A stretch of 64,000 nt of DNA, taken from positions 248,001 through 312,000 of the forward strand of contig NW_013547017.1 in the NCBI RefSeq assembly GCF_000711695.1, written 5' to 3'. The stretch comes from Tilletiaria anomala UBC 951 (lineage: Eukaryota > Basidiomycota > Exobasidiomycetes > Georgefischeriales > Tilletiariaceae). The position numbers and the translations under genes are program-made. Shown here in pieces: positions 1 to 64,000 of this stretch. Below the pieces are notes generated by a model that saw only the letters and a list, made by a program, of their open reading frames with translations, searched no databases and had not been told where the DNA came from. The first letter of the stretch is position 1. Each line of letters opens with the position of its first letter.

Positions 1-700
1 GCTTCTTCTTCGCTGCTTGAAATACGGCTTGTGGACAGCGGGACCTTGTTTCAGCTTCTTCAGCCGCGAATCGCGGGTCTCTACAGCCTAATCTCTTTGC
101 TTGGCGGTTCAGATTCAGAGTTGCAGCGTTGCAGTAGGAAAACGTTCTTTATTTTTGTTTTCTTTAATTTTTGGGGACAAGTCGACAAGGCACGTCCACC
201 GGTCCTGATGCCTTTTAATCGACAATGATTCACAATAACCGGTTGAGAACTGTGTAAGGATGCTATTGCGATCATTATGAACGATGCAACAGCGAATCAC
301 GTCCGTTTTTGACCCTTGCACCGCAGAGGAACTCGTGCACCTCGCCCGCCCTGATGACGGCGGGCCAGAATCACATTTGACATCCGTCATAGCCTCGCAG
401 GCCATGCTTTACTTTCGCAGCTTTCGACTCGAGGTGTTGAATAACGGCTCCCGTGGCGGATGGCCCTTCCCAATTGATGTTCTCACGTCGATAACCTCAT
501 TGACTGTTGTATCCGGGCGTGCCTAAGTGCTGCGAAAGGTGACATGATGCGGAAAGAGTCGACACCCGCTCAGGCGGAGGCGAACCATTCAAGGGACCGC
601 TCCCATCGTCTAGTCCTCCTCAATCTCCCGAGTTAGTGTACAATCCCACAACGGAGGTAATCAAGTGCAGGGATCCCCTAGAGTTCTAAATCGGTACCCA
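1..700. other. No gene recognised at left edge
   Basis: Only short overlapping open frames on both strands, none with convincing composition, motifs or splice sites. Could be the 3' end of a gene outside the window or intergenic sequence. Confidence 0.4.
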
Positions 701-1041
701 CATCAGACTGATAACATCGTCCCATTGTCTTAATCCCCTTGGGCACCCTGTGTAGAGACCAGGAATGTGTCGATCAAGTCTATGCACAGCTCTCACCTCA
801 AGCACAAGAACAACGGTCAGATCAAGTTGTACAAGGCTCTGAGATTTGTGAAGTTCCTGGGGGTGCCGACGCTGACGAGATGCTCCGACCAAATCGGCTG
901 CCTCCTAACCTTTGGCTAGCTCGCCTAGCCGTGGCGTTGGAGATCAAGAGTCGGACTAAATCTATCGAACAGGAGTGGCCCAGCAAGGTTCCCACTCGAA
1001 GGGCGAAGGTGAAGCAGCATTCAATCCGCATCCACAAGAGT

Positions 1042-2569
1042 GATTCTCCACGGAAGAGCTACATCATCTGCAAGAGCAGGAGGTAATCAACAGAGATCGT
1101 GAGCATCGCCAAGAGCCCGGTTCTATCAGGAAGCTGGAGGTCGCCAAAACCCCCACAGCTGCTTTCGAACAGTCCCCTGCGGTAAATGACACTACCAAAA
1201 GCGACAGCAGTAACCTTGCAACTCTCAGCAAAGTTGATGATTCATTGTCATCCCAAGAATGCGATGAAGGCGGCCACAACAGCCACGACGTCCCGGAGAG
1301 CGATGAACAAAGTGGAAGCCGCACGGGCAGTGACAGGGATAGGAAGATTGATAGCAGTAGCATAGGAGATGTTGAAGAGCTTTCTGGAGACAGTTTAGAC
1401 GCGAAGACAAGCTCTCAATGGCTCCGTGTCAGCATAAAGCGCCGAAAGCGATCCTACGGCGGCTCTGAGGACGATCTTGAATCGGAGGCGGCTAGTGACC
1501 CGGACTCGGAAGACGAGACTGAGAAGCTTCCTACACGGTGCCAGCAATCTTTGCCACCGTCAACGCCAACGTATAGCAAATACGCAGGACTTATTGGCGA
1601 CACGTTTCACCTCTATGAGGACGAGCAGGCAAACGGTAAGAAAACAAGCGCTTAGAAGAACGCCTAATACAACGGATGCACGCTGCCACTTTGACTGGAA
1701 TTGCAGCATTCTCGTGTTAGTCCGCCTTGGAACAGAGCGGCGATTGCACGATTCGGTCACACGACGTCAAAGACGTAACTAGAGGTTTTATGCTTCAGGA
1801 TTCGCTACCCTTTCGGACCAGGACGAATGCGAGCAGCTTGGATCTTCTTCACAATTTTAGCCCACTCGTCGCGGCGAGTTGGCTTGCGAGAAGAGGTACA
1901 GGAAACTCTCCACCGGCTCTCGAAGCCTGGATGCTTATGACGGGAAGGGATCTGTCAGAAGCGTATTATGCCATTCTGTGCACACATCCTCACAGCGCCC
2001 TAATCGGCTTGAATATGCAGTGGCGCACAAGGTGAGAGATGGAATGGCGATGCTGGCAGTCGACAACATGGAAGCTCGGAGAGATGGAGGTGGCGTTCGA
2101 TGTATACAAGCGAGAATATGAGGAGAATTGTCACAAGTGCAGAAAACTAGCGAAACTGCTTGCACGAGACCACCTCAATCTGCGGTGTGCATTGACTTTC
2201 GCGTTTAGGGGGAGCCATAGGCCTTACTTCTAACTCTATCGCACATGGCAGCCTATCCCTGCTTGGATTGGCGAGGAGCTAGATGCGGACGATAAAGTAA
2301 GCAACAGGAAAAGGAGAGATGAGAGTGGAGATGCGTCTTTTCGCGACATGCTGCAGCGGACCGTAGAGGACGTCGAGCTTGATGAAGACAACCAACGCTC
2401 AAGTGTTACAAGAGGCAACATAAAAAAGGCCCCCTCGCGCATGCAAAAGCTCGCTGACCAGGCCGCCGAAGCCTGGGAGGAAGTATCGAAGCATAGCCTG
2501 CAATGCGATCATTTCTGTACCGCATCCCTTGTACAATTACATTGTGCAAGCTGTTTCTTTGTAACATGA
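1042..2569 (+). CDS. Unresolved hypothetical multi-exon gene
   Basis: I do not recognise this protein. A frame open from about 1042 to 1635 encodes about 200 residues rich in Ser, Asp and Glu (for example DSSSIGDVEELSGDSLDAK and SDPDSEDETEKLP) and ends at a good donor (GTAAGA at 1636). It has no ATG in the exon, so an upstream exon is expected, perhaps in 739-1040. A second coding-like segment near 1861-2033 ends at a GTGAGA donor; a third (2073-2215) contains EYEENCHKCRKLAKLLARD. A last one begins after the acceptor CATGGCAG (about 2255) and runs to the stop at 2567-2569, with an amphipathic, probably coiled segment (MQKLADQAAEAWEEVSKH). I could not join the middle segments in frame, so exon borders are uncertain and the locus may be partly decayed. 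Low-complexity acidic composition suggests a nuclear or regulatory protein, but no function is claimed. Confidence 0.35.
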
Positions 2570-3080
2570 ACAGCTGTCTCGCACACCATCTGCTGTTATG
2601 CGTGCTCTTGGATCATATCTTGTCGCCCGACCACCGCCTGTGCCAAATGCTGGTGGCCTCTTTTTACCTTCGCTTACTCGCCCACCACTGTGCCGACCGC
2701 AAGAAAGACCAATCGCTTTTGCATCAACGTTCAGAAGGGCATATATAGATGCAAGGTGGAAGCAACTATACATGTGGGCTACGGCGATGGAAGAGGATGA
2801 GTTGTTGACGGTGAGAACCCCCGGCGGAACGAGATGATGGAACGGCACAGCACTCGGCAGCAGTTGAGTGTGCCGACTGCACCAAGCACCTCAGCCCACT
2901 GGTGTTGCCTCATGAGTTCATCAGGCATCGCCCTCCTCTCTTTGATAAATTGATATCTGTCTGAACAGCTCTCAACACCTCCATCCCTTCAAAGACGACT
3001 TTCGCGAAGGGTACGCTTCATTGCGTGCGAATCGACACTGTCTGGAGCTCGCTAGCGCAAGTCAATTGTGCGTGTACGAA
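2570..3080. promoter_or_regulatory. Intergenic region upstream of NDUFB10
   Basis: No supported gene. Presumably contains the 3' end of the hypothetical gene and the promoter/5' leader of the complex I subunit; a pyrimidine-rich stretch (CTCTCAACACCTCCATCCC, about 2970-2990) lies about 95 bases before the start codon. Confidence 0.3.
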
Positions 3081-3742
3081 ATGGAAGCCAAGCACCCGTC
3101 TGCGGAGGAGTACTCCGGTGCGTGGCCATCTGCCTTCTTTTTTCATTAGACCATCGATTGGGACAGGCATGCAGACTAACCTTTGCAATTGTGCTGTTCA
3201 CAGAGATCATCGCGCGGCGCGAGGAGAAGATCAGGGAGGACTGGATCCGAACAATGCAGGCGCGGATAGTCAGAGAGGAGCTGCAAAAGTGCCACAAGGC
3301 CGAAGGTGTCAACCACTACCAGGTCTGCCACGAGCTCGCGCAGACCTACCTGGACTTGCTCAAGGACGCAAAGGTGAGTCGAGCGCCTCTTTTTTCCTGA
3401 AGGGGAGCATCGACATGGATGAAGTAAGAGATACGTATGGAGCGGGGCAAAGTAGCAGCGCTGGAGGCCAGCGCATGGAAGGTTCGTGGGCTAAGGCTAA
3501 CTTTATGCTCAAGGTGGGAAAATGCTGGGCCACAAGCCTGAGCTTTTTCAGCCTGGATGCCTTCGCGATAGACAAGGTCGAAGTCGGTCATTCTTGGAAC
3601 ACCTTCGCTGTCTTTGGGATACATCGGTTACTTCTGCTGCGTCGCCGTTCTGAGAAGGTGTGACCCTGTTAGCCTTAGATTTTCGCTGACCAACAGCCCT
3701 ATCTGTCCACAGGTCAAGGGCTATCGAATCATTGACCAATAA
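3081..3742 (+). CDS. NADH:ubiquinone oxidoreductase subunit NDUFB10-like (PDSW, fungal 12 kDa subunit)
   Basis: Accessory subunit of mitochondrial complex I membrane arm. Model: exons 3081-3119ish (donor G|GTGCGT), 3204-3373, 3713-3742; protein of about 78 residues. Exon 2 carries the conserved core: REEKIREDWIRTMQARIVRE, then CHKAEGVNHYQVCHELAQTY, matching the family pattern of a basic helix followed by two spaced Cys that form the CHCH-like pair (C...C about 12 apart). Exon 3 gives VKGYRIIDQ and stop, matching the KGY-containing end of the fungal 12 kDa subunit. Length is close to the fungal family (about 80-95 aa). The first exon is short, and an upstream non-coding or extra 5' exon is possible. 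The intron of about 340 nt before exon 3 is unusually long for this window. No targeting peptide is seen, as usual for this subunit. Confidence 0.8.
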
Positions 3743-3841
3743 ACACCACAAATGCAATGCTACTTTTATGAATAGATTTCTATTGCGTGAGGCTAATTGT
3801 CTATTCTACAGGGTGCATGGATATTCATCGGACTGCGAAGC

Positions 3842-6800
3842 TTATCTGGCAGCTCTGCGTAGGGTCAGCCTGCGGTGCGCGCGTTTAAAGAGACACCAGC
3901 GCCATGTGAGGATGATGAGCACGTTCGTGCACATGATGGCGATGACGATGCCGAACCACCAGTGATCCGGTCCAAGCAAATCATTGCCGGGGATTTTGAC
4001 GTTGAAGGAAAAGAGACTAGTGATAAAGACTGAGGTGACGATGGTAAGCGTGATGGTGGCCAGCGTGATGATCTTCCTGTCTGCATGCTGTCTAATCCGT
4101 CTATTGTAGATGGTAAGTGAAGAGAGGTAAGAGTAGTGTAAGTCACCGAGATGGGCCTCGTTGATCTGAAGTTGCGCGAGCAGAGCAATGATGTGGTCGT
4201 GCACGTCGCCCAAATATATAGACACTTCCGTGCGGGCCATGCTGGCGGAACGCAGTTCCGTCAGACGCTTGCGCAGGCCGCGAACCGCATCGTTTTTCGG
4301 AGCCAGCAGCCGCAGCATGCCCGTTGCGATCTTTCGCGTCTGAGTGATCCGCCGCAGGAGGTTGCTCTGCTCAAGCGCAGTCCGGCTCTTGAAGGCTTCA
4401 GGTGTCTCGAGCGCCTTCTTCCCAGTACCATAGCGGACACGATCGAGCAAAGATGCTGAGGTCTCCGTTTTGATCTTGGTCTGGTATTGCTGCTCGATCA
4501 GGACGTTGGGCAGACGCTCAGCTAACCAAAGAGGAAGGTGAATGAAGTTGAGCCAGCGTAACGCGTAACGCAGTTTGGTTCGCCTGGTCTGCAGAACTGT
4601 GAAAGGCAAGTCATCATGGCCGTTGCGAGCGCTGTATGTGATAGCACGGATCTCATCCACAGGGATGTGGTCGGCTCTCATGGTCGGATCGGTCGGATCG
4701 CCAGCTTCTTGCTCAAGGTCGACAAGCTCCGTCTCGACAAATGATAGGAGGGGAAAGAACGCATCGACTACCGAGTCGTACAAGCCATGGGCGATCCAAT
4801 CTGATTGGCGCAAGAGGGTAAGCGTCCTGAGCTATTGCTCATTTTCAAGTTTCGACTCACCGGATGTCAGATCGACCGGCTGAGAAAGGTCTACAAGGCG
4901 CTTCAGGACGTAGTCTGTATGCTTTGAGACATCGTCAAAGTGGAACTGCAGAACCACATTTCCAGTCAGCGGAGGGCTGTTTTTTTCCAAACCCTGATTA
5001 AGGTGACATACCGAAATAACACCATGGGTGAACACAACCAGATACAGATTGACTGCACCCACGCTCACGCCTTCCACACCTTCTTTGCCGTCAAGACCTT
5101 CAATAATGTCAACCCTTGCTTTCTTGCTCTGCGCTGCTGTCGTTTGTAGATCTTTGTGGGAGTCTGCAGTGTGACTGCCAAGCTTTGACAGCACCTTCTC
5201 GGTGTTGCGTTCCTGCATCTCAAATGAATTGACATCGTTGTCCTCTTTGAAAATCATCTTCGGGAGCGTAGCCGACGCAGTTTCATTGATTGTCTCTGCC
5301 GGGTTGGATGCAGTGCCGGAGGTGTAGCGGAAGTAGCGCTCGTCTATCGCGCGGATGACCACGAAGTAGTAGCCCAACTTCTCGAACACATCCACTTTTT
5401 CTCGCGACTCCTGTTGCAAAACGTCTTCCACCGTCAAAGGATGTAAAGGGAACATCTGTAATGCGAAATGTTCTAGTTCACCGCCGGATAGGCCTCTGAT
5501 GAAGCTCGCTCACCTTACTCAGCTCTACCATATCTCGATAAGTCGGAAAGCTAACATCTAACCACCAAGCAGCCCCGCTGTCAGAGGGACCCACTAGAGT
5601 CTGTGGCCAGTCATCCTTAGGCGGAGGCGGAGAAAAGGAGCTTTTGACTGCTCCTACACCCGTTGGTGTCGTTGCTGAAGTATTATGATAGGAAGCATCA
5701 AAGCCATCAGGAGCATGTGCGCGCATCGAGATGTCCGTAATTGTAGAGGCGACAGGATACGGTATTGGAGCATGGATAGTCGAAAGTCCACGCGAGAACT
5801 CAAGTGCGAAGTTGATATGGGGGCTTAGCGGGATGTCGCTCATGTGTTGCCACGCAAGCTCTCGCTCGTCCCGCCCTGCGTCATCGGCAGCATCCTGTGA
5901 AGCTTGTTTGCTGGAGAGGCCTCTATCACGGGTGTGTGACGAAAGATTCTCTAGTGCTGTCTTTTCCAGATCCAATGCTGGAGGCGGCAACGCGAGGTCT
6001 CCGGCTTCTGCATCTAGATCCAAGGCCGGCCGAGTGTCGTTGCTCCTCTTTCGATAGGCGTGACTACGGAAATCGTTACCACTGGTGGCTTCCACTCTCC
6101 TTTCGCTCCTTTCTCCAGCGAGGTCTCCTACTGCAGCATCTTGCTGCCTGCGAGTTGCGCGCAATGCGTACAGCTGCTGCTTGACAGCTAGCAACGAGAT
6201 GGTCTGCAGTACCTTGCTGGCTTCTCCGGTCTCAAAGAATTTTGCAGCAGGGTGAAGGTTTCCGCTGACCGCGCCCACTCCACTCATATGGTGTGTGCGA
6301 TGCGTGTGCCTTCGATTAGCAGAGAGGGCTCTGCCTGCCGCTTGACCTTGGGCCACGGTATTGGGCATGGACAGCGGCTGTCCCGGTAAAGGGATTGGGA
6401 GGGGAACAGGAGTAAACATTGTGTAGCGCGTCACACCCCCAGCAGCCTCTTTAGCGCGTTTTGCTTTGTGCCTGGCATGCTTGCTAGGTTTCGGCGGCAG
6501 GATACCCTGTTCAATGAGCTGCTTCTCACGAGCTTTGGCGCGCTTTGCTGCTTGTTTGCCTGCTTTAATTCCTCGGCGAGCAGAACGCGATGACTGTCCT
6601 CCTCCACCGCGTCGGCGACGCTCAACAAATTCATTCACGATTGGTCCGATGACAGATGTATTGAGGTGCCGCATGGAGACGGGTGAGCCGCCCGGACTGG
6701 CCGATCTGCGACTGCTAGATGCCGCGCGGCTTGCCGCCCTGCGTCGGCTCCTTCTACGATTCTTGCTGCTGCCGTGATGCTGGTGTCGCGAGCGGCCACT

Positions 6801-8558
6801 GCGCGAGGATCTTGCTGAACGACCGGAGACGGAGCTGGTGATCGATTGACCGGACGCCGATCTGCGGGATGAGCTACTCGAAGAAGAGCTGCTGGAAGAG
6901 CTGGAACTAGACGATGAGCTTGAAGAGGAATCGTCTCCGAAGAAAGCCCGTAGCCGAGCTATCGTCAAGCCGTATCCGCCTTCCGAGGAGCTGCTTGAAG
7001 AGCTCGAGCTCGAACCACTATCCGACGAGCTAGAGCTAGAAGAAGAGCTGCTACTGCTACTGGACAATGCGGCAGTAGAGCCAGCTGCCGAACTTCGACT
7101 TCCGCGTCTCGAACCTCCACCACTACTCTTCCCGGATGCCGCCAAGCCTGATGATCCACGTTCTTTTCGTCCCCGTCGTCCTCGATGTCGACGATCTCGC
7201 GCTTCACGCACAAATTCGTCCAATGATCGATACGTATCCCCGGGCACGTATCCCTCTGGCAGGTATCGTCTGCGCACCCTCTTTTGCTCGGGTGCGAAGG
7301 ATAGGTGCAAGCCTGCGGTACGCCGGCGCGCTGGCGCAGGACCCTCTGCAGAGACAGCCTGCTGAGACCTAGTTCCTGCTCCTACTCCCTGTTGCTGGCC
7401 CCCAAGCGCGGCTTTCGGTATCTTGTTACCTTGCTGTACAACCTGTATCAAACGTTCCGCGTTCCTGGCGTCCGGCGCGGGTGGGATCTTTGGAATGTGG
7501 AGCGATTTCATCGTGCCACCTGTTGCAACGGGTATGCTCTCATACGACGCGTTTTTCATCCCCGTTGAAAGCTGGGTGTGTGAATCGGACTGAGACTGGG
7601 ATTGAGAGTGGAATTGCCCACGGCCCTGAGGTCGTGCATTTGATGGGCGAGTTCGAGTTTGCAGAATTGAAGGACCAGGTTCCCTGATTCTTTCACCCCC
7701 TTCCAGTACAGCATGACCCGAAGCACCAAGATCCGCACTGGCGTGCGTTTCGCTCTGCCTTCTTCGCCTGCGCAGCCCGCGTTTCCCAAGCTCACCGATT
7801 TTGACTGGTTGCGATAGCCGTGAAGGCCTTCTTTGCTGCCGCCTCTTTCGACCACTCGGCGAAGGACTGGCTTCACGCTCACCCTCTGATTCGAGTGTGA
7901 CAAGCGAATCCGAGTCTGAAGTATCATCTTCCTCATCCTCGTTGCCTTCATCTTCATCCTCATGGTCATAGCCTTCATCTCTGTCGCTGCATTCAGCTCC
8001 ACGATGGGCTTGCTGATCGCTTCCTTGATCATTGTCAGCGATATTTTCTTCAGCGAGACGATGGTCTTCGCATCCGTCAGGTTCGTCAGACCGTTGCCGT
8101 CGTTGCGTGGATCCTCTCGAACGTACCCCGGCGTTCTGAAGGCCCAGAATGACCAAAGACGAGATCATGGGAATCCAACGTCTGCGTCCTGGTGCATTAC
8201 TTACCTTTTGTCGAGGGTATGGTGAGCTAGCGCCCGCAAGTGGCGACGTAATCCTACTCATGTGTGTGGCTAATCTTGAAGACGGAGAAGAAATTGGCCA
8301 ACGATCCCTCTTTGGAAGCGTTTCAGACGCGAGACCTGAAGCTAAAAGGTCTTCAAGCTCCATAGCTGCAACCTGTTCCGTCACATCAACTTCTCCTTGC
8401 GGTGAATGAGAAGCGGTGCGTCTGCCGCCGTTGTTGCTAGCGAAAGTGATGGTAGCGTTGCTCCTCTCTCGCACCGGAAGCCAGGGTCGGCGAGGGCGCG
8501 AGGGCTCTGCCTCGCCTTCCGGCGTACTATTCACAGGTGGTTCTGTTGATTGTTGCAT
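3842..8558 (-). CDS. CorA-type Mg2+ transporter (MNR2/ALR-like) with very long disordered N-terminus
   Basis: Divalent cation channel of the CorA family. Exons (minus): 8558-5514, 5455-4861, 4800-3842; 1532 aa if exon 1 is continuous. A likely additional in-frame intron, 8204-8136 (GTAAGT...TTCAG, 69 nt), would shorten it by 23 residues. The first ~990 residues are disordered, with acidic, SR-like and long poly-Ser tracts (DNA 6860-7070). The CorA domain then begins with WWLDVSFPT (exon 1 end), joins to HPLTVEDVLQQESREKVDVF and YYFVV (exon 2), and continues as DWIAHGLYDSVVDAFFPLL (exon 3). Two transmembrane helices follow near the C-terminus. The signature Gly-Met-Asn at the end of the first helix is replaced by Ser-Phe-Asn (codons 4001-4009) in FSFNVKIPGND. 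Architecture resembles fungal vacuolar or plasma-membrane Mg transporters; the altered signature leaves ion choice open. No regulatory site was identified. Confidence 0.88.
6860..7075 (-). repeat. Poly-serine-coding low-complexity tracts in CorA exon 1
   Basis: Runs of AGC/TCG/TCT-type codons on the minus strand give two blocks of 15-20 consecutive Ser interrupted by EGGYGLTIARLRAFFGDD. Codons are mixed rather than one pure triplet, which argues for selection on the protein rather than a fresh microsatellite expansion. Confidence 0.8.
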
Positions 8559-9837
8559 TTCGACTTTGCGGGAGAAACTGATGAGTCGTCCACTCTTTAT
8601 GAAAGCCTTGCATAAGGAGACGGCGGCCGTATTGCATTAATCGAAATCGTTTTCGAAAACGCTGCCGTCAATACAGCTCCCTCGCGGTCCATGATGAGGG
8701 AATTACTGATGAGTAGCAGTGCTTAAGAACAATGCCGCAAATGCGAGGATGTACTCCTCTAGCTTCGTGAGATTGGATGGCTGTATTTGGTGATGAAACG
8801 ATGTACTTGGCGGAAAGGTTTCGTTGAATAGAGCACCAGCGCTGCTTCGGCAGAATAGCAAAACGATTCGACAGGTCAAGCAAACCTGAAGCTTTCGTGT
8901 GGCCGACGCACTTGCACCTCTCAGACCTCGGTGCCTCACCCGCGCGCATGGATCATCAAAGGTTTGGAGCAAGCTTCAAGGCAGCACCAACGACGAGCTT
9001 GGTAAAGAAAGGAAAGGTGAAAGCTGTACAACCCGAAAGCGACCGCGGAAAACCCCTTTTTCTTGGAGCTCAAAACTCCCAAGGCACGAGATACTTGCCA
9101 ATGCGCCTTCAAGTTCGGGGGGTTCCAATGTTTCCGGTAATGGGCGTTAATATTATGGAAGTTTATGGTTCTCTCCTGGATCCTGATCGGTACCTGTATC
9201 AGATTCAAGGGAACCCACCCAACCTGTGCCGGCGGTCTGTCATTTTTTGAGGCTTGATGAGAGAGCTGTTCGTTGAATTGTGGTGATTTTGCTTGTTTGT
9301 TTCTCACACTATTTGTTCCTACTCATCACGAACTCGCAGATATGCTAAAGCGCACGTTCTGGCTTTGCCAGTGTCCTTTGCCCGGTCTTGCCTCGGTTTT
9401 TCGGCACTGCAGAGCCTCCTTACCACCAAGGCGTAATCATGGGCCACGGCAGCCTAGTCCTAGGCACACCCACCAGCCTTCGGCGTAGATCACTCGCATC
9501 GTCATCGCGTCCAGAAGCATTCCTACACGCACTGCGGACGCGAAGAAAGTTTGATGCAATTTCAGGCAGGAAAAATTGGCAGAGAAGAGCAGGGGCGCTT
9601 GTGCCGACCGCAAAGCATGATTTCGCCACGCTCTCCTGAACAGTACAAGTTGCTACAAGTCAATTCATAGCAGCTATAGCCTACTTTCGAACAGTTAGTC
9701 AGGCTTGATGTCCTTGTTTCTGCTGGACTGAAATTGCTCTTTCGGGTCGAAATCCTGCTCTTTATCATTGTGCATGTATCCTTATCTTTCTGATCCAACA
9801 GCCGATGGTCCCACTGGCTCGAGGTTGCGCGTTTCGC
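8559..9837. promoter_or_regulatory. Intergenic; promoter side of the CorA gene
   Basis: No open frame here has recognisable motifs or convincing splice junctions. It holds the CorA upstream region (starting 8559) and the 3' flank of the unresolved minus-strand gene that ends at 9838. Confidence 0.35.
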
Positions 9838-11193
9838 CTATTCGTTCATCCACCAATCCGCATCTGGGATCTCTCCACGCTGGATAAAGTCCCACATCAG
9901 GTCCCACAATCGAATATTCGGCTGACCAGGTCGGTTCATCTTCAACATTTTGAATGCGTCCACGTGGCGAATGACTTTCGGCCTGGGTCCTCCTTCCCAT
10001 CTCATAGTTCGAATTCCTGCTGAAGCCCGACAGGTATCGGAGAGCCTCGAAACCAGCCGAGAGCTCGAGAGTCCAAGAAAAAACTGCTGGCGGTGACTGC
10101 TAGCCGTGCTTCCTGAATACCCTCTTCGAGCATTGGCACGCCTTGTCGACCGGTTTCAATTGCAGATGCTGATGACTACCACGCTCTCACACCCGTCGTG
10201 TCCGCCTTGTCTCCTAGAGGGGTCCCTGGCTCCCACCATTGTCAATTGCGTTCCGATTCGACGGACACCGCTGCGCCGAGAATACGTGTGAAGGCATGCG
10301 ACATTCGCAACGACACTTTGCAGATGAAGTCGTTCGAGAGGAAGATGTCCAATGTGGGTATGTGCCATTCGTCAAAGCACTGCACGAGCTCGGGGACACC
10401 GCCCAGATAACTGTAGAGTTCGAAACCACGAACTTCAAAGAGATGGAATTGGCGGAAGCGGCAAGCCGCTATGCTCAAGATTGGCTTCACTGGGTTGGTA
10501 TTCCTAGTTACTCACTGCAAGGCGTCCAACCTGGAAACCGGATATCCTGCCCAGTGGATCGTTCCTAGATCCATGTACCCAGCCTGGTCGATCGCATATC
10601 GCCCCTCTAGGCCCTCTTGGACAGTCTTCCCTGGATTCCCAGCAAAGCCAATATATGGCGGGGCGCTGCCGGCTGTGAGCAACCTGTCCACATGTACAGT
10701 AGGATCGTGGCATCGCAACGTGTGCACAAAGATTGGGGCAATGTGTTCTCCGAGCGAATTCGCGGTCAGCATCATCTCCATTCTTCTTCGTTGTCCCTGG
10801 TGATCAGAGATTTATGAAGGTGAAAGCTGACAAAAACGCTTGCGCACGTACACAATTATCGCACCATAGTCTGATTCGGCTACAGATCCATACCAACGCG
10901 GTAGCCGTGCTTGAGCACCTATCGCGCTCGCTCCTTCCGGGAGAGCTCCATGCCGCCGATTTGGCCAGCGCAGTCGTTCACGAAACTACTTCCCTGAAGT
11001 CGCAGGTCAAAGGCATGGCTGGCGAGCCTTTCCATGCCAGCCAGCTGGAACGTGTGGAAGCACAGGACAGACAAGCGATCAGCGACAGAGTTAGCGGGTG
11101 AAATGTATCGCCATTTGCTGGTGCACATATTGCGAAGGCTTGATAGAATTCGGACGGCACACCCGTAGTCTGACCTATGATCAAGGTCGACAT
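9838..11193 (-). CDS. Unresolved gene fragments, possible F-box/LRR-type or decayed protein
   Basis: Several protein-like pieces lie in order on the minus strand but in different frames. 11128-10919 has LSVLCFHTFQLAGMERLASH; 10781-10512 has APIFVHTLRCHDPTVHVDRL; 10490-10242 has FELYSYLGGVPELVQCFDEW. A final piece starting near 10005 (MRWEGGPRPKVIRHVDAF) ends in RGEIPDADWWMNE and a stop at 9838. The pattern of short hydrophobic stretches followed by a conserved-looking acidic, Trp-rich tail is reminiscent of fungal F-box/leucine-rich proteins, but this is only an impression. I could not find junctions linking all pieces, so the gene may have many small introns or may be decaying. Coordinates are the envelope of the pieces. 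Confidence 0.3.
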
Positions 11194-11199
11194 TCTTCC

Positions 11200-12309
11200 G
11201 CTTCCATTTTCATTGTCAACCCCTCCTTCTGTCGACCCAAAAACGGTCGCTGCGAGCGCCCATACGCACCTGAAAGCGGAAACATGAAGAGATCCTCAGA
11301 TCCTCGCGAGGCAAGGCTTCATGTAGCGGCAAAGGCATCCTGTCAGACTTGGCTCGTTGTGAATCAGGTTCTGAAAGGACCGGAGAATGCTGCAGAAGAT
11401 TACGATGGGAGATGTACAGTGCAGTTCGCTGTTGATGACGAATCTGAGCGGCAGTGAAGGTGGGCAAGGTGGTAATCAAATGCGACTGACGCGAAACCAA
11501 CCTGGCAAGGAACATCACGCGATCACATAAAATCCCGTGTCGATATGGTTGCTGATGACCTTGCTCCGTCCCTTGCAGCAATGTGACATGTCAGGAGTTT
11601 GGGATACAATTATCAAGCTCGCTCGTTGGCAGGCACAAAGTTCGTTCGGATAATTTGGGGAGTTGACAGCCTACTCTCTCTCGTCTCCGGCGCCTGGCGC
11701 ACTTCTTTTTTGACTTATGTGAAGTTTCTACTATTTCCCTGGTCTTTACCTCCGCTACTTCCGACACTAGGCTACTCGGTCGGACGAGATGAGAAAAAAA
11801 TATCAATTACCTAAGATTGATCGAACCGCGGAAAAGGACAAATTTGACAAGGCACTCTTTTGTTAACAGAAAATCAATCTGGAAGTGTTGGACAACACCA
11901 AAAGCGTGTTTTTGCGTACTTGCTTGCTGTGGTGGGGAAAACATCAGATATCAGCGCCTCAGCGCTGAGCCCATAGGTGAACTAAAGGCCAGCAAGCAGC
12001 AACGATAGTGTATGAAAGTACGCGAGATTTCTATCACATGAGCAGGTTGGCCGCCGCCCCACACGGGTCGTTCTCAGTCGCATGAAACACGAATGAAGGA
12101 CATGATCATAATTTTTTCTTTTTGTCCGGACATCTGGAGAGTAAAACCAACTGTCTATTGACTGGGGGGAGAGTTTGTAGCACGACAACCTGATGTTGAC
12201 ACGGTGGCCCCAAAATGCTCGCGGCCATCCATGCGCATGTGTATTCAATAATGTGAGGTGGATTTGACCCCAGCGGATTGCAAAAGTCAGGGCGGGCAAC
12301 CTGACGCAC
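11200..12309. other. Intergenic, no gene seen
   Basis: Short frames only. Includes the 3' flank of the acid phosphatase gene (which ends at 12310) and the possible 5' side of the unresolved minus-strand fragments. Confidence 0.35.
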
Positions 12310-14007
12310 TCAAAGCAGAGAGGCGGCGCCAGCCAACAGAGCGATCGCCGCAACAGCCTTGCCTGCACCTGAGGTGCCAGCAGCGCCGTTCGAGCTACCG
12401 CTGCGAGAAACGTAATCGAGCGGGAATGGATTGCTTCCGTACGGGTTCGGCAGATGCTGGCTGGTCAAGTTCACCTGATAGGCAAATGCGACCTGCTCCG
12501 TCATGCTCTTGTTCAGACCGGCCTTGATGAGGGTGTTGTTGTCCGCGTTGGGCGGGAAGGTGAAGTCGGTGTTCTGCGTATTGGAAAACGCACCCGGATA
12601 GACTCCCGTAGCATTGTTGATCGGAATCGCGTCGCCAGAGACCTCGGTGTTAGTGTGATTAAGCTGATGAGCAAACGTTGAGTAGACGTTTGCGAGGGTT
12701 TTGTTCATGTCGCCACGACCGAGATTCTTGAGGCCCCAGTTGGCCTCAACAGAAGAAATGTCTGAATAGTGCGTGTAATATGTCGAGTCGGTGGTGTTGA
12801 TAGCCGATTGGGGAACGACGCCACCGAGCAGAATCGTTGCGATACGGTTTGGGTCTCCATAACTCTCATTCTCGTCGAATGTCAAGATAATTGCAGTCCT
12901 GGAAAATAATGACAGCACAATGGATCCATTCCTTCGTTTGTCATCGGCAGAATGAGCTTTCGGTGACGTGAAGAACATACCTGTTATTGTTGAAGCGAGT
13001 GTCGTTGAGAAGAGGAAGAAGGAAGTATTCCGTCCAGTTTGAGAAAAATGCGGGCGTCGTGTCATGTCCATCGTTTACCAGATTGGGTGTCTGAGGCAAA
13101 ATTGTCAGTTTCCTGTTAAAGTTTTCCTACTGTCATCGTATCCCCACTCACAATAAACATCCACTGCGGAAGAGCATCTGCTTCGAGATCCGTGCTAAAC
13201 TGGTTGAAGTTGCGGTTGGCCTCGATAGCACGAGTGGCATTCCCTGACACGAAATCAGCCATGGCGCAAGGGTTGCTAATGATTCAAGACGAGAGTCAGA
13301 CTTGTCGCGAAATTGTCAGGCTAGGAGCACATACTTACTGCTTCCTGACGTAGAATGTGTACGTTCCGTTGCCAGTGAGGTAGTTGTGTTCGGTGTAGTT
13401 GAAGCCGGTGTATCCGTTCGACGGCATGTTCTCCTGGTAGCATGCGTAGCTGATAGGCTTACCAGCCGAGCCACCGTCCTCGAAGAGATCAAAAAGCGTA
13501 GTGATGTTCTCGGGTAAGTGATAGAACGCATCATCTGCCATGCCGAAGAAGTCTCCAGCAACAGTAGCAAGGTACTCTGGTTCCGAGGGGTGCGTAAGTG
13601 CGTAGCGCTGTGAGTGGGTTACGCCATGTTGAGCGAGGGAAGAGAACGAGGGCGTGGCCATGGCAATCTCAGCGTCCGTGTTCTCGAGCCAAATGCTGGA
13701 AAAAGCGAAGGAATCTGAGCCCTTGTACAAAAATGAAGCAGAGATAAGCTGTGCTCCAAACTTACTGAATGAGGCGGTCAAAGGCCTTGCCAGGGACGAC
13801 ATCCTTCTTGGAAAGGGTGCCGTTCGCAGCGCCAGCGTAGTTTGGGGATTGGACAAGAGGGGAAGTTGAAGGAGCCACAAAGTTGAGAGCAAGCTGAGCG
13901 CGCTTCGCGAGGTTGCTAATGCGACCGGCGCCGGGGAAGTTGAGGGGGTACGCGTTCACTACGGCTGGGATGGCCGCAACGGCCACAAGGGTGGAAAGAG
14001 ATGGCAT
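12310..14007 (-). CDS. Secreted, probably GPI-anchored acid phosphatase (phosphoesterase family)
   Basis: Releases orthophosphate from phosphomonoesters outside the cell. Exons (minus): 14007-13766, 13695-13339, 13275-13152, 13090-12981, 12898-12310; all junctions are GT-AG and the model gives 473 aa, a usual size for fungal acid phosphatases of the phosphoesterase (PF04185-like) family. An N-terminal signal peptide (MPSLSTLVAVAAIPAVVNA) is followed by family motifs in order: IWLENTDAEIA, ALTHPSEPEYLA, YVRKHNPCAM, ITPNLVNDGHDT and ILTFDENESYG. Many Asn-X-Ser/Thr sites indicate N-glycosylation. The tail (SRSGSSNGAAGTSGAGKAV then a hydrophobic end AAIALLAGAASLL) is a typical GPI-attachment signal, so it is probably bound to membrane or wall. 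It is transcribed away from the multicopper oxidase at 16137. Phosphate-repressed expression is typical of the family but no site is demonstrated here. Confidence 0.92.
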
Positions 14008-16136
14008 CTTCGTACGTGCGTGCGCTGTTGTTTCTCACAGAGCGTACGATGAATCGCAAAGAGATGTGGACAATGAGGGAGAGAATCCACTCCTCCTTTT
14101 CTGGTCAAACAGATGTCGTCGTCAAGATTTATACCTTGCTTACCCAGCAAGGCAGCGACCCTCCCACCCACAGCCCCATCTACAGAGAACTACGGAGTGA
14201 GGAATTCATGGACATCCAATTTTACATGTGAGCATGTGCGCGTGCACGTTGTTCGCCCATTAGCTCGTTCCTCATTCGTCTGCCCTTTTCAAATTTCAAA
14301 TTTAATGACATGTTTACTTGCTTGTTAAATGCCAGCGTCTACTGAGTGCCGCCTCTCTCCCGGCGAGCTCTGGAAGCTCGAGGACCATGATATCGAGACA
14401 ATCCCTGCAATGATGTGAATGTATATGTGATGAAAGAAGAACGAGAGGCGAGACAAATGCAACAAAAACTGTTGACCCTGCATTTCCAAAAAACCAAAAG
14501 GGCCCCGCGAAGTGGTCACCATGCCTGCGTCGGACATGGGGACGACGATGTTGCGTTCCTGAAATCTACGTGCATTCCTTCGTTTCAGGTCATTCTGATT
14601 CCAGGGCCATTACCAGTGGGCATCACAGGCCGTGCGCAGCACACTGGCTGCACCAAACTCCAACAGGCCACTTGCAGCGGGCGCCCATGCGTTGCCACTG
14701 ATCTATACTGGTCGCTGACCTCTCCATAGTCCAGACCTGCGCCACTCCTGCTTCGGCGTCCTGCGCGCTTCTGCGCATCTGCAATTTCGTTTCACTGTCC
14801 ATGCAACGTGCAGTGACCTGTAGACTGGAATGGCTTATGGTCTAGCTTCAGCAAAATGCGCCAAAGTATTCAACGTGCAACAAATGAGCGCTCTGATTGG
14901 CTGCTCGCAGGCTCAGTGAAGCGCAATTTTCGGGGTGGCGCAATAGAACGTGTACGTATCTGCAGTAGAGCTTACAACAGTATACATAGTTATATGTAAC
15001 ATGTAAAAGTTGTTCATGACTACGCTTTATAATGACAGGTTGGGAGTCGTTGGGACAGCTTTGGACTACCGCCGCTGCTGCTGCCGCCCTGCGGGATCTT
15101 ACGGCAGTCTTGCGGCTCGCTCCCTGCCTCCGCCGGCAAGCGCTTTACAAGGTCCAAATTTCAAGCGCTCCCAAAGCCCTATCCTAACTTCCTACGTTTG
15201 GTCTATATGATATTCAGCGTTTGTGTGGACGATGTTGACGTGTGGATGGAAGTGGATTTGGGGAGATTTTTGGATGAAAAGCCTAGGCGTTCAGGGTGGG
15301 CACAGACTCACATACTCACAGCCTCACTGGCAGTCATCGGGCTTGCGGGTAGGCGAGAGGGACGGCAACTGGCCGACGTGCGCAGCGCGGGCCACGCGCA
15401 TGTCACCAAATCACTGTCGCTAACTCTTAAAATCCCCGCGGTAGGATGAACGCTTAATACCTACTCGCTTAATTCGTGTTTCGTGAAACAACGCCGTGAC
15501 AATGCTTGTGGCCTTGCCCCAATTTTCTGCTCGTGCTCGGGGATTATCCACCTTTTCATGTCTCCTTTCATCCAAAATTCAGCCACTGTTTCCTTGACTA
15601 CTGGAGCTCGGAAATCGGAAAAGATCCTGAAGTAAGGGGAAAATCAGCCAGGCACCGGGTGCAGGCAGCAACGTTTCTGTCTACTCAGCAAGCGTGTCAG
15701 TGTAGACATTGCCTATTGACTCAGGACTCTCAGGTACCGATGAGACAATAGATTTTTTTCAGATGCTTTTCAACGACGCTGGATATCGGGTTTCATTTGA
15801 CGGTATGCGATGGTCTGAGAGCCGCACCGTTGTTACATGGACGCTCTCAGAGTTTCAGCAGTGGCAACTCTTCTAGAGGACTTCATCGAAGGATGAGCTG
15901 ATTGGCATCAAGAAAATCGGCCGTAGACATGATAGAGAAGGCCGGCACGCATTCGTGAGTGGTGCGGTCCAAGTGACAGGTAACGAACTTTAAAAGACCA
16001 GCACCAGCTTTGACGCGTTGATATCGTCTTTCATACGCACCGTCCACCATTTGCAGAAAGCAGAGCTTTCACAGCCTCACTTTTCATTCAGGAATGCATC
16101 GCTCTAGCATTGCGTGGGCTCGTCGCACACAGTAAG
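14008..16136. promoter_or_regulatory. 2.1-kb divergent promoter region, acid phosphatase / multicopper oxidase
   Basis: No gene seen. Several WGATAR-like sequences occur near the oxidase side (TGATAG about 15930, TGATATC about 16018). GATA factors control iron and nitrogen genes in fungi, but such short sites are expected by chance and no claim of regulation is made. Confidence 0.35.
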
Positions 16137-18259
16137 ATGACGGCCAAAGCAGCAAAAGCACAGCAGAGCACGATGTCGCTCGCTGCAGATTCTGTCCCTA
16201 TTTCGAAAGAACCCTCTTCAGCGTCCGCTAGCACATCTCATTCTGAGCTGGACCAAAGCAGCAAGCTTCCTGGCTCCAAAACAGGTCGCTTGAAACTGCG
16301 CTGGCTTTTAGCAGGCGGATCAGCGTTCGTTATCGTCCTAGCGCTGGCACTCGGCCTAGGCATCGGCCTAGGCCTTCGCAATTATCGCTCCAACGGCAAT
16401 GCTTCCCTATTGTCTGGCAACAGCGTGACAGCCAACTACAACGGCAAGCCACTGCCATTTATTCCACGTCGCCAACTCGTCGACCCATCGCAATTTGTGC
16501 TTGATGCGTCTTTCGACCGGCATGCACCGCCTACGGTACGCACGTACAACTGGACGATCTCTCGCGTGCTTTCCGACCCTGCGGGCGTGCAGAAACCCAT
16601 GCTCACGGTGAATCAAATGTCGCCCGGCCCGACCATCGAAGCCAACCTGGGAGACACGATCCTTGTCTACGTGAAGAACGAGCTCGGAAATGCGACGACG
16701 TCCATCCACTGGCACGGGGCACTGCAAAACGGAACGAACTTCATGGACGGCACGATTGGCGTCTCTGAATGCGGCATCGCGCCCGGTGAGACAAAGCTAT
16801 ACAACTGGACGGCGCAGAACCAGATGACTAGTTGGTGGCACGCCCATGCCGCGGGACAGTACACGGATGGTATTTTTGGCGCGTTGGTTCTGCATTCGCC
16901 CAACGAGACATACTCATTCAAGCATGCTGGCAGCGTCTCTAGCAGCGGCTCGGGCGTAACAGGCGCCTCATTAGCAACAAAAAACAGCACGTACGATGGC
17001 GATATCATCGTCATTGTTAATGACATTTACCACAGCATTTCCGCCCAATGGATCGCCACTTACTTCCAGCCCGGAAATGCAGATGGGACCTTCGAGGGTG
17101 CCGAACCTGTTCCAGACAGCGGACTTGTTGCAGGCTATGGCAGAGGGACCTGCTTGGGTTTACCGCCTGGCACGCCGTGTGATGGCGGACAATATGCCAA
17201 CTTCACATTTGAGCCCAACAAGCGCTACCGTCTGCGTGTCATCAACACTGGTTCGATCGCCACGATCAATTTTTCCATCGATGGCCACGTCATGACGCTC
17301 ATCGAGGCCGATGGCACCGAGGTACAGCCGCAGAAAATTACTGACGTGGACGTTATGGTCGCTCAGCGGTACTCGGTGCTGATCGACACTAATCAGCCAG
17401 CTGGAGTGTTCTACATGCGCGGGAAACTTACGGACGACATGCTTTCATACAAAAATCCTGCACTCAACCAAGACCAGAGAGCTGTCATGCGCTACAGCAA
17501 TGCTGCCGCTGATGCCACACCGAGCGAGACGCTGCCAATGATCCCAGGTAACTACTCTAGCTTGGACGCGTCGACTCTCAGGCCGCTTCGAGCGATAAAT
17601 CCGCCCAACCCGACACAGCTTACTTCGTTGACGGTCTCTTTCGGCATCTCGCAGCAGAGCGATTACCGGGCTTTCATCAATGGCACATCTTGGGAGCCAG
17701 AGATGGGCGGCAACTCTACACTCCTAGAGGCTTACAACGCGGCTGAGGTAAATGCGGCGTTCGTACCGCCCATCTCGCAGATCGTTGCAATGAGTGACAG
17801 CATCGAGGTGCTTGATATCATTCTTTCGAGCAACGACGAGGGCGAGCACCCTATTCACCTGCATGGCCACATTCCGTGGATCATTGGCACTGGCAGTGGC
17901 ACATGGACACCTAGCAAGCTGGACCGGAAGCAGACGTTCAACAACCCCATGCGCAGGGATGTATTCACAGTTCCTGCGTACGGCTGGGTCGCTGTGCGTA
18001 TCGTCACCGACAACCCGGGCCTCTGGCTATTCCACTGCCATATTGTTGCGTGAGTGCTTTGGCAAGTACTCGCACAGCAAAATGTAGCGCTTCATGCCGG
18101 TAATGCTGACGTCCTCTTCCTGATCTGCACGGTCGCAGTCACATGGAAGCCGGCTTCGCTGCCCAGTTCCAAATCCTACCTTCAAAGATCAAGCAATTCC
18201 CAGCCATGCAAGTCGCAGATGGCTGCGCCGCTGTGTCTGCTTTCTCGCAGAAGCGCTAG
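16137..18259 (+). CDS. Membrane-anchored multicopper oxidase (laccase/ferroxidase-like)
   Basis: Oxidises phenolic or metal substrates while reducing O2 to water. Exons 16137-18049 and 18139-18259; 677 aa. The start is the first ATG in frame (MTAKAAKAQQ). Instead of a plain signal peptide there is a basic/Ser-rich cytosolic head of about 55 residues and one transmembrane helix (about 56-80, LLAGGSAFVIVLALALGLGI), i.e. a type II anchor. All four copper-binding motifs are present: HWHG, WWHAHAAGQ, HPIHLHGH and HCHIVAHMEAGF. The last is split by the intron, which falls within the codon between V and H. The residue in the axial type-1 copper position is Phe (…AGF), usual for higher-potential laccases. 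Numerous N-glycosylation sites are present. The clade (laccase, ferroxidase or pigment oxidase) cannot be settled by eye; no FTR1 iron permease is adjacent. Confidence 0.93.
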
Positions 18260-18904
18260 TTGAGCCCCTCCTTCCTATTAGAGAACTCGCCACTCACACC
18301 GCCATGGGCTCCACGTACCTCGAGCGTACTGGCACTCCTGTTTTCCTGCCATTCGCGTTGACTGGGCTATGTATTTTAGGTATATTGAGATGATCGGAGC
18401 AATAATCATGACATATTGTGAACGGATAGTTTCGCCTCTGGCGAACGCTGTGAGATGGTCCGAGCTACAAAGACATTGCGGCCTTTCCACTCGAAGCGTG
18501 TCAGGCCGCACTACTTATCTCTTCTCGCCTTGGGCAGGGTGGAGGGCCATCCTGAGTGCGGCAGCGGTAGGCGAAAAACAGGATATATCTTTATGCCGAG
18601 TCGCTGCATGTGGTTCGTGACTCTTTGTGGCTGCCACCAAGAGAGAGAAAAGTCGCCGACGGTGGTTGGCGTTGTCGGCAACCAAAATCCGGCGGAACCA
18701 AGAAATTTTCGAGGAGGCTCACTCAGTCACAAAGTTCAAGAAATCTGAATGTTTGCTCATTGGCAAATGATTGTCACTAAGAAATACGCGTTCTCTCTCG
18801 ATACCGTCCCCAGGTCAACAGAGTCTTGAGCTACATCGGCGCTGCGCTGCTTCTGGGACGGGTAAGGACCCTCCTTGATTCCCATTTCTCGTCAAAAGAC
18901 CGGG
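18260..18904. promoter_or_regulatory. Intergenic, UTP7 promoter
   Basis: No gene seen between the oxidase stop and the UTP7 start (645 bases). A CCGACGG/CGTTGTCGG-type short palindromic patch lies near 18655-18680. Confidence 0.3.
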
Positions 18905-21067
18905 ATGCCACCGTCCCCTGAAGCGGGTCCATCGCGGCTGCCAATGGCAGCGTCAGCCCGCAGCGAGGGAGGCAAGAGGAAAAGAGGGGGCAAGGGAAAT
19001 AAGGATAAGAAGGACAAGCCAACCAGCACACACGATGAGAGTGCGCTGAAGCTCCAATCGAGCAGCATCGCATCAGCCACGCGCATGCCTACATCGCTGC
19101 AGCAAGCCACTCCGTCATCGATGCAGAATGCTCGCCCACCTAAGTCGTTTGGCAAGATCCACGACAAAAAGCTCCGCGCTCATCTCTCCAACGAGTATCT
19201 CTCTGCCAAAAGAGCAGCGGAGCATGCCAAGCTCGCTGACCAGTACATCAATATCAGCGCTCCCGGCGAAGGGGCAGGCCTGATCGAATTAGAAGATGAC
19301 CTAGAACGCACTGCAAAAGTCACACAGTCTGTCATTCGTGACAGCGTCGGGGTTGATACAGCGCGCAAGAGCTTTTCATTGCAGCTGGATGGCGGAAGAG
19401 ATGGCGTGGGTCTCGGGCCGTATCGCTGCGACTACACTCGAAACGGTCGGCATTTGGCGCTGGGAGGCAGGAAAGGGCACATTGCCGCGTTTGATTGGCA
19501 TGCTGGCAAGCTCAGCTTCGAGATCAATGTCAAAGAAACAGTGCGGGATATTAAGTGGCTGCATAATCAGGACTACATTGCGGTTGCACAAAAAAAGTAC
19601 GCCTTCATCTACGACGCACACAGTGGCGCTGAGATTCACAAGCTCAAGCAGCACGTAGAGGTGCATCGCATGCAGTTCCTTCCGTACCATTTCCTGCTTG
19701 CTACTATTGTGGGTGGATTCTTCATAGGCTGGCACTAGCGACTCGCTGATTAGCTCTTTCTATGGTTTGGCAATGCAATGTAGGGCAGTGCTGGCTACCT
19801 CAAATACCAAGACGTTTCAACTGGACAACTCGTATCGCAGCATCGAACCGGGCTAGGGCTCTGCAACGTCCTCGCGCAAAACCCACTCACTGCCGTTTTG
19901 CATTGTGGGCACGCCAACGGGACCGTGACCCTGTGGACGCCGAACCTCTCTACGCCCGCACTAAAACTGCTGGCACATTGCGGCCCTGTCTCTGGCATCT
20001 CGATCAACACGCAAAATGGCGGGAGACAGATGGTGACAAGCGGCATGGATGGCTGCGTCAAGGTGTGGGACAGCCGGATGCTCGGACGTGGTGCAGTCAA
20101 GGAGTGGGTCAATCCCAGGCCGGCATCTGACGTGCAATTCTCGCAGAGAGGGCTGCTCGGCATGGCTTGGTCTACTCATGTGTCCATCTACGATCCGGCC
20201 AAGGTGCTCGACTCGACGGCCAAGTCCGGCGTCCCTGGTCCGTACCTCACGCAGAACTTCCCCAAATCCGAACCACTCAGTCTAGCGTTCTGTCCGTTTG
20301 AGGACGTTCTGGGTGTAGCGCACGGCAAAGGCTTTGACAGCTTGATCGTACCTGGTGCCGGAGAGCCCAACTTTGACAGCAGCGAGGCCAATCCATTCGA
20401 GAACAGGCGGACAAAGCGCGAGCGTGAGGTTCACAGCTTGCTCGACAAGATCCAGCCAGATATGATCACACTCGACACCGAGATGCTCGGCCAGCTTGAG
20501 AGCAAGACATTGCAGCTGCAGGCTGAACCGGCAGCGCCGACACGTCTCACGGTGGCAGCCCAAAGCTCGTTGGCCATCGTGAAATCGGCCGATGGGCGTC
20601 CGTACGCCCGCCTATCGCGCATCGAGCGGCTTCAGCTCGACGGGAAAGCCGAGGAAGCCGAGGAAGCACTGGATGCGGCCGAAGATGATGGGGATGATGA
20701 AGACCCTCGCTCTCGGAGCAGGCTAGCAGCAAATATCCCTGCGCAGGCCGGGCCTGTCCAAGAGAAGAAGCGCGCACGAGGCCGGAACAAGGCACTGAAG
20801 CGCTACCTGCGCAAGAAGCGCAAGAACGTCATCGACCCGCAAACTGTGAGCAGGGCTCGAACAAACTAATGCCTTAGGAGATCCTGACTCACGTACTCTC
20901 CCTTGAATCATGCGTAGGTGGCGGTCCGCGAGAAGCTCGAGCGCAATCGAGCCCAACGGGAGCAAGAGGCGAGGCAGAAACGTGGCGAAGCAGAAAGCGC
21001 ACAACCCCAAAGCGCCTTGGATGTGTTCTCACGACCGCGTAAGAGAGCGCGAGGAGCACCCTTGTGA
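18905..21067 (+). CDS. utp7: U3 snoRNP-associated WD40 protein UTP7 (WDR46/BING4)
   Basis: Nucleolar component of the small-subunit processome needed for 18S rRNA maturation. Exons 18905-19708, 19784-20845, 20918-21067, all phase 0; 671 aa (yeast about 554). A basic disordered head precedes the conserved KKLRAHLSNEYLSAKRAAE helix region, then the WD40 propeller (LGPYRCDYTRNGRHLALGGR, GMDGCVKVWDSRMLG). The BING4CT signature follows: AFCPFEDVLGVAHGKGFDSL and VPGAGEPNFDSSEANPFENR, nearly invariant in the family. The C-terminus is Lys/Arg-rich (RKKRKN ... RPRKRARGAPL), typical of ribosome assembly factors. The start is the ATG at 18905; in-frame non-ATG codons upstream are ignored. Converges on the OPT transporter with 242 bases between stops. 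Confidence 0.95.
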
Positions 21068-21309
21068 CTTTATCGTCGGCGTCGTTGAATACATCGCTTT
21101 CCCGACAATTTCCACTCATGCGGGTGTCTTGGAGCAGAATTCTGTGTGATTCATGACACGATCAAGACCAGCTATAGATAGGATGATGGTGACATATATC
21201 ATTATAAGCGCAGCAGTTTTCTTCGCACCCAGATGCAAACGGTGCATTAAATAGGATGCGTAGCATGAGAGTGCCTTTCCAGGACGCTCGTTGCGCGAGC
21301 GGGCCCCTA

Positions 21310-24300
21310 TCACGAAGGAAAGGGGATGCCGGATGGTGGGATTGGTATCCATCCTCGACCTTCCTGGTCTCGGGTGTTCTGCCAGATGATGTTCCCGATC
21401 CAGTTAAGCGTCACGTTGGGAATCTGAACAGACACGAACAGCAACAGCCCGCATGTGGCCGCCGCGGCGTCACAAGCAGCGCCTGCGAGGTAGTTGTACC
21501 GATCCCAGATTGGGAAATATCGCCTTCGGATGATGTACTCTGCAGGAAGTCCGAAGTCAGCAAACAGTTATAGCAGACGTGGGTCGGAGAACACTCACGA
21601 GCAATGAAATTGATGGCAACAAAAGCAGTCGTGTTTACAGGGTCGCCTGCCATTGCGAAGGGAACTCCGAATAGCATGAGAGGAACGTTGACGAACTTCC
21701 ATATGCGGCGTGGGTAGCGCCTATTCAGGTACCAGAACGGAATCGGGAGGAGCGCACCGGCGGCGAGCGCATAGGATAGACTGATGCGGTTGGCAGTACT
21801 GCTGAACAGCCGCCGCGGTCCTATCACTCCCCAGACGATGCTCGAAGAGTAGTAGAACCTTTGTCCTGGGCAAGTAAGCAAAGATGCCTGATTGTGGGAG
21901 CATAGGTCCGGGATCCGCGCAGTCATGAGCTCCTTTACGGCCAATAGAACCACATCTGCCCATAGCATCGCGCTTAGCTGGCATGCAAGGGAGAAGCGCG
22001 GCCCGATCTTCATGTAGTGCCCCATCTTGAGAGCTTGGGAGAAGGTTTGACCTGAGAGTGTGGACCCCACGACAAACGCTTTGAAGATCATATTGGGGAT
22101 TGCGCGACCGGGCAACGCATACCCGATGATAAACTCTCCAATCACGTTGACAACAGTTGTGACGAGAGCAGTCTGAGCGAGGAGGATAGTAACGGGAAGG
22201 AAGTAGACGCCGACAAGTGCGTAGCCGATGATGATGCCCCAGACCGGCAATCCGAGGTCATAGATTTTAACCGCAGCGACGACGAAGCCGAAGGATATGA
22301 CGATCATGACGCCATAGAGGTAGTCCGGAACATCCTTGTATCGACGCATTTGCCGCGCATGGACATCATCGATCTCAGCTGTGCCGGTTCTCAAATTCAT
22401 CCAAATAAAGTTCTGGAAGTTTAAGTAGGTGTGTACCAGGAGAGCGCCGGCAAGCGCGAGAGATGACCAGAAATCCAGGTAGGACGCAACCGTCAGATAG
22501 AGTGGAGAGTAATTCTCGTAGGCTTCTGGATCAAAATCTTGTCCTTTGAGGACCCGAGGAGCGTTGTACCTGTGGCCGAATTTGTCGGAGCTGCTAGGCC
22601 CGTTGAAAGGCAGATAACCGAAATTGAGAGCCTGCACCGCGAGGATACCATTAGCTTCTCAGCAAGAGTACTCCACAACACGCTGCTTACTCACATTTTT
22701 GAAGTAAAGGATCGTACCGATAAACACCCACATAATCAAATACCCTACGCCAAGGTTGGCACCTGCCCACCAAGGAGCTAGCGTCGGTGAAGCGAAATAA
22801 TTGAGCTGTGTGTAATCGAGAGTCACGGGGAATAGAGCCATTCCGTTTGTGAACCCGAAGATATGATTGACGGCGACGTTGTCTGAAGTGACGAGGTTGA
22901 AGGGAGAACATGAGTACGACGCCTTCTTCGCGCTCCAAGACAACCAACACAACTCACTCGGAGCGATCCAACAGATCCAGTTGAATGTGCTAAGTGCGGT
23001 GAACAAGAAAGACGGCACAATCTGCCAGACAAAGATTACGCCGAAAACGATCCAGAAGAACTTGAGGCGATTCATCCGGCCCCGCTCCGGTTCCGGCTCG
23101 GCATGGAGGACATTGATCATGAGCGAGATCTGCAGATTCTGCGGCCAGATCATCGACGCGGGCTTGACGAGGAAGCGTCGTCCAAGACCGGCGAGACCGG
23201 CGCCGAAGAGAATCGAGCTAAACGTGAAGAGGATAGCGAAGGAATATGGTGTACGCAGGTTCCAGAACACCGGCAGGTCGAGTGCGGATAGCGAGAACAT
23301 GGGGTAAGTGGCCTGTGTGTTGAGGCTGACCATCACCATCTGAGCGATCAACGAATGCTCCTTCATGCTCCAGTACCCCGGGTTGAGCTGGACGGCATGC
23401 CCACCGAAGAGCTTGGGGAAGTGGAACGTCCATTTGGGTGTCCAATGCGCAAGTGTTCTGCCAACAGGCCAGGCGGCCAGGACAGCCACTGCAGTGGTGA
23501 TGGTGGGGGATGGATAGCGGAAGGTCCAGTAAGCGTTGGCGCCGACAGACACAGTGATGAGGAAGAGGGCTATGATGAGAACCCGCAATGTCAAGGCGTG
23601 CTCATCGTAGTCGTCGAGATGCGAAACCGAACATCGAACCTCGATGTAATCTGAGTCCTCTTGTTCGTCGCCCTCCACAGGTCCTTGACTATCCATATCG
23701 ACCGCATGTCTGCGTGTACTGTTTGGCTCTGGTATCGGCTGCGGATCTTGGATCACATCGGCGAGGGCCGGCCGCTTCCTCCTTCGCGCACCACCACGCA
23801 AGCCTGGCAGAGGTTCCAAAGGGTTGCCGATGTTCTCTCGCTGCTTGCCAAGTGTCATGCTGGTGGGACCAGATGAGTTGACAGCATTGGTATGGGCCAC
23901 TTGTACCGCCATCTCGTACTGCGCAGCTTCGAACGCAACTTGGAAGGCATGATCGGCATGCGCTTGCCGTCCGAGCAAGGTCAGCCCGCGTTCATAGGCA
24001 GCGAAATTCGAGTTGCGGCGCTGGGCTTGTGCGGCGGCAAGAAGCTCTGCTGGGTGCAATTGGCTTGCCTGTATCTTGAAATAATCAGCCATGGAGCCAT
24101 TGTCCTTGCCTGAGCCAGTCGCTCCAAGGTTGATCGCATCTTTCACCAGAACAGTTCCCAAAGGCTTCTTTCGCTCTGACGCGGTGGAAGACCTGACTTC
24201 ATACGACTCGTCAAGCTCGACGGACGGACCCAGGCCCGCTAAGGTGGGAGTGTTACGGATCAGCACCGAGCGGCCGCCAAAGCAGATGGACGGTAGCATT

Positions 24301-25263
24301 TACTCACGAGGCATGAAAGCGAACACATTCTCGTCTTCATCACTTGCGTATAGCTCCGCTTCCTCCTGATAAAACATCCTGTCCTCCTCCGAGCTTCTTC
24401 CCTGGGCATTCAATTGGATAGAGTCCGGAGAAATCGGCGTTCCGACCGGTCTCGACGCCGGGCGTCGCTGCCGCCGTGACGGAGGTTTTTGCGCTTGCCC
24501 ATTGAGTGGAGGTTCGGAAGTTTGGCTTGTCACTTCAATCGACTTTGTAGCAGACAGCACGGCAGCCTCCGGCCGGGGGGCACGTGCGGAAACACCAGGG
24601 CCAGGCGTAGCGTCTGAGCTGCTTACCGCCTCTTGAAGGGTTGAAGGAAGTATCCGGATCGCATCCGACGCTGAAATCCGGATCGTTGCTTCTTCCAATG
24701 GCGCTGCGGCAGATATGCGTAGATGGGCGTCAGGAGCATCATAAATGCCACAGATGAGACACATCGTACTCACGCGGAGCAAAAGCAAAGACGTTGCTGT
24801 AGTTGTCCTCTTCGGCACGTTCGTTGATGGGCACAGTGTGAGATGAGACGAAGCCGAAGGAGGTGGGACGCTCACTGCCAACCTCTTGTGACGTGCCCGG
24901 TCTCGCGTCAAAGCCGCTGGATGTCGTAGGCCGTGCTTCGCCAAAGCCTCGATAGGTGCCTGGACGATCTCCAACACCTCGCGATGTGCCCGGACGTTCC
25001 CCGGTCAGGCCGCGGGAAGTGGGAGGCCGTTCCACGTCGCCACCAGCAAGAAGTGGGGACGCCGTTGCGAGCCTTCCGACGAGGTTGGGATCGTCCTCGA
25101 CGCCGAAGCCGAAACTAAGGCCAAATGGTGGCGAAGCATGGTGCAGTGATGTACTTCTGGCAGTCCCAGGTCTCACGTTCGTCGCCGGGGGGAGCTGCAT
25201 TGCAGCATTCTGGCTGGAGGGAACGACGTCTTCGGTTTGCTCGGTCGGCTGCCGGATCTCCAT
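21310..25263 (-). CDS. OPT-family oligopeptide transporter with long N-terminal extension
   Basis: Proton-coupled importer of small peptides (or related substrates such as glutathione) in the plasma membrane. Exons (minus): 25263-24774, 24703-24308, 24238-22695, 22631-21599, 21539-21310; 1230 aa, longer than the usual 750-950. Roughly the first 500 residues are cytosolic and disordered, with degenerate RPGTSRG/ERPTS repeats. The OPT core starts at HALTLRVLIIALFLITVSVG and includes NPGYWSMKEHSLIAQMV, IWPQNLQISLMINVLH, NLGVGYLIMWVFIG, GRAIPNMIFKAF, MKIGPRFSLACQ, FYYSSSIVWGVIGPRRLFS and the conserved end FVAINFIA-QYIIRRRYFPIW, which spans the last intron. About 14-16 membrane segments. The ends of exons 1 and 2 resemble one another (SNVFAFAPR, ENVFAFMPR), hinting at an internal exon duplication. 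The substrate cannot be told from sequence. Confidence 0.93.
24860..25060 (-). repeat. Degenerate tandem repeat coding RPGTSRG-like units
   Basis: In the OPT N-terminus, units of 10-13 residues recur: RPPTSRGLTGE, RPGTSRGVGD, RPGTYRGFGEA, RPTTSSGFDA, RPGTSQEVGSE, RPTSFGFVS. Unit length and codons vary, so the array is old or under selection for composition. Confidence 0.75.
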
Positions 25264-25295
25264 CTCGCTGAGACCTCGCGGGTTGCAACTACGCC

Positions 25296-25403
25296 ATGGA
25301 CGCTTCTTTCGCTCGCCAGATAGTGCCCGAACGGATGAAGCACAAAGCGCACGAGAAACTACAGAAGGTCGCGCGTGAACAACTGTGGCAGACGCCCAGT
25401 TAG
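25296..25403 (+). CDS. Possible tiny ORF or first exon, unassigned
   Basis: An ATG 33 bases from the divergent OPT start opens a 35-codon basic reading frame (MDASFARQIVPERMKHKAHE then KLQKVAREQLWQ). The amphipathic basic composition is protein-like, and a further open segment lies at 25430-25756, but I found no plausible intron joining them. It could instead be part of the shared divergent promoter/5' UTR. Confidence 0.2.
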   Translation: MDASFARQIVPERMKHKAHEKLQKVAREQLWQTPS

Positions 25404-27858
25404 ATGTACAAGGTTTCTCCTACAACAGGAGACGGATCTTCTCTCTCTGGCTGCAAGCAGGTGAAGACGATCAATCTGCGCCGCCGGATGATGACTTGAA
25501 GCAGACTGGACATGGCAGACTGGCGCAGCAGTATGCCTGCGTGGATGCCCCCGCCGTCTTCGAAGGCGAGGTGTGCCGCGCAGTGCAGTGCAGTGCCCGA
25601 TACCCCTTTCCAACGCAGAAGAAGTGGCGGAACGTACCAACACTGCTACAGTGCTTGATCTCAATCAATAATCCACGTTTTTTGGGGATCGAGGAAACTC
25701 GAGAATGGACAGAACAGGATTTTTATCTTTTTCTGCGCCACATCCAGCAAGGGTGATGTAGGTTATGAAGCAGCACGCTACACACTTATGTAAGGCATAG
25801 GTGGTGCCTGGATGTGCCAGGCTCAGGGACAGGCACAGCTGACTGGGCCCACTACGGTTTCCTGGACTGGTCGTGCACTCATGCCTTGGTGACTGCAGGT
25901 TAGTGAGCGGAAATGCGCGTGAATCCGCTCGGCTACCTTCTCTCTCGACCGTTGCGAGAGAATATTTGATAGAACCCCGGAGATGGACGGCTCTTTGCGG
26001 AACGCATGCAGAAGTGCAGTGCTGCACATTTCCACATCTCGTCTCATCTGGACCGTGTCTAGATTCTCGCTAAGATGATGCGAGGTCCCGATGACTCTGC
26101 TGGAGTCGGTGAAAGTTGGCATGCACCGTGGAGAACTGGAGACAACCTTGCAATGGACGATGTTGCGATGATGCCAGAGTCTACCGACTGGTGATTGTGT
26201 GCAACAATGAACGTGTTACGCAAACGAACAGTCTTTGATGAGCTCAGGCGTGTCCTGACTCCATGGCGTGTCTAGACGAGCCGCGAAAGGATACTGGCTC
26301 AACGCGATCTTCATCAAGCAAGTACAATCGTGATACGAACTGCAACAGTCCTGCAATCTGCTGCGTGTGCTGCATGTGTGAGTCTCGGGTTGAGCGGACA
26401 GATCACTCGTTGTGATCACACCGAGAGGCCCAAAATGCCTCTTTTGCAGAGCTGCGTCGAAACATATCGAACCCGGTTGGACTTGAACCCAGTGGTGGCA
26501 TCGAGCCGTCAAACGTTCTGTCTGGCATGAAAGTCAGAAAGACTCTTCCTAAGTGTAGAGCCACGTTGGACACGTGTAAGCTCCCGTAACTTCACTGCAT
26601 CAGGAGCTCATCTTAACCAATGCCTGAATATTAGAGGTGATCAAGTGACCGCAATTCTCGCAGTTTTTTCATTCAATTCATACCCTTTGTGCTTGCCCTG
26701 CCATTGTTCGCTGCCCCACCTCGCGTCCCGCCTTGCCCACGTCACCCACTTTTGGCCGCGTCGGTTGCGGCAAGCGAGCAAGCTGGAAAGCCTTGGGATA
26801 ATAATAGTACAAATCGCGAAAGCCTTGCGTACCCACTCTGCAGCATGTGCATGCTCCTGCTCCACCCAGTTCCCAGGGCCCCCTTACCGGAGGATGCTGA
26901 GCAATTGATGATTGTGCCTCGTGATCAACGAGCTAGATCAAACGCCAAGGTGATCAAGGTACACTCACGAGGGGCACAGAGAGAAGGAAGGCCAGAAGAT
27001 CGACGGGACCACTCTCCACTTTGCTGATAGAAGTGCATAGCACCGCTACATGGCTTTGGCAAGCTGTGGCTCCGACAGTTTGAAAGGTCTTCCGACAAGC
27101 ATCCTTGCATTGAGGAGGAGAGTTCTCGAGTGGGAAGAAGGCCCCCGGCTGCGTGCAGAGAATACGGCAAGTTGCTTGGGCGCTTGGTTCTTGGCCATGT
27201 GACATGCCTTCCAAGGGCGTTCGCCACTGCCGCAGGAGTCCGATCACCAGGCGATGCATCGCTTTGGGCGGTACTGGCGCTGGGCAGATGTGTAGCATCT
27301 CGCAAGCATGAGGGGCTACGCATGAACGAGTTGCACAGTACGCGTTTCCCACGCATGTCTTGGCGCGAGGCTGGGAGGCGTCAGGACGTGGGAGATTGGG
27401 TAGGGGGGCATGTCAAGCACGACTCCTTTTGCTCTGCTAGCTTTTTGCCGGACAATCTCACGAGCTCATCGGCCTATGTAACCATGCTCATGTGGGAATT
27501 TCACGGGGCGAAGCCAAGGGAAGCGGATAGAAGGGTTCGGACAAAGTAGGGAGGGACTTAGGGCAGGACAAGGCGTTGAATCGAGCGTGACTGAAAATCA
27601 CGGGCAAAGGCCTGCGGGGCGATTGTACTCGACATGCTGGTATCTTCCAAAAATCTTACAAGAGTTTTGTGCAGACGAAGAACTGAAGCGCAAGGCAACG
27701 CTAGATTAGGTGTTACAATGACAGTACATAGATCTTGGATACGACAAGCGGGTAGAACTAAATTGAGTGGAATGAGGCCAGTATAATTGACTTGGGTTTG
27801 GAACTGATAGATACGTTGCACCGGGCATAGATAGTGATTTGCGGGAGACTGCTGGTAT
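25404..27858. other. 2.4-kb gene-poor stretch
   Basis: Many overlapping short frames on both strands, none with family motifs or convincing exons. The longest (25385-25756 and 27130-27549, plus strand) have compositions expected from chance GC-rich reading. Confidence 0.35.
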
Positions 27859-28076
27859 TTACCTGCTGCATCCGCCACCAGGGCAGCCACCGAGGGGCTT
27901 GGCGTTAGCTGGAAGGGGAAGAAGCGGTGCGAAGAGGAACGCATCAGCCGGCCTGCTGGCGTGCACCGTGGACTGCACCACGTCGAAGCCGTTTACTCAC
28001 ACCTGACCTCGACCGGCTGCGCAGAAACTGCAACAGCCATAAGGAAGGCGGCGACAACGGCGAAAGAGAACTTCAT
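27859..28076 (-). CDS. Tiny secreted Gly/Cys peptide (41 aa), two exons
   Basis: Exons (minus) 28076-28001 and 27908-27859. The intron has a consensus donor (GTGAGT), a pyrimidine-rich tract and CCTTCCAG acceptor. The first exon is a textbook signal peptide (MKFSFAVVAAFLMAVAVSA) plus QPVEVR. The second supplies SNAKPLGGCPGGGCSR and a stop. After signal removal the product would be about 22 residues with two cysteines three residues apart (CPGGGC), suited to a disulfide or metal site. A TATA box and a C/T-rich leader precede it, as in strongly expressed fungal secreted genes. I do not recognise the family; it might be a small effector, wall-associated or signalling peptide. Too short for statistics, so support rests on the signal peptide plus intron plus promoter coinciding. 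Confidence 0.6.
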
Positions 28077-28186
28077 GTTGAAGATGGATAGGAGATTGGG
28101 GATGAGTAGATTTGTGGGGAGATTGGCAGAAAGGTGGGATCTGTGCGGGATGTAAAAGATGTGTCCTTGAGATGGGGACACATGGG

Positions 28187-28192
28187 TTTATA
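28187..28192 (-). promoter_or_regulatory. TATA box of the small secreted peptide gene
   Basis: TATAAA on the minus strand, about 110 bases upstream of the ATG at 28076. It is followed by a C/T-rich leader with few G residues, a common fungal strong-promoter layout. Confidence 0.5.
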
Positions 28193-29659
28193 TGTGGGTG
28201 ACCTTGGGTGTATTGTTGCCGTCATCGGCGACGTATATATTTGGCTCACACTGCTGCTGTGCTCAACCATTTCGCAGTGACGAGTGGCTTGGCTGATGGC
28301 GAATACACCTTTGGTTGGACGTGCGGTTGCACTGAGCTCTCATCCAACAACATCCTTCAAGCCACTCAGACGGCCGCACCCTGCTGGGAGGTGCATCACG
28401 TTAGTCGACAGCCAGCACGGAAAAGCGTTCCGCAGACGAGGTAAAAATGGGTTCGTCAACAGTTGAAGGGCACTAGCCCACTTCCCAAGGCTCGATATGC
28501 ATACATATGTACGTGTATACATATTATCATTGATCAATCGATCACTTGTATGCAGGTACCGCAGGGGAGTACTCATGTGCCTGCCCTGGGAGAGGTCAGT
28601 AAGAGCACGACAAGAGTCTGTTGCCTATGTGGGAGTAGGACAGTGAAGGAGTGGCCTGCTGGCTTGGTATGGCTTGGGCTTTGTACATATGTCCGAACGC
28701 AAGAAGCAGGCCGATTTGGCAGTGCAAGGCTACGTGAAACCCGCCTGCAATGTCTCGGGTTCTGGATTAGCGCAGGCACAGGCCAGGGTACTGAGCACGT
28801 TGACAGGCCAGAGGGTGGCAGGGGCAGAGCACTAGGGTAGATAGGTTGACCCCCGCAGGCGACCTGCCCAGACTCAATACAGCAGCGATCTGGCACCGGC
28901 ATCACATTTGGAGACCAAGGTTGTCGCCCGCACTGGCAGACCAGCGACATTCCCGATTGCCAGTGTATGCAGTGGAGTCGTGTCCCCTTGACTTCATTCC
29001 TTTCGGAGATGAAAGGCGATTCCTCCGTAATGCATAGCTCATCGGGGAGCGGTGTAAGGGTCAAGAGTAGGCAAGTCTTTTGTAATAGTGTAGGTGGTGG
29101 CACCGCCTGGAACAACGCGTTGAAGGGATTAGGCGCGATACAGACCACGAATGTTTGCTCACACCCACACCAATCTCTGCCATAAGCCATCGTCCGCGGC
29201 TCCAATTTGACAGATCTTTGGCGTTTTTGCTGGCGCCTGTGATAGAGTTGGCCGGAGTTAGAAGAGTATCGACAATGGCTCCAGTATTCTGATTGTAAAC
29301 ATTTCAATAAGTTCAAGTGCGAAATGTAAACTTATCTGCCATCTATAAATGATAATCTATCTCGGCTTTCGAAGAGAAAGCTCCAGTCGCGACGCTCGTC
29401 CGGTGGCCGCAATGCACGAACCGCCCACTACCGCAATGAATCGACGACCCTTCGACGCTTAACTCTGTTGTCTGTTTGACATCTTGATGTCGCAGGGGAC
29501 AATGTTCTAACAAAGGAATTTCATGGCTTCCTGAGCCTGGCGCGGTGGAAGAACAAATCAATTGAAACTCGGAAGACTCCCTGCTTCACGCGCTTCTCTT
29601 CGGGGGCCTTGGATAGATATTGCATGATGATGTTGCCCCTTGAGAGGTTGCCACTGTCA

Positions 29660-29815
29660 TATTATTAGATTTTAATGCTTCATGTCATCGATACATTAAC
29701 GAATATTATGTAATATATTGTATCTATATTTTACTATATAATAAATAACATCTATATTTATATAATTATAATATATTGTACCTATTTGTTCACGTAAAAT
29801 AAATTGTATTTATAC
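29660..29815. other. AT-rich island with degenerate internal repeats
   Basis: About 155 bases of almost pure A/T in an otherwise GC-rich window. The element TAATATATTGTAYCTAT occurs twice (about 29711 and 29769) with related TATTTATA pieces. Candidates are a replication origin, a regional AT-rich structural element, a mitochondrial DNA insertion, or decayed repeat sequence. Confidence 0.7.
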
Positions 29816-30514
29816 CTGCATCTGCACTTATATCTGTATGAAGATGGCCAATGGTCTACGGCGAACGACAGACTTTTGATACAAAGTGTTCATGCTGGAA
29901 GATTGGATGAACAGAACGAAGGGTGAATGCGGCAAGGTGAAATTTGAATTTGCAAGAATTTTAAATGAGAATGAGAGTGTCTGGATTCTGAGCTAATGAG
30001 AGCGTTTCAACATCGTGTTCGCAACAAGTCGGAAGCTCTGAAATTCTTAACTTCTAAAATCCGGGGAGTCAGAAGCCCTTGGAAGCCTTAGTTGCTCTCG
30101 CCCTGGGTTTGTTGCGCGTCAGACACAGGCCATACACACTTTAACATAATGATACACCTAGCGTACTAACCTGTGCAAATTGAAATGGCACATGCGTATT
30201 GATCGATTGCAATGACACATGGACGAGGGCTTTCTACCAGTGCATTCCACAATGAACAGAAAAAGATTATGGTCCTCATCCAGCTTTTTTGCGTAAACTT
30301 TTGATACTTCGTAGCATTTATTACGCACATGTGCTCACGGGTTCCATGCCTGTTGCCTTTGTGGTCCTGTATATGCCGCCAGAGGACCTCGTATATATTA
30401 TATGACTGCGGACGTAGAAATAGCAGCTCCCAGGTACCAGCTCTATACTATCTGAGCGCTAAGCAGTGAACAGATCTGAAGCCCATGCGCTGAAGCGCTG
30501 TCGATTGGCGAAGC

Positions 30515-30600
30515 GGGCTAAGGCCGAGCCGCTATAGCATGTAGAGATTATTTCGGGCATTCCGTGACCTCTACATGTTATAGCGGCTCGGCCTTAGCCC
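30515..30600. repeat. 32-bp inverted repeat, 22-base spacer
   Basis: Left arm 30515-30546 (starting GGGCTAAGGCCGAGCC) and right arm 30569-30600 (ending GGCTCGGCCTTAGCCC) match at 31 of 32 positions. As RNA this would be a very stable hairpin. No ORF, tRNA-like loop or target-site duplication was evident. It could be a short MITE remnant, a hairpin RNA source or a DNA-structure element. Confidence 0.85.
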
Positions 30601-31172
30601 CTTGTGCCATGGTACTCATCATCTATGCTTAATGCTCAAACCTCAATATACCTAATATTCGATAGCCAGATGAAGACCTCCCTGCGAGCTTATCTGAATC
30701 ATACCCAAGGCTTCCAAGGTCGATTGTTCATGATTGATTATTGGTTGACAGACCAGGCCAGGCGCCTGTCGCTCACCCGCTCTACATATCCCAGGAGCTC
30801 GGTACTCGGTACCCGGGCCTCGTGCCTCGGGCATCACGCTGGATACAACAATCATCAAGGCTTGGAAGGGCTCGCAGGGCCTCGCTCGATGAATGCGTGT
30901 ATGCGAATCGGCATCCCATTTCAGAGTACAACCGTGAGTGTCATGGCTGGTTACCAAAGGAGGCGTTCGTAGCGTTTGGCCCAGAATAGGCTCCTTCATC
31001 AACCTAGCTATTTGAATGCGACGTTTCGGAATGATAGCGGTGCGTTGCTAGAAGGCATGGGCGCGCGCCGCATTCCACCAATGCGCCGGTGCTTGATGGG
31101 GGCAACGAGGTCAGGAGCCGTGAGCATACGTCGCAAGCGACAATGAACCTTTAATCAAAGCACCCTGCGTGT

Positions 31173-32977
31173 TCAATCCGCCAATTCTTCGTTGAACGTT
31201 CGGCCGATAAGCATCCTTCTGATCTCCTGCGTACCAGCGCCGACGGTATAGAGCCTTGCGTCTCGCAACATGCGCGCGACTGGGTACTCTGATAAAGAAA
31301 GCCGCAGGGGGATGCAACATTGTTGAACGGTGAGTCCGTTGAACGCTCGAATGTGCTGACAATGTTAGGCACTCACCATTTATATAACCATTACCTCCCA
31401 GACATTGCATTGCATCCATGGTCACCTCGACTGCACGGTCTGATGAGTAGAGAATGGCACCAGCGCAGTCCTGTCGAAACAATGAAAGGCGATCAGAATC
31501 TCTTCTTCATGGCTCACAGAACGCAAAAGGAAAAAAATGGAGAACATACCCTCCTGCTGATAGCGCCATTATCACACGCGCGGCCGACTGCGTAAACGTA
31601 GGAACGAGATGCGCCGAGCTTGGTGTACATATCTGCAACGACGCATTGTCAGCAGCCCGTCAGTGCACGCTGCATGGGACGGTACCCTCAAGCACGCTGT
31701 GACCTCACCCGCAATTTTCGCTTGCATCAGCTGGAACTCGCCGACGCGTTGCCCGAATTGCTTGCGCTGATGCACGTAATCAGTAGCATAATCAAATGCA
31801 GCTTGCATGAGCCTGAGAAATACGAAGCAAGGGCGCGAAGGCGTGAGTGGCTGGCGATGTCTCATGGTTGACTGAAATATGCGCACCCCAAAGGCCCACC
31901 CGAGAGGACCAGACGCTCGAGGTCGAGCCCAGACATGAGCACTGCGGCTCCTCGATCGACCTTTCCAAGCACGTTCTCCTCTGGTACCTCTACGTTCTCA
32001 AAGACCAGTTCGCAGGTATCGGAGCCTCGCATGCCGACCTTGTCCAATTTTTGATGGGTTGTAAAACCTGGAGAGTCGCGCTCAACAATGAATGCTGTAA
32101 TCCCCTTGGACCCTTTCTCTGGTGAAGTTTTCGCGTACTGCCGGGGAGTGAAGTGTCAGCATAACTGTTCCTTGGATGTCAAATATATCTTCGTCCAAAG
32201 GCGAGACTTACAATGACATACGTCGACGCGATCGGTCCGTTTGTGATCCTGACATCGTGAAATCATGCCGCACCTATCAGCATCATTCCTTGTTTCGCGC
32301 TGAGCATGTTTGACTAACCAGAATTTGCCACCGTTGAGGATGTAGCGGTCGCCCTTCTTGGCAGCGGTCGTCCTCATACTAACAACGTCGCTACCGCTCC
32401 CTGGCTCGCTCATTGCAAGAGCGCCAACCTTTTTTCCCGAGAGGAGATCTGGAAGATACTTTTCCTTTTGCTGTTTGGTGCCATGCCTGTTGATCTGGTT
32501 GACGCAAAGATTCGAATGCGCACCGTAAGAAAGAGCAACGGATCCTGAAGCGCGCGAAATTTCTGTAATAGCGACAAATACGGTCAGCTTCGACCATTGA
32601 TCAATCAGGTACGTGGCTCGTCGATATGATACACGCTACGCACCTTCCATCACAATCGTGTGATCCAAATAACCCTTGCCCAGACCGCCAAATTCTTCGG
32701 GCACGGTGATGCCAAGCAGACCCATTTCTCCAAATTTAGTCCAGAGGTCCATGGGGCTCTGGTTCTCACGGTCGATCTCTTGCGCTCTGGGCTCAATTTC
32801 TGCCTTTGAAAACTGAGCAACTGCATCGCGAAGTTCTGCCTGGTCTTGTGTCAGCCCCGCAACGTCGGCGTTGTAGAAGGTGAGCGTACGCGCTTGCTGA
32901 CAGTGAAAGAGCGAGCGGCTACAGCTGCGAGCAGAGGAAGTGCGCCTGACGGCGCCGGCAAACAACCTGCGCATCAT
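31173..32977 (-). CDS. ivd: Isovaleryl-CoA dehydrogenase, mitochondrial
   Basis: FAD enzyme of leucine breakdown: isovaleryl-CoA to 3-methylcrotonyl-CoA, passing electrons to ETF. Eight exons (minus): 32977-32644, 32562-32319, 32248-32212, 32137-31887, 31812-31709, 31632-31550, 31470-31377, 31288-31173; 420 aa, as expected. An Arg/Ser-rich mitochondrial presequence ([18 protein letters not shown]) leads into [12 protein letters not shown]. Acyl-CoA dehydrogenase signatures follow: [30 protein letters not shown]-type [17 protein letters not shown], then [18 protein letters not shown], which carries the catalytic Glu specific to IVD (as in human Glu254, established). The end [20 protein letters not shown] and [17 protein letters not shown] is typical. 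Exon 3 is only 37 nt. No other leucine-pathway gene (MCC, HMG-CoA lyase) is in the window. Confidence 0.96.
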
Positions 32978-33170
32978 TTTGGCTTTTCGATGTTGCAGAA
33001 GCAGACGACCGCTGAGATACTGGTTGACAAGAACAGCATGAACAAAAACAAGTGTATGCAGGGTACTAAGGACATTTGAGAGTTACTTGATGACGATCCA
33101 CCCCAATAGGGCGGGTTTATGAGCGAAACGGGCATTTCGGTAATTCGCGCTTTCCGGCGTTCCGGCGAGA

Positions 33171-33718
33171 TCAACGCCCAAACACTGACGAGATGCCGGA
33201 TCCACAAACCACAGTGCTGACTGCTGGCACTAGGGAGACCTGTCCATCACTGTAGGTGAGTCGATACGCTGCGGCGCTCTTGACCTTAGGCCCATCACAT
33301 CCGCATCGCAATGATCCTCCAAAGAGCGACAGTCTGAACTCGTACCCATTGTAGGCAGCAGTCACACAGTCAGATTCTACAATGTCTTTCTGCTTCCATT
33401 CCGGATGATGCAAACGAAGCTTTCGGGCTGTACATGTCGAAGTCTTTGCTGTCACACTAGAGTACAACTGGAAGGGTGCATCATGTGGCTCGCATTTGTG
33501 GTCGCGCGCATGCGGGGCCGCTTACATGGGCGCCAGGTGTGGGGAATGTAAAGTGTGAGGACCGTGCAGCCGAAGTCGTATGACCATTCACGCGTCGTCC
33601 TCGAGGCGGAGGTAACGTCGACCAGTCGCATATCGCTGACGCGTAACACGTGCTCGAGACGCAGGTATTTCTCTGCGCTCGAGCTTGCCCTGATCGGCGT
33701 GGGCATCCGCAAAGGCAT
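33171..33718 (-). CDS. Hypothetical protein, two exons, start uncertain
   Basis: Not recognised. Exon 1, whose start may be the ATG near 33718 (MPLRMPTPIRASSS) or lie further upstream, contains EKYLRLEHVLRVSDMRLVDV and WSYDFGCTVLTLYIPHTWRP. It ends at a GTAAGC donor near 33527. The exon after GACAG (about 33448) continues in frame with RKLRLHHPEWKQKDIVESDC, YNGYEFRLSLFGGSLRCGCD and a stop at 33171. Four or five Cys and beta-like hydrophobic spacing suggest a small folded domain. It sits between two minus-strand genes: the epimerase stop is only about 64 bases beyond 33782. It could alternatively be part of the 3' UTR of that gene. Start and first junction need transcript data. Confidence 0.35.
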
Positions 33719-33845
33719 CAATCTCTCCTGAACTGCAGGAAAAGGCTGAATCAAGGCTTAGCCCCCGATGTCGCATTGACATTGGCGGCTGGATGTGCCT
33801 GCGACCTCGCCTCGTGGCCCACGAGAATGTACGTTCGTGGTTGGT

Positions 33846-35017
33846 TCATGGGGTCACCCCGCGACCATGCTGAATCCCATGTTTTGCCGATTCAACCTCG
33901 CCTTGCGATGCAGTGCCCTGTCCTGAAGTTGCACTTTCTCGCTCCAACTTGATTCGCGCTTGCGCTTCATCTACTTTTGTTCGCAGATAGTGGATTACGT
34001 TTTGCGGGCTTTCAGCGTGGAATACTGCAGTGCCTGCCACGATAACGTTGGCACCTGAGAGAGACAGAGGCATGAAGGAGGATTAGCCACTGCGATGCGC
34101 ACAAAGGCTACACCAAGACCTACCTGCATCGGCACACGTGTCGATTGTCTTTGGCCCTACACCTCCATCAACCTCTATGTCTAGATCCGGAAAGCGCGCA
34201 CGCAGCTCTGTGACCTTCGGCATACATTCTGCGATGAATTTTTGCCCTCCCGCACCTGGTGCAGGTCGACGAAGTCAGTTCATGTTCGCAAGCAAGAGAG
34301 TAAGCAAGCAAGATCATTGCACATACCAGGCCATACTGTCATGACGAGAATCATGTCAAGCGCATTCCCGAGCTCGTTCGAAATTTCACTGGAAGGAGTG
34401 CCAGGATTGATTGCTACTGCAGCTCGCATGCCTGTCGCCTTGATTTGTCGGACCACATCCATCGGGTCATCTGTCGTGATTCCGCGAGAAGAATTTTGTC
34501 ACCACTTATCCGATCGAAGTCACAGTCTCTCCCAATCTCACCTGTTGCTTCAAGGTGGAATGTATATGACTTGCCCCCCGCTGCTGCGATGTCTTTCACC
34601 CACTACAAGGGTCCATCCGTTAGCCAAAGCCGTGGCGCGAGGTTCCAGCGACTTACCTTCGCAGGGTCAGAAACCATCATGTGGCAATCCATGAAGATAT
34701 TCGGCACTGCTTTCGATATCGATGATAGAATGGGTGCACCAAGCACAATATTCGGTACGAAATGCCTGAAATGATGCAAACAGATCAGTACAATGCCAAC
34801 GGGCCTGGGCTCGATAGATCACGCATGCCTACCCGTCCATCACATCTGCAAGCGATAGAGGTCAGTTAGTTCTATCGACTACAGTAACCGAACGTACGAC
34901 AATGGACATACCCATGTGCAACCAGTCAGCACCCATGTCCATCATTCGCTGGCATTCATGATTCAGGTTCCCCATGTCGGCCGCGAGGACGGATGGGGCG
35001 ATCTTTGATGACGGCAT
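33846..35017 (-). CDS. rpe1: Ribulose-phosphate 3-epimerase
   Basis: Interconverts D-ribulose 5-phosphate and D-xylulose 5-phosphate in the cytosolic pentose phosphate pathway. Seven exons (minus): 35017-34912, 34845-34833, 34765-34657, 34602-34542, 34470-34327, 34255-34124, 34054-33846; 257 aa. The TIM-barrel signatures are complete: [80 protein letters not shown] and [10 protein letters not shown]. Metal-binding His and the paired catalytic Asp (HMDVMDG, VDGGV) are present. Exon 2 is only 13 nt and encodes the active-site DVMDG. The C-terminus has about 30 extra residues beyond typical RPE ([17 protein letters not shown]). The ATG at 35017 is chosen because [10 protein letters not shown] matches the family start. 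Divergent from RBM39. Confidence 0.96.
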
Positions 35018-35612
35018 GCTGGCAGCTTTTCTGTGGAAGTTCAAGCTGCCTGGTTCGTGGAGTCTAGGGCACGAAGAAGAAGGGAAGGTGTCTCTTGCAC
35101 AAATGAGGGTGTAGTTGGGTGGAGTTGACAGCATTGAGAAAGCGACAGTAGAACTTATATCTACAATTACCTGCTCTAGCGAGAAGCGAGGCAACTTGTA
35201 ATTCAAATCACTGGGTGATAGGCCAAGCCGACGTCGAGGGCCACTGTATGCTTGTGCCGAGTTATTGTTCTATGATGAGCTATGTAAATCTGTGAATTGA
35301 CACACCCTGTTCCGCTCTGCCCGGCTGTGCACTGTGCTGTGTCTCATACGCCAATCAGGCTTCTGGGTGCGGACTTTTGCCAAAGCGCTCTTCGGCGGGG
35401 AGGGGGGGGTCTTCACGAGTGACGAGAGCACAACCTCTTCGTACTCTCCCAACTCCTTGTTTGCCACATGGTTCGGCTCTTGATTGTTCGCTCGTGTGTA
35501 TGGGACTATCCAACGTGCTCCAGTAGACAGCCCAGCCTGGCCGTGTATTCCTCAACAAAAGCACCGCGAAATCGCTTCGCCTATTACAAGGTACCCTGAA
35601 AGAGCAGGAAAG
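35018..35612. promoter_or_regulatory. Divergent promoter, RPE / RBM39
   Basis: 595 bases between two divergent start codons, with a G8-type run near 35400. No gene is supported; probably holds both promoters and leaders. Confidence 0.4.
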
Positions 35613-37956
35613 ATGACTGAATCACCACCGAGATCGCGCATGCGCGCTTACTCGAACAGCTCATCAAATCCCTCGCTTTCCCCCTCCCGTGAGAGGCCCG
35701 ACGGCCCGGCTTCTATGACTCCCCAAGATAGGGAGAGGCAGCTCGCAGAAGAGCTGAGAAGGTGAGACTGCAGTACTAGTTTAGCTGCACCCTTATTTCG
35801 GACTTCTTCCTGACTATATGCCACATCTTTCCCTTTCAGGCGGGCCGTGGCGTCCAAAGCACACGAGCGAGGCAGACCAAGGGATCAGGATGACCATTTG
35901 CCGCGAGTTTCTCGATCTCGATCTCGATCTCGTACGCGCAGCATAGACAGCCGCAGGATGTACTCACCGGGTAGCAGGCGCAGCATTGCCGATGGCGATG
36001 ATGATCATCTTCGAGACTCAGAGCGGCGCCGCAGACGCAGGCAAGGGTACGAAGACAATTACGAAAGGCGGAGACCATCCAGTAGAAGGGATGCAGAACG
36101 ACACTCGCGCTCCTCGCGCGATGGTTCGCCTCGGAACAGCGAACGCGAACGCTACGACTCTCGCGGATCTCGCGACGACAGGCGGCACTACGATGAAAAA
36201 AGCTTCTACGACCGTGATCGCGGTCGTGACCGCCACTACGACCGTCATGAGCGGGGATTTGACAGAGGCTACGATCGTCGCCCTCCGCCTCGCCCACGTT
36301 CGCCGTCTCCCCGCCCAGAGCCGGATCATGCTGACTATGAAGAACGCTCTGTGTTCTGCTCTCAGCTGGCTGCCAGACTCACGCAAAGGGACCTTGGCGA
36401 GTTTTTCGAAGAGAAGCTGGGTGAGGGAAGTGTCGTTGATGTCAGAATCGTCATGGATAAGGTGACAAGGCGAAGCAAAGGGTACGTTTTTGATCTCACC
36501 ACTGCCTATATGCGTACTAAACCACGCATCCATGCTATCCTCGCTCTCGTCACAGAGTCGGGTACGTCGAACTTGCCGATCGCCAACTTCTTCCCAGAGC
36601 TCTTGGCTTGTCTGGCGAGAATCTTTTTGGCATTCCTATCCTCATTCAGTTGACAGATGCTGCTCGCAATCGGAGTCAAAATACCGACATGCAATACCGG
36701 CCAAACTTGGTCAACGCTGTCGAAACTGCTGTCGGCGCTGCCGCTGGCGCTACCTCGTACAATCCTCTCAATCTCTCGAGCACAGCAAGAGCTGTAAATG
36801 CCAACACAGCCGCCAGACTGTACGTTGGGAGCCTGCATTTTGATCTGACCAGTGAAAACGTGAAAGAGGTCTTTGAGCCCTTTGGCGAGATCGAGTACGT
36901 TGACTTGCACCGCGAGCCAGGTTCAGGAAAGAGCAAAGGCTTTTGCTTCGTCCAGTGAGTCTCCGCGGTCATCCATGCCTGCAACCCACGTGCAAGTGTT
37001 GACCAAGGTCTATGAATAAGGTACAAAGAGCCAGCTGCTGCCGAGCAAGCTTTGGCGCATATGGATGGCATCGAGCTTTACGGAAGGGCTGTGAGTTGCT
37101 CGCAGACAAACGCCAGAACAAGGGCTGATTTTATTACTGCTTCATGCCATGATATCTCTTTCATGCGATGCAGATCAAGGTCGGGCACGTCAATGCTCGC
37201 GGTAATGGCGCACGTGCGGGGACAGACTCAGGCGCAGCAGCATCCACAGGCGCCAACCAGACTGCACTCGGAGGGCCCCCCGACGGAGGCCAACAGCCGA
37301 CTGCCCTGTCCGCTTTCGATGAAGGCGGTGGAGGCGGCTTGAACCCGATGACTCGTGCTGCTCTAATGGAAAAGCTGATGCGCACCGAATCTGCACCCGC
37401 CAGCCGGACGCCTCCAGCAGAACAGTGAGTGTGACGCAAGCTCAAGTACATCGCGAGCCGTGTTGACGACCAGTCCTTCTGTGACAGGCAACGGCCTACG
37501 AACATTCCACAGGCAACCAGCAAGACGGTCTTGCTCCAAAATATGTTCGATCCTGCAGAGTGCGTAAAATTTTCGTGAAGTTCGAATCCCTATGTGCTTT
37601 GTTGCTTACTGTGTACCTCTTCCGCTCGCAGGGAGGTTGAGCGCGACTGGGACACGGATCTAGCAAATGACGTGAAGGAAGAATGCGAGGCCAAGTATGG
37701 CGGCGTCGAGCGGATCCACGTCGAGCGTGAAAGCGCTGGTGACATTTATGTCAAGTTCGTTGACGTCTCTGTCGCTGCCAAGGCCATACAGGGCCTTAAT
37801 GGGCGCTTCTTTGGCGGAAGAAGCATCAAGGCTCATTAGTGAGTCATTCCTCATCCGATACATGGCGCCAGCAAACGACCAGCGCTGATGCTGGCCTTCT
37901 GCCTCTTTCTGCTTCGCAGCATTGCCGAAGCCATATTCAATGCCAAGCTTGGGTGA
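35613..37956 (+). CDS. rsd1: Splicing factor RBM39/CAPER-alpha homologue (S. pombe Rsd1-like), three RRMs
   Basis: Nuclear SR-like pre-mRNA splicing factor that binds U2AF/SF3b. Eight exons: 35613-35761, 35840-36481, 36556-36954, 37021-37090, 37174-37424, 37488-37559, 37632-37838, 37920-37956; 608 aa. The Arg/Ser/Asp-rich RS region (about residues 45-210) is followed by RRM1 (RSVFCSQLAARLTQRDLGEF, KGVGYVELADR), RRM2 (ARLYVGSLHFDLTSENVKEV, KSKGFCFVQYKEP) and a linker with NPMTRAALMEKLMR. The last domain is the UHM-type RRM3 (KTVLLQNMFDPAEEVERDWD, ERESAGDIYVKF, LNGRFFGGRSIKAHYI). The order RS-RRM-RRM-UHM is diagnostic. The acceptor of exon 4 is AAG, weaker than the others. The final exon is 37 nt (CDS part). 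Confidence 0.95.
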
Positions 37957-38356
37957 AGTGCCGTCCCTTGCCTCATAAGCGAAAAGTCGCGTCGGATTTT
38001 GCGCGTTTGGTGCCTATCATGACAGCTCTTTGCTGCTCAGTTACAGACTCTACCTCGCAAGCCGCGCAACATTTTTTTGTATCGCTTTCAGCTTTCCGTC
38101 CGCATTTTGCAGATTCTGCTCGATCAACGTGGACACATAACAGAAAGCACAAATCTTTGGTTGGTGCACTGGATCACGAGCCCGAAGACCCTGGCATGGG
38201 CTCTCCCCGCTCATGCTCTTTTGACCCATCCGTTTGTTTGCGCCTTCACTTCTTGCAGCGCTTGCAGACGGTAAGTGTTTCGCGTTTCCCGCACTTGTAC
38301 TTCTTAAAAGGCCGAATGCAATGACATTCAGAGAATCGAATTATACAAAATCGGCC
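37957..38356. other. Convergent 3' flanks of RBM39 and IST3
   Basis: 400 bases between two convergent stops; no gene. A donor-like GTAAGTG motif occurs at 38270, so 3' UTR splicing is possible but unsupported. Confidence 0.35.
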
Positions 38357-39371
38357 CTATCTGTCGTTTCTGTAATAGTCTCCATCATATCGGCGAGATG
38401 ATAACGCACGCCCAATCGGCGACCTAGAGCGAGATCGATGCTGATGTCTGAGTTCTCGCGCTCTGTGATCCTCGTAATATGACTGCCCAGCGTGCGTGTC
38501 ACGCTCAGATAACCGTCCATCGGCCCGCTCCTTCATACGTCTGCGATCCGAATAGCCTGCATGCTTGTCAAGAGTGCCCCGCGAGCGAGACTCGTGATCG
38601 CGTGGTCTCGATTCCCTGCGTTCCTGTCGCTCTGCTTTTCGCATCCGCTTCAGGTCGCGCTCTTCTTTACGACGGCGCTTTTCTTCCCTGCGCCGTGCCT
38701 TCTCTTCTGAGTCCTTGGATGAGCCAGCTCTTCGTTGCGTAGCAAAGTATGCCGCCATTGGGTCCTGCAGATCCGCATCGTCATCGTTTGGCGACGCATC
38801 TGCCTCGTCTTCGATCAGCTGAGGGGCGGCATTCATAGACTGCTCTTCTCGCTCCTCCATCTCCCCATCCTCTCCCCGGACCTTCGGCTGCTTGTACGAG
38901 CGAACATGGTCAACGCGCAGCGTTCTCTCTAAAACCTTGGCACCGTTCAGGTTGTCAACAGCGAGTACAGTCGAGCGTTGGTCCTCATACATGAGAAAGC
39001 CGAATCCCCGCTTCTTGCCCGTATCTTTCTCACGCGGAAGGTTGATATCCAGAATTTCACCGTACTGAGAGAAGATGGTAATGACGTCGCCTTCGGTCAG
39101 TTCCAGAGGAAGCCCGCCTACGAACACGTACGCGGAATCTGTGGGGAGATCATGAGCCATTGCCGTTAGCTTGAAGGACCTTCTTGGGCCGTGTGACATG
39201 TGCGTACGTGCCTTTGTATTCATCATGCCAGCTTCCAGCGCCACCAGAGACTGCAAGCTCTAGCTCCCTCTGATTTATGCGATTGATTTCGTGTACGTTG
39301 CTGCCAAAGCAAGAGGAGTAATGTCGGTGTCCCCACCTTGCAACGTATGACACCGCATGCACTCACTTCAT
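38357..39371 (-). CDS. ist3: RES-complex splicing protein IST3/Snu17 (RBMX2)
   Basis: RRM subunit of the RES (retention and splicing) complex of activated spliceosomes. Exons (minus): 39371-39367, 39300-39212, 39138-38357; 291 aa. Exon 1 holds only ATGAA, so the start codon and part of codon 2 stand alone. Exon 2 gives the family start [20 protein letters not shown] and SWHDEYK. The following intron begins with GC (G|GCACGT) and ends CCACAG after a CTAAC branch site; only this GC-AG reading restores the conserved [16 protein letters not shown] motifs are YVFVGGLP and [10 protein letters not shown]. After the [12 protein letters not shown] is the Bud13/Pml1-contact type segment. A long Arg/Glu/Ser-rich tail ends [20 protein letters not shown]. 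The metazoan-like RS tail is absent from yeast Ist3 (148 aa), so this protein is closer to RBMX2. Confidence 0.93.
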
Positions 39372-39891
39372 GACGGAGTTGGGCAACAGGCAGCCCGATG
39401 CGCCGGCGGGCTTCTGCAGGTCTTCAGGCGAGCTGTTTCCTGTTTTCTTGGGCCATGAGAGTGTTGACCGTGGCAAGTTACGTATGGTATGGAGCTGCAG
39501 CCTGGAGGCAGTGTACCTACCTCATTGAGGAAAGTTGCATCACCGAGAACGGGAAAAGCTGAGACTCGTTTCGAGTCTGAAGACTTTCGCAGGCGTTGTT
39601 GTGTGGGCGATGTGTCCGTCACATTCACTGCGCGAGCAGGGGAGCTCCACAACTTTCGAGGTCATTCGCTCCTCTCCCCTATGAGGTCCTATCGCTTTCA
39701 ATTTCAGGATATTATTTACACCCTGGTTACAGGAGGTTCGCTGCTCGCAGGAAAGAATTGAATAGTTGCCAGACTCTCAATGCTCTGAAGGCCAGGTGGA
39801 AGAGCAACTCTGCCTGTCAGCCTCCACGGAGCCGAGGCGCTAACCTGTTGGGTTGCGTTCGGACGCAGATAGAAGTTGGTCGCGAAGCAAG
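39372..39891. promoter_or_regulatory. Divergent promoter, IST3 / MIM2
   Basis: 520 bases between divergent starts; no gene supported. Confidence 0.35.
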
Positions 39892-40470
39892 ATGGACTCG
39901 ACAACAGGCTACCTCGACGACCTGCCTGCGTACCAAGGATCAAGCATTATGCACGCACTGCAAGCACAGTCGTTAGCAGGCAGCGGCCGTGAAGGTAGTC
40001 GAGGGTATCGGGATGCACTTCCCGGACCGTCAAACAGGCGCCCTGGGCAGGCCACGCGCAATGAAAGCCCTCAGACCCACAACATCAGCGATGAAGGCAA
40101 TGACGATGACGACTACACGGACAGCAGCAGCATTTCAAGCTACGATAGCGAAGAGGCCGCGCGGTTAGCACAGCAGGAGTGGGACGAGACGGTGCGGCAG
40201 TTTCAGACGATCGTGCAGATCATGGTCCTACCGTATATTGGAAAATACTTTGGGCGAAAATGGGGCTATTGGGGTACGTTACCTTACAAGGTGCTACATG
40301 CATGCGCTCTCAAAGTTCTTTGAAATTCGTGCTCATGCGCCATGCGATCCCTTGCAGTATTCGCACGATGGAAACTGCACGGCTTGGCGCCATCGTTCTT
40401 TGGCCTCGATTGGATGCTCACGGAGAACTCGTTCATCTCCTCGATCGGTACTGCCTTCTTCCAGCGATAG
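39892..40470 (+). CDS. mim2: MIM2-like mitochondrial outer-membrane import protein
   Basis: Exons 39892-40273 and 40358-40470; 164 aa. An acidic N-terminal half (SDEGNDDDDYTDSSSISSYD) leads to WDETVRQFQTIVQIMVLPYI, GKYFGRKWGYW and, across the intron, VFARWKLHG. The pattern of an acidic head, a W-x-E amphipathic stretch, one hydrophobic segment with LP(Y/F)xGKxxGRK, and a short tail fits fungal Mim2. With Mim1, that protein inserts alpha-helical proteins into the mitochondrial outer membrane (established for yeast). Here the N-terminal region is about 100 residues, longer than yeast Mim2 (87 aa total). The last exon has a second mildly hydrophobic stretch (LAPSFFGLDWMLTENSFISS) beyond the yeast protein. 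Assignment is by pattern only. Confidence 0.62.
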
Positions 40471-40967
40471 CCCACGCTCAGATGGGCATGCATTCGCACA
40501 CCCCAAGCACACATTCACATGAATCGTCGAGAAGCAGCCTACTTCATGTCCAGGTCTCCGAGTATGCCCATGCCCATGCACAGGTGCCAATGTATCATAC
40601 CCCCGACATGCATGAGACTGCCAGCGCTCACTTTGTACACGCTCGTCATGTATGTTGCTTGCGGTGACACTGCGATACATTAAAAATGTTGTTCGTCGTC
40701 TGCGATTTGCCGGTGACCTGACGTGGTACATGCATGAATATGTTATGCCCTTCTGTTCGGTTCTGTTGTTCTGTTGTTCATTTCAGTTCTGTTGTTCTGT
40801 TGTTCATTTCAGTTCTGACCCGATCATCGTCGCCGATACGTCATCCCAATGCCAAGAGAAAGTCGTGGTCGTTAACGGTGTTGTGATGCGAAAAGTAAAA
40901 AGGACCCCTTCCCTTCCAGTATCTGTGAACTGTCGAATACCATCTCAATGCGTGCACACAGTGCTGT
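40471..40967. other. Convergent 3' flanks of MIM2 and KHA1
   Basis: 497 bases between two convergent stops; contains the 26-bp tandem repeat at 40760-40817 and no gene. Confidence 0.4.
40760..40817. repeat. 26-bp tandem repeat, 2.2 copies
   Basis: The unit GTTCTGTTGTTCTGTTGTTC+ATTTCA occurs at 40760-40785 and 40786-40811 without differences, plus a six-base start of a third copy. Itself built of GTTCT/GTT steps. Probably a minisatellite in the 3' flank. Confidence 0.85.
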
Positions 40968-43900
40968 TTAAGCGTGCTGTTGCTGCTGCGAAGAGCCAGA
41001 GCTGTTGACGCTGGAGGCCAAGACGAGCGTCAGCGCGGTGGTCCTGGCGAGCGTCAGTGCCATGGCCGGTTCGCCGACGACTTTGCACGTTTCTGAGTTA
41101 AGCTGGCGCTCCTTGGTGCTGCTCGCCGCTGCTGCGGCCAGAGCCGACCTGGTCGCATCCTCGGCTCCGACGCCGACGCCGAGCGTGCCGCCGAGCGTGC
41201 CGTTGACGAGCAAGAAGCGCAGCTCCTCGCGGTGCGTCATGGCAGGTGCCTTGCGGCCGCGGCCGACGATGACGACGGTGGGTTGCTCCGCTTCGACGGC
41301 GAGGACGAGGTCGCGCAGGACGCGTGGGGTTCTGATTTCGCGCACAGCAAAGCGCTCACTGAAGCTCGCGCTGAGCTCCTGTGCCTTGGTGATCGCCAGG
41401 TCGTCGGCGAGCGTCGCTTCCATGGGCGTCTGGCCAAAGTTGCTAGGGTACATGGTATCCTGCACGATGCTATTGTGGTTGTTGTTGCCAGCAGCGCCTT
41501 GCACGTGGTGTAGCGACTGCGCGTGGTGCAACGTAGGCGGGATGCTCGGCACGGCCAGGTCGCCACCATTGGCGTTGCTGCTGCCGCTGGCCTCGCCGTC
41601 GCCACTGCCAGGCTCGGTGCGCCTGAAGCGTAGGACGGTGACGTGCAGATCCGGGTTGGACGCGCAGAGGCGCAGTGATAGCGCGAGCGCCGCGCGGTCG
41701 TCTGGGCCGCCAAAGAAGCCGACGAGAAGGTTGTTGTGCTGTGCTGCCGCCGCCCCCGCCGTCGCCAAGGCGCTGTTCGCGGGCCGCGTGAGCAGGACGC
41801 CAACGTCGCACGCGGCGGTCTGGAAGACCTTTCGCACGAAGTTAGCCTGGTGCGGCGAGCGCCTGTCGCTGGCGCTCGCGCTATCGCCGCTGCCTGGAGC
41901 CGCAGCACTGGCAACGCGGCCAAAGATGTTCTCGAAGGGGTTCGAGACTTGTTGCTGCTGCTCACCGGCGGCAGGCCGGCCAGACGGCGCGACGGTCCAA
42001 GGCACGACAACGAGGTTGGAGTGCACGTTGCACGCGCGCGCAACAACTGTCGCGCTGTACTCGTCTGTCGGCACGACGGCGATGCTGGAGCGCACGGGGA
42101 GGCGGTTGAGGTGGCCGAAGGTGCGGAAGACGTTGAGGATCGGGTCGGCGCGCATCGTGTCGTCCGATTCGGACAGCTTCATCACCGCTGACGTGCGGTC
42201 TGTCAGCTCGATCAGACGCAGCGCATCGATGCTAATGTCTGCCTGCGGCTGCTCACTGCCGCTGGCGTCTGGCATCGCAGCGTGGTGCGGCGCATCCGAA
42301 CGGAGGACAGGCGTGGCGGAGCTGACGGCAGCATCTTTTGTGGCCCCGTCCTTCTCGGCACCAGCTGCTTCTCCCGCCTCCCTGCTTGTGTCAATGTCCA
42401 CATCCGCGTCAGCGTCCTTGCTCGACTCGGCGGCGGACGACGTCGCCGAGGAGGGCACCACGGCGGCGGCGGCGGTGTTCTGTCTGCGCAGTGGTGCCTC
42501 GGACGGCTTGATAAGCTGGACGAGCGTCATGAGCCCCGGGAGGTGGTCGAACTTGTCGAGGACGACGAGGAGGCGCTTGTTGCTGCAGAGTGCAGCGCTG
42601 CCCTCGTCATCTTCGTCCTCCTCTTGATCGGCGCCGTCGCGCACGCCCTTGTCCGCTGCTGCTCCTGCTCCGGCGGAGGCGGACTTGCTGGCGGCGGCAC
42701 CGGCGGACGGAGCGTCATGGAGGTAAGTGCGCAGGCGCTCGGGGTATGCGAGGAGCGTGAGCGGCGTCGTGGCGACAGTGGAGACGAGGGCCATGACGAC
42801 GAACATGCTAAAGGTGCGCGTGTCGAGGATGCCGGCGGAGAGGCCAATGTTGAGCACAATGAGCTCGACGAGGCCCTTGCACGACATGAGCGTGCCGACG
42901 GCGAGGGACTCGCGGACGCCGAGGCCGCACCAGCGCGCAGCCGCAGCGCAGGCGCCAAACTTGGAGGTAAAGGCGATGGCGATAATGGCGATGAGGTAAC
43001 CCCAAACGGTTCCGTTGTCCAGGCTGGCGAGGTTCGTCTTGAGACCGGAGAGGGCAAAGTAGATGGGCAGGAAGAGCACCGCGACGAGGTCTTCGATCTT
43101 CTCAAACATGGCGACTGCAAAGCCGCCGTCGTGGGGGATCATGAGGCCGACGAGGAAGGAGCCAAAGATGGGGTGCACGCCAATGACGTCGGTGAGCCAG
43201 GCGCTGGCGAAGACGAGTAGGAGGGTGACCGTCATCATCACCTGGTTTGGGCCGTTTTCAAAGGCGCCGATGCGGCGCGCAAACCAGATGAACGCGGGCT
43301 TAATCAGCAGGAACAGGACGAGCGCCCAGGCGACGGTGGTCAGCAGGACCCAAAGCGCGGTGAGGCCGCTGGAGGCATTAACGAGGGCGACGGTGAGCGC
43401 GAGAAGGATCCAGCCGACGACGTCATTGCTGACGCCGGCGGCGAGTACGATAACACCGACCTTGGTCTGAGTCAGGCGCGTCTCAGTGAGGATGCGCGCA
43501 AGAACGGGAAAAGCGGTGATGGCCATGGCGACGCCAGTGAAGAGGATAAAGTGGCCGAGGCTGACCGTGTCGTGGTGGATGAGGTCACGGTAGATCCCGA
43601 CCGAGACGGCTGCGCCGAGGCCAAATGGGAAGATCATGCCGACGACACCAATGCTGACTGCCTCCTTGTAGCATTTTTTGACCGCGCGCAGGTCTACCTC
43701 CACGCCGACGAGGAAGAGGAAGAGGACAAGGCCGAGGGTGGAGACGAGGTTGAGAAAGGGGAGTGACTGCTGGGGGAAGATGTGCTGGCTAAAGCCGGGG
43801 ATGCGCCCAAACACGGTTGGGCCGAGGAGAATCCCGCCTAAGACCTCTGCAATGACGCGCGGCTGGCGCACGTACGCGAGACCCCATCCGAGCAGGCGGG

Positions 43901-44187
43901 TGAAGACGATGCTTGATCAACGCAACACAGTGTCAGACCAGAGAAAGCACGCTTTGAAGCGAGGTAGCAGCAGCAGCGGCTCACATGATAACAGCCTGGA
44001 TGATGAACAGTCGTAGAGGGTTCGAGGTCTCGAACGCCGTTGGGTCGATGCCGGAGATGATGCTGTCCGAGTGCGCGCCACCGCTGGTACTGTTGCCTTG
44101 CGCGGCGCGTGCAGCGAGGAGCATGGCGCTAGCGGTATCGGCTGCGAGCTCGCGCGGCATGGCAAGGTAGCGTGGGCCGTCGAACAT
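40968..44187 (-). CDS. kha1: K+/H+ antiporter of the CPA2 family (KHA1-like)
   Basis: Monovalent cation/proton exchanger, in yeast located in Golgi/endosomes and involved in K+ and pH homeostasis. Exons (minus) 44187-43985 and 43911-40968; 1048 aa. Exon 1 ends NPLRLFIIQAVI, and the junction restores the family start IIVFTRLLGWGLAYVRQPRV followed by IAEVLGGILLGPTVFGR. About 12-13 transmembrane helices follow, with the exchanger signature LAAGVSNDVVGWILLAL (adjacent Asn-Asp) and HPIFGSFLVGLMIPHDGGF, then SCKGLVELIVLNIGLSAGIL. A cytosolic half of some 500 residues has a nucleotide-binding-fold-like region (SSIAVVPTDEY, VVIVGRGRK) separated by Ala/Asp/Ser-rich linkers. GC content is markedly higher than in neighbouring genes. 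The ATG at 44187 is the first in-frame ATG after a non-ATG extension. Confidence 0.94.
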
Positions 44188-45406
44188 GATGGCTTTTGGG
44201 CTGGGCTGGGCGCGAGATACAAACGGGACGCGACACGACGCGTGCTCGCTGGCTAGTTTGCTCGACGAGGAAGACGCTGGTTGCTGTTGTTTATACACTT
44301 ATATACCAATCCATACATGTGTTGTGTGTGAGGAACAGTCGAGTGCAGTCAGTGGCGCCACTCCACTCTGCTGCCGCCCATGCACTCCACCGCACCGCAT
44401 TGCACCACTGTATGTCTGTACCCCGTGCCTGGGCTCTTGGCTTGCCCGCCACTGGCAGACCTTGGGGGGGAAGGGGGGGGAGAGAGGCCGACTGGCGACA
44501 TTGGTCTGGCGTCCGGCGAGTCCCCGTTCTGCTCTCCGCGTCCACCAGGCAAGACAGACTGTTTCTCTCTTGCTGGGTAGTGCGCGCACCCTGACATCAC
44601 ACTCTCCCTCCTCGCTCCCTACGATCGAGTGCACCATCCATTAGCCGTCACACACACGCCACACCCAGAAGCATCTTCGCAGGGATGGGACTGAGCCGCG
44701 CTTTGCTCACGTGTTGTTGTTTTTTGCCCAGGCTGAAAACGCGTCCGTGAGACCCGTATAATGTCTGACATGGGTGTCTCGCTGACGAACGCAAAGACGT
44801 TCTGCCAATGTGTCACAAACATTATGCAGGCCAGTCTCCTCTCTTCCCTTCGCTTATGGCAATTACACTTGAATACAAAGTACATACTTGTGCTCAAACG
44901 GCTTCCATGACAGTATGACACTCAACCAATAGGACGACTGATTCACGCGACGCTTGTTTGACCTCGCCGAACCCCTGCAGGCCTCATCGACCGATGCTTA
45001 CCTAATCCTACCGCTGCTGAACTCTGGCGTCTGGACCTCACCTTGCACGTCCTCGGACACTGCTCATGCATATGCATATGTATATGGTTGCGATTATATC
45101 ATGCTGGTCTACAGCATGTCGCCACAACGTCCTCTTTTAAATCTACAAGGCTTGGGCAGTCTGAGAGGGTAAAACTCATGCCCTGTTGTGGAGAGGCCAT
45201 GGTGCCGTTTGAACCTGTGCCAACCTGGATCAAGCGTGTGTATAGCTGCTCGCCGGCGGAGGTGTTGCTCTTCGATGTACTATACTATACATGCGATGGC
45301 GTCTCGGTGCACCAAGGAAATACATACGCATTCACGCAGCCAACGAAAACAAAAGGCAACCGGTGGCTCCCCGCAAGGCTGTACATAACGCACCCACGCG
45401 CACACA
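44188..45406. promoter_or_regulatory. KHA1 promoter region and tricalbin-like 3' flank
   Basis: 1.2 kb between two minus-strand genes; no supported gene. Two adjacent G runs (7 and 8 bases, about 44464-44480) sit about 280 bases upstream of the KHA1 start. Confidence 0.4.
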
Positions 45407-48400
45407 TCAAAAGTGCGAGACGCCTTCGTTGTCCAGGCTGCTGATGCGCTTGCGCTGCTCGCCCGCCGCATTCCGCAGCCGCTGCAGCCCATCTTGCACA
45501 CCGCCCTTGAGCCACTGCGCCGTGCGGAAGCCCTTGAGCTGCGCCGCGCCCCGCTGCTGCCGGTGCAGCGTCCGTTTGCGCGACTCGGCGCTCGCCCGGT
45601 GCACCGCGCCGTCGCCATCGTCATCGGAGAGGGAGGGCGAGGAGCCGGGAGAGTCCCTCCTGCGTTCGCGGCCATACTCGTCTCCATCATCGTCATACCC
45701 CCCGTCGACTTGCCCACCGCCACCGAGGGCGAACTCGGACGGTATGCCGACATCGTACAGATCATCAGACTCGTAGCCATCCTCCCCGGCACTGGCGCCG
45801 AGGGCGGCGCTCCGCGAACGCCGAAGTGCCGCCAGCTTCTTCGGGCGCGGGTGCTCGCCCGCGTCAACCGCGACAAGGTGCGTCTCCCACGCCACGCGCA
45901 TCTCCGCGTCGCCCGCGACGAGCGCCTTGTGCTCCGTCGCGATGCCCGGCACGAACGCCAGCGTCAGCTCCAGCGTGCCAATGCGCCGAATCCCGTTGCC
46001 GTTGTTGTCGCCGCTGCTGCATTCAGCCAGCACGTCTGGCACATCGCGCTGCGTCAGCGTGCATAACTCCTCCATCATCGGCCGCTCGTGCGGCCCAGGC
46101 GCCCGCGACTGGAGGAGTGCCTCGCGTCGCCGGCGGAGCAGCGCGCGGTACACGTCCTGGTCCACGTGGTCGCCCTCGCCGGCAAAGATGGGCACGCGCA
46201 GCGTCGTCGGCTTTCTGTCGACGATGTGATCCAGCGAAATCACCGCGTGCCCGATCCGCGGTCGCTTGCTTGGCCTGCGCCGTTCCTGCACCAGGCGCAC
46301 ATGTACCCAGCACGGGTAGCGCTGCCGGATCGCCAGCCGCATCGCCTCCCTCATGGGCCAGTCGATACGCAACGACGCAGGTGACGAGGACGGCAACGCG
46401 CCGCCGCCTTCTTGGCTGCCGACCGGCACGGGTACCGGCTCGACGCTCGCGCTGCAAATCCTGCCACCATACGTCTCGAAAATGACCGCCATGTTCTTCT
46501 CGTTCCCAGCCGCTCCTCTGTCAATCGTGGCGCCGAGTTTGTCGACCTTGAGCACGCCGACGTTCCATCCGCGCAGCGCGGCGGGGATTTGCACGTCCAG
46601 CGAGCGGAACACGACAGAGATCTTCATACGCCCAAAGCCCAGCCCGCCAGTGAGCGTGTGCCAGTCCGTGTGCCGTCCCGAGTCCTTGAGCACGTCCGCA
46701 AGCCGGACGCTCACCAGCCCAAGGACCGCATCCGCCTCGCGCATCCTTGCGTCCTTGACGACGAAATCCAGCCGGCATGTGCGCCAGTCGAGCACGAAAC
46801 GCTCACCGCCTGCATTAAAGTACGGTTGCGCATTGAGCACTGCGAGCGGGCGGAGCAAGCAGTGTCAGCAAGCGCCCCCTTGAGGCTTACGCTTTTGCTG
46901 AAGCACTCACCTGCAGTTCTCGTTTTGAGAATGGGCTGGTCATTCAAGCAGACGTAGCAGTAGGACGATGGAAACTTGGAATCCTCGCCCATGACGTCTT
47001 CGAGGCGCGTTCGGGGCCGCATACCCTGATCCTGGCTGCGGCCGCTGCCGGAGAGCGTCTTTTGCGGGGGTAAGATCTCGAGGCCGTGGATGTTGTGGAT
47101 GTGGTAGCAGACGATGCCGGACGGCAGCTCCGGCATAGGCGCTTTCGCTTGCTGCTCCTCCGCACCTTGGATCATGGCGATGAGCTTCTTGACTCGCTCG
47201 CCCCGCGCCAGGCGCGCTTTCAGCAAATCCGTGTCGGTTTCGAACCCTAGTCGCTGTACAACCCGATCGAAACCCGTCATGTACTGCTCGAGATTCGCAG
47301 CTTTCACGCCATCCTTATCCTCTTGCACACCTGTTACCCCACCCGCGTCTAAAGTGCTCACACCATCCTTCTCGTCTTGCTTGGCTACCTGCGCGCTCGC
47401 CACCTTGTGCGGGAGCGAGAGGCCAAAGAAGCCGACGCTGTAGCTGAGAGTACCCTGCACCTCACTTACTTGATCGAAAGGCTCCAGCTCATCCGTCCTG
47501 TATTCGAGCATAATCTGCGCGTCCCTCCCTTTGCGGCTCATGGCGCGCGTGAGAAGATGCTGCAGGGGAACATCGATCTTCCCTAGCGGGTCGTCCACCG
47601 AGAAACGATCGGCGTCGTAGACAGTGAGGCGCAACGAGTCGTGTGCACGGATCTCATCAGGTGTGACGAGCAAGAAACCCGACTCCTGCCACACAGGATC
47701 ACAGCTCCTGCGTACAACGCGCGTCGAGAAGAGCGGTCGTCCCGAACGTGCAAAGCACGCCTGGACGAACGGGTCGGACTTGCCGTTCGTATCCGCCGCA
47801 GCGAGGTCCGTGGCTTGATGGATGATCAGCGAGATGACGCCGACGGCGTATGGGTGCTGCGGGCCCTCGCCTGCGCTGAGCAGCGCTGCTACGTCGACCG
47901 TGTACGCCTTCGGCATCACAAATCCCTTCACGACGCGTTCGATCGAGCGGAGGATGTACGATGAGATGAGCGGCAGCTGCATCGCATCGACCACCATTTT
48001 CTTGCCTAGCGGCTTGGCGGATATTTCGAGCTTTGGCTGTCCAATCAGTGTGAACGCGACGTGCTTGACAAAGGGGAGGACCGGTGTGACTTGTAGCCGC
48101 AGGCGCATTCGGCCTTCGATACCCAGCACTTCGATCCATACCGGCACAGAGATGGCAGCGAGCTTCTTGATGCCGATGCCCAGATAGAGGAGCATGCTGA
48201 GCAAGAAGAGTTGTCAGCGGTGAAATGTTATCATTTTAAGGCTCCTGATGATGTCGCGCTCGCACTCACTGAAGTTTTTCTCTTCCCTTTTGAATGATAT
48301 CATCTTCCGAAAGCTGCACGTCACCCTCGAAATCGGTTTTTTGGTTCATCTTACCGCACGACCTGCCGTCAAGCGTGCTAGGCGCACGGTAGACAAAATC

Positions 48401-49832
48401 GACTTCCAGATTGATAAAGTCGCCACTGTCTAGATGGCCCTCCTCGTGCGTCGGCAAGGTATCTTCCTCGTTCTGCTTCGACTTCTTGCGCCACAGCCTC
48501 TTATGCTCCGCTCGCGCGTTTTCGTCGCCGTCTGCATCGCCCGCAAGAAAGGCGTCGATGCTGGGTGGAAGGACCTTGAAGCACTTCAGGCGAGGCGGAA
48601 GACTTCCTTGATCCAAGTCGTGCACGCGTGCTGAGTGTACGATCCCAGGTACTTGCTGCATCAGCGCATCCTCCAGCAGATCGATGAAAGGGGCAAAGTA
48701 ATCGTGCCCGATCAAGGGCCATACGTGCGAGAGGACCGTGTTCACCCATTCTACGGTCTCTCCGAAGGGGTATGGGGCCCCTGGTAAGGTGTTTTCCTTC
48801 TCCGAAAACAGAGCCAATATGTCGTTCGGTGACTGCGAGCCGATTCAAGTATGTCAGACCGCAATTCTGGTAAACAGCTTTGCAAGGTAAGAGCCTCACC
48901 ATCCCATGCTGACTCAAGATCCTGCGAACCTGCTCCTCGACAAGCCATCGATCATCCTGCTCCTGCCGCTCCAGGCTTTTGAGCAGCACGAATCCGAGTG
49001 ATGCAACAACCAGGCAAGCTGCCAGAAACGCCGTTTTTGTGTAGTGCTGACCCACATGTGCCGTGAAGACGGCGACGACGGCGGTGGCAGTGAAGAAGGT
49101 AAACAACAGGCGTCGTTGCGAACGACTGCGCTCGGTGAGCTGATTGAAGAAACGCGACAGGATATCTGTGTTCTTGCTGCTGCTGATGTCGGCTGCAGCC
49201 GTGACATGTGTGTCTTGGGTAGTTGTATTCGTCAGCGGTGTATCAGGCAAAGAAGCCGTATTGCGGACGGGTACGGCCGCTGGGATCTTTCTTTGCTGCG
49301 TGGGAGTGAGAGCTGTATCTCCTTCGTCAACTGGGGCTGGGGTCAGACGAGAAAGCACGGGCTTCCCCCCTCTTGTAGAGGACGAATCAAGTGAAGGCGC
49401 ATTTGCGTGTAAAGCTTGAGCAGCTTGCGCACCTTGCGACACCAAAGCATATGCAGTAGTCAGAGGCATAGGACCCTCATCTCTTTCTCGGTCGTCGTGT
49501 CCTGAATGGGCCTGCAGTGAGGGGACAGAGTCCATATCCGCAGCTGTCACGGAAGCGGCTTTGGAGTGCCGTTTACTTGAGCTGGTCCGATCGCGGGCTT
49601 TGTGAAGGAACGAGGCAGACGACCTGCGGATCGAGTCAAATGGAGATGCGGAAGATCTGGAAGATGATGAGGCCGCAGAAATCGAAGACTGCGCGGCTGA
49701 GAGTCCCGTTGACGTTCGAGCAAGAGCATTCTGCTGGTCCATCGCTGCGCCAGCGGACTGCTGGCCAAAATCCACTGCGGGAGAAATTGAGCTTGGGCCT
49801 TGGTGCTCCAGCGCCTTCGCTGCGGAAGCCAT
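45407..49832 (-). CDS. Tricalbin / Mug190-like ER-membrane lipid transfer protein (SMP + C2 domains)
   Basis: Putative ER-plasma membrane tether that moves lipids through an SMP domain. Exons (minus): 49832-48900, 48832-48270, 48196-46911, 46839-45407; 1404 aa. Order: disordered Ser-rich head (1-235); two-helix membrane hairpin about 240-285 (LLFTFFTATAVVAVFTA, TAFLAACLVVASLGFVLL); SMP domain from VEWVNTVLSHVWPLIGHDYF through FINLEVDFVYRAP, RMRLRLQVTPVLPFVKH and QLPLISSYILRSIERVV. Then C2 domains: SLIIHQATDLAAADTNGKSD with the Ca-type Asp pattern and DADRFSVDDPLG; CYHIHNIHGLEILPP ... RTCRLDFVVKDARMREADAV; and a weaker third (WNVGVLKVDKLGATIDRG). The acidic tail is unmatched. S. pombe Mug190 has the same SMP-C2 plan; tricalbins have the same hairpin. 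Start chosen at MASAAKALEH. Confidence 0.88.
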
Positions 49833-52800
49833 CACGGAGGGTGCTTTTAAGCTGCTTTGAAGTGAGAAAGGGTCAATTCCCTCAGTCGCTGGCGGACCTT
49901 GCAGGTGGCGAAAGGCGGGCCTTGACCCCGGCTGCTCAAGCTCGATACGTTTGCTCCTCGAAGGTGGTCAGCATGCACGCATCGATGCCGCCCAATGGGA
50001 CCAACAGGGCTCTACAGAGCATTGATGATTGCATAGGACGTTTGGAACTCGACCATGTTTCAGCATGCGTACGTCGGCTGCAGTTTGACTATTTGACTAC
50101 ATTGACATGTCATCATGGCTTTCATACTGCTGTCGCTCGTTTGCGGGCGGGCGCTCGGCGAGCAATGGAGTGGAGCCAGAGCTGTGCAACTCTTCCTCTG
50201 ACGGCAACTACCAGTGGTCCGTGGGCGCAGGACGCAGCTTTATGGGTCGGCCTTGGTGCGCTTGGCTCTAGGGTTAGTGTTTGTTTGCATGGGTAGTCCG
50301 AGCTTCCAAAACGAGAGGGCTGTAGGCGCAATAATTAATATGCGCCAATTCACGATGCCCAATACCAAACACATACATATGCTGGCGCCGAGCATGTGCT
50401 AATCATGTTCGGGGTTGGGGGCGCATGCAGATCATCACCCCAGGTTTGGTGTGCAATTCAATGACGAGGCATTTGCTTTCGAATTTCAGCATTATCAAGT
50501 CTTGCGAGTTACATGTATGATGATTTCGATAAGCTCCTTTCTATTGCGTTCATGGCAGCGTATGGTAGTATCTGCTATGTAGAGCGTATCACAATCTAAG
50601 GTACATTGTGTGAACCATGCTTTACTCTGCGCAATCCCTATGGCGTTTAATTGCGTGACTGAGGTGTGTAAAAGTTGGAAGGCTGAAGGTCGGGTTGGTC
50701 AGACAGAACGAATGTGAGTAGATTAGAAAGGGTCACTATGCGTTCGTCGCGGGCGCCTTTGGCGCAGCAGCAGCAATGGGTACGAACTCCGTCACGGTGT
50801 TGAGGCTCGCCACGTGACCCCAGTGACCTTGTACGCAGCGGCGGTGCTCGAATCCGTCGCCGAGCGCGGCAAGGTCAACACGTCGCCGCATACTTGTGCA
50901 GATCTCTCGGGCCCCTAAGCGATGCCCCGGCCCATGCCAAAGCGGTTGCCTAAAAAGCAAAGGTCGAAGCCCTTGCTGCTGTGTGTGAATGAGATGAGAT
51001 GGTGTCTTTATCATGGACACGCCCGCTTGAGCAGCTTCGAGCAGCTTCCTCTCTGCCCTCACCAGCAAGTCCAAAAGGACAAGACTCCCGCACTTTGGTC
51101 GTTCAGCCAATTGAATGACCCGTATTCCGCCCGCCGCCCGTTCCCTCGGCTTCGGCACCCAGAGCGCCAAATGCCAGTGCAATAGCAGCGTCCAAGCAAA
51201 CCGCATCGTCCGGCAAGCACATGTGATTACTAGCGTTTGCAGGCTTCCCGAGCCCGTCTTTACCGACAGGGCCAAAGATGTAGTGGCACTGTCAACAAAG
51301 GCAAATATTAGCACAGGAAAGATAACTTCGGGACGTTGGGGCCAGCATAAAACCCACAGCTTGCAATTTGCTCTGCTCTTCCCACGGCACTTACCAAGCG
51401 GGGTTGAATGGGTAGGGGTCCGATTGCGCCAAATAAGGACGCTAGAACACCAAAGGATGATGAATATGAGTTGAATACTCCATCTAGGCTCCTCAATGCG
51501 GCCAATGAAGGCACCTTAGCACCCGCGAAGGACACCTCGCCTAGCAATCTTGATCCAAGTCCGCGTGCTTTGCGCTCGGTCCGCAGCGTGCACTGATATT
51601 CTCTTTCCGAACTACGTGAACATGGTGGAGATAACGCCCATGCTGGTGAGCGCCAACGCTGCTGCTGCAGCAACCGTAATTGAAGTCGTTAGCAAAAGCG
51701 CCGGCCAAGTGTGTACCATCTGCAGCTTTTCTTGCCGAAAGGAAGGCTAGGCTGTGACCTGGCCGTGTCCGGCTTATCATCGATCGTCTATGTTCAGCAG
51801 GGAAGCCTGTGATTGCAATTTATTGTACGAGGTTCAAAGATAAGTGATGAATCTCGCCGAATGTTCATGGACACCAGCTTAAGTTAAATTTTTGTTTCCT
51901 CTTGTATCTTTGTATCTAGACTCCGGCTGCGATCTTTGAGCGCCTAAGCAGCGGGTGAGCACTGGATGTGACGTCCATACGTTGCCGCCACAAACCACTT
52001 AACAGACACCGTGGCAAGAGTGTGAATCACCGCTTAACCGCAGCCGAAGATGTATGTGCGGCAGTTTCTATGCTCACAGGTAGGCATTGACCGTTGAGCA
52101 CATGCCGTACACTGTCGTACTTATGAGTACGTGACAGATGCATGCTACTTGTCCATACGTTCTCCCAAGACGTAAACACTACTACTTTCGTATGTATAAG
52201 AGTGAAGAGTTTGGAAGCAGCTCTGGACAAATCTCGTTTACAGTGTTGAAGTAGGCTGCAAATAGAGCCGTTCTACGTTTCTAGGCTGGTGTATTGACAA
52301 TAGACCGTACATCGAGCGTCGACCACGGTGAAACAGGAGAGAGCATTGCAATCCAGCTGAAGCCCGTTGAAGCAATGACCCAATAACGAGAAGTTTCCTT
52401 CTGTAAAAGCAAACTCGTTTCTACACACTCATACATCCAAGCATATATGTAGGCAGCAAGAGTGATAGAAGCCAGAAGGTCATAATTGTGAACAGCGCAC
52501 ATCGATTGGACACGCAAAGCCGTTGGAGGCTATAAACATCAAATTGAAAACGGGCGCCGTGCTCTTCAAGTGCAATCACATCTCAGGGGTGTGGCGGTGC
52601 CTCTGGAAGTCTTGACGGAGCAATGTGTTTATGGCGTGCACGTTTGGACTTTCTAATATGTGAACTCGAGAGTCGAAGACTTTCAAGACAAGGGTAGGTT
52701 GTCTGCACTGATGAGACTGGGTGAACTGGAGAACCAGCGCTACAGAACCCAGCCCCCAAGCTCTCTGAAGAGCTTCTTTACGAGCAGCAAGCAGCAAAAA

Positions 52801-54199
52801 ACAAGCTCCATAGAGTCCAAGTCTGTCCAAACTGCTCGTAATGATATTCACATATACCCGTGTGCTATATACTGTGTAGAATCTGTACTCGTATATACAA
52901 TTTGTACAGGCATACATAGGATGAGAAATGGTCTCCTTCGCAGCTCCGCGGATCATTTCTTCGATTTGATTGGTGCTTGTGGCATGCGAGGAAAGGCCAC
53001 CAGGTCAATGAGTTTTCCTTCAGACTCAGCGCCAGAAGTGCTCTGGAATCTGGGGTAATAGTCAAAGTCCCGGCGCCAGCAAGCTGGGAGCTGTGTCAGT
53101 GCGCAGTGAGGTTACCATATGTACAAGCAGTCGGCGACGGTCTAGTTGGTCAGTGATCGATCGGCAACCACATACCCAGTCAGGCAATAGACTGTTATCG
53201 ACAATGCACACCAGCGCATGCATTAACTCATTCTATTCATCGAGCATATCCTTGTACAGTGTACAGTCTGTTCAATGGTCATCCTCTTTTCTTGTCCCTT
53301 GCGGCTTGCTGGCCCTTACCTATCGGAGCATTGAAGGGGATTATTGCTGCGGGTGAACTGGATGAAAAAGTGCACGGCATTAGACATGGCACAAACCAAC
53401 TTGTTGTTTGGGCTGCACTCGGCACCTAGCCCACGAACCTCGACAGACCATGAAACGTCTCACTAGTATCGAAACGCACTCGAGTATCTACTAGCGCCGT
53501 GTCCCCCACAGGTTCACTCGGCGATTCGAGGATCTCCCATGGCGGCCAGCGAATGGAGCCATCTTGGATCGTGGTTGGCTATTTTTAGCTAAGGAGAGCT
53601 GCTGGAGATTGGACAGTCCAGGGCGAACACTGGAGAGCATTTGAAAGGATTCAGGCGTCCACTTGCGTCCAGGCGGCTCCAGCGCTGGCGGTGAATGTGC
53701 AGCTCAATAAAGGGATTGATTAAAAATTAAGGCCATCCATTCCCGCTCGTAATTCGTTTCCCATCAAAGGCGCAAAGAGGCCCCGCAATCACAAACCCCG
53801 CGCATCATACCTGTGATCAAGCTCCATGTTCTATTCACGTCGTCACGCGCATAATGAAATGCGACGACATTTATTAACGAATTGCATCTGTCTTCACCGT
53901 GTATCTTTGGAGGCTGCAGATGAGTTTGGTGCCACTTTTCGAAGCAGCCACCTCACCTGACGAGATCTTCCCTTTGGGTGGTCAGTGCATATAATGTCAT
54001 CGTTAGCAAGCTGGGATTGAGCAGGAAAGAGTCGATAAGAGATCGATGTTATGAATACAGATTTGATGGTAGATATCACAGCGTCATTAAGAAGGCTCGC
54101 GGTGGATCGGGGTATCATGCAGATCGAAGGGAAGGTGTAAGCTCAACATCTTCGGTACATTGATCGAAACAGCCGTGAAGGGGGAAGCGTTGCAGGCGT
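49833..54199. other. 4.4-kb gene-poor stretch with a possible coding remnant
   Basis: No gene supported with confidence. Around 50736-51680, minus-strand pieces joined by a good intron (GTAAGT about 51393 to GACAG about 51284) read GAIGPLPIQPRL then CHYIFGPVGKDGLGKPANAS, which look protein-like. A competing 192-codon frame and plus-strand frames (for example DDEYELNTPSRLLNAANEG at 51460-51520) overlap it, so strand and frame stay unresolved. From 51800 to 53890 nothing stands out. Confidence 0.3.
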
Positions 54200-56692
54200 T
54201 CAAGTTGCAGCAGCACCGGGCGAAGGGACATCATGAGCCTTATCGGACTTATTGCTCTTAAAGCCCTCCTTGACATGGTGAATCCTGCTCTCGAAGTCCT
54301 TCATGTGGAGCATCGACAGGTGCTCACGCTTCGCCTCCCATCGCGGAGGCGGCGACCGCACGGCGTACGACTTGGTCACACCACGGCCTTTGCCTTGCTC
54401 GACACGAATGTCGAACTCCAGCTCGGACGATGAGGGGTCGTACGATACGGCGCACCAGTTGCGGTTACCCATGATGCTGGAGTAGCAGAAGCGTTGCATG
54501 TCAGGATGCTTCACAGAGAGTACGCCAAGCGCTGCGGACTGCGCACACTCACAACTTGTTGTTCTGATTATTCCCATTGACGTCCTTGTCAAAGAGCGGA
54601 ACCATTGCCTCCTTTGTGCCTCGGTAGAACAAGCTTCTGTGCTTTTTTCTAGCTAGGCGGTTGAGCATGTTGATGACCGCTAGCGGAGGTGGGGCATTTA
54701 CAATCGCACTGGTGATCACAGCGAGCATGTACTTGGGATCCGTAGACGGGTTGTGCTGGTGGTAGCCTACGTGATCGGCTGGAACATGTAAGCGCGAGCC
54801 ATCATTTCAGAGGATACAACGCTCTCAGTGATACGCACCAAAGAAAACTCCGACACCTGATGGATTTCGCGTAATGAAAAAGGAAAGGTGAAAATGTTGT
54901 CAGCACGCATACAGACGGAGCTGGTACCAGTGCGTATGCTTGCCATCTCTCACTCACCAGCCGCGTGAACATCACCACTGATAAAGCTGACGCGCAACCG
55001 CTTTTCGCACGCCACCTCCTGTATGCGTTCCACGAGCCAGTTCCTCTCGTGCTTATGCGGACCGGCGCACCAATGATCGCCGAGGTCGTCAAGCAGTTCG
55101 GCCTGGCCGTTGAAGTTGTTCGTGAAACTCGGCGAGATGCCCTTGGCGAGCAAGATCAACGGGTTGAACGACGACGCGAGCGTCTTTTCCAGAAATACCA
55201 TGCGCGGGTACGCGAGCGGCACACCCAGTAGGATGATCAGGTGCTCCACGCCATGTGGCAGCGTGTGCACGCGCTTGAGCACCTTGTTGTATGTCGCGCG
55301 GCTGACGATCTGGTCAATCTTGCGCTCAGAGCGACAGTCGACCATGAGGATCCATTGGCTCGGACCAAGGTAGCTGAGGAAGCTGTGATTGCGGATATTC
55401 TTCAAGTACGGTCCAGAGTGCTCGCCAAAAATAATGGACTTGTTCGGGTGCGAGGACTCGGACAAGCCGTCCACTTCGTCGACGATGAATTGTTGGAAAA
55501 GCAAGTAGTAAAAGTACCCTTTGGCACCAATGGCGTTGAAAATCTAGCAAAAGTCATAAGTCAAAGTTAAGAATGGCTAAACTAAGATGAAAGAGAGCAA
55601 TGCCTCACATCGCTCAACATCCAATCGTCATCGTATGTTCCAAACCCGTCAATAAGATCGTGGTCGTCGAGCATGTTCATCATGGGGATCTGCGCGATTG
55701 CCTTGCTGAACGATCCCGAGCCAAACCATTCACAGTACCACGTAAAAAAGAAGCGCTCGATCCCGGCGTCGATCTCTGGTGTCATGGGCATCTTGCTGCG
55801 CTGTTGTGGGTTCTTGCACGTTGTCCACGCATACAGCTCCGGCTCTTTTGTCAGCTTGTCGCAGTAGACTGGACAAGAAGAGATGAAAGTTGAATATAAG
55901 TTTAGGAACAGAGTCGAGAGCATACACCATCAAGGGTTGCATGACCCGATACTAACTCTGGTCTCCTCCTCCGTTAAGCATATGGAACCTTTGCTGCTCA
56001 TGATGCTTAAGCAGATCGTCCCATAGTGGATTGGCTCCATTCCACTCTTCGGCATTAATACTCGAGCTGAAGCCATTGCAGCTATGTCCAGCCCACCTGA
56101 AGTTCATCTCCTTCCCAGGCACGATAAAGGTGTACTCCTTGGTTGCGTCCACGCTGTCCGGCTTCTGGTCATTCTTTGCTTGCACTTTCCCTGGCGAGAT
56201 CTGGTACGTCACGGGTGTCTCGATGAGACCGTCGGCAAGGGGAATATTGTATTCGAACCGCCAAAAAGTGTGCGGGCCGCCCTGACCTTTGTAGTGCCAG
56301 ATCTCCTTTCCTTGCACCACCATTTTGCTACCGCTGAGCGTGGGTGCGGACAGAGCCAGGGTGGGTAGAGACGAATAGTCGGACGCAGCATCGTCGGTGA
56401 CGATCATGGCGAACGCGTGGTACACGCCGTCCACCGTTGTGTCGTATTTGAGCATCGGGCCGGCTTTGACCTGAATCTGTCCGGTGCTGGTGACATCATG
56501 TCCCGCTGCGGGTGCTGTAGGATCGCTTCCTGCACTTGCATCTGCGGGTGCGGGTAGAGGATCGATGGCCAGGAGCGCGGCTTGCAGTGGTGGCGCAGCG
56601 ACAGGCTCTGAATAGCCATTGGCGGTGGCTGCAGCCTGGATGTGTGCTGCGGGTGGTGCACCACATGTATCGGAACCTTTGATTTGGGACAT
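54200..56692 (-). CDS. PhoD-like phosphatase-domain protein
   Basis: Intracellular member of the fungal PhoD-like (calcineurin-superfamily) phosphatases; substrate unknown. Six exons (minus): 56692-55957, 55868-55609, 55543-54958, 54856-54839, 54778-54553, 54476-54200; 700 aa, usual for the fungal family. N-terminal half: KAGPMLKYDTTVDGVYHAFA, WHYKGQGGPHTFWRFEYNIP, KEMNFRWAGHSCNGFSSS. Catalytic part: NPLWDDLLKHH, FHMLNGGGDQIYCDKL, FGSGSFSKAIAQIPMMNMLD plus DHDLIDGFGTYDDDWM (metal-binding DDHD), RSERKIDQIV, GVEHLIILLGVPLAYPR, RVSFISGDVHAAGVGVFFG (second metal cluster) and ITSAIVNAPPPLAV. The C-terminal part ends with SPPPRWEAKREHLSMLHM. Exon 4 is only 18 nt (VGVFFG). No signal peptide, unlike bacterial PhoD. 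The first intron uses GTTAGT. Confidence 0.92.
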
Positions 56693-57498
56693 GACTGCTG
56701 CTCGCTTGAGATTCCCATGGGTAGAGCAGATGATCGCGGTGAAAGGGTGCTGCTGAGCAGGACACAGTCGTCAATGGCGTCCAGGATGACAAGGGCTTCA
56801 AGTGGAGATAGATGCAAGGATGGAAATAAGATGTACGGCCACTATTCGCAAAAGGGAGACGCCTGCTTGCTGCAATACAATGCTACTCCACTGCCATATC
56901 GTATGTATAAGGATAGATGCAGGGTTGAGGATGGCGGTTGCTCCCTATGCTTGCACCTCTCCCTTCGACGTCCTGGCGGGACACATCCAGCCCCGATGAC
57001 GCAGCGATGACAAATGCCGCTCCAGTTTTCTCCATGGGCAGGGTCCAGCCACCACACAGCACGTGCGCTACGCCGGACTCTCGATGATTGAGAAATTTGG
57101 CTAATTGTGGAGATGCAACGCCGGACATGTTAGGGTTTTTTGCCTCGTGATGGGCGAGAAACGCCAAGCCGGTTTGGCTTCGTCAGTGGCTGCAGGAAAA
57201 GCATTTGCATCTAGGATTGGCATAAGGTGTAACCCTACTCCCCATTTCAGAGAGGAGCATCAGGATCAACAAGTCCCGGGTTCCGTCTTTCCGTGTCGGC
57301 AGCCAACTGCACGAAAAAATTGTGGACACCCGAACGGCGAGGGCGATGAGCTTGCTTCGAGGAAGACTCTCCTTTGTGGTTTGGACATCGCGAAGGTTGG
57401 CGCCGAGGTCTTACCGCCGTATTGATTGCTTTAATCCAAAGAGCAGGACAATTTCTTGTCGAGAAGCATTGTCAACCTCTGGTTCAATTAGCGCAAGC
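56693..57498. promoter_or_regulatory. Divergent promoter, PhoD-like / RRS1
   Basis: 806 bases between divergent starts. In-frame non-ATG extension of RRS1 to 57322 exists but has no family similarity; no separate gene. Confidence 0.4.
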
Positions 57499-58599
57499 AT
57501 GTCTGCCGGGTCCACGTCCGCGGCGGCGGGGCCGTCGTCGGTTTCAATCGAGGTCAAGCAAGGCTCCACGCCTCTGCAGCTCGACGTCGGTTTCATGCTG
57601 TCCGTCGACCCGAATCAGCTCGACGCCTCCAAGCTGTCCTCTTCATCATCAGCAGCAGCACGCGATGCGTACCTCCTCGAACGAGCGCGGAACTCCACCC
57701 AGCACTTGCTCAATAGCATCTTCTCCCTGCCCTTCACCAAGCACGCAGATGTCGGGCCGTTGGCGACGTTGCCGCCCATCCAGCCTTCGTCGCGCATCTG
57801 TGAACCACGAGAAAAGCCGCTGCCAAAGACAGAAAGCAAGCCTCTGACCAAGTGGGAGAAGTTTGCGAAGGCGAAAGGCATCCAGCATCGCAAGAAGGAC
57901 AAGATGGTATGGGATGATGAGCGCAAGGATTGGGTGCCTAGATGGGGTTTCGAAGGCGCGAACAAGGACGAGGAGAATCAGTGGCTGCATGTCATGCCTT
58001 CCAATGCTGGTACGTCACCACCGTTGCCGTTTTTGTTCCTGGAATATCCGTATCTGATCCATCTCGCCTCAATTCTCTCCACGATAGAGGACGGCTACAA
58101 CCCTAGCGCGGCAGCCAAGAAAGTTCTCAAAGAACGAAAGGCGGCGAACGAAGGAAAGCGTCTTAAGAACTTGCAGCGTGCTGCTGCCTCTTCTGCTACA
58201 CCCAGCAACAGCGCGACGGTCTCGGACCGCGCAGCAGCCCGCGAGGTCAAAAAGGCTCAGCTCGAGGGCGACCTCCTGCGGTCGAAGCGCTCGACAGCGT
58301 CAATGGGCCGCTTCGACCGCGCGCTGCCGAACGAAAGCAAGACGTTCAAGACCAAGAGCCTGAAGCGCAAGTTTGAGCCAAACGAAGTTAACACATCCGC
58401 CGAGCGCAGTGTGCAGCTTGGCTTGCTTGGCAAGATGGAGCGCGCGCAGAAAGCCGGTGGAGACAAGGGCCTCGTTAACACGCGCAAGGCGGTCAAGTAC
58501 GCGAGCCAAGGGAGGGGGACTGCTGCGCTTGTTGGACACAGTACCGGGTCGCAGGGAGGCAAGGGCGGTAGCAAGAAGGGCGGGAGAAAGGGCAAGTGA
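57499..58599 (+). CDS. rrs1: Ribosome biogenesis regulatory protein RRS1
   Basis: Nucleolar assembly factor of the 60S subunit; with Rpf2 it brings 5S RNP into pre-60S particles. Exons 57499-58009 and 58088-58599; 340 aa. The family core is complete: LDVGFMLSVDPNQLDASKL, ARNSTQHLLNSIFSLPFTK, GPLATLPPI, REKPLPKTESKPLTKWEKFA, KAKGIQHRKKDKMVWDDERK and WVPRWGFEGANKDEENQWL. The 78-nt intron (GTACGT...CGATAG) has no stop and a length divisible by three, so unspliced RNA would add 26 hydrophobic residues; splicing restores SNAEDGYNPSAAAKKVLK. The Lys-rich C-terminus (GGKGGSKKGGRKGK) is usual. Convergent with the oxoprolinase-like gene, 146 bases between stops. Confidence 0.93.
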   Translation: MSAGSTSAAAGPSSVSIEVKQGSTPLQLDVGFMLSVDPNQLDASKLSSSSSAAARDAYLLERARNSTQHLLNSIFSLPFTKHADVGPLATLPPIQPSSRICEPREKPLPKTESKPLTKWEKFAKAKGIQHRKKDKMVWDDERKDWVPRWGFEGANKDEENQWLHVMPSNAGTSPPLPFLFLEYPYLIHLASILSTIEDGYNPSAAAKKVLKERKAANEGKRLKNLQRAAASSATPSNSATVSDRAAAREVKKAQLEGDLLRSKRSTASMGRFDRALPNESKTFKTKSLKRKFEPNEVNTSAERSVQLGLLGKMERAQKAGGDKGLVNTRKAVKYASQGRGTAALVGHSTGSQGGKGGSKKGGRKGK

Positions 58600-58745
58600 T
58601 AGTTGGCCTGCCTGCGCCTTTCCTTTCTCAGCTTTGATCACACGGTCCGCATTCATAGCAGCTCATGTACAATAGCCAGCATCAGCAAAAGAGGACATTT
58701 GTCTATAATAGCAATGTGGAGTGGGCGCAATAAGATATCACACGA

Positions 58746-61037
58746 TCATGCGCCAAGCTGGGCAGCCTCCCATTCCATCATGCTTCCTTTGCTATGTGTC
58801 GTATGTAGCCCGTTCTCGAAATGCGCGCGATCGAGTGACGCTGTGCGTCCACTCATCGCTTTGCCCCGCTCGAATTCTTCTTTCTCGACTTCTGCGCCCT
58901 TCTTGTCTCCGGCATTTCTATCAAATGTACTTGGACTTGCTTGCTGTCGCTCGCTTTTCTTGCCCCAACCCCCGCCGCCGGGAGTGTGAATGATGATCCG
59001 GTCACCTCGGCCCATGCGTGCGGTCGTCTTGGCGCCTAGATTGATGATGCGCGGTGGCTGGCGGACTTTACCGTTCTCATCCATGACCTTCTCCTGCTTG
59101 CGCCTCTTCGCTGTTCCATCGCTTTGCCCGCCATCTCCGGCGCTGGCGCTGGCGTCGACGCCGACGCCGTCATCGTCTCGATCCTCGTCATCATCAAGCA
59201 AGTCACCATCCTCCTCTCTCCGCTGCTTGACCCACAGATTCAGACCAGTCTTGGCGTCCTCGCCGCCTTCTAAGCCGAAGGGCCGATAGACGCGCCGCTC
59301 AGACAGAATTGACACCTGGATCGACGGAGAGTGGAACTCAATCTCACGGATCACACCATCGCCGCCTCTATACAGCCCATCGCCGCCTGACCCGGTGCGC
59401 AAGGAGAATTGCCGGATCATCACAGGGTAGCGCCGTTCCATGATTTCTGGGTCACTGTGCGGTTCGTTTGAAGGTTGTAAAGAAGGTGAGTGCTTCATTG
59501 CGAAAATAATGCAATGAAAAAGGCGTAGAACTCACGTGATGCGAGTGTTTGTCATGTGTGTGTGCACGCCGCTTGTCCCGTGCCAAGAGGGCCCAGCACC
59601 GGATCCACCAGCGATGGTCTCGTAGTAGCCAAAGCCCTCGACGTGGTTTCCATCTTTGTCGCGGCCTCCGAGGCCAAAAGTCAAGCTTTACACCGCACAA
59701 AGATATGATGTCAGTTTGCGTCTTGTCACGTAAAATGCTCGAACCTCCCTAGGGGTCGGCACACTCACTTGTTCGTACAACCTTGACTCGCTGCGACGGC
59801 TTTGAAAGCCTTGAGCACGACATCCGTGATCCTTTGACTAGTGAGCACATTGCCTCCGACAACTGCCGCGCTATCGCTTGGATCCAACAGGCTCCCCTTT
59901 GGGATGCGGACTTCGATCGGCGTTAGGCACCCCTGGTTGAGTGGAATGTCCATGCTGACCATACTTCGCAAGCAGTAGATGATGGCAGAATGCGAGACGC
60001 TTTTGGGGCAATTCCAGTTCCCCTGCACTTCTGGACCCGTGCCTTCAAAGTCAAAGATGGCCGAGCCTGCTGAAGGATCAATCGTCACCCGCAATTCGAT
60101 GGGCGTCCCGTCGTCCATATATTCAATGGCATGCAGCGAATTCGTGCCTTGGCGCTTTGACACGTCGCGCAGCAGGTTCCGAACCGCTAGTTCGGCATTG
60201 TTGCGTATGTGAAGCATGTACTGGATACGTCGTCGAAAGTAGAATGGTCATAATCAGCAGTGAGCCCGGCCTGCATTGGGAACAAGGCATGCGCACCTCC
60301 TGCACCGTCCCTAACCCCCACTCCTCGACGAGCATCTGGATGAGGTTGATACCCTTTTGGTTCGCCGCGATTTGTGCCTGAAGATCGCTCTCTACATCGC
60401 GAATACAGCGACTTCCTGAGCAGCCGGGGTACTTGCTCGGATCTTCGAGCATATGCTTTATGAGCCCGTGGCGATCATACTCGCCCTGACTGACTATTTT
60501 GAAGGACTTGATCTGGGCGCCTTCTTCGTACAGCGTCTTGCTCGTGGGCGGCATAGAGCCCGGAAGGATCCCACCAATGTCGGCATGGTGACCGCGGGAG
60601 GCAGTGAAGAAGATAACCTCATCTCGATCCTCTGCAAAGACAGGCGTTATGCAAGTCATGTCTGGCAAATGGCTTCCCCCGGCTGCCGGGTGATTTGCGA
60701 GGATGACATCGCCGCGCTGGATCCCATCACCTCCGTTCGCTTGGGCAAGGTGTGCAATCTGGTAGCGCACGGCGAAGCTCATGCTTCCCAAGTGGACGGG
60801 TAAGTGCGGCGCATTGGCCACGAGCGATCCGTCCGGCGAGAAGAGAGCGCAAGAGAAATCGAGGCGCTCCTTGATGTTGGTGGAGATGCTGGTCTGTTGC
60901 AGCGAGCGCCCCATAGCCTCCGCAACAGAAATGAAGCGATTTGCAAAGAGAGACAGCAGAATCGGGTCCGCCTCTTTGCTGTTCTTGCTGGATGGCCCAC
61001 CTCGTTGCCCTGGGCCGACGCCCGCCATTTTACTCAT
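58746..61037 (-). CDS. Hydantoinase B / 5-oxoprolinase C-terminal-half protein, stand-alone
   Basis: Matches the HyuB half of ATP-dependent 5-oxoprolinase (5-oxo-L-proline to L-glutamate). Exons (minus): 61037-60297, 60220-59769, 59685-59536, 59454-58746; 683 aa. Motifs: [198 protein letters not shown] and the closing HTPGGGGWG. The ~600-residue HyuA half, normally fused upstream in eukaryotes, is not found in 61038-62890, although the start ([10 protein letters not shown]) resembles the usual linker. It has an acidic insertion ([20 protein letters not shown]). Either a split gene, a HyuB-only paralogue, or a truncated copy. Confidence 0.9.
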
Positions 61038-62891
61038 CTTGGCTTGATACAAGAAGATTGCCCAGCAACCGAGCAGAGCAATGTGCTTGCCCTTGCGTAC
61101 AGATTCCGTGCCGCGATGTCGACCCGTTGAGAGAGGCCAATTTGTACGAGGGGTCCGATAAGCTTCCTAAGCTGGCTACGTCGTAACCGTGGTGGGCATG
61201 AACACCATCAGCAGGCTGCAAATAGCGAAGTGGTGACGTTGTGTCCGTCCGATACAGCCGATAGGCTTGACGCGTCTGAGCGGTGTTACGCTTGTACCCA
61301 TTGTGCCACTTGTAAATCCAGCTGTTGAGGAGAGGACGCGTCGAGTTGTTCTAGGATTCGGTGCAACAGCTGGACGCGGGGCGCGTTCCTGGGCGCGGTC
61401 TTGGAAACAACACGAGCATCGCAATTGTCCCCGTGGTGCGCGCCTCCTTGCAGCCTCTTGCTCGCTAATAAAGGAGTGCCCCCTTGATCACTCTGACTCT
61501 CGCCAGAACTGTGCATGGTGGACTGCTTCACTGTTGCTGCTTCCCCCTGGGGTAGCTCCGTTATGCTTCTCTCGAAATGTAGACGGTCAGCTCGCGGCTC
61601 GTAGTCTGCCAACTCTCGCCACACAGCGAAAACTTGCGTGCAGGGTCAAGGGTTGCAAGCCACATCCTCTCCTCCCTCCCTCGTCCCCCTCCCCCTTTGA
61701 CCGCATGATACATACGATACAAAGTATCTCGCCTGTGTCCTTGCAGACCTGGTCCTTGTTCTGAAACAGCAGCCAAGAGAAGCAAATCCGAGGCGATATG
61801 CCCTCGAGCTGGACACTTTTGGACGTCCTGTTTACCAGATTGCGGCTCTCTGTGCCAATGTAGCCTGCAAGTCTATGGCGGGGATGAATCCATCTTGATG
61901 AGAGTCAATGAAGACTCTCCGCAGCGACGACTGTCCTTTTCACTGACATCGCCACGCCTATCGGGCTGCCCAGTGCCGGAACATTCGAAAGCAAGACGGC
62001 CGCTTCGACGCTGACTTCCTGTACGTCGTCGAATGTCGACAGTCCCACACAGCGCCGTTCGTTCTTCTTTTCAAGTTGCTCGTCGTTTTCCATGTTCGCC
62101 GCCACCGGCCACAGTGTCCCCGCAAATACATACACTGATGCGCAGAAATTCTTGCGGCAGCCTGATCGACTTTCGATTGTTCGTTGAAAACACCTGACCC
62201 CAGTCTGTCTGCACCAGTTGCCAAGCAGCAAGTATTGATGGCAAACAGTGATAGACAACAGCAACTGCCGCTTATACCACAGACAATCCCGTAGCTGACG
62301 AAGCGGAGACAGTGACACTACAGCGACAACTGTGGCTTATGGCCACTGTGTGGTTTCAGCCTTCAGGGACAAACACTCGGCGTAACATCTAAAGAGCGTC
62401 GCCTTGCTGGATAGCCCCTTCATCGCCCCCTCCCCCTCCCCCGTTCCCGCCTTCAGCACCAGGTGCTCTCCTGGATCGTCCGTCCGTTCAAGTTGATCTC
62501 ACCATCGAACCATCCACCATCGATCACCTTCACTTTTGCATGACCGGTGATACACACGACTTCGTCCTCGGCATCGTCTACCCATCGCGCGGCTACATAT
62601 ACACTTCATCACTACTCAGCGGCTTTCAAACTGTGTTCCTTTCAAGGGTAAGCATCATTCTGCTTGCACATCGGGGACCCTTCACAGTGTTTGCGAGCTT
62701 GACAGGGTGAGTAAGGCGTATACCGTTTGTGATGGAGTGTCTCTATTAGTTGTGCTTTTCTTATTGACGACTCCTCTATGTCTTCGAAACAGCTTTCTTT
62801 CTCGCATCACTCAGTCCGCTCGTTCATCATCATCACTCCAAGCCTGAATCGGATTAGCTTTCTCACAAACATCCCAGAGTCCTCGCTCAAG
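61038..62891. promoter_or_regulatory. Intergenic upstream of HyuB (-) and the peptide precursor (+)
   Basis: 1.85 kb without a supported gene and without HyuA motifs on the minus strand. Near the right end, a TATA-like CATATACAC (about 62596) and donor-like GTAAGC (62648) and GTGAGT (62707) suggest a spliced 5' leader for the precursor gene. Confidence 0.4.
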
Positions 62892-63398
62892 ATGAAGGCC
62901 GCCCCTCACCTGACGCTCGTACTCGCCGCCTGTCTTGTGTTGATGCTCGGCGCTGCGTCTGTCATCGCTGCTCCTAGCAAGTCCGCCACAGAGATTGGTC
63001 CTGACCACGGCGCCCCACCAGCCGGCCAAACTTTCGTAGGCAGCGGTCCGTCACCAGCTTGGAAGCGCGATCCTAGCCCTGAGCCAAAGTCGGCCAAGAA
63101 GAAGACCAAGGCGCACCATCATCACAAGGGGGCGCATAAGTCAAAGGGCAGTGACAAGAAGAAGGTCGAGCACAAGGCGGGAGAGAGAAAAACTACGCAG
63201 CCCGCTGCTCCGGCTTCAGACTATGGCTTTTGGGGAGGCGGGCCTAGTCCTTCGTGGAAGAAGCGAGAGGCGGACGACGCTGAGGAACAGGTGCCAACGG
63301 AGGACTTTGGCTTCGTGGGTGTTGGACTGAGCCAAGGAATCAAGCGTGACGAGGCCGAAGGCATGATCAAGCTCGTCAAGCGCGGCACAGTAGTCTGA
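62892..63398 (+). CDS. Kex2-processed secreted repeat-peptide precursor (KEP-type)
   Basis: 168-aa secreted preproprotein. A signal peptide (residues 1-26, LTLVLAACLVLMLGAASVIA) precedes three related cores, each followed by a dibasic Kex2 site. Core 1: TFVGSGPSPAW-KR (residues 47-59). Core 2: YGFWGGGPSPSW-KKR (111-125). Core 3: FGFVGVGLSQGI-KR (139-152). A fourth KR stands at 163-164, before GTVV. Segments after the sites begin DPSPEP, EADDAEE and DEAEG, like the dipeptidyl-aminopeptidase spacers (EA/DP) of yeast alpha-factor precursor. A Lys/His-rich linker (residues 66-102) separates core 1 from core 2. Start: ATG at 62892 gives the signal peptide at the very N-terminus; an upstream in-frame ATG (62778) is disfavoured because it buries it. 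Role unknown: signalling peptide, repellent/surface peptide, or RiPP precursor. No UstY-like tailoring gene is in the window. Confidence 0.85.
   Translation: MKAAPHLTLVLAACLVLMLGAASVIAAPSKSATEIGPDHGAPPAGQTFVGSGPSPAWKRDPSPEPKSAKKKTKAHHHHKGAHKSKGSDKKKVEHKAGERKTTQPAAPASDYGFWGGGPSPSWKKREADDAEEQVPTEDFGFVGVGLSQGIKRDEAEGMIKLVKRGTVV
63030..63347 (+). repeat. Three diverged peptide-core repeats within the precursor
   Basis: Cores at 63030-63062, 63222-63257 and 63306-63341 share F-V/W-G-x-G-P/L-S-P/Q-x-W/I followed by KR or KKR. Cores 1 and 2 are closest (GPSPxW); core 3 has drifted. Irregular spacing (192 then 84 bases) excludes a recent tandem duplication. Confidence 0.8.
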
Positions 63399-64000
63399 GC
63401 AGCAACGTACCTCATGGTTAACCGCGTCACCATCACAGCGTCACCGACATCGTCAGCATTGTCGCCCTCGTCAGGTTCGCCTTCAGTTCCCCAGTGCGGC
63501 GCGCCGATCTTTCGCTAAAGAATTTCGTCGTGCTCGGGCCCAGCTCTCCGAAGCCTTGGGCCGGAGCATCGATATGTTAACATACCGACTTCAATGCGCC
63601 ACCAGTTACTCCAACAGTACCTTCTCAAACCCCTTTTACACGGGCAACCTGCCCGAGATACATTCACTTCTTCGTTTCCTTCTCTCACTATCCTTGTAAG
63701 CTGGAAAGGTGATAAGACCTTTCATTCCGCCTTCCTTCTCTTTTCTTTTTCGTATCCAAATGATAACAAGCTTAGACTTGTTTTCGGCCATCGGGCTTGG
63801 TATGAGCGGGCCTCAATGCCGGCCTCTCAAGCATGGAACGACGGTTCTCGGATCCCGGTGTATCGTATACATATCCCGCTCATTCGCCTAGGAATACACA
63901 GATTTATCCACTATTCCCGGCAATGCGCGAGTTGAGTAGTGCGGCTAACGGACGTCATTCGTGCGCGGCAGCTCTCATCGTGCAGCGGAGGCGGTGGATG
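63399..64000. other. 3' flank, no gene seen
   Basis: Probably the 3' UTR of the peptide precursor and intergenic sequence to the window edge; only short frames without motifs. Confidence 0.35.

What the first reader, a model, noticed from the sequence alone, without database searches (positions are those of the whole stretch)
62892..63398. New Kex2-processed repeat peptide precursor with three F[VW]GxG-type cores
Seen: signal peptide, three variant cores of 11-12 residues each ending in Trp or Ile directly before KR/KKR, and acidic/Ala/Pro spacers (DPSPEP, EADDAEE, DEAEG) right after each site. Known: this is the design of alpha-factor-type and other Kex2-processed fungal precursors and of some RiPP precursors. 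Inference: the cell secretes small Gly/Pro/aromatic peptides, a signal, surface peptide or substrate for cyclisation. I know no family with the GxGPSPxW core; basidiomycete mating pheromones are lipopeptides of another type, so this would be a different system.
Basis: partly seen in the sequence, partly recalled or inferred. Interest (0 to 1): 0.85.

Follow-up and report, generated by a model that had tools for sequence, protein, structure and literature searches.

The report
Orphan secreted peptide precursor in fungus
A relative of the smut fungi has a gene for a secreted protein that looks built to be cut into two or three similar peptides; such precursors are common in fungi, but we found this one's peptide sequence nowhere else and its purpose is unknown.

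Summary
Window 62892-63398 (+) encodes a 168-residue protein with an N-terminal signal-like stretch and four KR sites; three KR sites directly follow variants of one motif (TFVGSGPSPAW, YGFWGGGPSPSW, FGFVGVGLSQGI). The repeat beats 500 of 500 shuffles. Cores 1 and 2 share residues but not codons (7 of 8 non-Trp/Met matches differ in codon), so they are not a recent duplication. The source is Tilletiaria anomala UBC 951; its deposited 237-residue model buries the signal sequence behind an N-terminal extension. No relative was found in three protein searches, no second copy in its genome. The genome has a kexin, a DPP-IV/Ste13-type protease and S10 carboxypeptidases; no UstYa match (no positive control). 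Best reading: a Kex2-processed precursor of linear secreted peptides, probably a signal or surface peptide; a diverged orphan member of a known kind (KEPs; one survey lists 2,560 stand-alone ones). Correction: no KR/KK site lies directly before any core, so KR cutting alone gives fragments of about 31, 63, 25 and 10 residues, three of them ending in a core, not 11-12-mers.

The parts
62892..63398 (+). ORF of the putative peptide precursor, 168 aa plus stop
   Evidence: identical over all 168 residues to the deposited protein P0001
62540..62647 (+). exon 1 of the deposited gene model (K437DRAFT_135202, 237 aa); probably 5' untranslated rather than coding
   Evidence: ATG at 62540 has T at -3, ATG at 62892 has A at -3; that exon 1 is untranslated is inference
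62648..62792 (+). intron of the deposited gene model (GTAAGC...CAG), deduced
   Evidence: the only GT-AG pair in the ranges searched that rebuilds P0001 exactly
62892..62969 (+). signal-peptide-like N-terminus (residues 1-26)
   Evidence: hydropathy and -3/-1 rule; exact cleavage point inferred
63030..63068 (+). core 1 TFVGSGPSPAW followed by KR
63069..63086 (+). spacer DPSPEP: three X-Pro dipeptides (Ste13-type signature)
   Evidence: Ste13 preference XA/XP from PMC6339444
63087..63191 (+). Lys/His-rich linker (residues 66-100) with KK/RK pairs
63222..63266 (+). core 2 YGFWGGGPSPSW followed by KKR
63267..63287 (+). acidic spacer EADDAEE (one X-Ala dipeptide, then acidic)
63306..63347 (+). core 3 FGFVGVGLSQGI followed by KR (diverged copy)
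63348..63395 (+). C-terminal tail DEAEGMIKLV-KR-GTVV; fourth KR without a core

Best explanation
The gene encodes a secreted precursor that enters the ER by its signal sequence and is cut in the late Golgi by the fungus's kexin (Kex2) after KR, with the basic residues then trimmed by a Kex1-type carboxypeptidase. This releases peptides whose C-termini are variants of one motif, F-x-G-x-G-P-S-P-x-W (two close copies, one diverged), plus spacer-derived pieces. A Ste13/DPP-IV-type enzyme could take DP, SP, EP and EA off the new N-termini but would stop before the cores; the N-terminal ends are therefore set by another protease, or the mature peptides are the longer fragments (about 31, 57-63 and 23-25 residues). 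The peptides are most likely linear and act outside the cell, as a hormone-like signal between cells of the same fungus (about 0.4) or as a wall/surface peptide like U. maydis repellent peptides (about 0.3). Shown: sequence, repeats, codon differences, single copy as far as searched, presence of the protease genes. Inferred: secretion, cleavage, linearity, function.
For: Signal-like N-terminus, four KR sites, three core motifs at KR. Repeat not chance (0 of 500 shuffles; core 3: 10 of 20,000). Cores 1 and 2 keep 8 non-Trp/Met residues (K and R of the site among them), of which 7 use different codons; pS about 1.0 against pN 0.28 over 13 codons. Kexin gene: Peptidase_S8 1.5e-43 plus P-domain 2.2e-15, closest solved structure named Kexin, 6.5e-131. 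DPP-IV N-domain match 1.1e-57, S10 carboxypeptidase matches. Ten flanking ORFs scanned: no modification enzyme among the seven with a Pfam match. No UstYa match. Third-position G+C of the ORF, 0.64, is like that of two neighbouring frames, 0.68 and 0.62.
Against: No relative in any other species found, so no cross-species conservation. Only two cores are close (7 of 11 identical); the third is 5 of 11 identical to each. Cores are not in tandem: 51 residues lie between KR1 and core 2. No N-terminal cleavage sites. No transcript or peptide data seen. The codon comparison covers 13 codons chosen for their similarity. UstYa absence lacks a positive control.
Confidence: 0.66

Rival explanations
1. 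An intact secreted or wall-bound Gly/Pro/Lys/His-rich protein that carries KR pairs by composition and is not cut into functional peptides; the GxGPSPxWK repeats are binding or structural motifs.
For: The protein is Lys-rich, so dibasic pairs are expected (10 KR/KK/RK positions); cores are far apart with a Lys/His-rich linker; no N-terminal core boundaries.
Against: Three of four KR sites sit directly at the end of a core, and the Arg of the site is kept with different codons in all three (CGC, CGA, CGT); Pro-, Ala- or acidic residues follow three of the KR sites as in known Kex2 precursors.
Confidence: 0.2
2. A dikaritin-type RiPP precursor whose aromatic cores are cyclised by UstYa-like oxidases after Kex2 cleavage (as in ustiloxin).
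For: Ustiloxin-type precursors share the two features signal peptide and repeats between Kex2 sites (PMC7329392, abstract; PMC6339444 section 10). That their cores sit before KR behind acidic spacers is recalled.
Against: No UstYa (PF11807) match in the genome at E 0.001 (the control genomes also gave none, so the absence is weak) and none among the ten flanking ORFs scanned. Only 103 of 1,680 basidiomycete KEPs (6.1%) in PMC7329392 have such neighbours.
Confidence: 0.05
3. A Kex2-cut secreted effector or antimicrobial peptide that acts on a plant or on competing microbes rather than on the fungus itself.
For: An association with plants is suggested for the species (PMC4056295, whole text read); the KEP survey proposes effector roles for some conserved KEPs (PMC6339444, abstract); the linker is cationic.
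Against: No direct evidence; the cores themselves are neutral and Gly/Pro-rich, unlike cationic antimicrobial peptides (inference).
Confidence: 0.12

Closest known systems
KEPs, Kex2-processed repeat proteins of fungi (PMC6339444; PMC7329392)
   Same: Signal sequence, several KR sites, similar motifs each ending at KR, X-Pro/X-Ala dipeptides after two of the KR sites
   Different: Only two close copies plus one diverged; copies not in tandem; long Lys/His-rich linker; deposited gene model hides the signal sequence
Ascomycete alpha-factor-type pheromone precursors
   Same: KR followed by X-A/X-P dipeptides and Gly/Pro/aromatic peptides before KR; two cores end in Pro-x-Trp, and a C-terminal PCW is conserved in Fusarium and other Sordariomycetes (passage of PMC6339444)
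   Different: Ste13 trimming would not reach the cores; no Ste2 match in the genome (no positive control); basidiomycete sexual pheromones are a-type only (PMC6339444), and a Ste3-type receptor locus was found
Trichosporon oleaginosus alpha-like KEP (PMC6339444)
   Same: Basidiomycete, Gly-rich peptide ending in Pro-x-Trp, Ste13 signature
   Different: Has two Cys; alignment to cores 1, 2, 3 is reached by 312, 295 and 599 of 2,000 permutations with Trp kept last: no sequence kinship shown
Cryptococcus Qsp1 quorum-sensing peptide (PMC7537855, PMC5959073; passages)
   Same: Basidiomycete; 11 residues; Gly/Pro-rich, Phe at position 2, C-terminal Trp; secreted as a pro-peptide
   Different: Matured outside the cell by Pqp1. 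Score to cores 1, 2, 3 reached by 655, 1,591 and 3,715 of 20,000 free permutations and by 4,532, 6,278 and 3,920 with Trp kept last: likeness of composition, no kinship shown
Ustilago maydis Rep1 repellent precursor
   Same: Smut lineage (recalled); Kex2-processed precursor of secreted peptides
   Different: 37-residue peptides, without Ste13 signature (PMC6339444); sequence not compared here

Membership tests
KEP (Kex2-processed repeat protein) | ER signal peptide | tested here: met
   Met by hydropathy 2.92 and -3/-1 candidates in the 62892 ORF, not by SignalP, which was not available. In the deposited 237-aa model the stretch is internal, at residues 78-89
KEP (Kex2-processed repeat protein) | At least four fragments of two or more residues after in-silico KR/RR cutting (PMC6339444 pipeline) | tested here: met
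   Four KR sites give five fragments: 31, 63, 25, 10 and 4 residues besides the basic residues
KEP (Kex2-processed repeat protein) | At least three similar repeats between Kex2 sites (3 fragments by Fimo in PMC6339444; 3 or more tandem repeats of 8+ aa in PMC7329392) | tested here: inconclusive
   Three core motifs by score, but core 3 is 5 of 11 identical to each other core and the copies are not tandem; neither published pipeline was run
KEP (Kex2-processed repeat protein) | Kex2 protease in the genome | tested here: met
KEP (Kex2-processed repeat protein) | Actual cleavage at KR | not testable with these tools
   needs peptidomics
alpha-factor-type pheromone precursor | X-A/X-P dipeptides lead from KR directly to the mature peptide | tested here: not met
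   DPSPEP and EA follow two KR sites but run into non-dipeptide sequence well before the next core; the third KR is followed by DEAE
alpha-factor-type pheromone precursor | Ste2-type receptor in the genome | tested here: inconclusive
   No PF02116 match at E 1, no positive control
dikaritin RiPP | UstYa (DUF3328/PF11807) gene nearby | tested here: not met
   No match in the genome at E 0.001 (no positive control) and none among the ten flanking ORFs scanned

The most novel reading that the evidence does not exclude
A self-directed peptide hormone or quorum signal of a homothallic basidiomycete, made by the alpha-factor route (Kex2, Ste13-like and Kex1-like trimming) but unrelated in sequence to any known fungal pheromone, ending in P-x-W, and possibly re-imported by an oligopeptide transporter as Qsp1 is.
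Probability: 0.15. Interest if true: 0.6.

Novelty: new member of a known kind. Interest (0 to 1): 0.32.

Why it matters
If cut as predicted, it adds a new peptide motif to the secreted peptides of the smut lineage. It also shows how such genes can stay hidden: an upstream in-frame ATG in the deposited model buries the signal sequence, so secretome screens that start with a signal-peptide filter would probably pass over it (inference).

Tried and rejected
Paralogue in the genome: a degenerate DNA pattern for G-[PA]-x-P-x-W-K hit three places, with none for the reversed control. Two are cores 1 and 2; the third (C62:89476-89498, minus) lies in another frame of a 1,194-residue open frame (read there as RAVPSLEALE) and was rejected as chance. 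Protein searches of the genome with the whole ORF and with a 51-residue stretch (cores 2+3) found only the gene itself.

A looser DNA pattern was mistyped by one base: it is out of frame, does not match the known cores, and its five hits mean nothing. A pattern for two close W-K-R blocks gave 26 places against 20 for the reversed control. I looked at 8 of the 26: the four fetched with the search and four picked by eye for an in-frame spacing. Three of the eight hold a frame with two WKR, of 53, 73 and 59 aa, without a signal-like start to my eye; rejected. The other 18 were not followed.

Pfam and solved-structure searches of the ORF gave only weak matches (best DUF1373, E 0.073, below its cut-off; best PDB match E 0.073). 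Qsp1 and the T. oleaginosus peptide were considered as relatives; permutations give no support. Searches for print: Kex2-processed+fungi+Tilletiaria 0 papers; GPSPSW, GPSPAW or the locus tag 0 papers; Kex2+Exobasidiomycetes+secreted 0 papers; Kex2-processed+Basidiomycota+peptide from 2020, 5 papers listed, of which only PMC7329392 was opened. The supplementary tables of the two KEP surveys could not be read, so I cannot say whether this gene is listed there; neither main text names Tilletiaria.

Full report
What it is. The ORF at 62892-63398 is real and reads as stated. A protein search identified the source as Tilletiaria anomala UBC 951, hypothetical protein K437DRAFT_135202 (237 aa), identical over the 168 residues. 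The deposited protein fits a model that begins at an upstream ATG (62540), splices out 62648-62792 and runs in frame into the ORF. In that model the most hydrophobic stretch (Kyte-Doolittle 2.92) lies at residues 78-89; the first 60 residues reach only 1.26. The ATG at 62892 has A at -3, that at 62540 has T, and a TATA-like stretch (TACATATA at 62594) could place the transcription start downstream of 62540. I infer that translation starts at 62892 and that exon 1 is untranslated. No transcript data were seen for this gene; the genome paper reports transcripts covering more than 75% of the length for 93% of gene models (PMC4056295, whole text read).

Anatomy. After the signal sequence come core 1 (TFVGSGPSPAW) and KR, DPSPEP, a Lys/His-rich linker, core 2 (YGFWGGGPSPSW) and KKR, EADDAEE..., core 3 (FGFVGVGLSQGI) and KR, DEAEGMIKLV, KR, GTVV. 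Cores 1 and 2 match at 7 of 11 residues; core 3 matches each at 5 of 11. The fourth KR has no core. The tests against chance are given in the observation check; they were made after the motif had been picked by eye.

Selection inside one gene. With no relatives to compare, the repeats themselves are the test. Over the 13 aligned codons of cores 1 and 2 (one K of KKR dropped), 8 non-Trp/Met residues agree and 7 of them use different codons; pS is about 1.0 and pN 0.28. One Ser is TCA in core 1 and AGT in core 2, which no single synonymous step links. For 2 against 3 and for 1 against 3, 5 of 7 shared residues differ in codon (pS 0.86 and 0.76, pN 0.36 and 0.43). So the copies are not a recent DNA duplication; either they are old and kept at protein level or the motif arose twice. 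Both point to a working peptide motif. Caveat: 13 codons, chosen because their proteins look alike.

Relatives. Three searches of 5.77 billion proteins gave only the gene itself: whole ORF (143 candidates, E up to 1), residues 104-160 (3 candidates, E up to 10), and a query of invented core variants (345 candidates, E up to 10). The method needs shared exact 5-residue words, so a distant relative can be missed, and no collection of fungal genomes was available for synteny. In its own 18.4 Mb assembly no second copy was found (one search's third hit is chance).

Machinery. A kexin gene is present: PF00082 1.5e-43 and PF01483 2.2e-15 in one frame, best solved match a chain named Kexin at 6.5e-131. 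A DPP-IV N-domain (Ste13/DPAP-type) gene lies on C59, and S10 carboxypeptidase matches are many (21 matched pieces; which is Kex1 was not determined). One STE3 locus was found (three pieces on C145), no STE2 and no UstYa; for the last two the control genomes rang nowhere, so absence is weak. Oligopeptide transporters are several (20 matched pieces), one of them inside the window at about 21.6-24.3 kb.

Neighbourhood. Ten flanking ORFs were scanned with Pfam, seven of the 14 listed in L006 and three from the window: RRS1, two pieces of a hydantoinase B/oxoprolinase, an alpha/beta hydrolase, SNAP, Rad21/Rec8, a protein kinase, and three without a match. The ORFs of L007 and most others of the window were not scanned. 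What was scanned does not look like a biosynthetic cluster.

What follows for mechanism. Kex2 would cut after KR and a carboxypeptidase would trim the basic residues. That gives fragments of about 31 residues (if the signal is cut after residue 26), 63 (57 if DP, SP and EP are removed), 25 (23 without EA), 10 and 4; the first three end in a core. KK pairs in the linker could shorten the second further. DPSPEP is three X-Pro dipeptides, a Ste13 signature in the sense of PMC6339444 (abstract, sections 6, 10, 15, 24 and passages seen), but the run ends long before core 2; so it resembles the alpha-factor layout without meeting it. A hormone-like signal is favoured over a surface peptide because that paper argues that Ste13 signatures mark candidate peptide hormones and notes that Rep1 and the cyclic toxins lack them; this rests on others' inference and is weak.

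Known kind. PMC7329392 (abstract, section 13, second part of section 6, and passages seen) reports 7,878 KEPs, with 2,560 stand-alone ones without homologues; basidiomycetes average 5.30 per strain. An orphan KEP-like gene in a basidiomycete is therefore expected. Both surveys filter on a signal peptide, and PMC7329392 asks for three or more tandem repeats; the deposited model would probably fail both (inference; their supplementary tables were not readable). Qsp1 of Cryptococcus (passages of PMC5959073 and PMC7537855) and the T. oleaginosus peptide look alike in composition (Gly/Pro, C-terminal Trp). With Trp kept last, permutations of Qsp1 score as well in 4,532, 6,278 and 3,920 of 20,000 cases against cores 1, 2, 3 (655, 1,591 and 3,715 with Trp free), and of the other peptide in 312, 295 and 599 of 2,000: no good evidence of kinship.

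Verdict. Real, single-copy as far as searched, probably Kex2-processed; an orphan and somewhat diverged member of a known kind, with a core motif found in no search here and an unknown role.

Noticed in passing
window 62540-62792: The deposited gene model (237 aa) adds 69 residues before the signal-like stretch through an upstream in-frame exon; the true start is probably 62892.
   Followed up: partly
window 22659-24299 (-): An OPT-family oligopeptide transporter gene (PF03169, 3e-53) lies about 39 kb from the precursor; one of several in the genome. No link shown.
   Followed up: partly
L005 107-2602 (C4:64606-67101): The kexin gene of T. anomala: S8 domain and first part of the P-domain; the rest of the gene is probably in the frame that follows (2603-3646, no Pfam match).
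   Followed up: partly
window 62778-62891: The open frame runs 38 codons upstream of 62892 to another ATG (62778), which lies inside the deduced intron of the deposited model.
   Followed up: no
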